DNA of 64,000 nt from Ophiura sarsii (Eukaryota > Echinodermata > Ophiuroidea > Amphilepidida > Ophiuridae), in assembly GCA_035610835.1 (NCBI GenBank), contig CM069446.1, positions 53,720,934-53,784,933 on the forward strand, read 5' to 3'. Shown here one piece after another: positions 1-64,000 of this stretch. Made by a program: the position numbers and the translations under genes. Below the pieces are notes generated by a model, which had not been told where the DNA came from, made no database searches, and saw only the letters and a list, made by a program, of their open reading frames with translations. Position 1 is the first letter of the stretch. Every line of letters begins with the position of its first letter.

Positions 1-312
1 AATAACAAGGGAGAATAACGCGATAAAACAGATAAATAACAAAAACAAACGGAAATGCACTGGGACAAGCAATGAAAATTGCTGTGCAATAAAACAACAA
101 AGATATATCTGAGACTACTCAGGATATATATGGTAACAATAAAGACCGACGTTTCAAGTGGATATACCACCCTTCATCAGGGACAAAATATAAAAAACAA
201 AAGTGTTAAGAACTATAAATAAGATAATGAACTAGACAAGTCCACCACTGTAATTATAGCACAATGCCAGTAATAGATGTTACCTACTAAGCATCCAAGT
301 TAACACTGAAAC
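1..312 (-). mobile_element. Penelope-like element terminal repeat, copy A
   Basis: This stretch is nearly identical to 35285-35600, apart from a small A-rich indel and a few substitutions. On the minus strand it carries the hammerhead core CTGATGA...GAAACGTC, which is known from the terminal repeats (pLTRs) of Penelope-like retroelements. The window opens inside the copy, so its 3' end (to the left) is not seen. Towards the right it departs from copy B after about position 300, and may continue into 313-573 because copy B is shortened there. The high similarity suggests both copies inserted recently. No reverse transcriptase is present here. The assignment rests on the ribozyme and on family knowledge. 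Confidence 0.7.
144..185 (-). ncRNA. Minimal type-I hammerhead ribozyme, copy A
   Basis: Read on the minus strand, CTGATGA (complement of 174-180) is followed by a stem II with GTGG/CCAC pairing (158-161 with 167-170) and then GAAAC (151-155) and GTC (148-150). Stem III is just the self-complementary ACGU, which gives almost no intramolecular helix. That fits the minimal hammerheads described in Penelope-like elements, which are thought to act as dimers. Predicted cleavage lies after the C at 148, followed by GG, which can pair with the CC before CTGATGA to start stem I. The whole catalytic core is intact. Self-cleavage is inferred, not shown. Confidence 0.75.
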
Positions 313-573
313 AAACTAGCAAGTTCACTATAGAATATAGATCCATGTTGCTAGGCGAACTAACAAAACATGTACAATAAATCAATAGACAACACATCAT
401 GCATATGCATGAGTGATGTTAAGTTAAGAAGACAAAAGACAGGAAGTACTGCTGGACAATGGATGGCGACAGAAATAGTAAATTAACTAGGCCTATGGAT
501 GATGAACTGAGTGGGGGCATAACAAATATAAATTAATAATAAATAAATAGAAGAAGAAAAAACCCCGATATTA
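313..573. other. Intergenic DNA between Penelope repeat and BTB copy 1
   Basis: No coding region is supported here. The left part may be more of the Penelope-like element. Homology with the region upstream of BTB copy 3 begins only at about 574, so this stretch lies outside the duplicated block. No promoter element could be identified. Confidence 0.4.
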
Positions 574-579
574 AGATTA

Positions 580-601
580 ATTAACCGTTTAAATTTTGTA
601 G
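580..601 (+). other. 3' splice site of a 5'UTR intron, BTB copy 1
   Basis: The sequence ends ttttgtag before gtctataaag. The equivalent positions before the other two paralogues read cttgcag before gtctat (15231-15232 and 57182-57183). The AG and the following gtctat are kept in all three copies. This points to a leader intron whose acceptor sits 23-24 bases before the ATG. The first exon and promoter could not be located. Confidence 0.6.
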
Positions 602-624
602 GTCTATAAAGTAATACAGCCACT

Positions 625-2061
625 ATGGCGAAGGCTCCTGGAATGCATGGAAGCAGCCGCGAGCAGGAGGTCTTTGGAAATATAGCTACACATTTCAACA
701 ACCCTGTAATGAGTGATTTAACTGTAACGGTAGGCGATCAGTCTTTCTATGTTCATAGATTTATCTTGTCAGCACAAAGCAGTGTCTTCGACACCATGTT
801 GATGAACCACCAATGGAAAGAGTCTGTCCAGAAGGTCATCGAACTTGATGAATCCCCAGAATGTGAAGCTGTGTTTGTTGATTTCCTGAGGTTCTTCTAC
901 ATTGGTAAATTGACTTTGAGCTGTGACAACGTTTGTGCCATACATATGCTAGCTGACAAGTATGATCTGCCATTGTTAAAGGAAGATGCTGTTGCTTCCA
1001 TGGAGGATGTCTTGATGGGGTTACAAGGAAAGGTTTTCCCAAGCGCAGTGGTATGGCTTCCCTACATCGAAATGTTTATTCCTGACTTGTTGCCAGTATG
1101 TTATGACGCTATACGGACAAACTTTAGTGAAATCGCAAATTGCAAGGATGATAAAACCACATCCAAATTGGAATCTCGGCATATTATTGCCATTTTGGCA
1201 AGGAAAGGCAGTGATGTCGTTGTGCCGAATGAATTGTTGATCTTTCAATTTGTAAGCGAATGGGCCCAGTTGAAATTCGAAAACCTCTCCGGGCGGAGAG
1301 CAAAGAAAGAACTCAAACCAGTCTTGGAATCGATTCGGTTTTACAATATCAATGCTAAAGGGCTTCAGAAGATCGAACAATCTCCGTTATGCAACGCGAT
1401 AGGCAAGTCATTTCTCAGTAACTATACACTTCCAGCATACAAAGTCCACTCACAAATGCTGTATATAGTTTCAATGGATGGAAAAGAGAAGTCATATGGA
1501 AACGCCACTGATGGGAAACACACATGCCCATTCGATTCTGGTGATAATTGCTCACATCTGAATCCTAGATTGTGTACCCAAAATCCTTTCGGCGTTAGCG
1601 GTTATATTGTTCCCAGTATGTCTTCTGCGGTGTCATTGACACCTATTGACTTAGTGGACTTACAGATGTATGCAAATCTGCAACTACACCTCTCAAAATC
1701 TACTAACAATAGCATGATTAGGACATGGAGATTTGAGTGTAAAGGAAACTACCAAACTAGCCAATCATATGACAATGAGACCTTCACTTTGAAACCAGCA
1801 CATGCAGATATTGGACGTCAATACACTGTTGCTGTAGTTGCTGTATACATGATGAAGAAATGTTCGAAATATCGAAATGCAATTAAGCATACAGGCACTG
1901 TACAGGCTGTCAGTAACCCTCAGCAGGTTGGTTCAACACCAGAGCCAATCACGCTTCATTCCCCCAAACGCCCAAAAGGAATATGGAATATCAGTGAGAC
2001 GTCTTGTGATGATGGAAACAAGTTGTTGCTAGGTGTTGCTGTGCATTTACATAAGCAATGA
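625..2061 (+). CDS. BTB/POZ-BACK domain protein, paralogue 1 (BTBD17-like)
   Basis: This is a 478-residue protein in a single exon. Residues about 20-130 form a BTB/POZ fold, with the classic pattern of DLTVTVGDQ, the HR-ILSAQSSVF core and a C-terminal LADKY helix. Residues about 135-255 look like a BACK domain. The remaining 200 residues carry a family-specific tail ending LLLGVAVHLHKQ. The layout of BTB, BACK, an AYxxH segment and a C-terminal beta-rich region ending in a HLH-type strand resembles vertebrate BTBD17. BTB-BACK proteins usually dimerise and often serve as Cullin-3 adaptors. No Kelch repeats are present. The start is set by a good context (gccactATGG) just after a conserved splice acceptor and by the same start in both paralogues. 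No frameshift or internal stop is seen. The exact orthology and function remain uncertain. Confidence 0.9.
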   Translation: MAKAPGMHGSSREQEVFGNIATHFNNPVMSDLTVTVGDQSFYVHRFILSAQSSVFDTMLMNHQWKESVQKVIELDESPECEAVFVDFLRFFYIGKLTLSCDNVCAIHMLADKYDLPLLKEDAVASMEDVLMGLQGKVFPSAVVWLPYIEMFIPDLLPVCYDAIRTNFSEIANCKDDKTTSKLESRHIIAILARKGSDVVVPNELLIFQFVSEWAQLKFENLSGRRAKKELKPVLESIRFYNINAKGLQKIEQSPLCNAIGKSFLSNYTLPAYKVHSQMLYIVSMDGKEKSYGNATDGKHTCPFDSGDNCSHLNPRLCTQNPFGVSGYIVPSMSSAVSLTPIDLVDLQMYANLQLHLSKSTNNSMIRTWRFECKGNYQTSQSYDNETFTLKPAHADIGRQYTVAVVAVYMMKKCSKYRNAIKHTGTVQAVSNPQQVGSTPEPITLHSPKRPKGIWNISETSCDDGNKLLLGVAVHLHKQ

Positions 2062-3365
2062 TTGGACTGGTCACAGAAAGTGCCCTCTATGTCGGCCTTT
2101 TTATATTTGTGTGTATGCGTTAGGTTGTCACAACAACATAACATAGCGTTCATGCGGTATTGTTAGAGGATCGAAGGATTCCATCTAAGCGGGTAGATTC
2201 ATGGAAAATGAACACCTCTTTAACAAAAACGTCATAAGGAAAATTGTGGAAAAATGATAATAAAATATAAATTCATTATCCTATTCTATACTTTAGGCTC
2301 GTACTTGCATTGCATTTATGTGTGGCATACGCGCTGCGCGTGATGCGTACAAACTAATTGGGACGGTATCAATCGCGATTTCTAACCAATTTCGCACGGG
2401 AGTATGACGAGTGGGATGCGCGTCTTGCACCAGTGCAGTCGGTGCACCACATGCAGCAGCTACGCAGAAATGCTTTCAGGTTTTTATCGGTAAAGGATTC
2501 TAAAGCAAACTATATAGGTTTTATTCCAAAAAGGAAACCCTTTAAATTGAGTCGCTTATCGTTATTATTTTGGGAAAAGTTTAGATTTGTATGATACCTA
2601 GAGACTTTAATTCTCATATTATCGCAGTATCGTTGTTTAATTTGTTCTACTGGTCCAAAAAAGCTTTGACTCAGAAGAACATGCAGCATGCACCTGCAGC
2701 ACATGCAGCATGCACCACATGCAGCAGCTACGCAGAAATGCTATCAGGTTTTTATCAGTAAAGGATTCTAAAGCAAACTATATAGGTTTTATTCCAAAAA
2801 GGAAACCCTTTAAATTGAGTCGTTTACCGTTATTATTTTGGAAAAAGTTAATATTTGTATGATACCTAGAGACTAAGTTTCATATTATCGCAGTATCGTT
2901 GTTTAATTTGTTCTACTGGTCCAAAACCCAACAAGTTTGACTCAGAAGAAACCTGAAAAAGGCTATGCGAAATGCGCTTTTTTATAGGACGGGCTCTGTG
3001 AAATGTATATTATTTTAACTCTACATACTAGAAACATTTTGTAGAACTGTATATAAGTTCTATGTGTATGTGGTGATTCTACTCCTGTAAGCAAGAAAAT
3101 GAAGCTGACATTGTACTTCACAATGTGAAATGACAATTTGAAGAAGCATCATTTTTATAAAGTTCAAGAAAAATAATGATTATGTGCTGAAATGCGAAAT
3201 TTAAAAGCCACGCGCACGGTCTTCTTAAATACACTTGTTTTGTTGTTGTTCTAAACAAATATATAATTATCGTTTATCACTTTCATTACTGTGTCATGTA
3301 TATATTCTGCGAAAGGATCGCTGGAGAGACTGTCTTCGTTTTACAAGGACATTGCATATATATAA
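2062..3365. repeat. 3' part of the BTB copy 1 duplication block
   Basis: The sequence after the stop matches the sequence after BTB copy 3 (58671-59611), starting with the 3'UTR (gactggtcac, gaaagtgc) and continuing through ctgcgcgtgat, cgcacgggagtatgacga and ctactcctgtaagca. The last piece (about 3270-3365, including ctgcgaaaggatcgctggag) matches 63345-63452 instead. That shows the copy 3 block was later split. A small conserved reading frame with REYDEWDARLAPVQS lies at about 2380-2470. It is nearly identical at DNA level in copy 3, so selection cannot be judged. Confidence 0.75.
2450..2926. repeat. Direct tandem duplication, about 270-bp unit
   Basis: The unit starting cacatgcagcagctacgcag at about 2450 recurs at about 2722 with few differences, and both end at ctactggtccaaaa. 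A junction rich in ATGCAGCATGCACC separates them. The related region after BTB copy 3 has a single unit, so the doubling happened in copy 1 after the larger duplication. Confidence 0.8.
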
Positions 3366-4021
3366 AATGTGAACTGTAGATTACTCATATCAATGACTAT
3401 CTTTACTATTGTTCACAAGGTATCAATGTTTCATAGTATAATGGTATGACAGGATAAATGTTGAAATAACATCAGTGTTAAACCCATGAAAGTCAAAATT
3501 GTGCTGTGCCGTAGAAGTACAGACTTGTAGAAAAAGAAATCTACACGATCAAAAGGTACTACCAAAATGTTCTGGAAATTCATGTTATTTCCATCTTCAT
3601 ATTATTACAAATTGTTACAACAAGTTTAACTAAAACCTGTATTGAATGATGTTATAATTTTTGTTCAGATCAGAAATAACATCATTTTTAAAATATAGGC
3701 CTACTTCTGTTTGATGATCATGAATGCATTTAGGAAGTGAAACCAAATGACTTCAAAATAAATCTTACTCTTGATGTTGGTTAGTTGGTTCGGTCCTGTC
3801 ATGACTGACAGCTCGTGACCTTACAGATACTACGCCACAAATAACGATTTTCAGCAAAGGAGTAACAATCACGGAGAGGGTGTTCAGTAATCGATTTGAT
3901 TGATTTAACATCAGTTCGTCATCAAACTCCGTCGGGAACTCGCACGTAAAACGACTGAGTTGAAAATCTAGATTCAACGTTATTTGTTGCAGTATTTTCT
4001 AGGTATTAAATAAAACATAAA
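3366..4021. other. Unassigned AT-rich intergenic DNA
   Basis: No coding similarity, RNA gene or convincing repeat boundary was recognised. Short open frames here have no domain features. Confidence 0.4.
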
Positions 4022-4046
4022 TACACGAGGGTCATTCAATAAGTTC
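4022..4046. mobile_element. Mariner-like terminal repeat remnant
   Basis: The end acgagggtcattcaataag after a TA dinucleotide resembles known mariner-type terminal repeats. A close relative, acgagggtcgttcaataa, sits at 63451-63468. No transposase frame follows either end, so these are solo ends or short deletion derivatives. Confidence 0.45.
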
Positions 4047-4083
4047 TACCTCCTGCCTCATATCTTTATTATTATATAAGCCA

Positions 4084-4245
4084 CAATCGCGGCCATAATT
4101 AGTTGGAACATCCATGTAATAATGACCCTTTCGTGCGTTCCCGTTTGCGCAAAACGTACACTATCAAAACATTGCTGTCTTTGACGGAAGGCTTAAAGCC
4201 TTTCCTAAACTATAATAACTCCCCCCTCCCCACTGGGCAATGTTG
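4084..4245 (+). repeat. Dispersed repeat, copy 1 (pair with 6107-6267)
   Basis: A unit of about 160 bp beginning caatcgcggccataattagt recurs as a direct copy at 6107-6267 with nearly perfect identity. Both end near cactgggcaatgttg. It follows the mariner-like end closely, so it may be element body, but the second copy lacks that end. It encodes nothing recognisable. Confidence 0.8.
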
Positions 4246-4853
4246 GCCCTTCCCAGTATCCCGTAACTCAAAAATCATGTTTCAACATTGATCCAGGGGG
4301 AGAGGGGGAGTTTTTAAACACACGTATAATAGTGTTCCAACAATATTGGCCGAGATTGTCTCCTCGAGTGACAAATGTAAAGTTTTCGATTAGTTTAAAT
4401 CATTGTATTTTCGTAACGGCTAATTCGATTTTATTGATACTTGGAGATCATTTTGCCTACATACCATAGATAAAAGTGAATGACAAAATTTGATATTTTC
4501 ATTAACGGTTTTAGGGAACGGTCACTTTTAATTAGATATAAGGTCTATTTCTGGTGTATTTTTGTTCATAAAATGGTCACATGGATTAACTTTATGTCCA
4601 GAACTATTTAACAGATCGCTGTAAAATTAGCAGAATGTGATAATAGTATTATGCCCACTGTTCATACTATTAATTTAAACATTTGTGTTTAATTTATTGG
4701 AGAAACGGTCACATTTGAATTGGAATTAGATAGTTTAGGTCTAATGTCAAATTGGAAAGTTGTGATTATCTATATGAATTTGTTCTATTTGTTCAACAAA
4801 CTTCACGCAATTTTAACAATCGACTTATTTATTGTTTTAAATATGATAAATAA

Positions 4854-4855
<2 letters not shown>
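4246..4855. other. Unassigned AT-rich DNA
   Basis: Low-GC sequence with scattered ggtcac words and no supported gene or element boundary. Confidence 0.35.
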
Positions 4856-4897
<42 letters not shown>

Positions 4898-4898
4898 A
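4856..4898. repeat. (AAAT)n microsatellite
   Basis: About eleven uninterrupted aaat units, followed by degenerate units to about 4915. Confidence 0.95.
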
Positions 4899-4941
4899 CA
4901 AATAACAAATAAACCTAATTGTACATATTCATGTAGCTCTA

Positions 4942-4979
4942 TTTAACACTTTCCACGCGGCAGTCGTCTGTAGACGACA
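4942..4979 (+). repeat. Dispersed element end, copy 1
   Basis: The 38-bp stretch starting tttaacactttccacgcggc and ending tagacgaca recurs at 14671-14708 as tttaacactttccccacggc...agacgaca. Both are followed by an A/T-rich ttttcacaaa tract. This looks like one terminus of a DNA transposon, perhaps piggyBac-like from the cttt-cc-cacgg pattern. No partner end was found. Confidence 0.5.
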
Positions 4980-5562
4980 TTCCAAATTTTCACAAAATGT
5001 TTAAAATTGCAGAATAATCATAACATGTTCTATAACTTATACACCAACGCTCTTAGTCCCCTCCCCAACATAGAAGTTGATATCAAGCATGTGAAAATCA
5101 TAGTCGGTAGACTAATAAATACACCCCCCCCCCGCCCCATCCCAACCTTTACATATAGATACATATTAAGCGTCGCTCGCAGGGAAATGATATGCAATCT
5201 CGTGTCAACCAATCATAGATATAACAGGTTACAATGTAATTCTGGAACTTTGTGTGCATGTCGAGGCTACATTCACAGTATGCCATGCACACTACACGCA
5301 AAATCAATTGACGCGACAGTATGCCACGATTAATTAAAAGAATAATAGGTCAAAGACTTTTATCTGAAAATGATGGCATACTGTTGAAACTCGACATTCC
5401 CGTAATATTTTGGACTCCTGATTGAAAATATCCCATGGATTACTGTTATGGTCTATCCAAATACGTTGTCAAATTGAACTATATACAGTGCATTAACAAT
5501 AACGACTGACCATATCGATTATGTCTATAATTGTCATATCTTTTAAAACGCTGTTCTGTGGT

Positions 5563-5657
5563 ATGGTCTCATCCATGGTGAAGTGGTTAAGAGCGCTGTT
5601 GTTGCGTTGCTTTCATGCTTTCAAACCAAATGTTGTAAGTTCGAGCCTGGCACCGGA
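5563..5657 (+). repeat. tRNA-like sequence with long variable region
   Basis: An A-box-like ggtgaagtggttaagagcgc at 5577-5596 and a B-box-like agttcgagcct at about 5638-5648 frame a region with the length of a class II (Leu/Ser) tRNA. The anticodon and acceptor stems do not pair convincingly. It is more likely a tRNA-derived SINE head or pseudo-tRNA than a working gene. Confidence 0.4.
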
Positions 5658-6106
5658 CTATGTTTTGAATATTTTTTTATAATAATGATCAATTCCCCCG
5701 TAGACTTTTAAAAATACCATATAACAATTAATTTAACTTGTTGGCGATAGCGCCCCTTCCCCTTCCTTGTTATGTAATCCATTTTGAATGACGCAGGAGT
5801 CACGTAAGCGACGAGAATGTGTTCCAGCATGTTTAGCTGTTGGTATATGTGATCGAGAAACCATTTAAATTTAAATTACTGGCAACATCCATAATTTATT
5901 GGGCATTTAGTATGCCAAATATACCCCTGTAATTAAAAGTGACCTATCCCTAACAGTAAGTTGAGGCATGACCTTTTTAAGTAGTTGACCACGTGACCAA
6001 TAACATAACCTATCTATCCTTCAAATCTGGTAAAGAAAGCTTTATTGAATCAAAAGTTATGCCCAAAACCCTTAAAACAGATGATTTTTTAAACAGATGA
6101 TTCAGA
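5658..6106. other. Unassigned intergenic DNA
   Basis: No gene seen. It is bounded by the tRNA-like sequence and the second copy of the 160-bp dispersed repeat. Confidence 0.35.
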
Positions 6107-6267
6107 CAATCGCGGCCATAATTAGTTGGAACATCCATGTAATAATGACCCTTTCGTGCGTTCCCGTTTGCGCAAAACGTACACTATCAAAACATTGCTG
6201 TCTTTGACGGAAGGCTTAAAGCCTTTCCTAAACTATAATAACTCCCCCTCCCCACTGGGCAATGTTG
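6107..6267 (+). repeat. Dispersed repeat, copy 2 (pair with 4084-4245)
   Basis: Nearly identical direct copy of 4084-4245, about 2 kb downstream. The flanks differ, so this is a dispersed pair and not a tandem one. Confidence 0.8.
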
Positions 6268-7544
6268 AGAATAATATTATTTTTCTTTATAACTGAGTAT
6301 TTATCAATTATACATTTTCAATTTATTGTTCCAAAATTTTAAGAAACATATAAACCAAAAAATGATTCGCTTATATATTCTGTAACCTTTATTACACGTA
6401 AACATCTGTAAGAAAACTCGGGCGTAAAAATGTGTTTATTATGTAAAAACACCATAAATAATGAAATATTTAAATATAAAAAAATAAAAATAATCCAATA
6501 TTTACATTTTTTAAACCTTTTTGAGCTGTTTTGGCATTAATAACACCCAATTTATTGTAACCAAAATTTTCTCTGAAGCCTTATCTGTAAAATAAAGCCA
6601 CTTCAGAAGTTAAGTGATGTCTGAAACTACCTCAAAACATGAAATAAGAAAAAGTGAGTTTATCACCTAAAAACACACATTTTTGGCTTACAACAATGTC
6701 CGAGTATCAAACAATTCCGTTTTCTTTGGTTTCCAATTAAACCCACATGTTACAAAATTTCCACCGTTACAAGCGATAAACAAGTTGTATCGTATTCAAA
6801 TAATGACAATTTTGATTTGGTTATTTTACACCAAAATGCGTTTTTTGGCCAAAAGAGGACCAAGATAAAAAAAAAATTGCGTCTTGAGAAAATCTTATTT
6901 CATATATTCATGTTAACCTATGTAGCGAATAAATTATGGCCGTTTTGTGAAATCTGTAACGATAATGGCATTCTAGGTTCTTTTAAGCAAACACACCTGG
7001 ATAAAAAAGTTTATTTACATACCGCACCACTTGTCCTTCATTACATTTAGACAAGAGTGTTATACTGGTCGATGAATAATGCTCGATACGGGATTTGATA
7101 TATTTTCTAATTTAGGCACGATAAAAAACTCAAAGGGGTCCGATACAGTCTCGATAAGTTCATCGAGTGTACATGGAATTGTTCCCAAAGAGAAATGAAA
7201 AATCGGTCCAAGTTCACACAGTGGTTAATCCCTGTCAATCGCGCTTAATGACTGCAGAAAATAATCACGAATTTGGGGGCAATATTTACTGCTGTCAGAA
7301 CCGTATGGCGGTTTACCCAGCATTCTTTCAAACTTTGTGGTGAATAACTTGAACGAGTCGACGAGCTATTCAGGACTTTTTAACTTCATCTTTTATTAAT
7401 TCTTTATATTCAATGATACATATGATTATACAATAACAACAATATTTACAAAATAATAACAAGTATGTACAATGTGGCAATCGAATAAAAACACTGAGTT
7501 ATATGTCTTGTTGGTAGTCTTTTTCGTAGCTTTAAGACAGATGA
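6268..7544. other. Unassigned AT-rich DNA
   Basis: Very AT-rich sequence without recognisable coding capacity. The short open frames lack domains and are typical of chance frames in low-GC DNA. Confidence 0.4.
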
Positions 7545-7800
7545 TATGTCAAAGGTGTTTCCGAACGTGTTGCTAGAACAATGAAATCTTACAATATCTC
7601 CACAGCCATAAAACCACACTGCACAATTCGCAATCAGCTGGTCCATCCCAAAGACAAACGCGACCCGCACAATATATCGGATGCTATTTACGACATTCCA
7701 TGCAAGAATTGTGACAAAAGCTACATCGGCAAAACAGGGAGACAGTTTGGCACGCGACTTGGCGAACACAAGAAAAGAGGCAGAGAAAGCTAACAGCACA
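7545..7800 (+). pseudogene. Penelope-like GIY-YIG endonuclease fragment
   Basis: The frame reads YVKGVSERVAR, then RNQLVHPKDK, then IYDIPCKNCDKSYIGKTGRQ and LGEHKK. These are the linker and GIY-YIG nuclease segment of Penelope-like retroelements: IYDIP and SYIGKTGR correspond to the GIY and YIG motifs. The reverse transcriptase that should lie upstream is missing, and a stop in frame lies at 7542. After LGEHKK a one-base frameshift separates it from EAEKANS, the expected continuation. The fragment is then cut by the hAT-like MITE at 7801. It is a dead 5'-truncated copy on the strand opposite to the two hammerhead-bearing repeats. Confidence 0.85.
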
Positions 7801-8114
7801 AGTGGCGTAGCTAGGATTTTTTTCAGGGGGGGGGGGGGGGGGGGGGGGGCAAGATTTCTAAAATTTTCGTAAAAGGTTGCCCCAATTTTTTTGTAGTCAC
7901 TTAGTCACGGGTAATGTCGAAAAATTTCGCATAGCCCCAAAAAAATCGCACAGTAAAAAAAAATCGCACAGTAAATGTACTCCATTTACAATTTTGCCTT
8001 CTATTTTGGCTAATAACCTCGGTCTTTTTTCTCAATTTTTTCCTCTTTTTTTTTAGGGGGTGGGGGGCGGGGGCACAAATGTGTTTTTTTCGTCAGGGGG
8101 AGCTACGCCACTGG
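7801..8114. mobile_element. hAT-like MITE with GTGGCGTAGCT ends
   Basis: It begins agtggcgtagctagg and ends agctacgccactg, an inverted pair. It contains a run of about two dozen G just inside the left end and a second G-rich stretch near the right end. A related element at 59708-60040 has cleaner ends and an 8-bp target duplication. No clear target duplication survives here. It interrupts the Penelope GIY-YIG fragment. Confidence 0.7.
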
Positions 8115-10327
8115 AGGTAACAAATGGGCGAAATAAGAGAGACCGACAGGGAAGGCGAGAAACTAAGTCCTTCGGCGCAGGGAATCGAATTTGCATGTGA
8201 TCGCAGGTAAAATGATGAATGTGTTGAAATTCAAGATACAATGTTATTTGTTGCAAAAATTATTTTCTAAGAATTAAAAAAAAAATGTTATCAGAAGGAA
8301 AGTTTAGTGTAATTTAATTAGTTGCAAAGCACCACTCGGCTAGGCCACTCTTCATATACGAACTTAGGGTGTGGAGGATATTCCAGAATCATGCCCAAAG
8401 TGACATAAGTATGTACTTTAATGATATAGTTGTGCGTAAATGTAGATTGAAAGTTGGATGTTGATTACCGATTCTTGTCTTCCGAACAATGTCAAAATTG
8501 AATGCGAGAAGTTGTAGTCGGGGGATTCATTCTCATCATACACGTAGGCCTTAGAAAGCTGTTTGCCAAAGCTCTTGCTATTAATTTAGGCATAGCACAA
8601 TGCACACACACAGAGTCTGCCACTGGGAGCGATACACCAGTGAACAACAACATACATTATATTTTAAGCTCCACTTTGAGAAACACCCCTATATGAAATT
8701 GATTATCCTCACATTGTGCTCTCCCTATAGTAGGCATGACCTTACACTATATAACCTTGATTCAGGAATAAATATTTAACATCTGTTTTTTAGTTAGGAT
8801 TGTTTTTACCAATTTTCGAAATTTGCTCTAAACTTATATATATTCGGCCGATTTAAATTACCTAAACTGAGATATTGTACTAAACACTTAAGTTCATTTA
8901 GTGACATGACCAGATTGTGCATCCTTTGAGTGCATAATGTAAGTAAAAGACTGAGAATTTAAATATAGGTAATTAGGAAATGGAAAAGCTTGTCATTTCT
9001 AAATGCAGCAATATTTGGCAATCAAATTGGGTATACATGTTATATATCTATTACCGATCTCTCTTATGATGGGGAAAAAAAATTGTCGGACATTGCTCAT
9101 TTGCATATTAATGACTTGAATAGATAATGAGCTAATTTGCATATTTAATGAGCTTATGAAACTAAATAATAGTTTAAAAGATTAGGGTATCATACAGCTA
9201 GCTAGTATACCAAGTTTGATTGCAATACGCCATTCACAGCTGGATTTATACCATTTACGCATAATAATTAGCTGGACTCATTTTTTGATTGCGGTCAGTG
9301 AAACGGGTCAAAATGACCAATTTCACTAGGTTATTTTAGCTTAATGGAATATAATTTTAACATATTTTTTAATTTAACATGGTATATAGATATTCTATTG
9401 TTAGGAAATATGTGTAAATGGTGTTTTGAATGCTACATTATTAACAAATTGAGCTCTCTAAATCCTGAAAAATTGTATTTTTTTGGGTATTGTTACTGTT
9501 TTTGGCAGGTTTTCGGCCATTTTCGCATTGACCGATTGTCATAATTATTTTTGTACATGTCTCAATTATTTGAATTTTATGTATGCTATGCCTACTAAAT
9601 ATATCAGCAAATGTTATGACTGGGGGAGGGGTGGGGGAATTTCCCCCTCTCTCCATGACCCCGTAGTGCCGCCACTGAGCACAGAATAAATAGTATTTTT
9701 CTTCTTTTTCTTTTGGACATGTACATGAAGGCCTATATAATTTGTCAACTCACCTGCAAACGTCATGTACCGTTGATGATCGTGAGCCATCTATCTTTAA
9801 AGCTGATGTTGGTGGTACATGCTGTTCGCTGGAAGAGTCATGTTTGTTCATTTGTAACTTCTTGATCATTGATACTAGTACATGATTGTATGTTCAATAT
9901 ATTGTTACTATGTTATGTAAATATGTATAGATGAACGAAAGTGTGAAAAAATAAAAAGAATGGGGAAAAAAGAGATATCAGTTAACAATTATTTCTTCCA
10001 CCAGAAGTGGTTTAATATGTAAATCATTACAAAGATTACTTTTGATTGAAGCTACGCTTTTTCAAATCATTATTGTTCATAACCATTGCATATCCCGGCC
10101 AGCAATCAAACGAAAGTGATCTTAATTTGGTTGTCGATCTTATACATAGGTCTAAACATATTAGTTTTATCCTATTCAAATGATTTTGTCCATGTTAAAT
10201 AAATATGTGTTAATCAACAAAAACACCCAGAAATCAAGCCCATTTACAAAATAAATAATCCGGCAACGAATTCACAGCATCCAATCAAAAGCCATACTTT
10301 GAGCTTTACATATCAAAATACATAAAC
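8115..10327. other. Unassigned DNA with a possible solo MITE end
   Basis: No gene is supported. A G/C-rich patch at about 9619-9677 ending gtgccgccactgag resembles the right end of the hAT-like MITE family, but no left partner was found. The rest is AT-rich with no recognised structure. Confidence 0.35.
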
Positions 10328-11822
10328 GTGGTATTATTTCTTTGATTCATAAAGGAAAGGGACTTCGGAGAAACAATCTTGACAATTTGGAGACCTATTT
10401 ATACACTTTTGAATATAGACTACAAAATTGCAGCAAAAACACTTGCTTCAAGAATAAATAAAATATTACCCACTTCAATAAATTCATCAACACGGCTTGC
10501 TATGTAAGCGCGAAGCAGAATTAAGTATTCGACTGATGGAAGATGTTTTAAGATATACCGTAAAAAATTATATTGAAGGTGATATGATTTTTATTGATTT
10601 TCGTAAAGCTTAAAGAGATTGTTTTTTTATATGCTATTGAAAGTTTTAACTTTGGAAAATCCATGACAAAAAGGCTAACTACTTTGTTTTATAATACTTT
10701 AAGTTGGACAAATTTCGAATTTCTAAGGTTGTAATTTATCACTATTATTGTTTATCATAGCGGTTGAAATTATGACCAATAAGATAAGACATTCACGTGA
10801 AATAAGAAGAATTTAATTACCATAGAGCATGGTATTAAAGAGGTAAAGATAACACAATTTGCTGATGAAAAGTCTATATTATGTCATAAATGTACTTGAT
10901 AATTTTACAGTTATTTCTGGATTACATCTAAACAAAACAAAGAGCGATGCACTTTGGATTGGGTCAAGAAAAAATAAAAGCGATGTCTGTAAATTGGGAA
11001 TCTACAATGGACTCTATAGAAAAGGCAATCAGGTCTTGCACGATGAGAAATCTGTCAATGGTCGGTAAAATATAAATAGTAAAAATTCTTTTGGCATCTA
11101 AATTCTCGTATATAGGTTCAATATTAGACTTACCCAATGTGTTTATAAACCGAAGATATATAAGTTACCCATGCTCTATAGTAATTTGATTAAGGCTTGG
11201 TTTTTGACAAAATGCTTCCAGATCATAGATCAAGTAGAAACGTGGGAAAATCAGGTAATTTGGAATATGAATGTATTACTAGTAGAAGTAAAACATTTGA
11301 AGGAATGGGCAAAGAAGGGTATAATGTACGTCTCAGATTTGTATAACAAAAATAGGGAGTTTCAGTCAATGGAGGAGCTGAAATGTAATTTTAAAAATGA
11401 TGGTAGTTTTGTGTTGAAATACATAGCTGTAAGACAAGCAATGCCGCATGCGAGGAAAAACATCGACAAATTCTATAAAGAATATGTATGACGTCCAGTT
11501 TAATTAAATGTACCACAAAACTGTACAGAATTGCAATCACAGATATCATTGAAACCAAGATGTCAAAGTTTCTGGGAATTGCTATGTAAAATAAAATCTT
11601 AAATTTGTGTTTAAGTTTGAAAATATAAATTTGGATTGGTTCATTATTTGGAAATCACTCGTACAAGATATCAAAGAACCACGACTTAAAACATTGAACT
11701 GGAAAATCATTAGCAACATTTATCCAACGAAAGTATTTCTTAAGAAAATAAAGAAGGAGGAAAATGATATATGTGAAACTTGTAACGAAATAGATTACAT
11801 TGAACATTTCTTTTATAGCTGA
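10328..11822 (+). pseudogene. Decayed LINE (L1/Tx1-like) reverse transcriptase and C-terminus
   Basis: Broken frames spell a non-LTR retrotransposon in order. ISLIHKGKGL and NNLDN come first, then after a frameshift WRPIYTLLNIDYKIAAKTLA (RT domain start). QFADE at about 10857 is a mutated FADD catalytic box. VISGLHLNKTKSDALWIGS follows, and a C-terminal stretch at 11607-11822 with ICETCNEIDYIEHFFYS matches the zinc-knuckle-like RT-associated domain. The expected next Cys codon has become a stop. Many stops and frameshifts, plus loss of the second catalytic Asp, show it is long dead. The order and spacing fit the L1/Tx1 group better than CR1. No target duplication was found. Confidence 0.75.
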
Positions 11823-12727
11823 AAGAAAATAAAACCTAATATGGAAAGAGACTGAAAAAATACTTTTGCAACAGTATAATCTAGTAATCTAGAATTCATG
11901 TTCTAAAATGGCAAATAGTATTGTTCGGCTACCATGACGATAATAGTAAGAACGTTAATATCATTAATATGTGTATAAGTCTCATTTCTGACATGATCGT
12001 GTGGTGATGAAATCGTGCTGAAAGAGATGTTGTGCAATACAATTCGAGAGATGCAAATAACAACATGTCTGGCAACCTCTAGCAATCAATACTTGAACCG
12101 GAAACAAACGAAAAGCATGATGAGTGATGAGAAATATAACAAGTCAACCGATGAGATGGGCAGCTCGAGTGAAAAATACGCATTAAAAGCTGGCATCATG
12201 AAATAGATATAGGTAAGCTTACTAAGATTTAATTGATTTGGTTATGCTCTATTTTACAAATGGCACATATAACGATAAAATCGGGCAATAACCTCCACTA
12301 TCTACGAAAAGCATCGGCAAACCAAGCCAACATCTGCTCGCATCGTTCAACGACGCCAGTGTTATCTTCATACGATAGCAAAATTGCAGTGTGTGCGCCG
12401 TGCATATTAAAAGACGGCATCTGTGTGCGTGATTAGTAAAACACAATGCGTGACAAAATGCTTGGATGTGTGGGGATTCTCCATCGAGCATTACTCATTC
12501 GTTTGAGAAATAATGTAATTAAGCAGCATCACAAGCAGCAGGCAAAGTGGATAGACATTGTAATAAAAAAACTAATATACTCACTGCAGTGTAATATAAA
12601 CCCAAACCATATGGTAGGGAATGTAATTACTCTCAGATAACGGAATTGGACAAGACACAGTGAATGTGATAGATAGCCGGTCGGTTATTAGGGCCAAACA
12701 AAATTGCTCGTCAGATTTAGGGCCGCT
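11823..12727. other. Unassigned DNA 3' of the LINE remnant
   Basis: No gene recognised. Several short frames on both strands lack domain character. Confidence 0.35.
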
Positions 12728-12790
12728 CCGATTTTTTTGATTTTTTTCAGATTTTTTTTTTTTTCAGATTTTTTTTCAGATTTTTTTTAT
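12728..12790. repeat. T-rich simple repeat
   Basis: Repeated ga(t)n and cagat(t)n runs of 7-14 T. The nearby complementary A-rich runs at 12897-12930 could pair with them. Confidence 0.8.
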
Positions 12791-14670
12791 ACAGTTTAAA
12801 TGGCATTGAATAAGTGTTTATAACATATATGTGCGACTCTTAGAGTGATTTCAACTTCTTGGTGGCTGAACTTTGAGCTTCCGCTGGTAAAAGAAAATTT
12901 AAAAAAAATTAAAAAAAAAAAATCCGCCCGCCTGCCCCTCCTCTCTGAAAGCTGTGGAGGACAACATAACAATTTATTTTTTTTGGCCTTACTGAGAGGA
13001 TTTATTCCTTAATACTACAAAATTTAACAATGTCAAATTTTGATAATACAATTAAAATTTTAATAAAACGATTATATTTTAATAATACAATTATTGAACA
13101 TCTAATAATATAGATGAATTGAATATATTTATATCATACCAGTACATTTAAATATAATTTAATCCATAAGTTCAAACCCAGATGGGACCAAGAGTCCCAT
13201 GATTGGAAGGTTATAATAGGAAATACCGACTGTTCAGTATCACACACAATTCAATGAATACCTAGTGCAACTTTTGCTGTTGTTATGTGCGGTCATTGAA
13301 ATCGCCATAACTTTAAAAGGATCCATTCGATTTTGTTGAATGAGGTATCAAACCGCGGAGAAGAAATTTGCTCATTTATTGTATATTTTAGATTTTTGGT
13401 ACCTATTATATATTTTGAATTAGCCAACCTCAAAGCACTTGGTCAGGGACTTTATGTGCTAGGTGTATACCCTAAAGCAAGTTTTTTTTTTGTAGGGGAG
13501 CCAAAGATGCACAGCCAACAGAGGCTCCAGACCGGGGAAGTGTGGGCTAAGATACGCAACGAACAGTGGCACCACCAGGACCAAGATACACAACCAACAA
13601 GGTCCACAACAAGGTCCGGAAAAGTGAGGGACCAAGATACACAGTTAACATGGTCCGACACAAGGGCTTTTTTGTTGATTTAAAAAATATAAAAAACCCC
13701 GAAAAAACTGATAAATAAATAGATAAATAAAATAATAGTAAAAAAGGGTTAATGATCAAAGGCCAAAATTTAAAATAACAATTTAAAAAAAAATAAAAAA
13801 ATAAAAAATAAAAATAAATGAGGGATAGGAAACAACAAGGTCGACTGACCAAGCAACAATTGGGTAGGTGGGAGTGGCGTTTTATAAATATGTCCTCTCA
13901 GCAAAACAACCGACAAGAGAATAAAAATAAATGAGCACTGGTGGTACAACCAAAAATCGCGGGACCTAAATGACGGCCTCTGATTGGCTCACCATCCGTT
14001 CGTAATGACAGAGGGATGCAAACGGCATCCAAAGCACGCCACTTCCGTTTCATGGAGTAAATGAGTTTGATCGAGAGTGCCCTTTATCAAACTTGATTAC
14101 TGAAATTAAAGAAAATAACAAGGGGGAGGGACTTCTCAGATATTGCATATATTTTTGTAAGCATTTGTTGCCAGCATATTGAAAATGTACACATGACCTG
14201 CCATATATTTTTGTAATATATGTTACCAGAGATAAGTAAATTGCCCAGTAGTACTATACAAAAGATAATAAAAAAGTAGTAGGCCTATTATACACTAATG
14301 CCATGGAGTCGGATTGAAAAAGGCAAATTCAGGATATTAGACCCATGATTTTTCATATTTGCCAAATTAGACTCACCGTTTTTCTATAAAAGGTGGATGT
14401 AGTATATTCACTTTTTGAAACTTAAGTTATTAGGTATAGCACACTAAAACTTCAAAATATATTGGAATTCAACAAAACAGGTGTAATTTTAAAGATCTTG
14501 GCAACAGATCTAATTTGGTTCGAAAAAAAATAAATAAAAAATTCTCCCGCTGCATACGAAAATGTTATAGACTTTATTGGACTGCACTTCTGTCGGTTGA
14601 ACGCTTATTAGGCTTACTCAATAATTACTTTCTGAATCAAACTGAAGTTAGCTTTGTGTGTGGCGTTACA
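12791..14670. other. Unassigned DNA
   Basis: No supported gene. At 13500-13665 the phrase ggaccaagatacacag and its variants recurs with aaggtcc words, a short degenerate repeat. Beyond about 13680 the sequence is A-rich. Confidence 0.35.
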
Positions 14671-14708
14671 TTTAACACTTTCCCCACGGCAGGCGTCTGC
14701 AGACGACA
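14671..14708 (+). repeat. Dispersed element end, copy 2
   Basis: Direct match to 4942-4979 (tttaacactttcc, acggc, then cagacgaca). It shares the following A/T-rich tract with that copy for about 30 more bases. Confidence 0.5.
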
Positions 14709-15209
14709 GTTTTAAAATTTCACAAATTATTAAAATCACCATAAATGGATTAACCGTGAAAAATGCATTAAGATAAGTACAAACATGCATATACTCAACG
14801 TACCAGGGGGAGTAGACTGAGCCCAGTGTCTGGCAACCACCAGTCAGATTCCACCTCGTTTGAGGCAATCGTCTTTCAATGAAGTATGTACGACAACTAT
14901 AATAGTTTCAATAAAATAAATGTCAGAAAAATAATTTCGTCTGCAGGTGTTTGGTGGATTGGATGTAAATTTTGAAATGATCACTTGAAATTATGCGAAC
15001 AATACTCTTTTCAATGATCCCTGGGCACCACCGAGTAATGAATCTACACATGACATGGCTGTGCTTATGTCAGAATCCTTTCCAATAGACATCGTCGCTG
15101 TTCAGACATACCGGCACATCACCTTACTTAATTCTGTTGTACTCAGGGTATTAGTAATAATTAAACCAAACGATGATTTTTAATGGATATTTTTGTGGTA
15201 ATAAAATGA

Positions 15210-15232
15210 CTACATCCGTTTAATTCTTGCAG
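15210..15232 (+). other. 3' splice site, BTB copy 2
   Basis: Pyrimidine-rich tccgtttaattcttgcag precedes gtctattaag. It matches the acceptors before copies 1 and 3. The donor and first exon were not found in the roughly 500 unassigned bases upstream (14709-15209). Confidence 0.6.
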
Positions 15233-15255
15233 GTCTATTAAGTAAAGCAACCACA

Positions 15256-16635
15256 ATGGCGGAAGCTCCCGGAAAGCCTGTAAGCAGCCGCGAGCTGGAG
15301 GTCCTTGGCAATATAGCTAAACACTTCAACAACTCTGTAACGAGTGATTTAACTTTAGCGGTAGGCGATCAGTCCTACTATGTGCATAGAGTTATATTGT
15401 CAGCTCAGAGCAGTGTCTTCAACACCATGTTGATGAATCGCCGGTGGAAAGATTCTGGCCAGAAGTTAATTGAACTTCATGAATCCCCAGCATGTAAAGC
15501 TGTGTTTGGGGATTTCCTAAATTTTTTCTACAGTGGTAGATTGACTTTGCGTTGTGACAACGTGTGTGCAATTCATATGCTAGCTGACAAGTACGATATG
15601 ACATTGCTGAAGGAAGATGCTGTCACTGTCATGAAGAATGTTCTGATGGGGTTGCAAGGAAAGGCTCACCCGAGCGCAGTGGTATGGCTTCCCTATATCG
15701 AAAAGAATATTCCTGACTTATTGTCAGTATGCTATGACGATATACGGACAAACTTTAATGAAATCGCCACATGCAGTGATGATGAAACCACAGCAATACT
15801 GGAACCTCGACACATAAATGTCATATTGGCAGAAAACGGCAGTGATGTCGTTGTGCCGAACGAGTTGGTGATTTTTCAATTTGTAAGTAAATGGGCCAAA
15901 TTAAAGTTCACAAACCCCTATGATCAGAAAGCAAAGGAAGAACTCAAACCAATTTTGGAATCAATCCGGTTTAACAATATCAATGCGGAGGGGCTTCAGG
16001 AGATCGAACAATCGTTGCTATTCAAAGCGAATAGTGAGTTTTTTCTCAACCCAGCATACAAAGTCCACTCACAAATCCATAGTGCTTCAATGGATGGACA
16101 AGAGACGTCTGCTGGAAATGCTATCGAAGGAAAACACGCAGGTCCATTCGATTCTGATATTAATTGCCAAAGCCTGAATCCTAGATTGTATACCGGAGTA
16201 AACGCTAATTTTGACCCCGGAAAGTTGTTCGTTATGACTATAATGCCTGTCGACTTTGCGGACTTACAGATGTATGCACAATCGCAATCTTGTCTCAGGT
16301 CATCTACTAAAACATGGACATTACAGTTAGAAGGAAACTACCAACGTAGCCAAGTATATGAAAATGAGATGTTTACTCTGACACCGATATTAGCAGATAT
16401 AGGACGTAATTACACGGTTGCTGTCACTGTTGCTGTGTTTGGCTCGAATAAATGTCTAAAATATCGATATGCGCTTAAGCACACAGGCACTGTAAAGGTC
16501 GTCAGTAACCACCGGTATAAAGGTGGAATACCAGAACCAATCACGCTTCACTCCCCAAAACGGGATATCAAAACAACCACTGATGGTGGAGACGAATTGT
16601 TGTTAGGTGTTACCTTGCATTTACATAAGCAATGA
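15256..16635 (+). CDS. BTB/POZ-BACK domain protein, paralogue 2 (BTBD17-like)
   Basis: This 459-residue single-exon protein is the most divergent of the three paralogues. The BTB domain (about residues 20-130) keeps SDLTLAVGDQS, the HR-ILSAQSSVF core and LADKYD. The BACK region spans about 135-255. The tail keeps AYKVHSQ, LHSPKR and the final LLLGVTLHLHKQ. Relative to copies 1 and 3 it lacks several residues after the BACK domain (FFLNPAYK in place of a longer linker) and is shorter near the C-terminus. The frame is open throughout and the differences often fall in third codon positions, so it appears functional. The surrounding DNA is not shared with the other copies beyond the acceptor and the first bases of the 3'UTR. 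That indicates an older duplication than the copy 1/3 event. Confidence 0.9.
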   Translation: MAEAPGKPVSSRELEVLGNIAKHFNNSVTSDLTLAVGDQSYYVHRVILSAQSSVFNTMLMNRRWKDSGQKLIELHESPACKAVFGDFLNFFYSGRLTLRCDNVCAIHMLADKYDMTLLKEDAVTVMKNVLMGLQGKAHPSAVVWLPYIEKNIPDLLSVCYDDIRTNFNEIATCSDDETTAILEPRHINVILAENGSDVVVPNELVIFQFVSKWAKLKFTNPYDQKAKEELKPILESIRFNNINAEGLQEIEQSLLFKANSEFFLNPAYKVHSQIHSASMDGQETSAGNAIEGKHAGPFDSDINCQSLNPRLYTGVNANFDPGKLFVMTIMPVDFADLQMYAQSQSCLRSSTKTWTLQLEGNYQRSQVYENEMFTLTPILADIGRNYTVAVTVAVFGSNKCLKYRYALKHTGTVKVVSNHRYKGGIPEPITLHSPKRDIKTTTDGGDELLLGVTLHLHKQ

Positions 16636-16757
16636 TTAGACTGTCCACGGAAAGTGCCCTCTACGTCGGCCGGTTTATCATTCGGCCCGACAGTGCTACA
16701 ATCTACCATCAATCTCGTGCCACGCTCAGCGCGTGGTTCAACTTTTTGTTGTTGAAC
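16636..16757. other. 3' flank of BTB copy 2
   Basis: The first 45 bases after the stop (gactgtccacggaaagtgcc, ctacgtcggcc) match the 3' flanks of copies 1 and 3, then homology stops. A small hairpin (gttcaac / gttgaac) lies at about 16735-16757. No clear poly-A signal was seen. Confidence 0.5.
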
Positions 16758-16831
16758 ATCCAAGTAGCTCAGTCGGTAGAGCTTCATACTTGCACGCACG
16801 GCGCGGCCCGGATTTGATCGCGTGCGGAGAC
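16758..16831 (+). repeat. tRNA-like sequence (SINE head or pseudo-tRNA)
   Basis: The A box tagctcagtcggtagag (16765-16781) is intact. The B-box region ggcccggatttgatcgc is diverged from GGTTCGANTCC. The anticodon arm does not fold. It is probably the promoter head of an old tRNA-derived SINE. Confidence 0.45.
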
Positions 16832-17945
16832 TGATTTCCCCTCAAATTTGACCCGTTTTTCTCCCCTGAAAGTTTATTTCTCAAAAACACGCCCGGGACT
16901 TAGGGTTAATCTTGTTAAACCAACATAGCATAGCGTATATTTGAAATTGATCTTTTGTTCTCTACACAATAATTAAGTGGAATTTTCTGGTCTTGCTACA
17001 ACTTCATCAGCAGACTATTGACTCGAACTGAAGGACTTGACCTTTCGGAAATGTGACGTCAGAATAAGGTCATAGACGCTCGACAATCGGTATCGGCCCC
17101 CGACTTTGCTGAGTGATGGTTGGTTTTCTCTGATGTAAATAGCCTATTTGACCCCTCTCTCGAACCAACGAGGATCCCGATCCAAGATCTTGATTTTGTC
17201 TACATCCACGGTATCCCAGAGACTGGGACGTCCGTGTCGGTTTTTAATGAGCGTTCGGTTTCTCCGATATATGTCTCAGAGCCTTGATAGTCTGACCCTT
17301 ACAAGGAAACAGATCGGGAAACAGATACACTGGGACTGAACTTTCACTCTTATAGCATATCGTTCATATTGTTAGAGGATTGAGAAATCCACCTATACAA
17401 GAGTACATTAAATCGCATTTGCTTTGCCACACAATTCTCTACTTTACAGAGCCCGAAGTAGCTCCAGATATTGAGATATAAACTCTTCTGATTTCGAAAG
17501 GCACGCGATATGTGAATGACTGAAGGTTCGTTCACTCTAGACGTTATTTACAGTGCGTTGATGTTCTCATATTTGGCCACACGGCGCTGATTGCCATCGC
17601 ATGCGGTGACCTGCGTTGACCCGGCGTGACCTTTGATGAATTGCCGCACATTGCGGCGGAATTAAGGCTACCGCATCGCATCGCACGGCAAACATCACAT
17701 AGTGTCAACGAACCTTAACGCCGGTGTGGTTTAGGTAGACTACGTCTGGCGCAGATAAGTTAAGATATGGTTAAGATAGTTAAAAGTCAGTGTGCCATCA
17801 ATCATCTGCGACAATTCCAATTGGGACAATCGCGCAATGCAATATGACAGCAGAATGATGTGTTCTTATGATAAAGTCAGTTTGTACAAGGTGGGTTTAC
17901 TTTGTTTGTTTTTAGCTGTAATGATATCCATAATAATGCAGCATA
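16832..17945. other. Unassigned DNA
   Basis: No gene recognised. A GC-richer patch at 17575-17695 with repeated gcatcgcat and gcggtgacc words may be part of an element, but no boundaries were found. Confidence 0.3.
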
Positions 17946-18588
17946 CAGGGTGAGTAAAAAAAAGTGTACTCAACTTTAAGATTTTATTTCCAAAAGTTTG
18001 TGCAAAAATTCTCTTATTATTTATTCTGGCAGAGAGCCTGTCTCATTAGCTTTCAAAAGAGTTTTAGTTGGTTAAAATTGGTTGAGGAAAACATGTTTTA
18101 TGTCCATTTATATGAAGGTGTACATTTTAAAAACCGAACAAATAACATATTTTTTGAATTTCACTATTGAATAATGGCGCACACTCTAATCCGATAATCA
18201 GAAAAGCATGAATTTATATTTGCTCTGCTGAATTCACGAAATGATTGTATTGTTTTGTCATTATTTTGCATTTAATGTACGAGCATGAAAATAATATCCG
18301 AGCAAGTTTGTTTTATCTTACTAATTAACTATTGTGTCTCACTCCTGTAGCCACTTTCATAAATATCAAACCAAATACTCAATATTTTGTTGTTCGGTTT
18401 CAAAACGCATTAACTTTACTAAAAAAGAAATAACTGGATAACGGTACCATGAAATGTTGTTATTATTTTTGCTGATAACACTAAATAAAAGCAGCTTTTG
18501 ATTCAAGCATTGGTTGCCTTCATATTTTGTTAAGATATAGTTTAAATATTAATTTCACCTTGAGTACACTTTTTTTTTACTCATCCTG
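17946..18588. mobile_element. Non-autonomous element with CAGGGTGAGTAAAAA ends
   Basis: The left end cagggtgagtaaaaaaaagt, followed by gtactcaa, is mirrored at 18560-18588 by ttgagtac, actttttttttactcatcctg. The inverted repeat is about 28 bp and a TA precedes the left end. The inside (about 590 bp) is AT-rich and non-coding. The CAGGGTG start is shared with the long-TIR elements at 53907 and, more loosely, 62216. Its inside is unrelated to theirs. Confidence 0.7.
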
Positions 18589-18903
18589 TGTACACGCAGG
18601 TTTATGCCAAGCGACCCTCCATGTACAGATGTGTCACCCCAACAGCTACAATTTGGTCTTCGTAAACATCTCCCATGATATCAGTAGGCTTACGTCTATA
18701 GTCATCAAAAAGTACCTGACCAGGTAATAAATGTGCTGATAATTCTAACAGTATCATTCCTACATAAACAAATCAAATTATCAAGTTGTTGAGAAGTTTC
18801 TTCTCTTTAATTTGAGATATTGCACGCTACAATTGTTGAATATTGAGGAAGTTACAATCCCAAATGTAAGAAAAGTTGTTGGCTGGGGGCTGAACCATTA
18901 CCT

Positions 18904-20219
18904 ACACTGAATTTCTTTTTTTGGTGTCACAGCGATACCTTCTTGGAGTCAACTGTAAATGACACTTACAAAGGTGTTATTTTGACTCCAAAATTGGTGT
19001 AATCGTCAATGATATGGGTTTGCACATATTATACGGTGACACCGTTAAGTGTCCGACGGACACCTTTCAGTGATCATTTAGTGATTTACACCAAAACTGG
19101 TGTCAGATTTTTTGAAATAACTCCAAGGGCGTTAATAGTTGGCGGGAAAGCTCACGGTTTTTAGAGGTGTCGAAGCAGCATGACACCAATTGGTGTAATT
19201 CTGACACCAAATTGGGCGTCTATCAACATATCAACGCATGCGCCTTGGCACGCAAACATTTTCTCGTCGCCATTTTGTCCCGATCTGCTCCATTTCCAGA
19301 CATTTTTGATAATAATTATGATACAATTAGCGTAATGTAAGCCTTGTTCATGTTGTTTAATATTGCGCCAACTAACTGATGAAATAAATTACAATTTCAT
19401 AGTCAGAGACTATTTGTTAGCCTGTTGTGTCAGGACTAATTTTGGACTGTGTGTCAGTGCATGGACCTACTAGTACTATGTGTGTGTTCGTCATGCATGC
19501 ATACGATGATACGTGCAACATTACATATAGCCCGATTTATCTGGCTCAGTGGTCGTCTTTTTCATACGGACGTCTTACATTACGCTAATTGTATCATAAT
19601 TATTATCAAAAATGTCTGGAAATGGAGCAGATCGGTACTTACCAGTCGTTACCGGCTCGTAAACATGTGCTAGAGGTGACAAATACTCATTTTCCCATTT
19701 CCAAAAATTACACCCCAATGAATCTCAATATGACACTTAAGAGAGTCAATTTTACCCCATTTGGGGTGTAATGACATTTTTCGAAAATGTGACGCGATCA
19801 AGAGGAATGAGTCGGATGTCGACCCTGGTCGAAAATGAGTTTTTAATACAGTTTTAAAGAAGACACCTAGAGCTTTCAGAAACTGAATACCCTATGTCGA
19901 TACGACGTTTTGTTCCAAAGTTATGTCAAATTGTATACATGAATTTCCATCAAAACTTATGTAAGCCGCCATTTTGAATTGGCCATATCTCAATTTGGGA
20001 TTCCCCGACATCCGACTCATTCCTCTTGATCGCGTCACAAATGGGTCCTCAGGTAGCCACCCTAGGTGTCAAAATGAATATGACACCCAAATGTGTCATA
20101 TTTTACACCCATAATGGTGTCAATTTGACACCTTTACTGTATGTAGGTGGTCAACTGAGGACCCATTTTTTGACACGCTTGTTTTAGTGTCAAAATGACA
20201 CCAACTTATTTTTCAGTGT
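18904..20219. mobile_element. Foldback element made of nested hairpins, ACACTGAA ends
   Basis: The ends acactgaa (18904-18911) and ttcagtgt (20212-20219) are flanked by TA on both sides. Inside are many inverted ggtgtca / tgacacc words. There is a perfect 60-bp inverted pair (19282-19341 with 19574-19633) and a perfect 32-bp pair (19789-19820 with 20007-20038). A looser pair is built on gggtcctcag (20041-20087 with 20115-20168). No transposase was recognised. The two exact pairs, set inside weaker outer repeats, look like foldback elements inserted into a larger one. Confidence 0.75.
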
Positions 20220-20277
20220 ATGACTGATCCATTAGCGGATCAGTCAGAGGGCGGCCTATTTCCCGCCAGCGGTTATA

Positions 20278-20400
20278 TTTTTCGTACATGATCCTAGTGA
20301 AATTCACAAAATTCACTGAATGAAATGAAATTCAGCAAAATTCACTGAATAAAATATTTTTTTGAACAAATCTGATTCCACTAGGATCATGTACGAAAAA
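20278..20400. repeat. Hairpin with 22-bp perfect arms
   Basis: The arm tttttcgtacatgatcctag (20278-20299) is mirrored exactly at 20379-20400. The loop of about 79 bases holds repeats of aaattca and attcactgaat. A second small hairpin (ctgatcc / ggatcag) lies at 20224-20243. This looks like a short MITE. Confidence 0.8.
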
Positions 20401-20869
20401 AATAATCGCTTCCCGCCACAGTTTTGACTTTGGTTTGTGGCTGTGCCATTTTGTTCAATTCTGTCATGTGACGAGAATAATATAATAACAACCAACAAGT
20501 ATTCTTAATATGAATATATTTTCGCAATATTTATCATAATGATATCATAATATGTACAAAACATTATTAATAATACATCAAGTCATCACAGAAAACACAC
20601 CAAATCCTAAGATCATACACGTACAAGTACGTGTAAATAATTTTATTGTGTTTTCTGTATTCATAAAACATACAATATAAAATGTATATCATATATGATA
20701 ACGTAATAGAATTTGACAATTATAGATACATTAGGTTCATTCTACGTGTATATTTTAATTCATATGATTTCAGTACTAAAGCACTTATTGTGTACGCATG
20801 CACTGGCAACTCACCATTTCCAAGCGGCCAATCATTCTGACAGTCTTAAGGCGACTTCCTTGATTGTAT
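20401..20869. other. Unassigned AT-rich DNA
   Basis: Contains a tacgtgta / tacacgt cluster near 20617-20636. No gene recognised. Confidence 0.3.
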
Positions 20870-21291
20870 TTAAAGAAAGTGTCCAGCAAGCACAAGATTG
20901 TGTTTAGATATGTTAGTAAAATAATTATCGAGCCCAAATCGCGTAATTATATAGAACAAAACATCATACTTATTATAAAAATGAATACAAAACTGCCATC
21001 TCTCAACATGCCATTTTTTAAATTCGCGGTGATCGAAAGTCCCGGGATCAATGACGTCATGGTTATTGGTGCTCAAATTTACGCAAGTGCATTGTGTAAC
21101 TATGACTTCATTGATGCCGGGACTTTCGATTGCCGCGAATTTCAAAAATTGCATGTTGAGAGATGGCAGTGTTTATTCGGTTTTTAAGATAAGTATGATG
21201 TTTTGTTCTAAATTACTACGTGATTTGGACGCGATAACTCTTTTTCTAACATATAATGCACAATGTTTTGCTTGCCGGACACCTTCTTTAA
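20870..21291. mobile_element. Near-palindromic foldback element, about 420 bp
   Basis: The left half (ttaaagaaagtgtccagcaa ... ttcgcggtgatcgaaagtcc) is mirrored by the right half (gactttcgattgccgcgaat ... cttgccggacaccttcttta), with the turn near 21085. The arms are about 190-200 bp and about 85% identical by eye. Both strands therefore show similar open frames containing IESPGIN and FxxREFxKxHVERWQ. These are mirror products of the palindrome and are not taken as genes. Confidence 0.8.
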
Positions 21292-22079
21292 CAAAACCCA
21301 GTCAAACCTCGGGGATTGAGGTTGGAAAATCATTTCATATTTGGTCCATACATCAAGATATGATGAACCATCATTTATGATGGAGATAATAACGGGCTTA
21401 CTAATGTTTTTCTTCTTTTCCATGCCTCTTTCCCTTTGTCGCATCCTTGACTTTATTTATTCAGCTCATTATACTACGCTTTTATATGAAAGTGTAGTTT
21501 TACAGTTAGATTGGGAAACTTCCGCCTTTATTCCGGCAACACAGATAGCTGTTATTGTAAGCTTGGTGCCAAAATAATTGTACAGGTCTTCTCTATCAAA
21601 CTATTTAATTATTGTCATACTGCAAATGATTTATCTGGGAATACTTGGGACATCCTGTAGTATTCAATATTTTGATTGTATGACAGTACAACAACAATTT
21701 CGTATCGTGTTGAAATTGACTTTAGCTGCATGTTATAACTGTTTCTACTAATCAAGGTTTGACCACCAACCAACTCAGGTTATACCATCCAAAACCCACG
21801 GGCAGTTCAAAATGGCGGTAAAAAGTCACTTTCTATCTTGATTTTTCATCCGTTTTTATATGCGGTTGTTTCTTAAAAAGTGCAATATTTTTGGTGTGCA
21901 AATATATATGATGTTTTAATATTGTGCATTTTTATTATTTGAAGGACTCCAATGGAAATAAGCCCTTTTTAGAGCTTTCTTGGGCTATCCTTGGCATTAT
22001 ATTATTAATATGTTGTGCTAATTGTTGTAATATTTAAGATTTGTATATTGATCTGATGTATTGTATCTCTGTGTCTTGA
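21292..22079. other. Unassigned DNA before a LINE tail
   Basis: No coding domain recognised. The last several hundred bases may be the 3'UTR of the retroelement whose tail follows at 22080. Confidence 0.3.
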
Positions 22080-22108
22080 TATGCCAAATAAAACTAAACT
22101 AAACTAAA
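22080..22108 (+). repeat. LINE-like 3' tail, (CTAAA)n
   Basis: The phrase gatatgccaaataaaactaa leads into repeated ctaaa units. A short pentamer tail after an aataaa signal is common at the 3' ends of animal non-LTR retroelements. A similar end with (CTGAA)n is at 31621-31656. No RT frame is preserved upstream. Confidence 0.45.
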
Positions 22109-22804
22109 TTAGACCAGACAGAAGGACATTGTCTCATCAAGTTCAAAGTTCTTATTGTATGACAGTATATATAACTAATATCATTTCTTATCATTTAGTA
22201 GACATGAATGCTGAAATGTGATTGGTTAATGTCCCAATGAATATTTTCCCGTATCTGATGACTGATATGAGCCCGTATTAGTCTAGTAATTTTATCACAG
22301 CTCTGATTGGTTACATCAAGGTTTGGATTGATCCATTATCAATTTTAGATGTGGAAAGGGTGGCAGTGTTAGGATGGATGTGGGTTGGGGGTTTTAGGTG
22401 AAAGGGGATGTGGGGTTGGCCTGTCTTTTTGTTGGTTCCCGGTATCATTTATGTGGTTCCTAGTGTTATGGGTTCCAAGTTGTTTAAGTTGTGCTCAGTG
22501 TATGTTGGGATTCGATGAGCGGTGTGGTGAATGACGGCTCCTTGACTCTGATAGAATATTTAAGACATTATTATCTAAATTGGTTATAGCGTTGTCGAGA
22601 GTTTGACAGGGGCCTGTCAGAGTCACTAGTTAATTCTCGGGGGGGGGGGGGGGGGTTTCTATAGAGAATAACACAATTTATCATTGTCTTCTATGGAAAA
22701 TAACACAAATAAATGCAATATTTGTTGACCTTTAAATTATGTATATTGATTGTTTGTATATATTATCAAAGTGTATCAGATTAATCTCTATTTACTGTTT
22801 TGAC
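22109..22804. other. Unassigned DNA with a 17-G run
   Basis: The only marked structure is an uninterrupted G tract at about 22639-22655. No gene recognised. Confidence 0.35.
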
Positions 22805-22882
22805 TTATTATGACTAAATTTAAAATCATGTCTCATTTTTGGGAGCCCTTGGGCTTATTACCATCCAAATTCATAGAGGTAC
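22805..22882 (-). repeat. Dispersed repeat, inverted pair with 35085-35140
   Basis: The segment with aaatcatgtctcatttttgg, gagcccttgggctt and ccatccaaattcatagaggt matches 35085-35140 in reverse orientation at about 85% by eye. It carries no known coding part. Confidence 0.65.
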
Positions 22883-22949
22883 TTTAAGTATAGGATCTAA
22901 CCATCTTACCAACAATATCACATCAACTTCTTATACATTTTAACCACAA

Positions 22950-23184
22950 CCTAACATGTTGACGGCCATAGCAACCACTGATAAAGCCTGATTGCATGTA
23001 CTGCCATAGACATGTTTAGAATCTAAACATTTTATCATCTTAGAATGTTTGAATTCTAAACATTGAAGTGATGGACATGTTTCAGTGCTAAACATACTAA
23101 ATGCCACTAAACATGTATAGCATTTAAGCTTGTGTCAAAAGTCTGGACAAACTGGTGTTTAGCTTAAGTGCTTAGGTACTAAAC
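22950..23184. repeat. TAAACATG-rich repeat flanking the 2.9-kb element
   Basis: The word ctaaacatg and its inverse recur at least seven times. The phrase tgtgtcaaaagtctggacaa at 23133-23152 recurs on the other side of the element (26180-26199, ctgtacaa variant), with similar ctaaac words in the same order. The element at 23185 therefore sits within, or between copies of, an older repeat. Confidence 0.55.
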
Positions 23185-23383
23185 ATATGGCTCATTCCAT
23201 GAAGTTGGGGCATATTATGTGACATCCAAGTGAAATTTTCAAAATGGATATTTTCCAACTCTTTCTTCTTTTTTAGGTTCTACATTTACCAAAGTCCAAT
23301 GTAGAACCTTTTTTTTTTAATGTAACATTTGGTGTAAAATAACCGCACATGTTCAACAGTTGGATGACATTTCCAAAAATCCT

Positions 23384-25710
23384 GATGCTACATGGACACC
23401 ATTTCCCATTTCCATATCATTTTCTAATAAATTAGCTTAAGATGTGGGCCAAGTTTCTATACCTCAATTAACTACTTGGAACCACAAATACATGAAAAGA
23501 AACCAGATTTGTCTAGGTTGAACATAACTTAACGAACAAGACATCGTAGATTAACTGTTTTATGTAAAAACTCATTGAAAAGTGACTCTTTATTTTGCAA
23601 TTTGTATAATGAATTTAAATAAAGTACATATCAATATTTGTTTGATGTAAAGTACTCTATAAACCATGCACATTGATTACATTACAGTCATAAAGTAAGT
23701 ATATGAAGTATTATTTACCTGTATAATGTTATAAAATGCACTACCGATGCTACATGGACACCGCGTCTTGTAACATTGTTAATAATAAGACTATTCATAC
23801 TGTTACAATTATTTGAGTGTGAATGGTTTGTCTACTTGTTCATCATATCAAGTAGATACACAGAGTGAATTGCTTGAAATTTATCTAAACACTGTTCATG
23901 TAAAATTTACCTTCTCTGTGTACTTAAGTATTACGATGCTACATGGACACTGTGCCCTAAAATATTTGGAACAGCTTGAACAGGTGCATCTTTTTCAGAT
24001 CAATAGAGAGGATGTACTATGATGTTAACTTTTTATGTTATAAGCACACGATAAAATTAATAACATGGATTGTAAAACTACAAATTACACAAAAAGATAA
24101 CCTGCCATGAAGCATAAAACATAATTACCTATGATACACATACACCATTTCTTACAATTACACAATAACAATACACCATTGATCAAAGAAACTTAAGATG
24201 TCCACTGAAACAAACTTCATGCAGTGTTGTTCTTAAAGTACCCTTTGTGATCTTAGTCTCTTTGCTCTTTCTGATTGAATCATCCTCTATTATTGATAAA
24301 GATGATTGAAAAGTTTGATCACTTAAAAAGTCAGTTTGCAAATATTTTTTTTTAATTGCCATGATGGATTTCTTTGGAAAGGTACTAGTTTTTGAAAATG
24401 ATGGGTTCCTTGTCTTCATCTCCATAAATTCCAGGACGATAGAACTGTCTTCTGAATTAATGTCAAGAACCTGCAAAGCAAAACAAAATAAACCCTATGG
24501 CTTAGTATCTTCATGGAACATTGTGTATTGATATTGGAGTAGATTATTTATTCATGTTGCACTTTTTGTGTTGCAGGAAAATATTTATATTAAAATCATG
24601 CTGGAGTATTTTATTTATTATTCATTAAACATGAAAAAGAATAGCAAAGGATAGAGAACTTAAATGATTTACAATTATTTGTTTTATTTATAGTAAATAA
24701 AACTAAAATAAGGGAATGTTTATTGTGAATTCAGTGAAATGCTAATGGAAATGGTGTCCATGTAGCATTGTGTATTAATATATTTCATTAGATATACATC
24801 TCTCATAATATGCCTTTTTTTCTGTAAAGTTTAGTAAAATGTAGGCAATGTTATTGAATGTTTTGGGTGATGGATAATTTCGAATGGGGTAATTGTTTTA
24901 GTCTAATTAGGCAAATTTTATGAAATGCTACATGGACATGGTGTCCATGTAGCATCGTATTGGTAAGCTATATTATTAGCATTAAAAGAGCAAAAACTAA
25001 TTCATTATTAACTTCAAAGTTTATTAATGATGTGATTCTACAAAAAAATTACAATTTCAACGAACTATAACGATACCCAATGCAAAATATTGCCCATGCT
25101 ATGCCCGATGCTACATGGACGCCAAATTATTATGGCGTCCGTGACTCAAAATTAATATCATAACATGAAACGAAATTCTGATTCAGTGTTTCCCTTTCAA
25201 TAAAAATGCATTAATAAATACAGACATAAAAGCAACATTAAGAAATAATTACAATCACACTTACCATTCACAAAACTATCCAATGTTTACATTTTGATGC
25301 TACATAAAAGTCCCGATGCTACAACGGGACACCAGCGACTGAAACCTTGATAAAACTAGCCCACATGTGGCAAATTCCAAACAAACCTGATAGCTATCGA
25401 CCTCTATCCTTACAAAAAGAAATATGGAATGTTTTATTTATCTCCAGGGGGGGTGGGGGGGGGATTCCCACAAATTGCATAGGATGTTTATCACGATGCT
25501 ACATTTTATGGTTAGGACACCATGCACACGGCACGGTATACTTTTTCATGAATATATGGAATGGTCTTCATGAAATTTATTCTCATTTGCAATAGTTTTC
25601 AATTGATAAATGCTCTTAATTTTGGAAAATAATTAAAAAATGTATGATAGAGAACTACCCCCATTCAGCAATGAAAACTCCCGATGCTACACGTGTATAT
25701 TTTGTGGACA
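23384..25710. repeat. Interspersed 17-bp motif array
   Basis: Ten or more copies of gatgctacatggacacc, eight in plus and two in minus orientation. The pair at 24924/24940 is nearly back to back and palindromic. From 25296 on, copies are split by inserted bases (for example gatgctac ... ggacacc at 25495-25521 and 25683-25712), as if the two halves were conserved separately. The sequence between copies is not obviously repeated, so this is not a simple satellite. Confidence 0.8.
24183..24470 (-). CDS. Candidate terminal coding exon inside the 2.9-kb element
   Basis: A minus-strand frame of about 95 codons begins right after a strong acceptor (tttgctttgcag, AG at 24472-24471) and ends in a stop at 24183. 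It reads VLDINSEDSSIVLEFMEM, then a Ser/Lys-rich stretch, and ends GHLKFL. The composition is normal for a protein and the frame is long for such AT-rich DNA. No domain was recognised and no upstream exon could be found. It may be the last exon of a transposon-encoded protein or a captured host exon. The chance that it is spurious is real. Confidence 0.35.
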   Translation of the reverse strand, partial: VLDINSEDSSIVLEFMEMKTRNPSFSKTSTFPKKSIMAIKKKYLQTDFLSDQTFQSSLSIIEDDSIRKSKETKITKGTLRTTLHEVCFSGHLKFL

Positions 25711-26125
25711 CCGTGCGTAGCATCGGAAAGGCAATTTTCATGTTGCTTGGGTGAAAAATCAGTCCAGCGTGACGAGGTGTTTTGGTCAGTAAACTATGAA
25801 TACATGTATCTTCTATTAATCAAATCGATTTCCAAGCAATTCTATGATAGTTTTGCTTACATAAAACTCATATTAATTGTTGTGTTTTCCATGTCACGTT
25901 TTTAGCAAAAATGGTCTTGGACACCACCTCATTTTTTATTTATTTTTTATTCAAGAAAGGGTCGATTTTTAATTTTTTTTCATGGCTCAATACTATAACT
26001 TAGTACTGTTTTTGGACACCAAAAAAAAATTGATATACACATAGAGTAAAACAGTTTATAAGCTGCCTAAAGTACCAAATTCTGCTATTTTAACAAATGC
26101 CCCAACTTCATGGAATGAGCCATAT

Positions 26126-27221
26126 ATATATATATATTAAGATGCTAAACGTGTGTAGCATCAAAATACGCAATTCAACATGTGTCAAAAGTCTGTACAA
26201 GACTGAGTTTATTTTTGTGTTTAGGGTCTAAACACGTAATTTACAGTGTACAATGCGTCGTTCGTAATTTCATACACAGATACTTATTTTAGCTGGCTTC
26301 CAATATGTCTGAAATGTTAGAGTCATTTTACAGTAAAATAAGTAAGCGCGTTGATAACTGAAAACATTTTTGTTGACAAAGCAACCATTTACAAATCACT
26401 ATCAGCAAAGAAAAAGTGAATGCGCTTATTAAAATGGTACGATATCGATCACTTCCTGATGGCGGCCAATTCACGTATTGTTTCAAAGGTAAGGTTCCCG
26501 GTTGTCGTAAAATGTGCATTTGCGAATAATTGCTGTATAGGAAGGCCCTCTGAACTGCTGTTGGGTGACAGCAACGTTTATCAACAAACGTCGAAGGGAC
26601 TGTACTGTCGATACATGCTTGAGGGAACAGCATGACAACAACACTGTCCACTATACCTTATTGCCCTTTATAACAGTCTGTTCGCATCATCATCAAAAGT
26701 CGTTCCTTTTCTAACCCAGCAAAGCGACCCGGAAGTACTCACCCGTAGCGAAACCGCTTCGCAGTCATAGTTGACCTCGTAATAGCACGATGTAAATGAG
26801 CTCTTTTCATGATTATAATCACACATTTCAAACACATTGGCCATGAAATTGTATAGTAAAAAGGCATATTATGCAAATAATATTATCTAATATTTTCTGT
26901 GAACTTCATGACATGTTGTATTTTCGGTGCAAATTATTGCAATCCGACAAACCCGAATTCAAGAAAAACTTGAAGAAACTAAAGCCACATTCATGGTAAA
27001 AAAGTCGCTTCTGAAGAATTAGACATCAATTTTATCCATCGTATCATAATATTCATAGTCTTTTGTAACTAGAAACATGCTTACAATTTTATAAAATTAT
27101 TTAGTCCGGTCAAGTGAATGCTTATAAAATAGCTCCTCGAATCTTGTCTCGATCTAAATTCATTTTGTAGCGTCGACGGGTTGTTGATCAAGTGTTTAAA
27201 TCTCACGATTATATTCAGATT
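26126..27221. other. Unassigned DNA
   Basis: Starts with TA repeats and the right-hand TAAACATG-type repeat (26140-26245). From 26690 a GC-richer patch (gcgacccggaagtactcacc) has no identified gene. The phrase tttagtccggtcaagtgaat occurs at 27101 and again at 27671, on either side of the tRNA-like sequence, so both may belong to one repeat family. Confidence 0.35.
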
Positions 27222-27296
27222 TGCTAGATAGCTCAGATGGTAGAGAGCTCGCTCTGGGAGCGAGAGGTCCGGGGTTCGAAATCGATCCTTCTGCGC
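27222..27296 (+). pseudogene. tRNA-Pro(UGG)-like pseudogene or SINE head
   Basis: The D arm (gctc agatggtaga gagc) and the anticodon arm (ctcgc tctggga gcgag) are perfectly paired. The loop would place TGG as anticodon, but with C instead of the invariant T at position 33. The B box reads ggttcgaaatc, the T stem does not pair (cgggg against tcgat), and the acceptor stem pairs only partly. It is therefore probably not a working tRNA. No poly-T terminator is close by. Confidence 0.55.
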
Positions 27297-28086
27297 TATA
27301 CAATGTCATATTTATTTTTTTACAGAAAGGCTATTCTGGTCAAAATGAATAAACATTTCACAATTTCATCCCACAAAATGCATGAATTCGGACGTTTTCA
27401 TTGGAAAAACGGTATTTTTCCCCCAAAATTTCAATAATGAATTCAAACGCGGGCATGAAAATGAAACGCGGGCGTGTTACGGGAGGCTAAAAATCAAGTT
27501 GGCGAGGCCTAACGGGGGATCGTAAAGTTTCGTTTTCTGACCGAAAATCGGTGAAAATCAAACTCGGTTTTTCTTATCAAAAAAGAAGTCGGGCATCAAT
27601 GTTTTTGATATGAAATTAAAGCTTAAGATTCCGTTAGTACGGAAATTGCTCTTAAAATATCGTACGCATTTTAGTCCGGTCAAGTGAATAGATACAAGAA
27701 GCAAAATCACGAAAGTTGTTAAATTCTAAAATTAGCGATAAAATCACTGTTTGTGGACCAATTGTGTCAGATTTGGCATCATATTATAGAGAAAATTACG
27801 AACAATCCACCTACTTCGCCATCATGGCTGCCAGCTAACCCTACCTCAATTAATTCAGGGAAAACAAACTTCCCTTAATGTTTTAGCGCAAGGTTGACAT
27901 CCTGAAATCGATCTTTGCGTGGGTTAGAAATCGGCGAGGTCACTCATTAAAAACGATACCTGTGTACTGACTGATAACGCGAGTTTTAAAAGCCCAGGTC
28001 AGGATTCGCGCGCATACCGCCGGGCAAAGAACAATGGCAACTGCCGACCGACTGCCCGATGTGACGACACGTGTCACCCCATCTAT
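27297..28086. other. Unassigned DNA
   Basis: No gene recognised. Words acgcgggc and ggcgagg recur at 27448-27515. Confidence 0.3.
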
Positions 28087-28870
28087 AATAATAATAATAA
28101 TAACTGAGATTTATAGAGCGCCTAATAGCAGGGGCCTCAAAGCGCTGTACATTTTAAAAACCAATAAACAAGATATTATACATTAATCATTTAAAAACAA
28201 GAAATACTGGCATAATATAAACATGATAAAACATACACAAGCGGAAAAAAATGGCAAGTCCGGTAAAATTCCACACACATATTTACAGAGTGGGAAAATA
28301 ACACATTAAAATCAAACACTATACGAGTCTTTAAAAAGATGAGTCTTGACACGAGACTTGAATTGAGTTGTCGTAGTTGAACTGCGGATGGCAAGAGGGA
28401 GCTGATTCCAGAGTGTTGGTGCTGACATCGAGAAACTTCTTCCATAAGTGACAGATTTCGCGGAAACGGGTTGCAAAAAATGTTGAGACGCTAATCTGAG
28501 TAAGCGTGGCGGTTTGTAAGCCCTCACCAGGTCTGTTAAATAGATTGGTGCGAGGCCATTGAGTGTTTTAAATGTGAGTAAGAGCACCTTATACACAATC
28601 CTTTGACGAACACGGAGCCAGTGAAGTTCAAACAATACCGGTGTTATGTGATCGTGTTTTTTGCGGCGAGAAACGAATATGTACAAATGCATGAACCAAT
28701 TTCTCGGTGTTCTCCTTATCGAGGTAACGTCTGAGTTTGCCAATATACCAACAGGAGTTTTTCCAGGCGTATGAAACAAACAGCTGCCTATTGTTGAGAT
28801 TTGGTTCAGTATAACGCACTCTATACGAGGTATCACATGCAATTAGGCAAGCAGTGAACCTTAAACTGTC
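28087..28870 (-). pseudogene. LINE (CR1/L2-like) C-terminal RT fragment and 3' end
   Basis: On the minus strand, broken frames give YIGKLRRYLDKENTEKLVHA (from about 28760). After a frameshift and internal deletion comes DHITPVLFELHWLRVRQRI, then YKVLLLTFKTLNGLAPIYL and GRSFSMSAPTLWNQLPLAIR, ending near FKSRVKTHLF at about 28325. This is the well-known C-terminus of CR1/L2-type non-LTR retroelements. The 3' end shows caaagcgctttgaggcccct, ttaggcgctctataaat and an (ATT)n microsatellite tail at 28087-28103, again typical. The catalytic part of the RT is absent, so this is a dead, 5'-truncated copy. Confidence 0.85.
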
Positions 28871-29172
28871 AATCATTCGTTGTGAATCAATATTCAGCCA
28901 TATGACTATTCATTAGTCCGGGTCATCGTGTCACAAGCGTCATCATAATAAACAAATACAGACTTGTTCCAGGCCGTCGTAAAGAGATCTGATTACGATA
29001 TTCATTAGATGCAAATAACGCCACGCCCCTCCTCTGTCACTGCCAGACGATGCCATCCACAATTTCAAATTCTTATTTTGTTCCACGTTATAATTAATTT
29101 CAAATAAACAATTCTGAATGTTTCGTGTCATTTAAAAAATAAATTCTGTCATCATAAAAGCATATCAGTGCC

Positions 29173-29388
29173 ACTCTAAATCACAATCAGCTTTTTGTTA
29201 CCATTGGTGTACTATTTCTGTGTCACAAATCGTGTTTTGAGCCGATAAAAAGCACCACGTCTCATGTCGTCTGGTTTGCTACGAACATGATAGTGCGCCC
29301 CCTAACGAACCGTTACATGTCAATTAACGTATCGGTAGGCGGGCTTGACTTTTTCGAGATACTTGTCCCATAGTTATATAGTCCCTGT
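29173..29388 (+). repeat. Dispersed repeat, inverted pair with 49592-49815
   Basis: The segment from ctctaaatcacaatcagctt to cccatagttatatagtccct matches 49592-49815 in reverse orientation, with several small indels. One edge falls one base short of the stop codon of the transporter gene. The repeat therefore supplies the start of that gene's 3'UTR. Confidence 0.7.
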
Positions 29389-29389
29389 T

Positions 29390-29568
29390 TTAATGTTCTA
29401 CCTTCTTGTCACTTTTTATACAATCCTTGGTGGGCACTCTACTATACTTAGTATCCTTATAATGTTTTTGAATGTCTATAATAGACTGCGGTATCACCCC
29501 TAACAATGACACAGCACCAAGGACTAGGAAGGACCCGGTATAACTACCACTGTTGTCAAATATCCAGC
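29390..29568 (-). CDS. Transporter exon 4 (last coding exon)
   Basis: Acceptor gttttgcag (AG at 29570-29569). It encodes WIFDNSGSYTGSFLVLGAV, the end of helix 11 and helix 12, then a short cytosolic tail ending KKVEH and stop at 29392-29390. The GWIFDxxGSY pattern matches the conserved SLC16 segment before helix 12. The stop lies one base from the edge of a dispersed repeat. Confidence 0.85.
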
Positions 29569-32500
29569 CTGCAAAACAAATCAAATATAACGTTATTTGA
29601 ATAGGCATTGATTCGGAAAAGGGGGATCAATTAAAATGGGGATTACAAAATAGTTATTTTTTATTATTTGAGCTGCCATCGCAAATGCTAGGGTACTTGA
29701 ACATAAAGGGGGATATAGCAAATTGATCCTAAAAAGGGAGGATTTTTCGGGGGAACCACAACATTACGTCTAAGGTTCGAACTTTAGGTGAGTGACTTGA
29801 TTTCGGCCCAATTTTGTCATGGTGTTTACTATAATGTGTCTATATGAACATGTTCATCGCACCAAGGTTGTAGTGTTGATCTCAACACTACAACCGGGTG
29901 CTTCCTGGTTATACCGGGTTATACCGGGTTATATCGGGTCCTTCCTGGTTCTTGAGCGGCTCAACAATAAATTCCTATTGAGATATGAAACTTTAAAAGA
30001 CATATTTGCGATGAGGTAAGTCCAACACTCGATCGTATGAAAAATAATACCTACCTGACAAAAATCCACTAAAGATGGATCCAATGCTATAAGTGACGGT
30101 CAACCACATCGTAGCATTTGTCATTTTGTCTTGTTCTATACTCTCTTTAAACAATGTATACACACTGCTCATGCCCATTTCTCGTCCGAACCCAAAAGAG
30201 ACAGACGACAGTACAAATCCGACGTAAGAGCGGGAACCCGAAAAGACCGGGTCAATCGTTAGCGCTACAAAACAGAGGAAGGACGTGCTGTAAAGGATGT
30301 TTTTATCGCAAAATTTCATTTTGATAAATGGGTAGAGTAAGTTGGAGAGAAGACAGCCTATTCCTCCAAAGGTTGCGAGATAAGATGCTAAAGATGGCGA
30401 GAAGCCTACCTCCATGGCATGAGGAACCAGAAAGATCAACCAACCGACTAAACAGTAGCCATTGCATACGTTGTATAACAACAGTGATACGAAATTGATA
30501 TCGTTGAATAAAACGCAGTCGAGATAATTATACATGATATCTGCAAAACCAGTTTTACTCGGCTGGTTTTTTTCTGTATCCCGACTGCTTTCATCTTCGT
30601 TGAACGTATCTTGTATTATCGATGTCTGTCTGATAGGTCTAAGTATTGCTCCGCAAAGTATGAGATGCAAAATCAATGCGCCTAGCATCATCATAGTTCC
30701 GCGCCATCCGTAGACATCAAGCAAAGTCTGTGTCAGAGGCGGCATAATCATAATACCCAAGGAGAGACCAATCCTTGAAACTGAGATCGCAACGACGTAA
30801 TATTCATCGAAATAGTTAGCCAGTTCGGCTATCAAAACCGCTTCCGCTCCGATTAAGAAACCTATTTAAAACAAAACATGTGTTACCAAGTGTTGAAAAG
30901 GGAGAAGAGAATGATTATTGATACTGCCCCACAAATGCTGAAATACAGGCCAAAGTGGACAAAATATTAAGGGTCCCATGAGGGCCCGCTGTGGGCCCAT
31001 GATCAATGTTGGCTGGGACCCGTGTGTCAAATAGTTCTGAAGTGCAAGTAATTTTAAAGAACTCTCACAGCTTTTCATGGAACCCTTTTTTCGTATTTTA
31101 GGGTTCTATAAGGAACCATTGACTGAGGAAGAACCTTTCATTCGGGGGTTTGGAATTATAACCATTAAAGGTTCCTTGAGTGCAGAAGGTTCTACATCGA
31201 ACCCCGAGCTTACTCAAAGAACCCTTTCTGAACCATTTTTGCTGAGAGTGTTGTGTGTAGTAACTAAGTTGGGGGTAACTGGGTGTTCCAGTATCGGACA
31301 AAACTAGTCAATTCCAGAATCTGGGACCTAAAGTACACTTTTCCATAGGAGGTTTTTTTCAATTACTGTAACGGGAAACCATTCACGTGAAAACGCAATC
31401 CCGTTCTCCAGCCCGCCCTCTATTGAGAAGACGCACTCCCGTGACTTGATTCGTCGTCCTGTAACAATTGACAACAGTGCCACACAAAATAGAACGCCCT
31501 CAAGCCGAATGATAAATGTATACTATTTTTATATTTTATGAGGTCAAGGAAGGAAAAATAAATAAAAGATAGCATGATAAATAAATGTTAAAAAACCAAC
31601 AAGGACACTTTTTGTATCTCATTTATGGTGAATAAAAAACTGAACTGAACTGAACTTTCTGTAATTTACCTGTCAATACAGTAGACAACATCAACATATA
31701 CCATGATGAAACTAGAGATGCAGTTATAAGGCCTACGGCTGCAAATAAGCTGAACGTTATGACGGTGACTCGGGGTGACAGGCGCTTACTCATCGCTCCT
31801 CCAATAGGACCTACAGTTTTGATACAGAAAAGTCAAAATAAGGCCACGAAGAAGAATAACCCATTGTTTTACAGGCCCGACCAATCCCTTCTACCGAATT
31901 TGCAATTGCAATGTTTTGAATTTTTTGAAATTGTTTGACATCTTTAATGTGAATATTGTTTGAGAAAAAAAATAACGACCGATCCTACCTGAGAGGTCCG
32001 TTTGCCCGTAGAACAGGTGGTTTTCTTGGCCTTAAATAACATTGTGGACAACGCAAAGCAACTGAGAAATGCACATCAAATACTAGCTTTGCTGTATAAC
32101 ATTTGCCGAGCATTGGACCTATTTGACCCGCTTACTTTTTCCAATTTAATCTACCAACACAGGGCTCTTGGAAGTATATTTTTGATGGGGGTGCTGTAAA
32201 TTTGCAAGTCATCACCACTTCGGCGTGGGGTCCGGGGCGAAGCCCTTGGCGGAGGTTCAGGGGAAGAGCAATGGCGCATTCAGGATGGGGGAGGGGGGGG
32301 GGGGGGGGGGGGGGGGGTGCAAAAAACACCTGAAGCCATCTTGTTGATCTTAAATATAGAAACGTTGAACCTAATAAAGGCGAAGCGCGCAGAAATTGTG
32401 ATTTTTACACTTAAAAGGTACGCAGTACGACGTTTTTAACGTCCCCCGCATACTATTAGTATGGTGTGGTTTGAGGCCATTAAAATATTATAACCTATGG

Positions 32501-35500
32501 TTGCACACCACCAAATACATCTCCCATAGGGTTACACGTGAAATGCACAATTTCAAAATGGATATTTCTCGACGTTATAAGAAACTGGTAACTCGAAATT
32601 TGGTTTCAACTTGAAGATGAAAGCCATGACTACTAACTCAACAACTCATATATGGGGGGTAACCGGCATAATTTTGAGCTAGAGCCTTTTTAAAAAGTAC
32701 GAGTTGAGTTTTCCTGGTCACACGCAATTGTTGATTAAGATTATTGCGTCAGATACCGGTAATGACCTGAACACAAATGTCTCTGTTAAAATATTAAAAA
32801 ATCATCATTGCATCAATATTTTTGGACCTGAAGAACGCTGATGTGTCTGTCAAAATTCACACTATATTAATTTCGCATAACATGTAGTAAATACCCTAAT
32901 TTTAAACTGTAATTTACAATAGGTCTCCCGTTTCGGCATAGAAACGTGCCGGTTTTGGACTTTTGCCTCAAAGGGGGTAGGGCCAGACGTTATTTAGTGG
33001 TGTGAAACCCTATCATGTTCGCGGAGCGCGTAAAATTTTTGAGTTCATGAACTAAAATGGCCATGAAAAACTGTCCTGAAGGCATAAAAAATATTTTTAT
33101 TTTACAAGTCAGATTGTTGAGCTCAAATAATGAAATATTGAAATTAATACGCGCGAAGCGCGCAAAAATTGGCATTGCTAACATATAAATGGTCCAGTAT
33201 AATATCGAGAATATTTGGTATGGTTTGAGGGCCATTATATTGTTAAAACCTGTAGAAAATATGCGCGTGGAGCGCGCAGTGAATTTTTGAGTTTTAACTA
33301 AAATGGTCATGGAAAACTGTCCTGAAGACACCTTGTAAAAGCTTAAATAATAAATATTCAAATTAATACGCGCGCGGAGCGAGAACAAAAATTGCATTTC
33401 TAACACTAATGGTCCAGATGATAATAACGTCCCCCACATAATAATTATACTTTTTGGTGTTGTTTTTGTATTAAAACTTTGGTCCACTATGATGTTTTTT
33501 AACGTCCCCCACATATTTCGAATATTTGGTGGGTCTGAGGGCCAATATAATGTTAAAACCAGCAGAAAATATTTGCGCGGAGCGTGCAAAATTTGGAATT
33601 GTTGAACTAAATCGGTCATGGACAACTGTCCTGAAGCCATCTTGTCAAGCTTGAATAATGAAACATTGAAACTAATGTTCGCCAAAATTGATATTTTTAA
33701 CACTTAAATTGATCCAGTATGACGTTTTTAACGTCACCACTCATAATATTTAGACTATTTTGCATGGTTCTAGGGCCATTATAATGTTAAATTATGTAGA
33801 AAATATGCGCGCGGAGCGCGCAACATTTTTCAGTTTTTGAACTAAAATGGTCATGGAAAACTGTCCTGCAATGCCATATTGTTAAGTTGAATAATGAAAC
33901 AATCAAAATAATGCGCGCGATGTACGCAAAAATTGATATTTCTAACACTATTATTGGTCCAGTATGACGTTTTTAACGTCTCCACATATTATTTGGAATA
34001 TTTGGTGTGTTTTGAGACCCATCATAATATTGAAACCTGTTGAAAAAGTGAGCGCGAATCGAGCAAAAAACACCCCAGTTTTTATACTAAAATGGTCCAG
34101 AAAAGACGTTCCTGAAGCCCTCTTGTTAAGCTTCAATACTGAAACATTGAAACTTAAACGTGCAATGCGCGCAAAAATTGGCATTTTTAACACTAAAAAG
34201 GTCTAGTATAACGTTTTTAACGTCCCTCAAATTACAATTATGGGGACATGACCCCGTAACCCCCCCCCCCCATTTGCGCCGCATATGTCCCTACCCTTCT
34301 TCCCCCTACCTCCTTCTCTTCCTCCTTCTTCTCCTCTTCCTCCTCTATCTCCTTCTCCTCTATCTCCTTCTCCTCTTCCTCCTTCTCCTCTTCCTCCTTC
34401 TCCTTCTTCCTCCTTTTTTAAACTCTTTTTTCAATGAGGGGGAGAGGGGGGGGGGGGGGGTGCGGCATGGCCTGCTGGCAATATTACCAATGTCATGATT
34501 TGTGTTGTCTTTTTTAGGATTTTTTCTTCTTTTTTTCTTAGGGAAAAGTGTCCATATATATAGGAGCATGTACGAATTACACCGCCCCCCTCCCTACACA
34601 CCGTCTCACTGTCAGACGTGATAAATATTTGACTTTGGTCATATTAAATTGTTATGTAGTGTATATGAAAACAAAATCTTAAAATCTTAGGGGGTGCGCA
34701 CCTTATTATTAGACTGACATTGACACTGTATATTTTTTTCAAAAATCTTAAAATATCGGGGTGCTTAATTACACCCCCCCATACACACCGTCTCACTGTC
34801 AGAGGTGAGAAATACATGACTTTGGTCATATTGAATTGTTATGTGTACGTGTATGTAATACCAAAATCTTAAAATCTTAGGGAGTGCTGCGCATCCCTTA
34901 ACTTATTATTGGACTGACAATGTATATTTTTCAAAAATCTTAAAATCTTAGGGCAGCACCCCCTCTAAAAGACCATGGGGGTGCTGCAGCACCTCAGCAC
35001 CCCACCTTCCCAGGGGCTTGTACCAACAGTCTTTATATCTACACAGGCACTCTTCAGACCTTGTGTGCTGTGAAGGACCTCTATGGATTTGAATGGGAAT
35101 CAGCCCAAGGGCTCCCAAATATGACACATGATTTATTTTAAATACATAAACGTTTAAAATCTAAAAAGATGAATCCAACGGAACCAGGAACAAAACACAC
35201 CAAGGATCAGAAAACTGATACAAGAGGATATCTCGAAAATATAAAGAGTAAAAGCAAGATATACCAACAGGGTGTGGGGAAACAGGTAATAACAAGGGAG
35301 AATAACGCGATAAAACAGATAAATAACAAAAAAACAAAAACAAACGGAAATGCACTGGGACAAGCAATGAAAATTGCTGTGCAATAAAACAACAAAGATA
35401 TATCTGAGACTACTCAGGATATATATGGTAACAATAAAGACCGACGTTTCAAGTGGATATACCACCCTTCATCAGGGACAAAATATAAAAAAACAAAAGT

Positions 35501-38500
35501 GTTAAGAACTATAAATAAGATAATGAACTAGACAAGTCCACCACTGTAATTATAGCACAATGCCAATAATAGATGTTACCTACTAAGCATCCTAGTTAAG
35601 CATCCTAGTTAATACATAAACGTTGATAATATATATATGGGCGATTCCATTGTAACACGCGTTACATTTAAGCGCGCCATTTTTATTCTCCACTCTATTA
35701 CTGTAAAAGTAATTTGAATGAAGTTTTCATCTTTTGTATTGTAATACCCAAGACTTAAGGCTATATCCTCATGCTAACACCACTATGAAATATTAGCTCA
35801 TGTTAATGTTAGACCGCTCCGAATATCGGTAACACGTGTTACGAAAAAAGACGCACTAAAAAAAATCCCAACTTTATTTTGCTTGTGTATTTCAACTAAC
35901 CAACCTACAATCAATTGGTTACTACTGTAAGCAAGTACCTTTATAAGGTTTATAAAACTAGAATAATAACAAGAATTAAAGTTCTCACTTTTTTGGAAAA
36001 TGCAAAATAGTCGGTAACACGTGTTACGGTAACACGCGTTACACTTTGTCCGGCCATAATTTACTAGCCTTAGATTCTTTATTATCTTTCTAAAGTAAAA
36101 TTAATTTTGACTTTGGCAATTGAACTAACATATTAACCATAAATAGTGATAAATAACACTTGAAAAATTGAGGTTTTAGCACGTTTTCCTGAATATGAGT
36201 TTGGTAACACGCGTTACGACATTTTGATGGCCTATTGTAGAGTGGTGGTTATGAATTTATCTAATTGTTTACTATTTTTAAATAGGGCCTAACTAGTAGA
36301 ATTAAAATTACAAGTGGCGTAAATTAAAACCAAATCAATAAAGTAAATATTTTCAAAAAAGTGTTGCTCCGGTAACACGTGTTACCATTTTGTGGGTAAG
36401 AAAAGTAGAATTTTTTCATAGTAAACATTAGCCAAATGTTGTAACAATTTTTTCCTGAACCTTTGCATGAGCTTTGAACAACATAGAGGTAAAAATAAAT
36501 CTTTTGGAGCAATTTTCAGTTTTTTTGCTCCGTCACATTTTCATGGAATCGCCCATATATACAAAAAGCTTTGTCATATAATGCACGTTGCGAGGAGCAA
36601 CCGATTACGTTGACCTTGCACGCTTAAGACTTCAGGTAGTGCTTTCGCAGACGCCCTCTATGTATATATGCCCTCTATGTATATATGTTTTATTTATCAC
36701 GCGTGCTGCAGGGGGACCGTCATGAGTAAAATACACGTTTACAATATTTGAGAGGGACACTGTTTGACGGAAAATGCTGGTTTCGGCTCAATTACGAACC
36801 AGGTTTATCGGTCGATAAACCAGGTTTATCAGCCGATAAACCTGGTTCATCAAAAACCTTGCTTTTCGAATCGATAAACCTGGTTTATCGATTCGAAAAA
36901 ACAGGTTTATCGAACTCGATTAGCAAGTTTTTCGATAAACCAGGTTTATCAGCCAATAAACCTGGTTCATCAAAAACCTTGCTTATCGAATTCGATAAAC
37001 CTGGTTTTTAGAATCGATAAACAAGTGCAAAATACCTGCCATAGGTGTGTATATACAAACTCTATGGGGAATGTGGAAAATATATCCTGTTCAATTTAGA
37101 ATAATTCCTGATCCCCGTATGGTACAAACATGAACTTGGCCTCATTTTAAAGATTGTTTTATATTCTGCTGTCTCTATTTCAACAAAATGCCAAACAGTA
37201 TGTAACAACTGTTAATCATGAATCTATTGGATTGTCAATGGCTTTCTCCCCATTCGCCACACAGTGAAATTACTACATGTATAACAAAAAGTATTCAACA
37301 GATGATAGCAAGAGTACACATTTTTGGAAGCATTCACTTCCCGATATAGTACGTATATCTCAACAACGTAACTCTTGACAACCATTATTTTCCGATGGGT
37401 AATTTCATGAGGAACCCAAATATGCACAGTAAATTATGATTGGGATAGGTATACAAATATTATTTAGCTTTGATCAAAATATAAATATTTCTATATTTTT
37501 AAATTCCAATAGTTAGATTCCTTGTGAGATTTTCGTTCAGAAAATATATACTTTTTATGGTGATGGTGTAAAATATGCAAAACTGGAAATGCAACGCGAA
37601 GGTTGGCGAGTTCAAACACATGGCCATAGCTTTGTATTATCGATCCCTGTCATTTCCTGTTGCAGAATATGCCACGTGTTCATTATGATTATTTACTGGC
37701 ATTTTAATTAAACAAAATGCCTAAAGTTATCAAATACATTTTACTTTGGGCATGAAAACATCAATAGTGTTTTTCTGCAGTAAAACATGACACGTGTTGA
37801 TATTATAACATGCTGTCTTTTTAATTAAAACAAAACTCATTATCCAATCATTTCAATGATTTTCCAAACACACACACACCCCCACCACAAAATTTTATTT
37901 TCAATCAATAGCGTAAAAAACTCATACGTGATTGAAATTTAACTTTATATCATGAATAGTAAATTGTCAGTATCTCAATTTTGATGGACATCAGTCTTTC
38001 CTTCTAAGTCGAGTTACGTTTAGGGTGAGTATATTTTCTTATCGATTATGAGTGGCCTAGAACTATTATAGCATAGAACTACAATTCAAGAAATAACTGT
38101 TGGACCACTTTGAGGACATCGTGTAAATCCACCCTGTCCCCCATTCAATGTTGTTTGGAACCGTTTGATCACCACGGTCGTTGGGACCCTCAATTGATTT
38201 GTGGGGGCGGGGAGGGATATCAGTTAGTAGATAGCTCAAGCTCTCCACACAAGTTTGTTGCAAAATCAGCGCTTGAAAATAGTCCCTTAAAGTGGGATAT
38301 TAGCAAAAAAATGGACTATGTGGTCCAACACCAATTTTCCTCAATCAATGGTGGGGGAACTGCCAAGGCTTCTGATAATATGACTCGGATCAACATTGCC
38401 TCCGGGGAGAGGGGTGGGTTTTTCCTGCAATTAGGACAAAGTGTGCCAACCTTTATTCCTTGATTGTAGCTTCCACTGTACTATAATGCCCTTACTATCG

Positions 38501-41500
38501 AACCACCTTTTAATAACATTTCATTTTCTAATAATGATTGAAAACGTAATTATATTGTTTTTAGCATAAACCGTGCCGTGCAGATGTTCACTTCATGTTA
38601 ATTTGTCAAATATACGAGGAGGAAAAACATGAAATTAATATAAATCATATTATTATATTGCGTGGAGGTCATTTACCTTTAAAGAAAACCATTGGTGTCC
38701 TCAGGAATGCCAAAAGTTATTTCATTTTTACTCTTTCTTTTTTTTTCTCCTCTTTTCCCCTCTTTTGATCTTGCTTTCCTCCTTTTTCCCCATTTATTTT
38801 TCTTCTCAAAAGGCATTATTTCCTTAATTTTAACTGTCTCTTCTTAGGAGCGGTTTTGCCTGCTCCCGCACTTTGTTAACTATAGATGGTTTAAAAGCTC
38901 AAACAGGGGGAGTCTGAGAAGGAAGTGCCCCCTCAGAATTAGAATTCATTTCAATTTTCGAACTCATTTGGTGCGATCTGGTGTATACTTTTGACCACAA
39001 TTTTATCGAAAAGCCACCTCTTCATTTCCAATAAATATTTTGTTTTTATCGATGCAAGAAAGAAGTTGCGCATATATTTTCTCGATTTAAGTATAGATTG
39101 TTTAAAAGCTCGAAAATTGTTCAAACCCATTTGGTGCGATTTGTTTTGTACTTTTGAGGATGGAGACCACATCCAGCCCCGACCACATGCCACTGGTAAA
39201 AAGATGTGTGAGTCCTGACTCGCTCCAGATTAAGGGGGGGGGGGGGGGGGGGGGGGGGTCAAAAAAGTGTCGGGTCTAGTAATCAAGAAGGGGGGGGGGG
39301 GGGTTGTCAAACAAAATTATGTATAGCGAAGGGGGGGGGGGGGTTCAAAAAGCTTTGATGTACCAAAAATAACATTTTCAACCACCCCCCATCCACCAAA
39401 GTTTTTATGAAATCTCCCTAGCTATCGGACATTTACAAAAACTAAGCATGCTAAGTAGCTAGACAATTTTAACAAAGTCCCTGTGGGCAGAGAGCTATGG
39501 GGAAGAAATACCTTGAATATTCGTGAACGAGTTCGGCGCTCATGTTCAGCATGGTTCGGCTACGCCTTTGCCTTTAACCGCTCAATATATTTCTTGAGCG
39601 GTATATAAGATATACGAGATGGTTTAAAACTTTAACAACGGCCGTCTGCAAAGCAGGAAAACAAAAACGTGCCGGTTACCCTAGTGCGTGAGCAACTCAG
39701 AATTATTTAGACAAGCAAAACAATTCTTTTATTATTTTACAAGGTTTCCATAGCAACCAAAATATGTCAAAACATGATTTTTAAATCAAAACACATCGAT
39801 GTCAAAACATAATCTTTAAATCCAAACATATCGAAAATAACAAAATCAAACATGTCAGGTTGCTGCAGAGTTTTGGTGCCAATCGGTAAAAAATAGTATT
39901 TATACCATTACCATGTAGACCTCTTTTTGCACCAAAATGCATTATTTTACATAGTTTCCGTAGCAACCAAAATATGTCAAAACATGATCACAAATCGAAA
40001 ATGTCGATCATCAAACAAGTCAGGTTTCTGCAAAGTTTTGGTGCCAAACGGTAAAAAATTAACCATGTATGCCTATTTTCCCCGAAAATGCATTATTTAA
40101 CAAGGTTTCCGTAGCTAACCAATTGATGTCAAAACATGATTTTTAAATCAAAACACATCGAAAATGTCAATCATCAAACAAGTCAGGTTGTTGCAAAGTT
40201 TTGGTGCCAAACGGTAAAAGATAAACCATGTAGACCTATTTCCCCCCCGAAAATGCATTATTTTACAAGGTTTCCATAGCAACCAATAAATGTCAAAACA
40301 TGATTTTTAAATTAAAACACATCGAAAATGTCGATCATCTAACAAGTCAGGTTGCTGCAAAGTTTTGGTGCCAATCGGAAAAAATAAACCATGTAGACCT
40401 ATTTTCCCCGAAAATGCATTATTTTACAAGGTTTCCATGACAACTAATCGTTATCTCCTTTTAAGTAACATATTTTGTAATGATTCTCAAGAAAAAAATA
40501 ATTACATAACTATTTGTAGATTTTCACCATGATAGCTCTATTACTTATCGATTTACACAATTCTTAATTCACCCTTATTTTCAGGTTAATCACCTAACTC
40601 AAATTTACGAAACTCAAATAATAATAGGACCAAAAATGTTTAAATATTCTAACTCGGCAAAACAAAATGATTCAAACAATTCTGGGCCAGGACATTTACG
40701 CCACTTCAAGTCCATTCCATGTCCTTACTATCGGCTTGCCCGCTACTGGTGGATACTCACATGGCCAGTACATGTCGCTGCATGTGCTGGTCCAGTACTG
40801 CTGGGCTGGCAAATGCACACTAGCGTATCTGGGGTCTTTTCCAGGGGGGGGGGGGCAAAGGATATTTCCCCGTTGAACACCAGTTCGAGCCTATTGAGTA
40901 AAAAGATTGTGCAACTGAGTTGTTTATTCCAGCGAATGACGTTGTATCCTAATCTGACCATTATGCAAAAAAAAAAACCATCAAGATTTCAATGTTTTTG
41001 TATGCAAAAACATCATCATGATTTCAATATTGGTATTTTTTGACGAATTGCTGGTGTAACCTTAACGGAGCATATTTTCTCTGTAATCTGCTGTCCTATA
41101 TATTATTGTAGGATAATGATTACTGTCACTGCTGTGAAAGGTAGAGCTATTATTCCTAGGTTTGGTTCTCATAGTGTGTGGCCTCTGAATAGGCTAAGTA
41201 CAATGCGTATCAGTGAAGGTCAAGTTTAGGTTTTGCAGGGAATGAATTTTCGTTTGTTGTAACTCAAAGGAACCATGGATGATTTCGGATATCTAGGTGG
41301 TTTTGGTCAACTCTTGAAAGTCAAGTTTGGTATAAACATAAACTGGATTCAAATGGCAAAACCTACTCAGCCTGTTCTCAGCAAGCAAAGTTGGAATGTT
41401 TAGGCTCCTGCGCTAGGCGTCTTTCTCCGAAACGAGCTAATATACTTTTCCCGTTGTAATGATATAAACAATATTGTTCGGATGTCACCTAGCTATAACA

Positions 41501-41762
41501 AAATGAAATCACATTGAGCATGTTGAGCATGATACAATATGTTTGCAATAAATTAACTACTTATCTTACATGTAAGTGCGCCAAAACCAGGCATCAGTGA
41601 AATACTAAGGCCAATGAGCCACGTATCCGTAACCAACTGCTGACGAAGGGATGGTAGTAACACGCCAAGGGCTTTGACAACTCCTGTCTCGAGAAAGAAC
41701 GCGAGAAAAACTCCCATCATCACTATCCATGCCCAGCCTTTATCTCTATTAACGAGGTGCAT
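29390..41762 (-). CDS. SLC16-type monocarboxylate transporter-like gene (4 coding exons)
   Basis: Joined exons 41762-41570, 31810-31670, 30861-30055 and 29568-29390 total 1,320 nt, giving 439 residues and a stop. All three introns are GT/AG and all in the same phase (one base of the codon before the intron), as is common in SLC16 genes. The product is a 12-helix major-facilitator protein of the plasma membrane. Residues 7-12 read DKGWAW, a variant of the first SLC16 signature (usually DGGWGW). Helices 1-2 lie in exon 1, 3-4 in exon 2, 5-11 in exon 3 and 12 in exon 4. A charged central loop lies at about residues 185-220. The second signature is weak (YFDEYYVVA), so the substrate may not be a monocarboxylate. 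No known orthologue is assigned. Intron 1 is 9.76 kb and filled with repeats. Confidence 0.85.
29569..30054 (-). other. Transporter intron 3
   Basis: 486-base GT/AG intron. It contains a short direct repeat built on ggttataccggg (about 29908-29938) and a repeated ggtccttcctggttctt-type word, with nothing coding. Confidence 0.7.
30055..30861 (-). CDS. Transporter exon 3 (main exon)
   Basis: Acceptor aaatag (AG at 30863-30862) and donor gtcag|gtaggt at 30055/30054. The 807 bases encode residues about 113-380, with helices 5-11 and the long cytosolic loop rich in Asp, Glu, Ser and Lys between helices 6 and 7. Conserved features include VYGWRGTMMMLGAL, CNGYCLVGWLIFLVPHAM and IGSIFSGFLSG. No internal stop or frameshift is present. 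Confidence 0.9.
31061..31249. mobile_element. MITE in transporter intron 2
   Basis: Ends actctcacagc and gctgagagt form an imperfect inverted pair. Inside, aaccctt and aagggtt words repeat in both orientations, giving a foldback of about 190 bp. It lies within intron 2 (30862-31669) and does not touch splice sites. Confidence 0.6.
31621..31656 (+). repeat. LINE-like 3' tail, (CTGAA)n
   Basis: The phrase atttatggtgaataaaaaac runs into ctgaactgaactgaac just before the transporter exon 2 donor. It resembles the aataaa plus pentamer tail at 22080-22108. No coding remnant is attached. Confidence 0.4.
31670..31810 (-). CDS. Transporter exon 2
   Basis: Acceptor ctgtag (AG at 31812-31811) and donor acag|gtaaat. 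The 141 bases encode PIGGAMSKRLSPRVTVITFS through MLMLSTVLT with a split Cys codon before and a split Gly codon after. In other SLC16 proteins the matching exon also begins with GPL/GPI and ends at the VLTG segment, which supports both boundaries. Confidence 0.85.
31811..32329. other. Intron 1 proximal part with G tract
   Basis: The start of transporter intron 1 (read from the acceptor side). An uninterrupted run of 25 G lies at 32293-32317 after a GC-rich patch (gtggggtccggggcgaagcc). No coding feature. Confidence 0.5.
32330..34235. repeat. Tandem array with GCGCGCGGAGCGCGC palindromes, interrupted
   Basis: About five diverged units, recognised by ggtcatggaaaactgtcctg (33058, 33305, 33617, 33848, 34090; spacing 231-312 bp), gacgtttttaacgtc and gcgcgcggagcgcgc. 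A partial unit lies at 32345-32490 and is cut off from the rest by about 500 bp that includes the dispersed repeat at 32746-33010. The open frame of 237 codons on the minus strand is a product of this array. Confidence 0.8.
32746..33010 (+). repeat. Dispersed repeat, inverted pair with 50206-50471
   Basis: From gcgtcagataccggtaatga to gttatttagtggtgtgaaac, this matches 50206-50471 in reverse orientation at roughly 90% by eye. It interrupts the tandem array. No terminal inverted repeat was seen, so the element type is unclear. Confidence 0.8.
34288..34419 (+). repeat. Polypyrimidine tract, about 130 bp
   Basis: Almost pure C/T on the plus strand, made of ctccttctcctcttcctc units. Such mirror-like purine/pyrimidine tracts can form triplex (H-DNA) structures. 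It is followed by a G-rich patch at 34437-34460 and preceded by a C run at 34261-34271. Confidence 0.85.
34583..34975. repeat. Two-unit tandem repeat, about 200 bp
   Basis: The unit starting with acacaccgtctcactgtcag occurs at about 34595 and 34790. Both contain gactttggtcatatt, tcttaaaatcttaggg and gactgaca. Confidence 0.8.
35085..35140 (+). repeat. Dispersed repeat, inverted pair with 22805-22882
   Basis: Contains cctctatggatttgaatggg and agcccaagggctcccaaat. See 22805-22882. The Penelope copy B inserted directly at its right edge. Confidence 0.65.
35155..35610 (-). mobile_element. Penelope-like terminal repeat, copy B, with 14-bp target duplication
   Basis: This 456-bp insert is flanked by the exact direct repeat aatacataaacgtt (35141-35154 and 35611-35624), a target-site duplication. 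It shares 35285-35600 with copy A at 1-300. Read on the minus strand it is a 5'-truncated copy reduced to the terminal repeat, with the hammerhead ribozyme inside. At its 5' edge the word agcatcctagtta is doubled. The 72-codon plus-strand frame at 35169-35387 is antisense to the element and not taken as a gene. Confidence 0.8.
35439..35480 (-). ncRNA. Minimal type-I hammerhead ribozyme, copy B
   Basis: Identical core to copy A: CTGATGA (complement of 35469-35475), stem II GTGG/CCAC, GAAAC (35446-35450) and GTC (35443-35445). Every core base matches copy A, so neither copy has decayed since insertion. It lies inside the intron of the minus-strand transporter and in the same sense, so it would be present in that gene's unspliced RNA. 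Confidence 0.75.
35634..36560. mobile_element. 0.93-kb TIR element with six GTAACACGYGTTAC palindromes
   Basis: The ends tatatgggcgattccat (35634-35650) and atggaatcgcccatatat (36543-36560) are inverted repeats of about 17 bp. Six perfect 14-bp palindromes GTAACACGYGTTAC lie at 35652, 35829, 36014, 36029, 36204 and 36372. Spacings are 177, 185, 15, 175 and 168 bp. The DNA between them is AT-rich and not repeated. No coding frame is supported. The ends resemble those of the element at 23185-26125 (ATATGG-N3-ATTCCAT). It lies in transporter intron 1. Confidence 0.85.
36780..37025. repeat. Dense palindrome cluster, GATAAACCAGGTTTATC type
   Basis: In about 245 bp the words aaaccaggttt / aaacctggttt (self-complementary) and tcgataaac / gtttatcga occur many times in both orientations. 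Longer direct units (cctggttcatcaaaaacctt) occur at about 36839 and 36959. The block can fold in many alternative ways. It looks like a short foldback element that has expanded internally. Confidence 0.8.
37026..39233. other. Unassigned part of transporter intron 1
   Basis: No exon of the transporter is needed here, because flanking exons join in phase. The phrase catttggtgcgat and a ggtttaaaagctc word occur twice (38880-38985 and 39093-39145). A T/C-rich stretch lies at 38725-38810. Confidence 0.4.
39234..39342. repeat. Three poly-G tracts separated by short spacers
   Basis: Runs of about 25, 13 and 13 G at 39234-39258, 39291-39303 and 39330-39342, separated by tcaaaaa-type spacers. Such runs can form G-quadruplexes and often vary in length. 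Confidence 0.85.
39731..40440 (+). repeat. Satellite-like tandem array, about 160-bp unit
   Basis: Units start with attattttacaaggtttcc at 39731, 39941, 40092, 40257 and 40418 (spacing 210, 151, 165, 161). Each contains gtcaaaacatgatttttaaa, caagtcaggtt and ttttggtgccaa. The last unit is cut short. It lies in transporter intron 1, between the three G tracts and exon 1. Confidence 0.85.
40441..41569. other. Exon-1-proximal part of transporter intron 1
   Basis: No coding feature. A G-rich patch at 40845-40856 after agcgtatctggggtc may be a decayed hAT-like MITE end. Confidence 0.4.
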
Positions 41763-41763
41763 A
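41570..41763 (-). CDS. Transporter exon 1 (first coding exon)
   Basis: A strong acceptor (ctgtttttag, AG at 41765-41764) is followed by one base and the ATG, so the leader is split by an upstream intron. The exon encodes residues 1-64, starting MHLVNRDKGWAW and ending SISLMPGFGALT, and covers helices 1 and 2. The donor is acat|gtaaga at 41570/41569. An in-frame Met further upstream would require reading through the acceptor and is not used. No 5'UTR exon or promoter was found in 41766-43659. Confidence 0.85.
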
Positions 41764-43659
41764 CTAAAAACAGTCTGACATAAGAATGGCAATGCACTAG
41801 GATTGCATTGACGTTATGAGTGCACACCACCAAATAATATTTTGCATTCTGGCAATACCCGGTAGTTTTTGAAATTATGTGCTCTAAATGTACCTAAATG
41901 TTTTATAATTCGGCATTTGTAAGTTATTTCCACCATATTAGGCCCACAATCGCTAGCTTCTTCTTGACTAGTATTATTTTAAACGATTTCACTCTTTCCA
42001 CCAATTTAGAGCTATAATCCCGGATTTTAGAATCCATGCAGCCTGTCATACCTATTAAGCTAGACACCATTGGCCCGTAGCGAGAAAGGAAATGCAGGTC
42101 AACCCACACAAAGGTTATTGTTTTAAAGCAGAAGACATCTTGATAATTCCGGGCAAATTGCTAAAAACGTTAACCCGTGTAAGGGTTCTGATTCTGGAAA
42201 CATATTGCCGAATTAGGCAATATTGCTTTTTTTTTTGCCATTGGTTATTTCTATGAAATTAAAATCTACTTCTGCATGTTCATTAATGTGGTTACTAAAT
42301 TGTAAGTCAAGATCATAACCACTTATCATAATATTACATAAATTGCAAAATATGTGGTATTTATTTACGCGACTTCAGCCTGCAATATTATCGCGAAATT
42401 AAATAGAACGCAAAATTAAGTATTGTTTTGCTTCTGGCGTCTTTAATTTAAGATAGGGATTCACGTTTTTTGATTAATTATGTTCAGAAAATAAGTGTCT
42501 AAGTTATTACCAAACATGTGCAATTGGGTATGTAGGCATTGTTGTCATACTTAGACTTTGCATGCTGTAAGCTTTAGAATGACCGTTTCGTCGGTGTTAT
42601 CATGAAGAACTCTATAATGGTGTAATGCATAGCATGATTCGAATGGCTTGTCTAGCGTGTTCTGAGTAAGTTTAAAACTGTTGGTAGTAGTCCCACATGA
42701 ATCTTGAAGATATAGCGAATTGTTCATCTCTATTTGATTGCAACTGTAATGTAATTACTGTGCACATCTAAAACGTGACGCTTTATGAAAAACCATGACA
42801 ATCCCGTAAATCCCGTATTGGTATGCGTTAAAGTTGTAAACTTGTGTTTGGGTCATTGCGTGACGCGTGCTAGATGTGATCTTGGAAATAATACTAGTAA
42901 CTGCCGGTTTGTAATTGTCAAAATAATAAATCCATTTTGATAAGTGATTGAAAGTGATTGAATATTCATTTTTTCTCTAATTCTACACACATTTTAGAAT
43001 TCATCCAGTTTTTTTTATTTCTTGTAATAAGGAAGAACATTTTATGAGCACTTGAAAAAAACTTTTTTAAGGTTTGATTATATAAAAACCACTTGTCGAT
43101 ACGGATATGAGGTAAACGGGGTTTAACCAGGTAATTAATATTTTTTTGAAACTCATTTATGGATGGTCTACTGAGAAGGCTCATAATTAATAGGAAATGA
43201 ACAAAATTCATTCTGACATATTTGAAGTGTTTTATGGTATTCTAATATAAAATAGGCTAGGAAAGCATTGACCCAGATTTCGGTAAGGATTTTCCTGAGA
43301 GATTCGAGGATCAACAAGATTTATTGAAGTCAGTTTTAGATAGACAATTCACATTTTGCAAAGTTTAGTAATAAGTGTTGTTGTTTTTTCTTTCAAATTT
43401 ATTTTCACTCATTATTTACATTACATATATTCACAAAACTATGTTTGCATCACATAACCAAATCATACAGCGTAACAATTTTTTTTAAAGATTGGTACAT
43501 TCAAAAACATCTATAATTGTAATCGAGTGATACTGGCAAATTTCATATGCCAGTATCATGCAATAATGGTAAACTAGTATCTTGGACCTTAAGTACACTT
43601 TCCCGAAAATACTTCAGAAATTCAAATCTATTCGAAAGATTAATTTGAAAAATCCTTCT
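41764..43659. other. Region upstream of the transporter coding start
   Basis: The leader exon and promoter should lie here or further right on the minus strand, but none could be recognised. The sequence is AT-rich without repeats of note. Confidence 0.4.
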
Positions 43660-43907
43660 TATAGTCGTCGTCAGAATACTTCGGCACTTTTTTCTGTGAC
43701 ACTGCGTACAGCGTAAACACGGAAGTGCGTTGTAGAACAGCGTCACAACAACGTTATCTTTGAGCAGTTCGACGCGTTGCGGCCCCTGTAATCCGATTGG
43801 CCGCGATTGTATCTATGGGTCATGAATGTCCCCGCCCACACGCTCATTAACTAGACGCGCGCATTGGCGGTTTTAAAAAGTGCTGAAGTATTCTGACGAC
43901 GACTATA
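43660..43907. mobile_element. MITE with about 32-bp inverted ends
   Basis: The end tatagtcgtcgtcagaatac followed by ttcggcactttt (43660-43691) is mirrored at 43876-43907 with one or two mismatches. The total length is about 248 bp. The GC-richer core (gcgttgcggcccctgtaatc) has no coding frame. No clear target duplication was seen. Confidence 0.8.
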
Positions 43908-44291
43908 GTACCAAGTTTAATGTGTATACCTTACTGACGGATGTGTCACGGATACTGAAACACCGGCATGAGAAACCAGATTAACATGCACGACACAGTG
44001 ACAGGTGTGTGACGAATGTAGCGTTTACATGTTGACGTATCACTTTACAATAATTCATCTCCTTTAATAGCAAATAACTCTCCATATGATATGTGTTTGA
44101 AGATACTTTATAGACAATAGTTTTGCGGCGGAAAATGTTTGCGATACATTATAAATTACTAATAAATTTACTTAACAACTTGAATAGAAATAAATAAATA
44201 ACTAAATAAAAAAGCAAAATCAATCCATCAATGGTTTTCATATTCGAAAACCTTAAAATGATTTAATTTGTCAATGTTCTTCTCTGGCCTC
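43908..44291. other. Unassigned DNA
   Basis: Nothing recognised. Confidence 0.3.
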
Positions 44292-44419
44292 TTCTTTACT
44301 TATCGGCATACTCTTTAATTGCGTTCTTTACTTATCGGCATACTCTTTAATTGCGTTCTTTACTTATCGGCATACTCTTTAATTGCGTTCTTTACTTATC
44401 GGCATACTCTTTAATTGCG
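44292..44419 (+). repeat. Minisatellite, four perfect 32-bp units
   Basis: Unit begins ttctttacttatcggcatac and ends ctttaattgcg. Four copies without a single difference, followed by ttcttttcagc. Perfect identity suggests recent expansion and probable length variation. A two-unit 33-bp repeat (ggatatcctacattcttaaa) lies nearby at 44820-44890. Confidence 0.95.
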
Positions 44420-44972
44420 TTCTTTTCAGCAACATAAAATCTGTCGGCATCCATCATCCGTCAATATTGAATACAGCCTATGATATGTATGCTGCAACCT
44501 ATTGCCGGTACTGGAAAGTTCACACCAGCACCGGTTACCCCATATGATTTCAACATGTCTCCACTATTCATACAGGTGCATGCTGCAGGGTCACCCCAGT
44601 AACGGGAAATTTACTGTAGTGCCCGTCATCCTGTACACTTGTACCATGTCTCCATACAGTCTTGGCACACGTAAACTTTGCAAAATGACGCCAATACTGA
44701 ATACTGAGAAGTTGACATTCGTCCCCTGTATGGTTTTAACTTGTTTTCATTTTCCGCAAACGCAATTGCTTAAAATTTGATTATACGTAAAAAAAATCAA
44801 ATTCAAGGCTTGATCAATCTTAAACAATAAATATTGGATATCCTACATTCTTAAACAGTAAATGTTGGATATCCTACATTCTTAAACTATTGTGTCAGTG
44901 TTATTATGGTTTATTCCGTTGTAGAAGCTATAACGGAATAAATCTAATCTGTAACACAGGCACATTGACCCG

Positions 44973-46190
44973 ATGATACTTATTTCCTTTAAAAGTATAA
45001 CGCAGACTAAGTATGTAATCTGTGTAATTTCAAAACAAGTTTGTAAAAACAGTGTGCATCTGGATACAAATGTTATTCAACAACTCCCCCATACCTTAAA
45101 TACAGTAACAATGTGCAAATGTGTTCATATGCAAATTACTAGGATAACGAACGTTATTTGGAAACAACAAATGCATTATGCATCGATGCAAAATTGTAAA
45201 CAAACAAAAATGTTCGCAATTTGTTTTCATTTTTTCGGCGTATAAATGCATTTTGCCATGCAATCCTTAAAGTTAGCAAACAGCTTTATATACCGAAATG
45301 TAGCTATATCCATGAGGAACATATTTTTGGCGAGGGCCATATGTCACGGCTGACTCCTAAAGCCACAATTTTAGTCCGAACGGTTGCTACCTGAGCACAA
45401 GAGAATCGCCGTTTTGCATAATCGCGGTAAAATGTGTTCGCTTTCATCTTTATGTACCGTATCACTATTGAAATGGAGGGGTGTGTTTTGATTTGATACA
45501 TATATTCTATAAAAAATGTGTCGTGTAAATTAAACGCATTCTTGATTTATTTTTTCTCTGAATGTTAAAGGTGATGTGTGAATAAAATGCTACTTACAAG
45601 ATATCTTAAATTTCAAAATTTCTTGCGAAATAATTTGTCTTCTCTATGTTTACTTTTTGTAACCCAGTCCATTCATAAGTTCCCTCGCCCATTTACGGGT
45701 AAACGGACGATGTCAAAATAAGGGCCTAATTATAATAAAACGTAAACATTTTTTCCGGTTTTTAAAGAGCAGCTATTTTTTTATGTCTAATTAAGCCTAT
45801 TAAAGCAAGTTTTTTACTTGTTTTCATCAATTATCCAAAACGATATTCATATTTGAATGATGTAAAAGTTAGGTCGTTGTTACACGGGGATCAACAAGGT
45901 CTAAGTCGGGTTTATTTTGCGAAAGCTCCTTTCGCAAAATAAACGTAAACCCGTCTTACTGTTGTCGATTCAAGATAAACAACTCCGAAATTTTATTGAA
46001 CCCTAACTAAAACATGGACATTTGCGAAAGAGCTGTAATGACATAGTGTATGCATCAAAATAATGGAGCAATTTCAAATCATTAAACCTTAACACAAATA
46101 CACGTTATCATATTAACTTATATTCCCATATGGATGGGGGAAGTTAGATGACAGACTGCATTCTTGGAAGCATAGGAATGGCTATGACAA
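44973..46190. repeat. Diverged repeat block, paired with 60515-62205
   Basis: Two portions match the second block in the same order and orientation. 44973-45065 (tttcctttaaaagtat, gtatgtaat, gtaaaaac) matches 60515-60610. 46013-46190 (atggacatttg, aaagagc, acacaaatacacgttatcat, gaatggct) matches 61383-62205. The middle portions differ because the second copy holds later insertions. No coding part was recognised. Confidence 0.6.
45910..45944. repeat. Perfect 16-bp hairpin
   Basis: gtttattttgcgaaag pairs exactly with 45929-45944 around a 3-base loop (ctc). The flanking cggg / cccg could extend the stem after a small bulge. No T-run follows, so a terminator role is not suggested. Confidence 0.85.
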
Positions 46191-46615
46191 CTGATTTTTT
46201 GCTGAGAAGAAAGCGTTGACGTTGTTTCTGCACAACAGCTTTCATGTTCTTGCTGATATTGCTTAGCAGTGAGATAGGACGGTACTTTGTTGGGTCAGCC
46301 TTGGAACATCTCTTGTGGATTAGAGTGACAGATGCTGTTTTCCATTGATTAGGAAACACACCATGAGTGAAGCAGAGATCAAAAAGCCTGCAGAGTGGAC
46401 TGGCAAGTTCAGCACAGCATTCTTTGAGTACCTTGGTTGGAATCAGGTCTGGTCCAGTAGCTTTATCTGGATTGAGATGTTGTAATAGTTTTCGAACATC
46501 CTTGGGCTTAAAAACTATTTTGTCAAAGGATTTTGTTGTTGAAGGATGGACATTTGGGACCTGGTCTTCAGCACCTTGGAGTCTACATTTGTCTGCAAAT
46601 GTCTAACAAAAAGCT
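46186..46615 (-). pseudogene. LINE reverse transcriptase fragment (CR1/Jockey-like)
   Basis: One open minus-strand frame reads KPKDVRKLLQHLNPDKATGP, then DLIPTKVLKECCAELASPLC, VFPNQWKTASVTLIHKRCSK and DPTKYRPISLLSNISKNMKA, followed by RFLLSKK. This is the N-terminal third of a non-LTR reverse transcriptase (motifs 0-2). The catalytic FxDD region is missing: the sequence switches at about 46185 into the repeat shared with 62130-62205. Both ends are therefore truncated. The frame itself is well preserved, so truncation is relatively young. Confidence 0.85.
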
Positions 46616-47024
46616 TGTTAAATCACTGGGATGTAATATACACTCTTATAATATCTATTTTGGATAATCATACACTCATGTGGACTATTTGTTTTGTGGC
46701 CATCTTGGATTTAAAGTATGTTATTACAATGCAAATATACTGGATATGAGTTACTAGTGATCTAATACATACATCCAAAGTAAAAACTTTACTTCCATCA
46801 TATATTTAGGTTGATATTATCCCATTTTATGCAATTTGATAATTTTTGCAGCCAACCTTTTCACGTTTTGCTCAATATTTTTGTGCTCAGACAAACAATT
46901 TGGTATGGTTGTCAGCTTAATTGAAGCAATTTGAATTTTTGATCCCCAGTATGGCGGCCATATTGGAATTCCAAAAAGGCCCCAATTTTGGCATCCATCA
47001 AAAATCAAAAGAGTATGGTATGAG
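46616..47024. other. Unassigned DNA
   Basis: Nothing recognised. Confidence 0.3.
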
Positions 47025-47061
47025 CATAGATCCTTGAGAAGAAAATTCTCAAGGATCTATG
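47025..47061. repeat. Perfect 16-bp hairpin flanked by direct repeats
   Basis: catagatccttgagaa pairs exactly with 47046-47061 around gaaaa. The word gtatggtatgagc occurs just before and ggtatgagca just after, so the hairpin sits between direct repeats, like a tiny insertion with a target duplication. Confidence 0.8.
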
Positions 47062-48000
47062 GTATGAGCAACATATTGGCCAAATTCGGTGCTTTTAGAA
47101 GAATGTGAACCAAACCATGACCAAACCTTCCCTGTGATGCCGTTGAGCGCCCTAACAGCCCCAATTATGATTGCTTAATCGCGTGTCGCAACTGTTATAG
47201 AGTGCGCTATGTTATGGGCCACATCTAAACAATGCACAGCATTAGGGGGGAGGGGGGAGGGGGGGGGGGGGGGTACCGCTCCATTTTGTCCCGAAGCAAT
47301 GGTTATGACGTCATATTTCTGTCGATTTTCAGAACTCTTGTATTGGATTTACGTGCAAAATATATGCCCTCGGCATCATACTTTCCCAGGTGTGCAGTTC
47401 ATTTTAAATTTCAGATTTTCTAAAATGGATGGTTTTATAACCAATTCGAGAAAGAAAATCGAACTGCACACCTCAGAATTGCTAAAAAATGCTTAAAACA
47501 AGTCCACTTGTTGTGCCTTTGAACAGAATGTCTGCCGGGAATGTAGAATTTATACACAGCGCATTAACCCATGACCCCGGTGCATGTTCGCTGCGTATAA
47601 ACAGATTGTAACATGAATAATGCAACACGTCACGTCATCCGTCACGACACATCGTATGGTTCAGTCGAGCAGTGATTGGGTATGGTGTATAAGTCTCAAG
47701 TATGCAAATGAGGATAATGAGATTTATTTCGTTGTTGAGTACTGGGTAGATGTGTGGTAGAGCATGATATTGTATCCAGTGAGCTCATTTGCATACCAAT
47801 GATTGTGGACCGTATAAATGACGCCGTTTTTTATGTTCGAAAATGTCAACGTTTTTTACCGTTCTTTCAAAAATAAGGAGTATAATAACATTACAAACAC
47901 ATTTTGTGCGAGAGAAACACACAAATTTGGCAAAAATGGCACAATAAAAATCCGTTCGTTATAAATAAATGGATATGGATAATTAATAAAACTATCATCG
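47062..48000. other. Unassigned DNA with G-rich tract
   Basis: Poly-G with interruptions at 47244-47273. The words caggtgtgcagttc (47389) and gaactgcacacctc (47461) form an inverted pair about 70 bases apart. No gene recognised. Confidence 0.4.
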
Positions 48001-48070
48001 TCGATCTCTGTGGCGTGCATACGTTGGCCGTGTGGTTGGTAATCTACAATCACGGGTTCGATTCCCGAAT
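48001..48070 (+). repeat. tRNA-like sequence
   Basis: An A-box-like tggcgtgcatacgttgg (48011-48027) and an excellent B box gggttcgattccc (48054-48066), whose T stem pairs (cggg/cccg). The anticodon arm is not convincing. Likely a SINE head or pseudo-tRNA. Confidence 0.4.
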
Positions 48071-48414
48071 AATTCTTGTTTTCCTTTTATTTTTCTATTT
48101 TTTAAACTTGATGGTAGATTAATGTAACATCATTATTCTGTCAATTTTTATAAATTATAAAGGCCGCCCATGCGTTTATAGTTTTCTATTTATTTATTTA
48201 TCTATCATTTAACTCTTGATTTATTTAACTTTGTATCTAAATAAACAATTAAAATACGTAAACGATTATATTATTGCTCGATAAATAAGTGATTTAACTT
48301 GAGTTCAGTTTGATAATGATAGCAAAACCTGTTGTAAAAACATTTTACCAATGTGCCCAACAATTTCTCCTTTGCACACTTTGTTTATACATTCAGAGAT
48401 GTCACTTTTAGCTT
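48071..48414. other. Unassigned AT-rich DNA
   Basis: May be the body of the tRNA-headed repeat. No boundary found. Confidence 0.25.
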
Positions 48415-49306
48415 GTTATAGCATGGAATTACGAGACACGGAATACCATCGACAAGACCCTGTTATATAACTCAATTATATTGCCAATGGCGGTACCTCC
48501 TCTACACACAAGCATTGACAGACATTGAATGACTTGCCCATTATGTACGCACATCGGGCTATTCCTTTGACCAAGCATCATCTTTACCGGTTATGTTGCC
48601 ATATTGACTATTACTACTCCCACGGACGCATGGTTGCCAGTTATATTTTTCTTCCAAACCAAATACGATATTGGGTCAGTTTGTTGTCAAAAACGGGTGT
48701 ACAAAACTCATTTGTAGGAGAAATCCGCTATAAACCGCATGGTCTAACCTACATATTTGGGTAGATAAGTTGATGAAATCTGCTAATTTGTAAATACAAA
48801 TAGCGGCCAAAAGTGCGCATTCTCAAAATTGGCTGAAAATCTAGACCTGTTTTCTAGGTCATCTATGCACATTTTAGGAAATTATTGGATTCAAGAAGTA
48901 ATAAAAAACTGAGTGAAATAGTTTCTATAAAACTTCACAAATAGTGTTTACATCAATCGCATCGGTGAATGTGTGTATTAATTCAATAACTTTAAAATAA
49001 TTAGCAATATTTTAAACTTTCATCGTTGCTTCTGGTATCAAACTGTTTTTATGCATCCCCAGCTTGCATTAGGTATGCAAACGACTATCAATACCGAAAT
49101 TATAACTACCGCGGTTTTTTGAAACATGCTACTCATATATACATGCGTGAACGGAACGAACATAATCAGCTCAACACGACATTTCAATAGAGATGATTCA
49201 TTGTTGAAGATGTATTGTAACAGGCAGTGACGCGCGGTGACCTGTAGAATTTGTTCACAGCGCGGCCCTTTAAATTTTGCCGGTAAAGGTGATAGGTACC
49301 TTGATG

Positions 49307-49344
<38 letters not shown>

Positions 49345-49386
49345 CTCGATGGTATTCCGTGTCTCGTAATTCCATGGTTATAGCTA
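48415..49386. mobile_element. TIR element of about 970 bp with a 36-G run at one end
   Basis: The end catggaattacgagacacgg followed by aataccatcga (48422-48452) is mirrored at 49347-49377 without mismatch, and the pairing extends loosely into ttata / tatag outside. Directly inside the right end lies an uninterrupted run of 36 G (49309-49344). The interior encodes nothing recognisable. Confidence 0.8.
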
Positions 49387-49591
49387 GGCTAATAATATAC
49401 AATTGTAAGCAAGTTTGTGACCTCTTTGATTTTAGGCTGGTAACACAATCCCACAGTGCATTTCGTTAAAACAGTGTAAATTATTTTTTCAACGATACGT
49501 GATAACCACGATCGTTTTCGCAAAATATCACAAAATGGCGCGGTACCCCTCTCCTAGCACAGAATGTGAGATTAAATCACCTGGCACCTGT

Positions 49592-49815
49592 ACAGAGACC
49601 CTATAACTATGGGACAATGGGACAAGTATCTCGGAGGCAAAGTCCCCCGTTTACTATGCTTAAATTGACGGATGATGATCTTAGAGGGAGCGCACTATCA
49701 TGGTAGTAACAAACCAGACGACCTAAGACACGGTGGATTTTATCGGCTCAAAATATGATTTGTGGCACAGAAATAGTACATCAATGGTCAAAAAAAGCTA
49801 ATTGTGATTTAGAGG
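49592..49815 (-). repeat. Dispersed repeat, inverted pair with 29173-29388
   Basis: Contains ccctataactatgggacaat, gcgcactatcatgg, aaccagacgac and ttttatcggctcaaaatatg. These match the 3' flank of the transporter gene in reverse. This copy has small insertions relative to the other. Confidence 0.7.
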
Positions 49816-50205
49816 TAAACTTATTTGCTTTGATGATAGCAGAATTTAGTTCTTATATGATAGGGTGTTACATCACCCTGACCTGTAACAAATTGGTGGA
49901 TATGAATATCTGGGTCTATTGTATTGAGTGTGTGGATCTTGAGAGTTATTAATGTGTACCGGATTACACCCATAGTTTGTATTCATATGATTCATGCTGT
50001 ACAATAAAAATATAAAAAGCATTTTTAAAAAGCACACACAAAATGTGTTAGATAAGTTCTATGGTATACACTGCGATCTTCCACTGGTTCGGGTTTTGTG
50101 TTTGCAGAAGGCATGGAATTAGTATAGGGAGAAGGAATAACAACGAGAAAACCTAATCCGATTATCTATTCAACTTAACATAGGATTGAACATTGCTACG
50201 TACCC
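49816..50205. other. Unassigned DNA
   Basis: No gene recognised. Confidence 0.3.
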
Positions 50206-50471
50206 TATAGTTTCACACCACTAAATAACGTCTGGCCCTACCCCTTTGAGGCAATAGTCCAAAACCGTCCCGTTTCTCTGCCGAAACAGGAGACCTATTG
50301 TAAATTACAGTTTAAAATTAGGGTATTTACTACATGTTATGGCAAAATTAATATAGTGTGAATTTTGACAGACACATCAGCGTTCTTCAGGTCCAAAAAA
50401 ATTGATGCAATGATGATTTTTTAATATTTTAACAGAGACATTTGTGTTCAGGTCATTTCCGGTATCTGACG
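50206..50471 (-). repeat. Dispersed repeat, inverted pair with 32746-33010
   Basis: From tagtttcacaccactaaata to catttccggtatctgacg. It matches the intron copy in reverse at about 90% by eye. Beyond gacgccatcatcc homology stops. Confidence 0.8.
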
Positions 50472-51462
50472 CCATCATCCATTGAGTTTGTACAGGCGGC
50501 ACTCCTTCCGGCGGCACCCCTTCCGGCACCACCCCTGGTCCCCCAACTTCAAACAGCTGTAGCTTCACTTCTGTATTAGCTATACCAATCTCATTTTGCA
50601 GGCAGATAGCTTATTATTAGGGCTTTCAAAATTTGTTGAGATAGCTTTTGTGGTTTTAATAATATTTAAGGAATATGACAGCATAAAACTAAAAAGTGTA
50701 ACAGCACCACCCTATTGGGAGTCGAGTTCATAACGCGTGACCATATACTGGTTTGCACCGGTGGTTTTTTTATTCGTTGAATTTTGGATTCTTTCAACAA
50801 AACTTATCATGCTTATCGCAATCCCTTAACACAATCCCATAAACAAACAGTTCATAATATTGTTGACAAAAACCGGTAACAACACATAGTATACATGTAC
50901 GTTATTGTAGGCCTATAACGTTGGATTTCATGGACAAAGATTCCCGTTTCTGTTTCATGTCCGGGGTTTCATGTCAGTCAATAGTCATCAATGTAAAGTT
51001 ACAGATGTTGCCGGTTGACTCTTTTCACGCCTATCGAGTGTAAACTGTGTACTAATTCGTTTACGTCACTTGTACAGCGTGCGCGTGCTGACAAACAAAC
51101 AAAGTAAAAGTAGAACTAAAATAGCATCACGTCACGTCACAGGAGGACGGAGGAGGACAGTTAAGTCAAATATAATCAAGTATGCGTCATCTTTGCACCC
51201 TATTAGTGAGAATTTTACGTTTCTCTCCGAAATTGTGCACACATAAAAAAACGAGAATACCAAATACGACACTTCCATCCATTTTCAAATATTATATCAC
51301 AAGAATTTGTAAAACAACATGGACACCCTTGGTCTTTATTGGAAGTTTTATGCACAGGAAAAAAAACACCTCTGAAACCTGGGACGAATATAAGGGGGTG
51401 TACCCCTGCCAGAAATCCTGCCACCCCCATATACGCTACTGCAGTATTATAGTTGATAAACA
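50472..51462. other. Unassigned DNA
   Basis: A short direct repeat ggcggcac-cccttccgg lies at 50494-50530. No gene recognised. Confidence 0.35.
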
Positions 51463-51788
51463 GAATTCTAAACAAACAGACCTTGCATAATAAAACCTCA
51501 GACTACATATACATGTCCACGACTTAATATAGATCGACCATTGGGCGCCAACACGATTCATCTAGCAACATTGCAAAGAAACGTAGACCTGGGGGATTTC
51601 AGATGACAGCGTACCTAGTATTCACGAGAATTCTAAGCAGACAGACCTTGCATATATTAATAAAACCACAGACTGCCCATGTCCATGACTTATAGATCAT
51701 TGGGCGCCAACACGATTTGTCTGGCAACATTGCAAACACAATTACTGGACCTGGGGGATTTCAGGAGACAGTGTACCTAGTATTCACG
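51463..51788 (+). repeat. Two-unit tandem repeat, about 163 bp
   Basis: Units 51463-51624 and 51627-51788 both run from gaattctaa through cagaccttgcat, attgggcgccaacacgatt and acctgggggatttcag to gtacctagtattcacga, with small indels. Confidence 0.9.
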
Positions 51789-51930
51789 ATTTACACCAAC
51801 TTAGGCGTGCTAAACGTGATCGATAGTTATTGATTCAAAAGTAGATATGCAGTCGCTCCAGGTCGACCCAAATCGCTTCAGTTATGCAGCTGATCTTATC
51901 ATCTGGTTCCTTTAGAAATGCTTCCAGGTT

Positions 51931-51964
51931 GCCAGCTTTTGGACTTTTAAGTCCAAAAGCTGGC
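51931..51964. repeat. Perfect 34-bp palindrome
   Basis: gccagcttttggactt, two bases, then its exact reverse complement. Such near-perfect short palindromes are unstable in DNA, so exact pairing suggests youth or function. Confidence 0.9.
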
Positions 51965-52137
51965 AAAGGCCCAATGGGCAGGTATTGTGCCCATTTTGTG
52001 ACTTGGGAACTTGCAACTGATGGTACTCTCATTACCACAATCTTGCTGGCGATGCTACTACAGTCAGGTGTTTCACCTAGTGTATGGTATTCTGATTTCC
52101 TCAACAGGTAAGGGTCTTGATACTTTCTACTATTATT

Positions 52138-53348
52138 ACGGCCGAGTGCACCAATGACGGGTAGCTGAAGAATAGCGCTACCTCGCTAGTAACTGAGGCG
52201 TAACCCAAAATTTTGAGAGCGCCAATGCGGGGTAAGCTACTAGGCTAGTAACTGGCGGGTAATTTACGCTAAATGTTATACCTGACCGGACCCAAGAGTA
52301 AGTTGGGGCATAACGTTTTATGCCACAAGTCAGTCGATTCTAGCAGTAGCGTAAATTTGTTGTGAACATTGGAGGGGATGATTCGCTAATGCTGAAGGGC
52401 CAATTGCGCTTGCATGCCCAGGGGTGTCTATTTGAAGTGGAATGTGACCCCTCATAAGCTGAAAGATTTTTATATTTTTGAAAATCCATTCATGCAATTT
52501 TGTGATTTTTTTAGTCAAAATTTAGATCAACTCCTTTTGCCCATTTAAACACTAATCGCACCGACTTTGGGTCATATTTTGACCAAAATGTACTATTTGT
52601 CCAAGATCTTAAATAATGACAAAATACATAAACTTATTATTGTTTTTATTAATTAAAAATTGATAAAGCCAAGTTTCAACATTATTGTGAGTGGAAGGGT
52701 AGAACTAGAAGAACGAAATAAAAAAAGCATATCGTACCGTGCGTGGTCTGGGAATCGAACCGGGGTTCCGCGGTTAACAAGCGAAGGACAAGGTGTCCAC
52801 GCCACAGAAGTATTTGTGTTAAGAGATGTGTTATAAATGGTATATAATTGTATCCATCGGGTGCTTGTGTTTGTCATTAAAATTGTGCTTTTTGGTGAAA
52901 TGTTTGTATGTGCCCCTCGCCCAAAATATGTTTGTAATGTCATGATAGTCCTTATTTTTGAAAAAGCGGTAAACAAACTTCGAATTTTTTAGACATAAAA
53001 TGGCATCATTTTTTCCGGATCGCAGGCCGACTCCACGTGATTCTTGATTTACACTCACCTATGACCTAGCGAGTGACGACACGTTTTTAATATTACAGAG
53101 GACCATTCACGCCAGAGTTTTACAATAAACTATAGGTTAACACTTTGCATATGCGCCAATTAATTTTGTAAGGGGACGATGCTAATTAATGTGGATATTT
53201 ACCTCGCTAGTTGCTATTCTGATGTTACTCGCCAGTTATGCTCTAAGAATTACATCGTTAGTAAATTATGCTACAGTTAGAGCATAACTGCTAGGGAGGT
53301 AGCTTACCTCCCTATTAAGTTACCCGTCATTGGTGCACTCGGCCGTTT
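52138..53348. mobile_element. 1.2-kb TIR element with perfect 26-bp ends and internal tRNA-Asn-like part
   Basis: The end acggccgagtgcaccaatga followed by cgggta (52138-52163) is mirrored exactly at 53323-53348. Just inside both ends, words such as ctagtaactg and gtaac / gttac repeat, giving degenerate subterminal repeats. A tRNA-Asn-like sequence lies in the middle. No transposase was recognised and no target duplication is evident. Confidence 0.85.
52741..52810 (-). repeat. tRNA-Asn-like sequence
   Basis: On the minus strand, gtggcgtggacaccttgtcc, cttgttaaccg and ccggttcgattccc resemble tRNA-Asn(GTT). The anticodon stem is broken, so it is likely a pseudo-tRNA or SINE piece inside the TIR element. 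Confidence 0.45.
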
Positions 53349-53906
53349 ATGTTATATGTATCTAATTGATGATTTTACTTGAGTATCAGAGAATTGGTTT
53401 ACGTGTTATTTACCATATTTTGTCACTAGCATGATGTCAAAGTACAGTAGTCATGTACTCGAATCGAACAACAAGACAAAGGAAACTTGTTGATTTTAAA
53501 CTTCTTCTGATACATTGTGATAAGATGATATCTTTAATATTTAAGATTACTTTTAATTATGTTATAGTATTTCTTGTAATATTTTAAGAAAAAGGAATAT
53601 TGTAAGTTTAGTTAAATGAACAGCTTGTATCGGTTGTATGTAGCAATATAAATTGAGATACCACGTATCGTATCTGCATTAATTAAGGCCCGGCATTGAG
53701 AAGAATTGAATTTCTTAACGAGTACTGTGTGGTACTGTAGTTTGTGCTACTACCAAACCACTGAGGACGACCCATGCATATAGTTCAGCATCAATGGGCC
53801 GTAGCACGTGCCTGCGCTGTGTGACTCGAACTAAATCTAAAAAGGAATTTGCCCTTTGGTAATCTTAAGTAGGTTAAAAAAGCTTAAGTTTCGCAAACAC
53901 ACTATA
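53349..53906. other. Unassigned DNA
   Basis: No gene recognised. Confidence 0.3.
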
Positions 53907-54965
53907 CAGGGTGTATAAAAAAAAACCGCAACACTTTTTGTCGCAAGCTCTCTGATTACGGCAAATCACAAATCACTCTGACATTTATATATTCTGTTAG
54001 GTGTACTTATTGGCTATCACATAGTCAAATTACAGCGATATCGGTTATTGATTCGCTGAGATATCAACGATACACGTAGACAAGTGCAAAACACGTTTTA
54101 CATCGTTTATCCTGTATGACTGATTTTCTGGTCAGGTGAATATTAACAAGACATTTTAATAACACATTGTACTTCAATAATTGGAATCAAACTCATCATT
54201 CTGAGAAGAAAATGTCACGTTAAAGGTATCAAATGTCTGGCTATTACAGTATCACATTAATATTAATTAAATCTGGCAATAAATTAGTTGCTAGTTAATG
54301 ACACAACTTGAAAATCCAGATTACAAAGTCTGTTTGCAAATCCTCTCTTTTTCTCTCGTTAGTTAATGTCATAATAAAACAGTATGGCACATTATTCAAA
54401 AGATAAACAAATGGAATAGTCCAGGGAAGATAGTAATTGTCTTGTATGAATCAGTCATTGTTAGTCTGTTGTGAATGGGAAATCATGGTGCTGCTCGACC
54501 CTCAAAATGCTGTCCTTGTTTTAAGATGCATCGATTAAGACATTATGTGGCGATCATAGCAATCGGTGGTTCAGAACTTAAAAAGGGTGATTGACGTATT
54601 CAAATGGTCGAATGATTATCAGATTACACGATCAAATGATTTTATGTACCACCTTACTCAAACAAAGGAAATTAAGATAAACCATTCCAGACATTGAGGA
54701 TACATTGTTATCAAACTGTTAACCCATAACACTAATCGGACAGGAAAATCCAAGTTTTTAGAACGAACGATGTAAAACGTGTTTTGCACTTCTCTACTTA
54801 TACCTTTAATATCTCTCCGAATACATAATCGATATCGTTGTAATTTAACTATGTGATAGCCATTAAATAGACCTAACAGAATATTTAAGTTTTAGAGTAA
54901 TTTGCATTTTACTGTGACCGTACAGCTCTCGACAAAAAGTGTTGCGTTCTTTTTGATACACGCTG
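53907..54965. mobile_element. Long-TIR element, CAGGGTGTATAAAAA end, TA target
   Basis: The ends cagggtgtataaaaa and (reversed) cagcgtgtatcaaaaa are each next to a TA. The inverted arms extend over about 210 bp (for example ggctatcacatagtcaaatt on the left against its mirror at about 54845-54865) at roughly 85% identity, with aagtgcaaaacacgttttac mirrored exactly further in. It is about 1,059 bp long with no transposase. TA targets and the end sequence suggest a Tc1/mariner-type non-autonomous element. Confidence 0.8.
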
Positions 54966-55875
54966 TAGAGCACAAACCGGGAAGTATAATGGTTGTGTTG
55001 TTTTGATCTTTTACTTTGACCAGTTCAAGAATGTGTTGGTTCACTCATTTGTGAATAGTAGACACTTTGTATTAAAGGGGCATTAAGAGATGTGGTGGAG
55101 GCAGCGCCCTCAATTACAAAAAAATATGATAACAAGTTAACCGACATGTAATGATATATTATGTTTTGTATTATAAATATTACTATTGATATGTCACGCT
55201 CAGGTGTCATATTTATCTCATGAGCATCTTGTATTTTATTTGGAAATTTCAAATTACTTAGAGAAAGTCCATGAGTGATTCATAAATAGTTATGTTACTA
55301 CCGATGTAAGTCCAGGTATAGAAATATGCTTTACAGTGATTTAACGAATCCAAACAGGAATCAATATCATCAAAGACTTGAGTTTCAGAGCAAAACGATG
55401 GTATAATGTGAGACCTCCATGACTATAGTACAGTAGACCAGTTTCTCACATTAAATTGAGTAAAAGTAACGATAAGACCTATGTTAAAATTATATAGATT
55501 AGTGAAAATAAGGGATCAACAAAAATATAGTTATATGTAAAAGTCTAAAAGTAGGTAGCACAGGGTTCCCAGATTTAGCACCCAAACTACCAAACCGAAC
55601 AATTTCATTCAGTATAGCTCTTATTATTTTTATTAAATCCAGTTCAGTTAAGTGACCATTAGTAGTTTCTATTGAAAGTAAAGTGTAAATGCTTTTCTAT
55701 TGTGATGAATAACCTTTGGATAAGTCCTTTAGAAATGGAGTTAATATCTCATGTTTGCTGGGATTTGCATATAAGGACTACCTTGAACTCAGATATAATT
55801 ATGTACACGCTCTATTTTGACACTAATATCAAATATCCAAAAATGAAAGAATTACTTGAATAACATGGAAAGGTT
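54966..55875. other. Unassigned AT-rich DNA
   Basis: No gene recognised. Confidence 0.3.
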
Positions 55876-56361
55876 GTACAGAGGGGTCAAAAAAAGGTTT
55901 ACACATTTTTAGAGGCAAATATCAAAATCGGGAAAACATGTTTAAATTATTTTAAGTAATCCTAAAGTAAAATATCTTGTTGGTATACGGTGAAAACGGC
56001 GTTGAAATTAAAGCTCAAATTAAGAAATAGCATCAATTTTAAAGAAAACTTGTCAAATACAAGTTTGTCCACACGTAAGTCTATGGCAGTCATGGATATT
56101 TCCATATAAACTACTCAAAAAAGTACTATTGCGTTGACAATATCCCATAGACTTGCGTACACGTGGACACACTGGTTTTTGACCATTATTCTTTAAACCG
56201 TCGCCATTTCGTAATTTATACTTCATTTTCAACGCCGTTTTCACCATAAATCACTAAGATAATGGCGTTTAAGATAATATTAAAACAATTATTAGATGTC
56301 TCGTCCATTTCGAGAAATATGCATCTTAAAAAGTGCAAACCTTTTTTAGACCACTCTGTAC
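55876..56361. mobile_element. Foldback MITE, GTACAGAGGGGTC ends with nested inner ends
   Basis: Outer ends gtacagaggggtcaaaaaaa and its mirror at 56333-56361 share about 26 of 29 positions. An inner pair, atacggtgaaaacggcgttg (55985) and its mirror at 56227-56247, starts a second foldback of about 260 bp. The word taagtctatgg is mirrored near the centre. This is either one long interrupted foldback or one MITE inside another. Confidence 0.75.
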
Positions 56362-57149
56362 TTCATAATAATGTATTATCATGTTTATGGTTATGTTATT
56401 GTTCTTTTCAATACATTCAAGACAAATCAAACAAATCCATCAAATCAAATCAAACAAATCAATTGATATCTATGTCAAAATACTAAATAAGTAAAAGCCT
56501 ATTCATATATTGCGAACAGTTGCGATTACATGCACGTGAAGTATAAGTTCAAAGGAGTATAACTTGTGTTTGGGGATACACACATTCATTTCATTTGCAT
56601 ATTTAATTATGTATCAATTAATGAACAAGAACCATATAATCACACGATAGAATGAACACAGTGGAAGCATTTATCATATTATGATATTTGTTATACATTA
56701 TAGATATGCAGTTACTCATTCAAAGTCAAGACCAAGATGTTGTTATAGTCAGATGCCAATGAACGGGGGAGATATCATTCATGTCAGAATCAGTACACGC
56801 AAACCCAAGTCATTGAAAGTATCGATTTTGTCTGTAATAAAATAAGCAAATTTCGACGCCCCTTGGGTTTTATTGACATGAATCCTTATAGTAAACAATT
56901 TACAATCATGACAATGGTAGTGGGAGGAGTAGTTTTTTGATTGATTGAGATTGTACAAATTTGAGATTCAATGAACTGGTTTACTTAAAAGTCAGTTAGG
57001 TGTTGATTATATTACAATTAAATATACTAACTATTTTGTAACAAAGATAAATAAACACTTTGTGATATATGCCTTCAGTTAAGATGCAAACGGATGTCTT
57101 AAGAGTCTCTCATTCTATCTCATTTAATTCAGAACCTGGTAACAATATG
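56362..57149. other. 5' flank of BTB copy 3
   Basis: Unrelated to the 5' flank of copy 1. The duplication starts at about 57150. The leader exon was not found. A simple aaatc-rich stretch lies at 56420-56462. Confidence 0.4.
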
Positions 57150-57159
57150 ATATTAAAAT

Positions 57160-57183
57160 TAAATAACCGTTTAAATCTTGCAG
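57160..57183 (+). other. 3' splice site, BTB copy 3
   Basis: aaccgtttaaatcttgcag before gtctatgaag. The same arrangement as copies 1 and 2. The stretch from gatattaa to the ATG is shared with copy 1. Confidence 0.6.
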
Positions 57184-57206
57184 GTCTATGAAGTAATACA
57201 GCCACT

Positions 57207-58670
57207 ATGGCGAAGGCTCCTGTAAGGCATGGAAGCAGCCGCGAGCTGGATGTCTTTGGAAATATTGCTAAACATTTCAACAACCCTGCAACGAGTGATT
57301 TAACTGTAACGGTAGGCGATCAGTCTTTCTATGTTCATAGATTTATATTGTCAGCACAAAGCGGTGTCTTCGATACCATGTTGATGAACCGCCAATGGAA
57401 AGAGTCTGTCCAGAAGGTCATCGAACTTGATGAATCTCCAGAATGTGTAGCTGTGTTTGGTGATTTCCTGAAGTTCTTCTACATTGGAAAACTGACTTTG
57501 AGTTGTGACAACGTGTGTGCCATTCATATGCTGGCTGACAAATATGATCTGCCACTGTTGAAGGAAGATGCTGTAGCTTTCATGGAGGATGTCCTTACGG
57601 GGTTGCAAGATAAGGTTTTCCCAAGCGCAGTGGTATGGCTTCCCTACATCGAAATGGTTATTCCTGACTTGTTGCCAGTATGTTATGACGCTATGCGGAC
57701 TAACTTCTATGAAATCGCCAATTGCAATGATGATAAAACCACATCCGTATTGGAATCTCAGCATATTAATGCCATTTTGGCAAGGAAAGGCAGTGATGTC
57801 GTTGTGCCGAATGAATTGTTGATCTTTCAATTTGTAAGCAAATGGGCCAAATTGAAATTCGAAAACCTCTCCGGGCGGAGAGCAAAGAAAGAACTCAAAC
57901 CAGTCTTGGAATCGATTCGGTTTTACAATATCAATGCGAAAGGGCTTCAGAAGATCGAACAATCTCCGTTATGCAACGCGATAGGCAAGTCATTTCTCAG
58001 TAACTATACACTTCCAGCATACAAAGTCCACTCACAAATGCTGCATATAGTTTCAATGAATGGAAAAGAGAAGTCATCTGGAAACGCCACTGATGAGAAA
58101 CACACATGTCCATTCGATTCTGGTGATAATTGCTCACATCTGAATCCTAGATTGTATACTCAAAATCTTTACGGCCGCGTAAGTGGTAATATTGATCCCA
58201 AAATGTCTTTCATGGCGTCAATAACACCTATTGACTTGGCGGACTTACAGATGTATGCAAATGTCCAATTCTGCCTCGAAAACTCTACTAACAATAGCAT
58301 GTTTAGGAAATGGAGATTTGAGTGTAAAGGAAACTACCAAACTAGCGAATCATATGACAATGAGACCTTCACTCTGAAACCAAGACCTGCAGATATTGGA
58401 CGTAAATACACTGTTGCTGTAATTGCCGTATACATGATGAAGACATGTCTGAAATATCGATATGCAATTAAGCACACAGGCACTGTCGGGGGCACTGTAA
58501 AGGCTGCCATTACTATTAGCGGCCCCCGGAAATTTCATTGTTTAACACCAGATGCAATCACGCTTCATTCCCCTAAACGCCCAAAAGGCATATGGGATAT
58601 CAGTAAGCCGTCTTGTGATTATGCACAAAGGTTGTTGTTAGGTGTTGCTGTGCATTTACATAAGCAATGA
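57207..58670 (+). CDS. BTB/POZ-BACK domain protein, paralogue 3 (BTBD17-like)
   Basis: A 487-residue single-exon protein, the longest paralogue. BTB about residues 20-130, BACK about 135-255 and the family tail ending LLLGVAVHLHKQ. Residues 1-310 are nearly identical to copy 1, with long runs that have no nucleotide difference (for example 57867-58015). The C-terminal 170 residues differ more. An extra stretch of about 12 residues around GTVGGTVKAAITISGPRKF is seen here only. This uneven pattern suggests gene conversion of the 5' and middle parts or relaxed selection on the tail. The start is fixed by gccactATGG and the shared acceptor. The frame is fully open. Confidence 0.9.
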   Translation: MAKAPVRHGSSRELDVFGNIAKHFNNPATSDLTVTVGDQSFYVHRFILSAQSGVFDTMLMNRQWKESVQKVIELDESPECVAVFGDFLKFFYIGKLTLSCDNVCAIHMLADKYDLPLLKEDAVAFMEDVLTGLQDKVFPSAVVWLPYIEMVIPDLLPVCYDAMRTNFYEIANCNDDKTTSVLESQHINAILARKGSDVVVPNELLIFQFVSKWAKLKFENLSGRRAKKELKPVLESIRFYNINAKGLQKIEQSPLCNAIGKSFLSNYTLPAYKVHSQMLHIVSMNGKEKSSGNATDEKHTCPFDSGDNCSHLNPRLYTQNLYGRVSGNIDPKMSFMASITPIDLADLQMYANVQFCLENSTNNSMFRKWRFECKGNYQTSESYDNETFTLKPRPADIGRKYTVAVIAVYMMKTCLKYRYAIKHTGTVGGTVKAAITISGPRKFHCLTPDAITLHSPKRPKGIWDISKPSCDYAQRLLLGVAVHLHKQ

Positions 58671-59611
58671 GTAGACTGGTCACGGAAAGTGCTCTCTATC
58701 CCGGCCTCTCTATATTTGGTGTGCAAGTGTTTGGTTGTCTAAACAACATGCGGTGTTGTAAGAGGATCGAAGGATTCCATCTGTGCGGGTAGATTAATTG
58801 AGAATGAACACATCTTTAACAAAAACTTCATAAAGAAAATGTTGGAAAATAAATACATAATTTATAAATTTATTATAATATTTTGGTATTATACTTTAGG
58901 CTCCTACTTGCATTGTATTTATATTGGTATACGCGCTGCGCGTGATTCGTACAAACTAATTGGGACGGTAACAATTCTAACCAATTTCGCACGGGAGTAT
59001 GACGAATGGGATGCGCGTCTTGCACCAGTGCAGTCGGTGCACCACATGCAGCTTTTACGCAGAAACGCTCTATAGGTTTTATTCCAAAAAGGAAACCATT
59101 TAAATAATTAAATCGCATACCGTTTTTTTTTTTTGGAAAAATGTTAAGATTTGTATCATACCTTGAGATTTTAAGTCTCATATTATCTCAGTACTTTTGT
59201 TTAATTTTTCTATTGGCCAAAAACCCAACAAATCTTGACTCAGACGAAACCTGAAAAAAAGGCTATGGGAAAGGCGCCTTTTTATAGTAAAATATGCTAT
59301 ACGAATTGTGGTATATTTTTAAACATGAGACGGGCTCTGTGAAATGTATATTATTTGAATACTACCATACTAGAAACAAATCACATTGTTTAGAACGGTA
59401 TTTAAGTTATATGTGTATGTGGCAATTCTACTCCTGTAAGCAGGAAAATGAAGCTGACATGGCACTTCACAATGTAAAATTAAAATTTGAAGAAGCATCA
59501 TTTTCAAAAGTTTAAGAAAACATAATAATTATGCGCTGAAATGCGAATTTTAAAAGCTACGCGCGCAATCTTCTGACACATACTTGTTTTGTTGTTGTTC
59601 TTATCAAATAC
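58671..59611. repeat. 3' part of the BTB copy 3 duplication block
   Basis: Homologous to 2062-3260 after copy 1, but with a single unit where copy 1 has the tandem doubling. Homology stops near tcaaatactat at 59605-59612 and resumes only at 63345. Confidence 0.75.
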
Positions 59612-59707
59612 TATATCCTTAGAATACTTATTGACTTCACACCGCTAATGTTACTCGATTACAAAAGTGGTATGCTCAAAATAAACGAAACAAGGTAATC
59701 AATTGGA

Positions 59708-60040
59708 CAGTGGCGTAGCTAGCTAGGTTATTCATATTGGAGGGGGGGGGGGGGGGGGGGCGTGAAATGAAAATGAACCGACACATTTTTTTGTGAGTCA
59801 GGAAATGACTAGCGCGAAAAATTTCGACTTTACACCTATTTTTTGCAAGATTGAGCTACATTTTGGCTCTAAACAAGCTTGTACCCAATAATGTTGCATT
59901 TTGGAAAGCCATAAAATTCATCTGTGTACTTTTGACCATCATAATTCCATGATTCCTTTGGTCAAATGAACCGACAGTGCCATCTCAACCGACACGATCT
60001 CAACCGCCCCCTCGCGCCCCCCTCTGGCTACGCCACTGCA
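59708..60040. mobile_element. hAT-like MITE with 8-bp target duplication
   Basis: The ends cagtggcgtagctag and (reversed) cagtggcgtagccag are flanked by the exact 8-bp duplication caattgga (59700-59707 and 60041-60048), the target length of the hAT superfamily. It is 333 bp long with a G run at 59742-59760 near the left end and a C-rich patch near the right end. It is related to 7801-8114. Confidence 0.9.
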
Positions 60041-60514
60041 ATTGGATATCGAACGATTATCCACATATTGGCATGATTAGTAGTAAAATCAAATTGATTT
60101 ATGGTCTACGTATACATAGGCAAGTCTGGTTTTAAGCCATCGATTTAGTTTACCAATCAGAGACAATGTCAGAATAACCCTGATAAGAAATGGTATGAAC
60201 AATTTTAAGAGCCGTATTTTATTTGGTTATTCATGAGTATATCTTGTAATAAACAATCAGGATCACAAAAAGCAGGATTACTTCCTGTCAAAATAATATT
60301 TTGAAAAAGGATTTGTATTATTGTTACCCAAATTATCATTGAACAATAATTTTAAAAACCTTTTAAATTGGCATATGAAAGAAAGTAAAGCTTGATATAT
60401 TTGGTATTCCCAACTCACAATTGGCTTGAGCACTTTGCAATATGTGTAGGTTATATTTTGCACTACCAATACAAATAGTTGCAGACACATAAAGGTTATT
60501 GTATATATTTCTTT

Positions 60515-62205
60515 CCTTTAAAAGTATCATGTAGACTGAGTATGTAATATGTATAATTGTAAAATTAGTTAGTAAAAACCATGTGCATATTGTTAAAGAT
60601 GTTACTAAAATGAAGAGCTTAGTTCCAAAAGGCACTAACTCACTTTTTGAAGAAAAAAATGAGTTAGTTGTAAAACATGAAAGAGAGTTACAAAATACAT
60701 CTTTTAAACTTTATTCTACATTTGTAGCATGTTCGGGTCCAAAGTTATAACCCTCGGTAATTTCCGGAAATTCCAGGTAATTTCCCGAAATTTTCGGAAA
60801 TTTGAATATAATTTTTTAGGCCAAAATGGTGGAAATATGGTTCTTTTATCATGGTAAAACATAAATAGGAATGTCCTTTAATAACGAAATGCAATGAAGA
60901 AAACGTAAAATGTATGGAATTATTGTTTTGAAAATTGCACACGAACAAAATTGTTGTTAATTAAAAAAAATGTGTCCAAATCGTCCACATTTTCAGTTTT
61001 CTCACTAAATATCAAAAATTCATAATTAAAAAAGTTAAAAAAGGTATTTGAATGCGGTTTTCTGTTTTCAATGTTATTTGACATTGTCTTTCAGGTGTAC
61101 ATTATTTGGAAATAAGGATTGCTTGGTAGAGTGGTTTTTGAAAATTGGTCGAAACATTTTTGTTCCAAAACTCGCTGATTTCCGAAATAAAGAAAGACAT
61201 AGGAAATACAGTATAAAAATCAAAAATGAAATCAAACCAATTTTTAAGCTTCCACGTATGGTATCTTTAATATGGCAGAAAATTAGCATAATCGAAGAAG
61301 TGCAACATCCTCATTGTAAAAAACGTTGCTTTTCTCCTATTTCACTTTTAGTGAGTTAGCGCCTTTTGGAAACAAACTCTTCAAATATGGACATTTGAGA
61401 AAGAGCAGTAATGACATTGTATATGCATCAACATAATCAGAAATTATTGAGCCCGTCGAGAGAATTTCCAATTTACCGCCAGCGCTAGAAATGGTATAGT
61501 CCTGTTCCGTTAGCCAATCCCACGCACGATTGGTAGTCTGGTTTGACGGTCCGCCCCCTTTGATGTTTTCGCGATGCCTCGCTGGTTTAACCAGAGTCAT
61601 TATATTTCGTGTCTTCAAGGCAAGAGGTTTATACAAATATTTGTCACACAAACAATTAATCAATCTAATAATAGTGAGGATAAAATAGTAGTTCAAAAAT
61701 GATCGCAAATATGTGTTAGGCCAGGTTTCGGCTATACAAAAGAAAATTTTAGGACTAGCCTCAAGTCTCAATTTCAGTCGGGTTCGACATTATTATAGTA
61801 TTATTTCTCATTGTGTTTGCGTTTGCAAGGGGTTCCAATTTGGGTTTACTGATCCAGGAACAGGCGGGAAAAGGAGGAGCCCTTCTCTAAGGACTCTTGC
61901 CTTTCCGCCATTCCAATTTACTGTGTTTTATGAAAACATGTGGTGTATGAATTGAGCATGGGTTGGCACTTGGCAGTCCTTAATGAAATAAATGAAATGT
62001 ATAATATCTCGCTAGACACGAGACATCCGCAAAAACAACTTAATTTCTCGCGTCTGGAGGTAATGGAATTGCAATTTCAAATTATTAAATCTCTACACAA
62101 ATACACGTTATCATTTGAACTTCTGTTCCCAAATGGATGGCCATGGGGAAGTCACATGACATACTGCATTCTGGGGAGCATAAGAATGGCTTTGGGCAAC
62201 TGAAC
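60515..62205. repeat. Second copy of the 44973-46190 repeat block, with insertions
   Basis: Homologous pieces are 60515-60610, about 61383-61432 and about 62077-62205. They are interrupted by the TIR element at 60622-61372 and by about 640 bp of unrelated DNA at 61433-62076. The order and strand agree with the first copy. Confidence 0.55.
60622..61372. mobile_element. TIR element, GTTCCAAAAGGCACTAACTC ends
   Basis: The 22-bp left end (60622-60643) is mirrored at 61351-61372 with two mismatches. The interior of about 700 bp is AT-rich. Short frames on both strands (up to about 100 codons) show no domain. It lies within the second copy of the large repeat block. Confidence 0.7.
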
Positions 62206-62215
62206 TCATAAAATA

Positions 62216-63274
62216 CCGGGTGGTTCACAAAAAAGTTGACTCAAGTTCAAGGTAATTTTCAACCACATTTTAAGTTTCAGAGAATGTGTGTTTACTTAGT
62301 CTAGATCAGCAGTAAGTTTTGAAATTATCCTGAAAAAATGGTACATTTAACTTGGTTGGTTCTTCAGATATGGCTTATTACAGAAAGCATGCACAAAACT
62401 GCCTTGTCCACGGGAGCGTCCTTTAGTAGAGATGGAATGCACAAAGTGGACTTACACACGATTGGTCACAAATTGTAAAAAAAATGGAGAAAAAGAAAAA
62501 AGGAGACATCTGAAACATCTGTCTGGTGCTTGACATTACCTACTTACGGTCTTGCCTTCATGTAAGCACTCACGAATCTTTAATTTCGAACTTTGAGATG
62601 AGGACGCCCTTTGCTGATAGGCTGTTGATGCTGTTCTCAATTAAAAATAATAGAGTATTTATTTTAACAAAGAAAGGCCACAGATGGACTCGAACCACTA
62701 ACCTCTCGTCTATAAGCCTAATTCCTGACCACTACGCTATGCAAGCCGATCTGCCGAGAAGCCGTTCATTGTTAATACTTCATGATCAATAACGGAATAA
62801 ATCTATATCATTATTAAATAAAAACAAGTATCATGAAAATAAAATGTTAACGCCCTCTATTATAGCCGAACGATATTTGCTATGTTATAGAGGTATATAG
62901 GGCGCTACCATTTTCTTTCGTGAGCGCTTACATGAAGGATGAACCCTACTTGGTCGGAACGTACCTACGTTTCTTTGTTGAATGTGAATGGCACATAGCA
63001 AAGAGATTGGGATACTTTGTCAGGGCGGGTTTTTCAATTCCGATGTTTTGTTGAAGACAACAACTAAATGACGCTCCCGTGGACAAGTCAGTTTTGTACA
63101 TGTTTTCTGTAATGAACCATATCTGAAGAACCAAACAAGCTAAACGTGCCATCTTTCCAGGATAATTTCCAAACTTACTGCTGATTAAGACTAAGTAAAC
63201 ACCAACTCTCTAAAACTTTAAATGTGGTTGTAAATTTACTTTGAACTTGGGTCAACTTTTTTTTGAACCACCCG
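62216..63274. mobile_element. Long-TIR element, CCGGGTGGTTCACAAAAAAG end
   Basis: Arms of about 210-220 bp are mirrored (left ccgggtggttc ... gtccacgggagcgtc, right gacgctcccgtggac ... gaaccacccg) at about 80-85% identity. A TA lies before the left end. By this count it is about 1,059 bp long, the same as the element at 53907-54965. The centre holds a tRNA-like sequence. No transposase was recognised. Confidence 0.8.
62677..62757 (-). repeat. tRNA-like sequence inside the long-TIR element
   Basis: On the minus strand tagcgtagtggtcagga (A box) and ggttcgagtcc (B box) are both good matches to the consensus. The anticodon stem does not pair, so no isotype is given. Confidence 0.45.
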
Positions 63275-63344
63275 AACAATCTTCATATTTCATGTGAAAT
63301 CTAATGAATTCAGATCCCGAGTGTATTTGAGTTTTATAGTACAT

Positions 63345-63452
63345 AAATATCGTCTATCACATCCATTTCTATGTCATGCATATATTCTGCGAAAGGATCG
63401 CTGGAGAGATTATCTACGTTTACAAGAACATCTACAAGGACATTGCATATAC
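63345..63452 (+). repeat. Displaced end of the BTB duplication block
   Basis: Contains atatcgtctatcac, catatattctgcgaaaggat, cgctggagaga and ggacattgcatata, matching about 3263-3362 downstream of copy 1. A mariner-like end starts right after it. Confidence 0.75.
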
Positions 63453-64000
63453 GAGGGTCGTTCAATAAATAATGAAAGTGATCATGGTATGGGATGCATG
63501 AGTGATTCTATTGAGGGATAATGTGATCAATACAAAGTACGAACCTTTGTCTTTCAAACAATACACTTTTGGATTGTAACGTCATTAATATAAACACAAT
63601 TGGTTTCAGACACTAACTGAAATCTGTCAATTACTTTGCTGGATATGTAATATGTTGAGTATGGGTGGATTGATACATTTGAGTATATCTCGGCAGTGCA
63701 AGCATAAAAACAAATAACACTTGGCACATAGTTAGAACACACACTTATCTCTGTTTGACACTCTTTTTTAGATCTGAATTCCTTAATACAAACAAGAAGG
63801 GACCAGTTCAAATACGCTTTTATTGAGCAAAATCCGCAATAATATATCTTAGAAAACAACAAAGGATAAAGAACAATGGAGGGATTATAATTTAGTAAAT
63901 TGTTGTGGGATGTAAACCAATAATAGTGGGAATTTCAAGAGGAGCTGTTCATAAAATTTCATCAAACCAATGAAATTATGTGACGATTAATTTAACAATA
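63451..64000. other. Mariner-like end and unassigned DNA to the window edge
   Basis: acgagggtcgttcaataa follows a TA target. After it no transposase could be recognised and the remaining DNA is AT-rich and unassigned. Confidence 0.4.

Follow-up and report, generated by a model that had tools for sequence, protein, structure and literature searches.

Evenly spaced internal sites in a non-autonomous DNA transposon of Ophiura sarsii and in further families with alike ends

In a stretch of 64,000 nucleotides of the Ophiura sarsii genome (assembly GCA_035610835.1, contig CM069446.1, positions 53,720,934 to 53,784,933 of the forward strand; hereafter the window), one short sequence recurs six times, almost evenly spaced, within less than 1 kb. 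This raises the question of which kind of element carries the sequence, whether the sites are maintained, and whether the distance between them has a role.

The carrier, E1, is a non-autonomous cut-and-paste DNA transposon of 916 bp (35639-36554, plus strand). It is non-coding, with no stop-to-stop frame of at least 150 amino acids in its interior. The left end GGGCGATTCCAT (35639-35650, plus strand; GGGCGATTCCAC in the consensuses of the copy groups) is mirrored by the right end ATGGAATCGCCC (36543-36554, minus strand), and both are bordered by the target-site duplication ATAT (35635-35638 and 36555-36558). An inverted-repeat search gave a match of 19/19 bases between 35632-35650 and 36543-36561; the outer part of this match is TA-rich flank and target duplication, and the ends proper measure 12 bp. 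An exact 4-bp duplication was present in 42 of 55 full-length copies other than E1, and an exact 5-bp duplication in 0/55. Matches at 2 bp (29 of the same copies) and at 6 bp (3 copies) were also seen, as expected with runs of TA. The 55 copies are partly non-independent: L057, L058 and L059 have common flanks, and L087 and L094 look like a single insertion that was duplicated. The 42 exact duplications read ATAT (25), ATAG (4), ATTT (3), GTAT, CTAT and ATGT (2 each), and ACAT, TAAT, TTAT and AAAT (1 each). A BLAST search of the genome with E1 returned 1605 candidates, 40 of which were scored; the copies listed among these 40, E1 itself aside, are 96-98% identical, and diverged copies with about 72-82% identity to E1 are also present in the genome. 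The internal site occurs 2935 times on the forward strand of the 1.57-Gb genome, against 14 occurrences of a reversed-pattern control. E1 is thus a MITE, with inverted ends, a duplication of fixed length, many near-identical copies and no transposase gene. The ends, the 4-bp duplications and the genome copies bear out the initial annotation, which had described a transposon-like element with its own inverted ends.

In the accessible parts of two accounts, Sola2 elements have 4-bp AT-rich target duplications such as ATAT, AAAT and ATTT (PMC3627910) and are present in bivalves (PMC10294476). E1 is like Sola2 MITEs in that it is short and non-coding and has inverted ends and 4-bp AT-rich duplications, including ATAT, ATTT and AAAT; unlike E1, the elements in these same parts of the Sola2 accounts come with no mention of evenly spaced internal sites (PMC3627910, PMC10294476). 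The length and composition of the E1 duplication fit Sola2. Membership of the superfamily is not established and E1 is not filed there, because no transposase is linked to it. Kolobok and piggyBac, for which the accessible part of a further source gives a TTAA target duplication (PMC9587614), were rejected, TTAA being absent from the 42 exact E1 duplications.

The copies were divided by eye, from a tree, into four groups: A (34 copies with E1), B (6), C (4) and O (14), the last consisting of old copies, several of them incomplete. L072, L066 and L119 fall outside the groups, L073 is a 53-bp fragment, and inserts or gaps led to the removal of L063, L092 and L118 ahead of the alignment. In E1 the six sites read (C)GGTAACACGYGTTAC, also written CGGTAACACGYGTTAC, all in a single orientation. 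The pattern GTAACACGYGTTAC lies at exactly 35652, 35829, 36014, 36029, 36204 and 36372, which gives spacings of 177, 185, 15, 175 and 168 bp, in agreement with what had been annotated. Site 1 (35652-35665) adjoins the left end and has the form GTAACACGCGTTAC, like site 4 (36029-36042), which lies 15 bp past site 3, and site 5 (36204-36217). Site 2 (35829-35842), site 3 (36014-36027) and site 6 (36372-36385), the last starting 182 bp from the right end, have the form GTAACACGTGTTAC; all six are on the plus strand. A search of both strands of the 64 kb with up to two mismatches returned 12 matches, all at these six places, whereas dinucleotide shuffles averaged 0.70 matches and never exceeded 5.

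The sites had been called perfect palindromes throughout. This applies to only three of the six, the CACGTG copies at 35829, 36014 and 36372, and not to the three CACGCG copies; moreover, the copy at 35829, CACGTG in E1, is CACGCG in the consensus of each group. The half sites, GTAAC-N4-GTTAC, look suited to a dimer that would contact both, but a G precedes the site in 6/6 sites of all four consensuses, and this constant G together with the one orientation of all six sites makes the site directional. The suggestion of an E-box bound by a bHLH-type protein had to be abandoned, because most consensus sites do not have the CACGTG core: it is present in 2/6 sites of A, B and C (absent from 4/6), in 1/6 of O (5/6 without it) and in 3/6 of E1 itself.

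Conservation of the sites was evaluated on the consensuses, by Fisher tests in which columns are taken as independent. None of the 84 site bases differs between A and B, against 80/808 elsewhere (p = 2.5e-4), or between B and C (0/84 against 66/808, p = 1.1e-3); the A-C comparison, with 0/84 against 21/809, is not significant (p = 0.12). Two of the 84 site bases differ in each comparison with O, against 113/800 elsewhere for A (p = 4.9e-4), 140/800 for B (p = 3.3e-5) and 100/800 for C (p = 1.7e-3). Both changes in O fall within the four central bases, and in none of the six sites do the GTAAC and GTTAC halves vary across the four consensuses. Windows of 14 bases unchanged in all four consensuses make up 6.6% of 740 background windows as compared with 4/6 sites; for A, B and C only, the values are 25% and 6/6.

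In a simple tally of 18 copies that left gaps and CpG in, the sites were hardly more conserved than the rest (0.935 against 0.920), and in five diverged copies they were less conserved (0.855 against 0.880). The weakness of this count is due to the mixing of CpG decay and gaps with substitutions. CpG bases were set apart in a copy-level test restricted to copies found by BLAST; E1 and the copies found by exact site match (L056-L074) were omitted from this test to avoid circularity and kept in the consensus comparison. Non-CpG changes affected 3/1708 site bases against 205/21916 others in 28 group A copies (p = 2.3e-4), and 12/514 against 592/8186 in 12 group O copies (p = 2.5e-6), for which five sites were recognised in the O consensus and the sixth was scored as background. 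Non-CpG site bases of the BLAST-found copies thus carry about three to five times fewer changes than the rest. At CpG bases the sites are not significantly spared in A (12/644 against 21/728, p = 0.29); in O the counts are 22/239 and 70/418 (p = 0.007). Equally low values were given by 0/618 (A) and 0/608 (O) shifted patterns and by 1/5000 (A) and 0/5000 (O) sets of random 14-mers. With base-matched background, homopolymer runs excluded, 3 changes were seen where 14.4 were expected in A (27 copies, L094 dropped), and 12 where 31.6 were expected in O. The depletion concerns private changes as well as shared ones: 3 private changes at 61 site positions against 133 at 783 others in A, and 12 at 48 against 364 at 760 in O. 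The shortage of private changes is hard to account for by selection on master copies only. Dead copies are expected to decay uniformly, which leaves two options: numerous copies serve as sources, or the sites have a lower mutation rate, as shielding, for instance, would bring about. Both the consensus and the copy-level counts support the initial view of conserved sites in a diverged background; other copies retain the sites, and the spacing is non-random.

The spacing of E1 is more even than uniform placement predicts (p = 6.5e-5, the 15-bp pair being counted as one site, a choice made post hoc). Is this layout particular to E1? A second element of the window, E2 (23189-26121, plus strand, 2933 bp), has the same layout, with ends GGCTCATTCCATGAAGTTGGGGCAT and ATAT flanks (23185-23188 and 26122-26125), the evidence for its duplication coming from this window copy. 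Its site GATGCTACATGGACACC is found at 23384-23400 and 23746-23762 and, with one mismatch, at 23935-23951, 25107-25123 and, on the minus strand, 24753-24769; a facing pair lies at 24924-24956. On the plus strand follow a double, GATGCTACA then GGGACACC (25296-25333), two split sites, GATGCTACA ... AGGACACC (25495-25521) and GATGCTACA ... TGGACACC (25683-25712), and the half site TGGACACC (25918-25925), with another at 26013. Counted from 23185, the sites are at 200, 562, 751, 1577, 1752 (pair), 1923, 2121 (pair), 2311 and 2499, so that the spacings are 362, 189, 826, 175, 171, 198, 190 and 188 bp; a weaker copy near 24128 was left uncounted. The array therefore has two larger gaps between counted sites (362 and 826 bp), and its best-fit period is 193, not 184.

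BLAST with E2 gave 1258 candidates at first look; among the 40 scored, 32 (E2 included) align end to end, that is in one piece and within 3 bases of the ends, two further copies do so nearly, and those other than E2 have 96-98% identity. The genome contains the 23-base E2 end 964 + 978 times on the two strands and the site GATGCTACATGGACACC 2105 + 2079 times, against 0 + 0 for the reversed control in both cases. E2 also has a 103-aa open frame (24183-24494, minus strand), with a start that by eye resembles a splice acceptor; a 95-residue piece of it gave no Pfam match and no homologue at E 10.

A third family, E3, is nested in the E2 copy L122; it is bounded by GGGTGTTTCCATAAATA ends and an ATGT duplication, and successive copies of GAGACACCAAA in it are 160, 175 and 191 bp apart. 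The E3 copy L126 (1199 bp, ATAT) has sites composed of CGTGTAAC and GAGACACCAAA at 219, 408, 584 and 775, and a third copy, L128, contains further inserts; the duplications of the three copies were read by eye. The E3 ends occur 151 + 145 times in the genome, against 5 + 1 for the reversed control. In both E2 and E3 the site is bipartite: one part contains ACACC (as GGACACC or GAGACACC), and the other lies 0-13 bases away. E4 (L127, L133; ends GGGTGTTTCCACA) shows intervals of 201-211 bp between its GTAACGGTTGTAAC-type sites, and its copy L127 has no clear duplication. E5, inside an E2 copy, has GTCCGTCCGTGAC at 541, 563, 730 and 916 of L137 (span 541-928), two sites being 22 bp apart and the others at steps of about 180 bp; no ends were seen for it. 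The case for the evenly spaced layout is weaker in E4 and E5. The ends of the families are similar, with GGGYGWTTCCAY and, in E2, GGCTCATTCCAT, and the 4-bp flanking duplications are mostly ATAT; GGGYGWTTCCAY occurs 1882 times on the forward strand of the genome, against 197 for the reversed control. Several families with alike ends are thus present in this genome, and in each of them a site of its own recurs at steps of roughly 184 bp over much of the element.

Spacings fall within 165-215 bp in 4/4 cases for E1 (p = 5e-5), 3/3 for E3 (p = 8.5e-4) and 6/8 for E2. Thirteen pooled spacings, taken from the E1 consensus (pair averaged), the six short E2 intervals and the E3 copy L126, have a mean of 184 bp (SD 9, range 168-198); the two long E2 gaps, E4, E5 and the L122 copy lie outside this pool. 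The best-fit periods are 182 for E1, 193 for E2 and 184 for E3 (p = 0.0085, 0.007 and 0.018 against random placement). A scan for 11-base words recurring at steps of 150-225 bp without tandem similarity, over 337 kb of window and genome loci with overlaps included, flagged E2, E3 (L122, L126, L128) and E5, together with L073 and L103, each by a single word and perhaps by chance. The scan passed over E1, whose words had been filtered from the loci and whose exact words in the window recur at double steps. As the scanned loci had been chosen via E1-E3, the scan is no survey. With the tandem filter off, the window gave 32 such words, part of them from real tandem arrays, against none in 20 Markov resamples.

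A length of 184 bp is within the range of nucleosome repeats. The statement that the E1 spacing is close to one nucleosome repeat therefore holds as arithmetic, and recurs in other families, while two crude sequence checks gave no nucleosome-type signal: no 10-bp period of AA/TT/TA was found (the best was 12.4 bp), and there was no GC dip at the sites, where a rise in GC is largely the sites themselves. The step from this distance to nucleosomes accordingly has no direct support.

Slightly better than even, with a probability of about 0.55, is in our estimate the reading that, in families of the E1 type, the internal sites serve a transposition protein for docking, with roughly one site to each nucleosome repeat. 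The sites would be bound by a transposase supplied in trans, or by its partner protein. Binding along the whole element would be required for efficient mobilisation, so that masters with damaged sites would drop out. In the simplest account of sites that differ while their distance does not, each family's autonomous relative would supply the protein, and chromatin would set the distance. With less confidence, we suggest that the spacing may equal one nucleosome repeat with one site per linker or nucleosome edge, which would make the element bindable while wrapped in chromatin. The docking part of this reading draws on site conservation, a result for E1 only, and the chromatin part on the arithmetic. 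A bolder version, in which the transposon lineage converged, family after family, on protein-binding sites one nucleosome repeat apart, the copies forming phased nucleosome arrays with a docking site per linker and recognition along the whole chromatinised element, is speculative and in our judgement unlikely.

No autonomous E1 partner was found by searching for an E1 end and site followed by a different start of the interior (0 matches), nor was an autonomous partner recognised by eye among inverted pairs of GGGYGWTTCCAY, the E2 end or the E3 end in the first 100 places listed for each. No frame of at least 80 aa was present in the 1.7 kb read from each of two long elements, an E2-type one of 5.4 kb and an E3-type one of 4.7 kb; another site array, E5, is nested inside the 5.4-kb element.

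The sites could instead be bound by a host protein, either a transcription factor or a chromatin factor, which the elements would use to be transcribed in the germline or to gain an open chromatin state. The conserved GTAAC-N4-GTTAC, with its resemblance to a dimer site, agrees with such a factor, and a protein sitting on the sites could shield them, by which the depletion of private changes would also be explained. That the site differs from family to family is a better fit to family-specific proteins than to one host factor, and the E-box variant of the proposal fails on the four of six sites in A, B and C that have no CACGTG; we regard a host factor as improbable. Doubtful to a like degree is the alternative that the even spacing is accidental or comes from growth of the element, the sites alone mattering and the distance having no role. 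The intervals hardly vary among the E1 groups, yet the consensuses have few indels anyway, so that constancy within E1 is no proof of selection on distance; against an accident, families with different sites show the same interval of 160-200 bp (in the 165-215 bp range, E1 4/4 and E3 3/3).

CENP-B boxes are found in alpha satellite, and bivalve elements with internal satellite repeats exist. E1 is like CENP-B-box arrays in having a conserved box per unit of roughly nucleosome length, and unlike them and other satellite arrays in that no tandem unit is detectable around the box. It is very unlikely that an ancient satellite of about 180-bp units decayed inside the transposon until only a CENP-B-box-like motif was left: the unit length is typical of satellites, the sites share one orientation and a common preceding G, and sites 1 and 4 are 79% alike over 29 bp (14 of these being the site itself), with the stretches after them giving the lowest of 20 p-values (0.013), but over all 20 pairwise comparisons with block shuffles the inter-site stretches are no more alike than chance, and the site-specific cores kept in consensuses A, B and C (CACGTG at sites 3 and 6, CACGCG at sites 1, 2, 4 and 5) speak against homogenisation. 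A diverged tandem array receives no support from these scores, and the likeness of units outside the box that a satellite-bearing transposon or CENP-B-box array would have was not seen in E1, where Tandem Repeats Finder reported only the 15-bp site pair. The initial observation that the DNA between the sites holds no repeat is thus upheld, in that the stretches have no clear mutual similarity.

Other features of the window were recorded. Inverted ends CGCAACACTTTTTGTCG about 1 kb apart delimit 53927-54946, and their sequence is shared by the ends of an insert of 1.1 kb in the E2 copy L123, so that this segment looks like another mobile family. A perfect 31-bp inverted repeat about 0.95 kb apart marks a transposon-like element at 48422-49376, and AACCTGGTTTATCG occurs in dense inverted and direct repeats at 36797-37022. 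Tandem arrays are present at 33479-34224 (period 245 bp) and 39990-40438 (period 163 bp). Three similar uninterrupted frames of 476-492 aa lie at 610-2061, 15205-16635 and 57192-58670; the first has BTB and BACK matches, and the best database homologue of the third is 51% identical.

In viral contigs, GTAACACGTGTTAC was found in 46 stretches, 0/46 of which contain the E1 end core GGCGATTCCA, and no site pair 150-180 bases apart was detected. A shortened E1 end followed by GTAAC gave three viral-contig matches (L047, L048, L049), and phage BLAST with E1 gave six weak matches covering 3-5% of E1. In the viral contig IMGVR_UViG_3300029787_000318 (L014, L027, L018, L044), GTAACACGTGTTAC occurs seven times in 7.4 kb, spaced by 416-1738 bp. 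These are perhaps operator-like phage sites, with no sign of a link to E1.

Among known transposons, En/Spm (CACTA) and Ac/Ds carry subterminal repeated motifs that are bound by an element-encoded protein and crowded near the ends. E1 is like them in repeating a short motif inside the element, protein binding being putative in E1; unlike their end-crowded motifs, its sites run through the element at about 184 bp. Our search of the literature, outside which most subscription papers and Repbase lay, found no earlier account of evenly spaced internal transposon sites. E1 is otherwise a MITE; the apparent novelty is the evenly spaced, family-specific sites, conserved in E1, which look new.

To our knowledge, how a transposase finds and pairs the ends of an element inside chromatin has been little tested, and most models of transposition that we know of deal with naked DNA and with nothing but the ends. 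Families that differ in their conserved sites and agree in a near-nucleosomal distance constitute a natural experiment; if the distance is selected, it would be direct evidence for recognition on nucleosomal DNA. The layout is also a sequence signature simple enough to search other genomes for elements of this kind, and its recurrence with different sites hints at a shared way of moving or packaging these elements.
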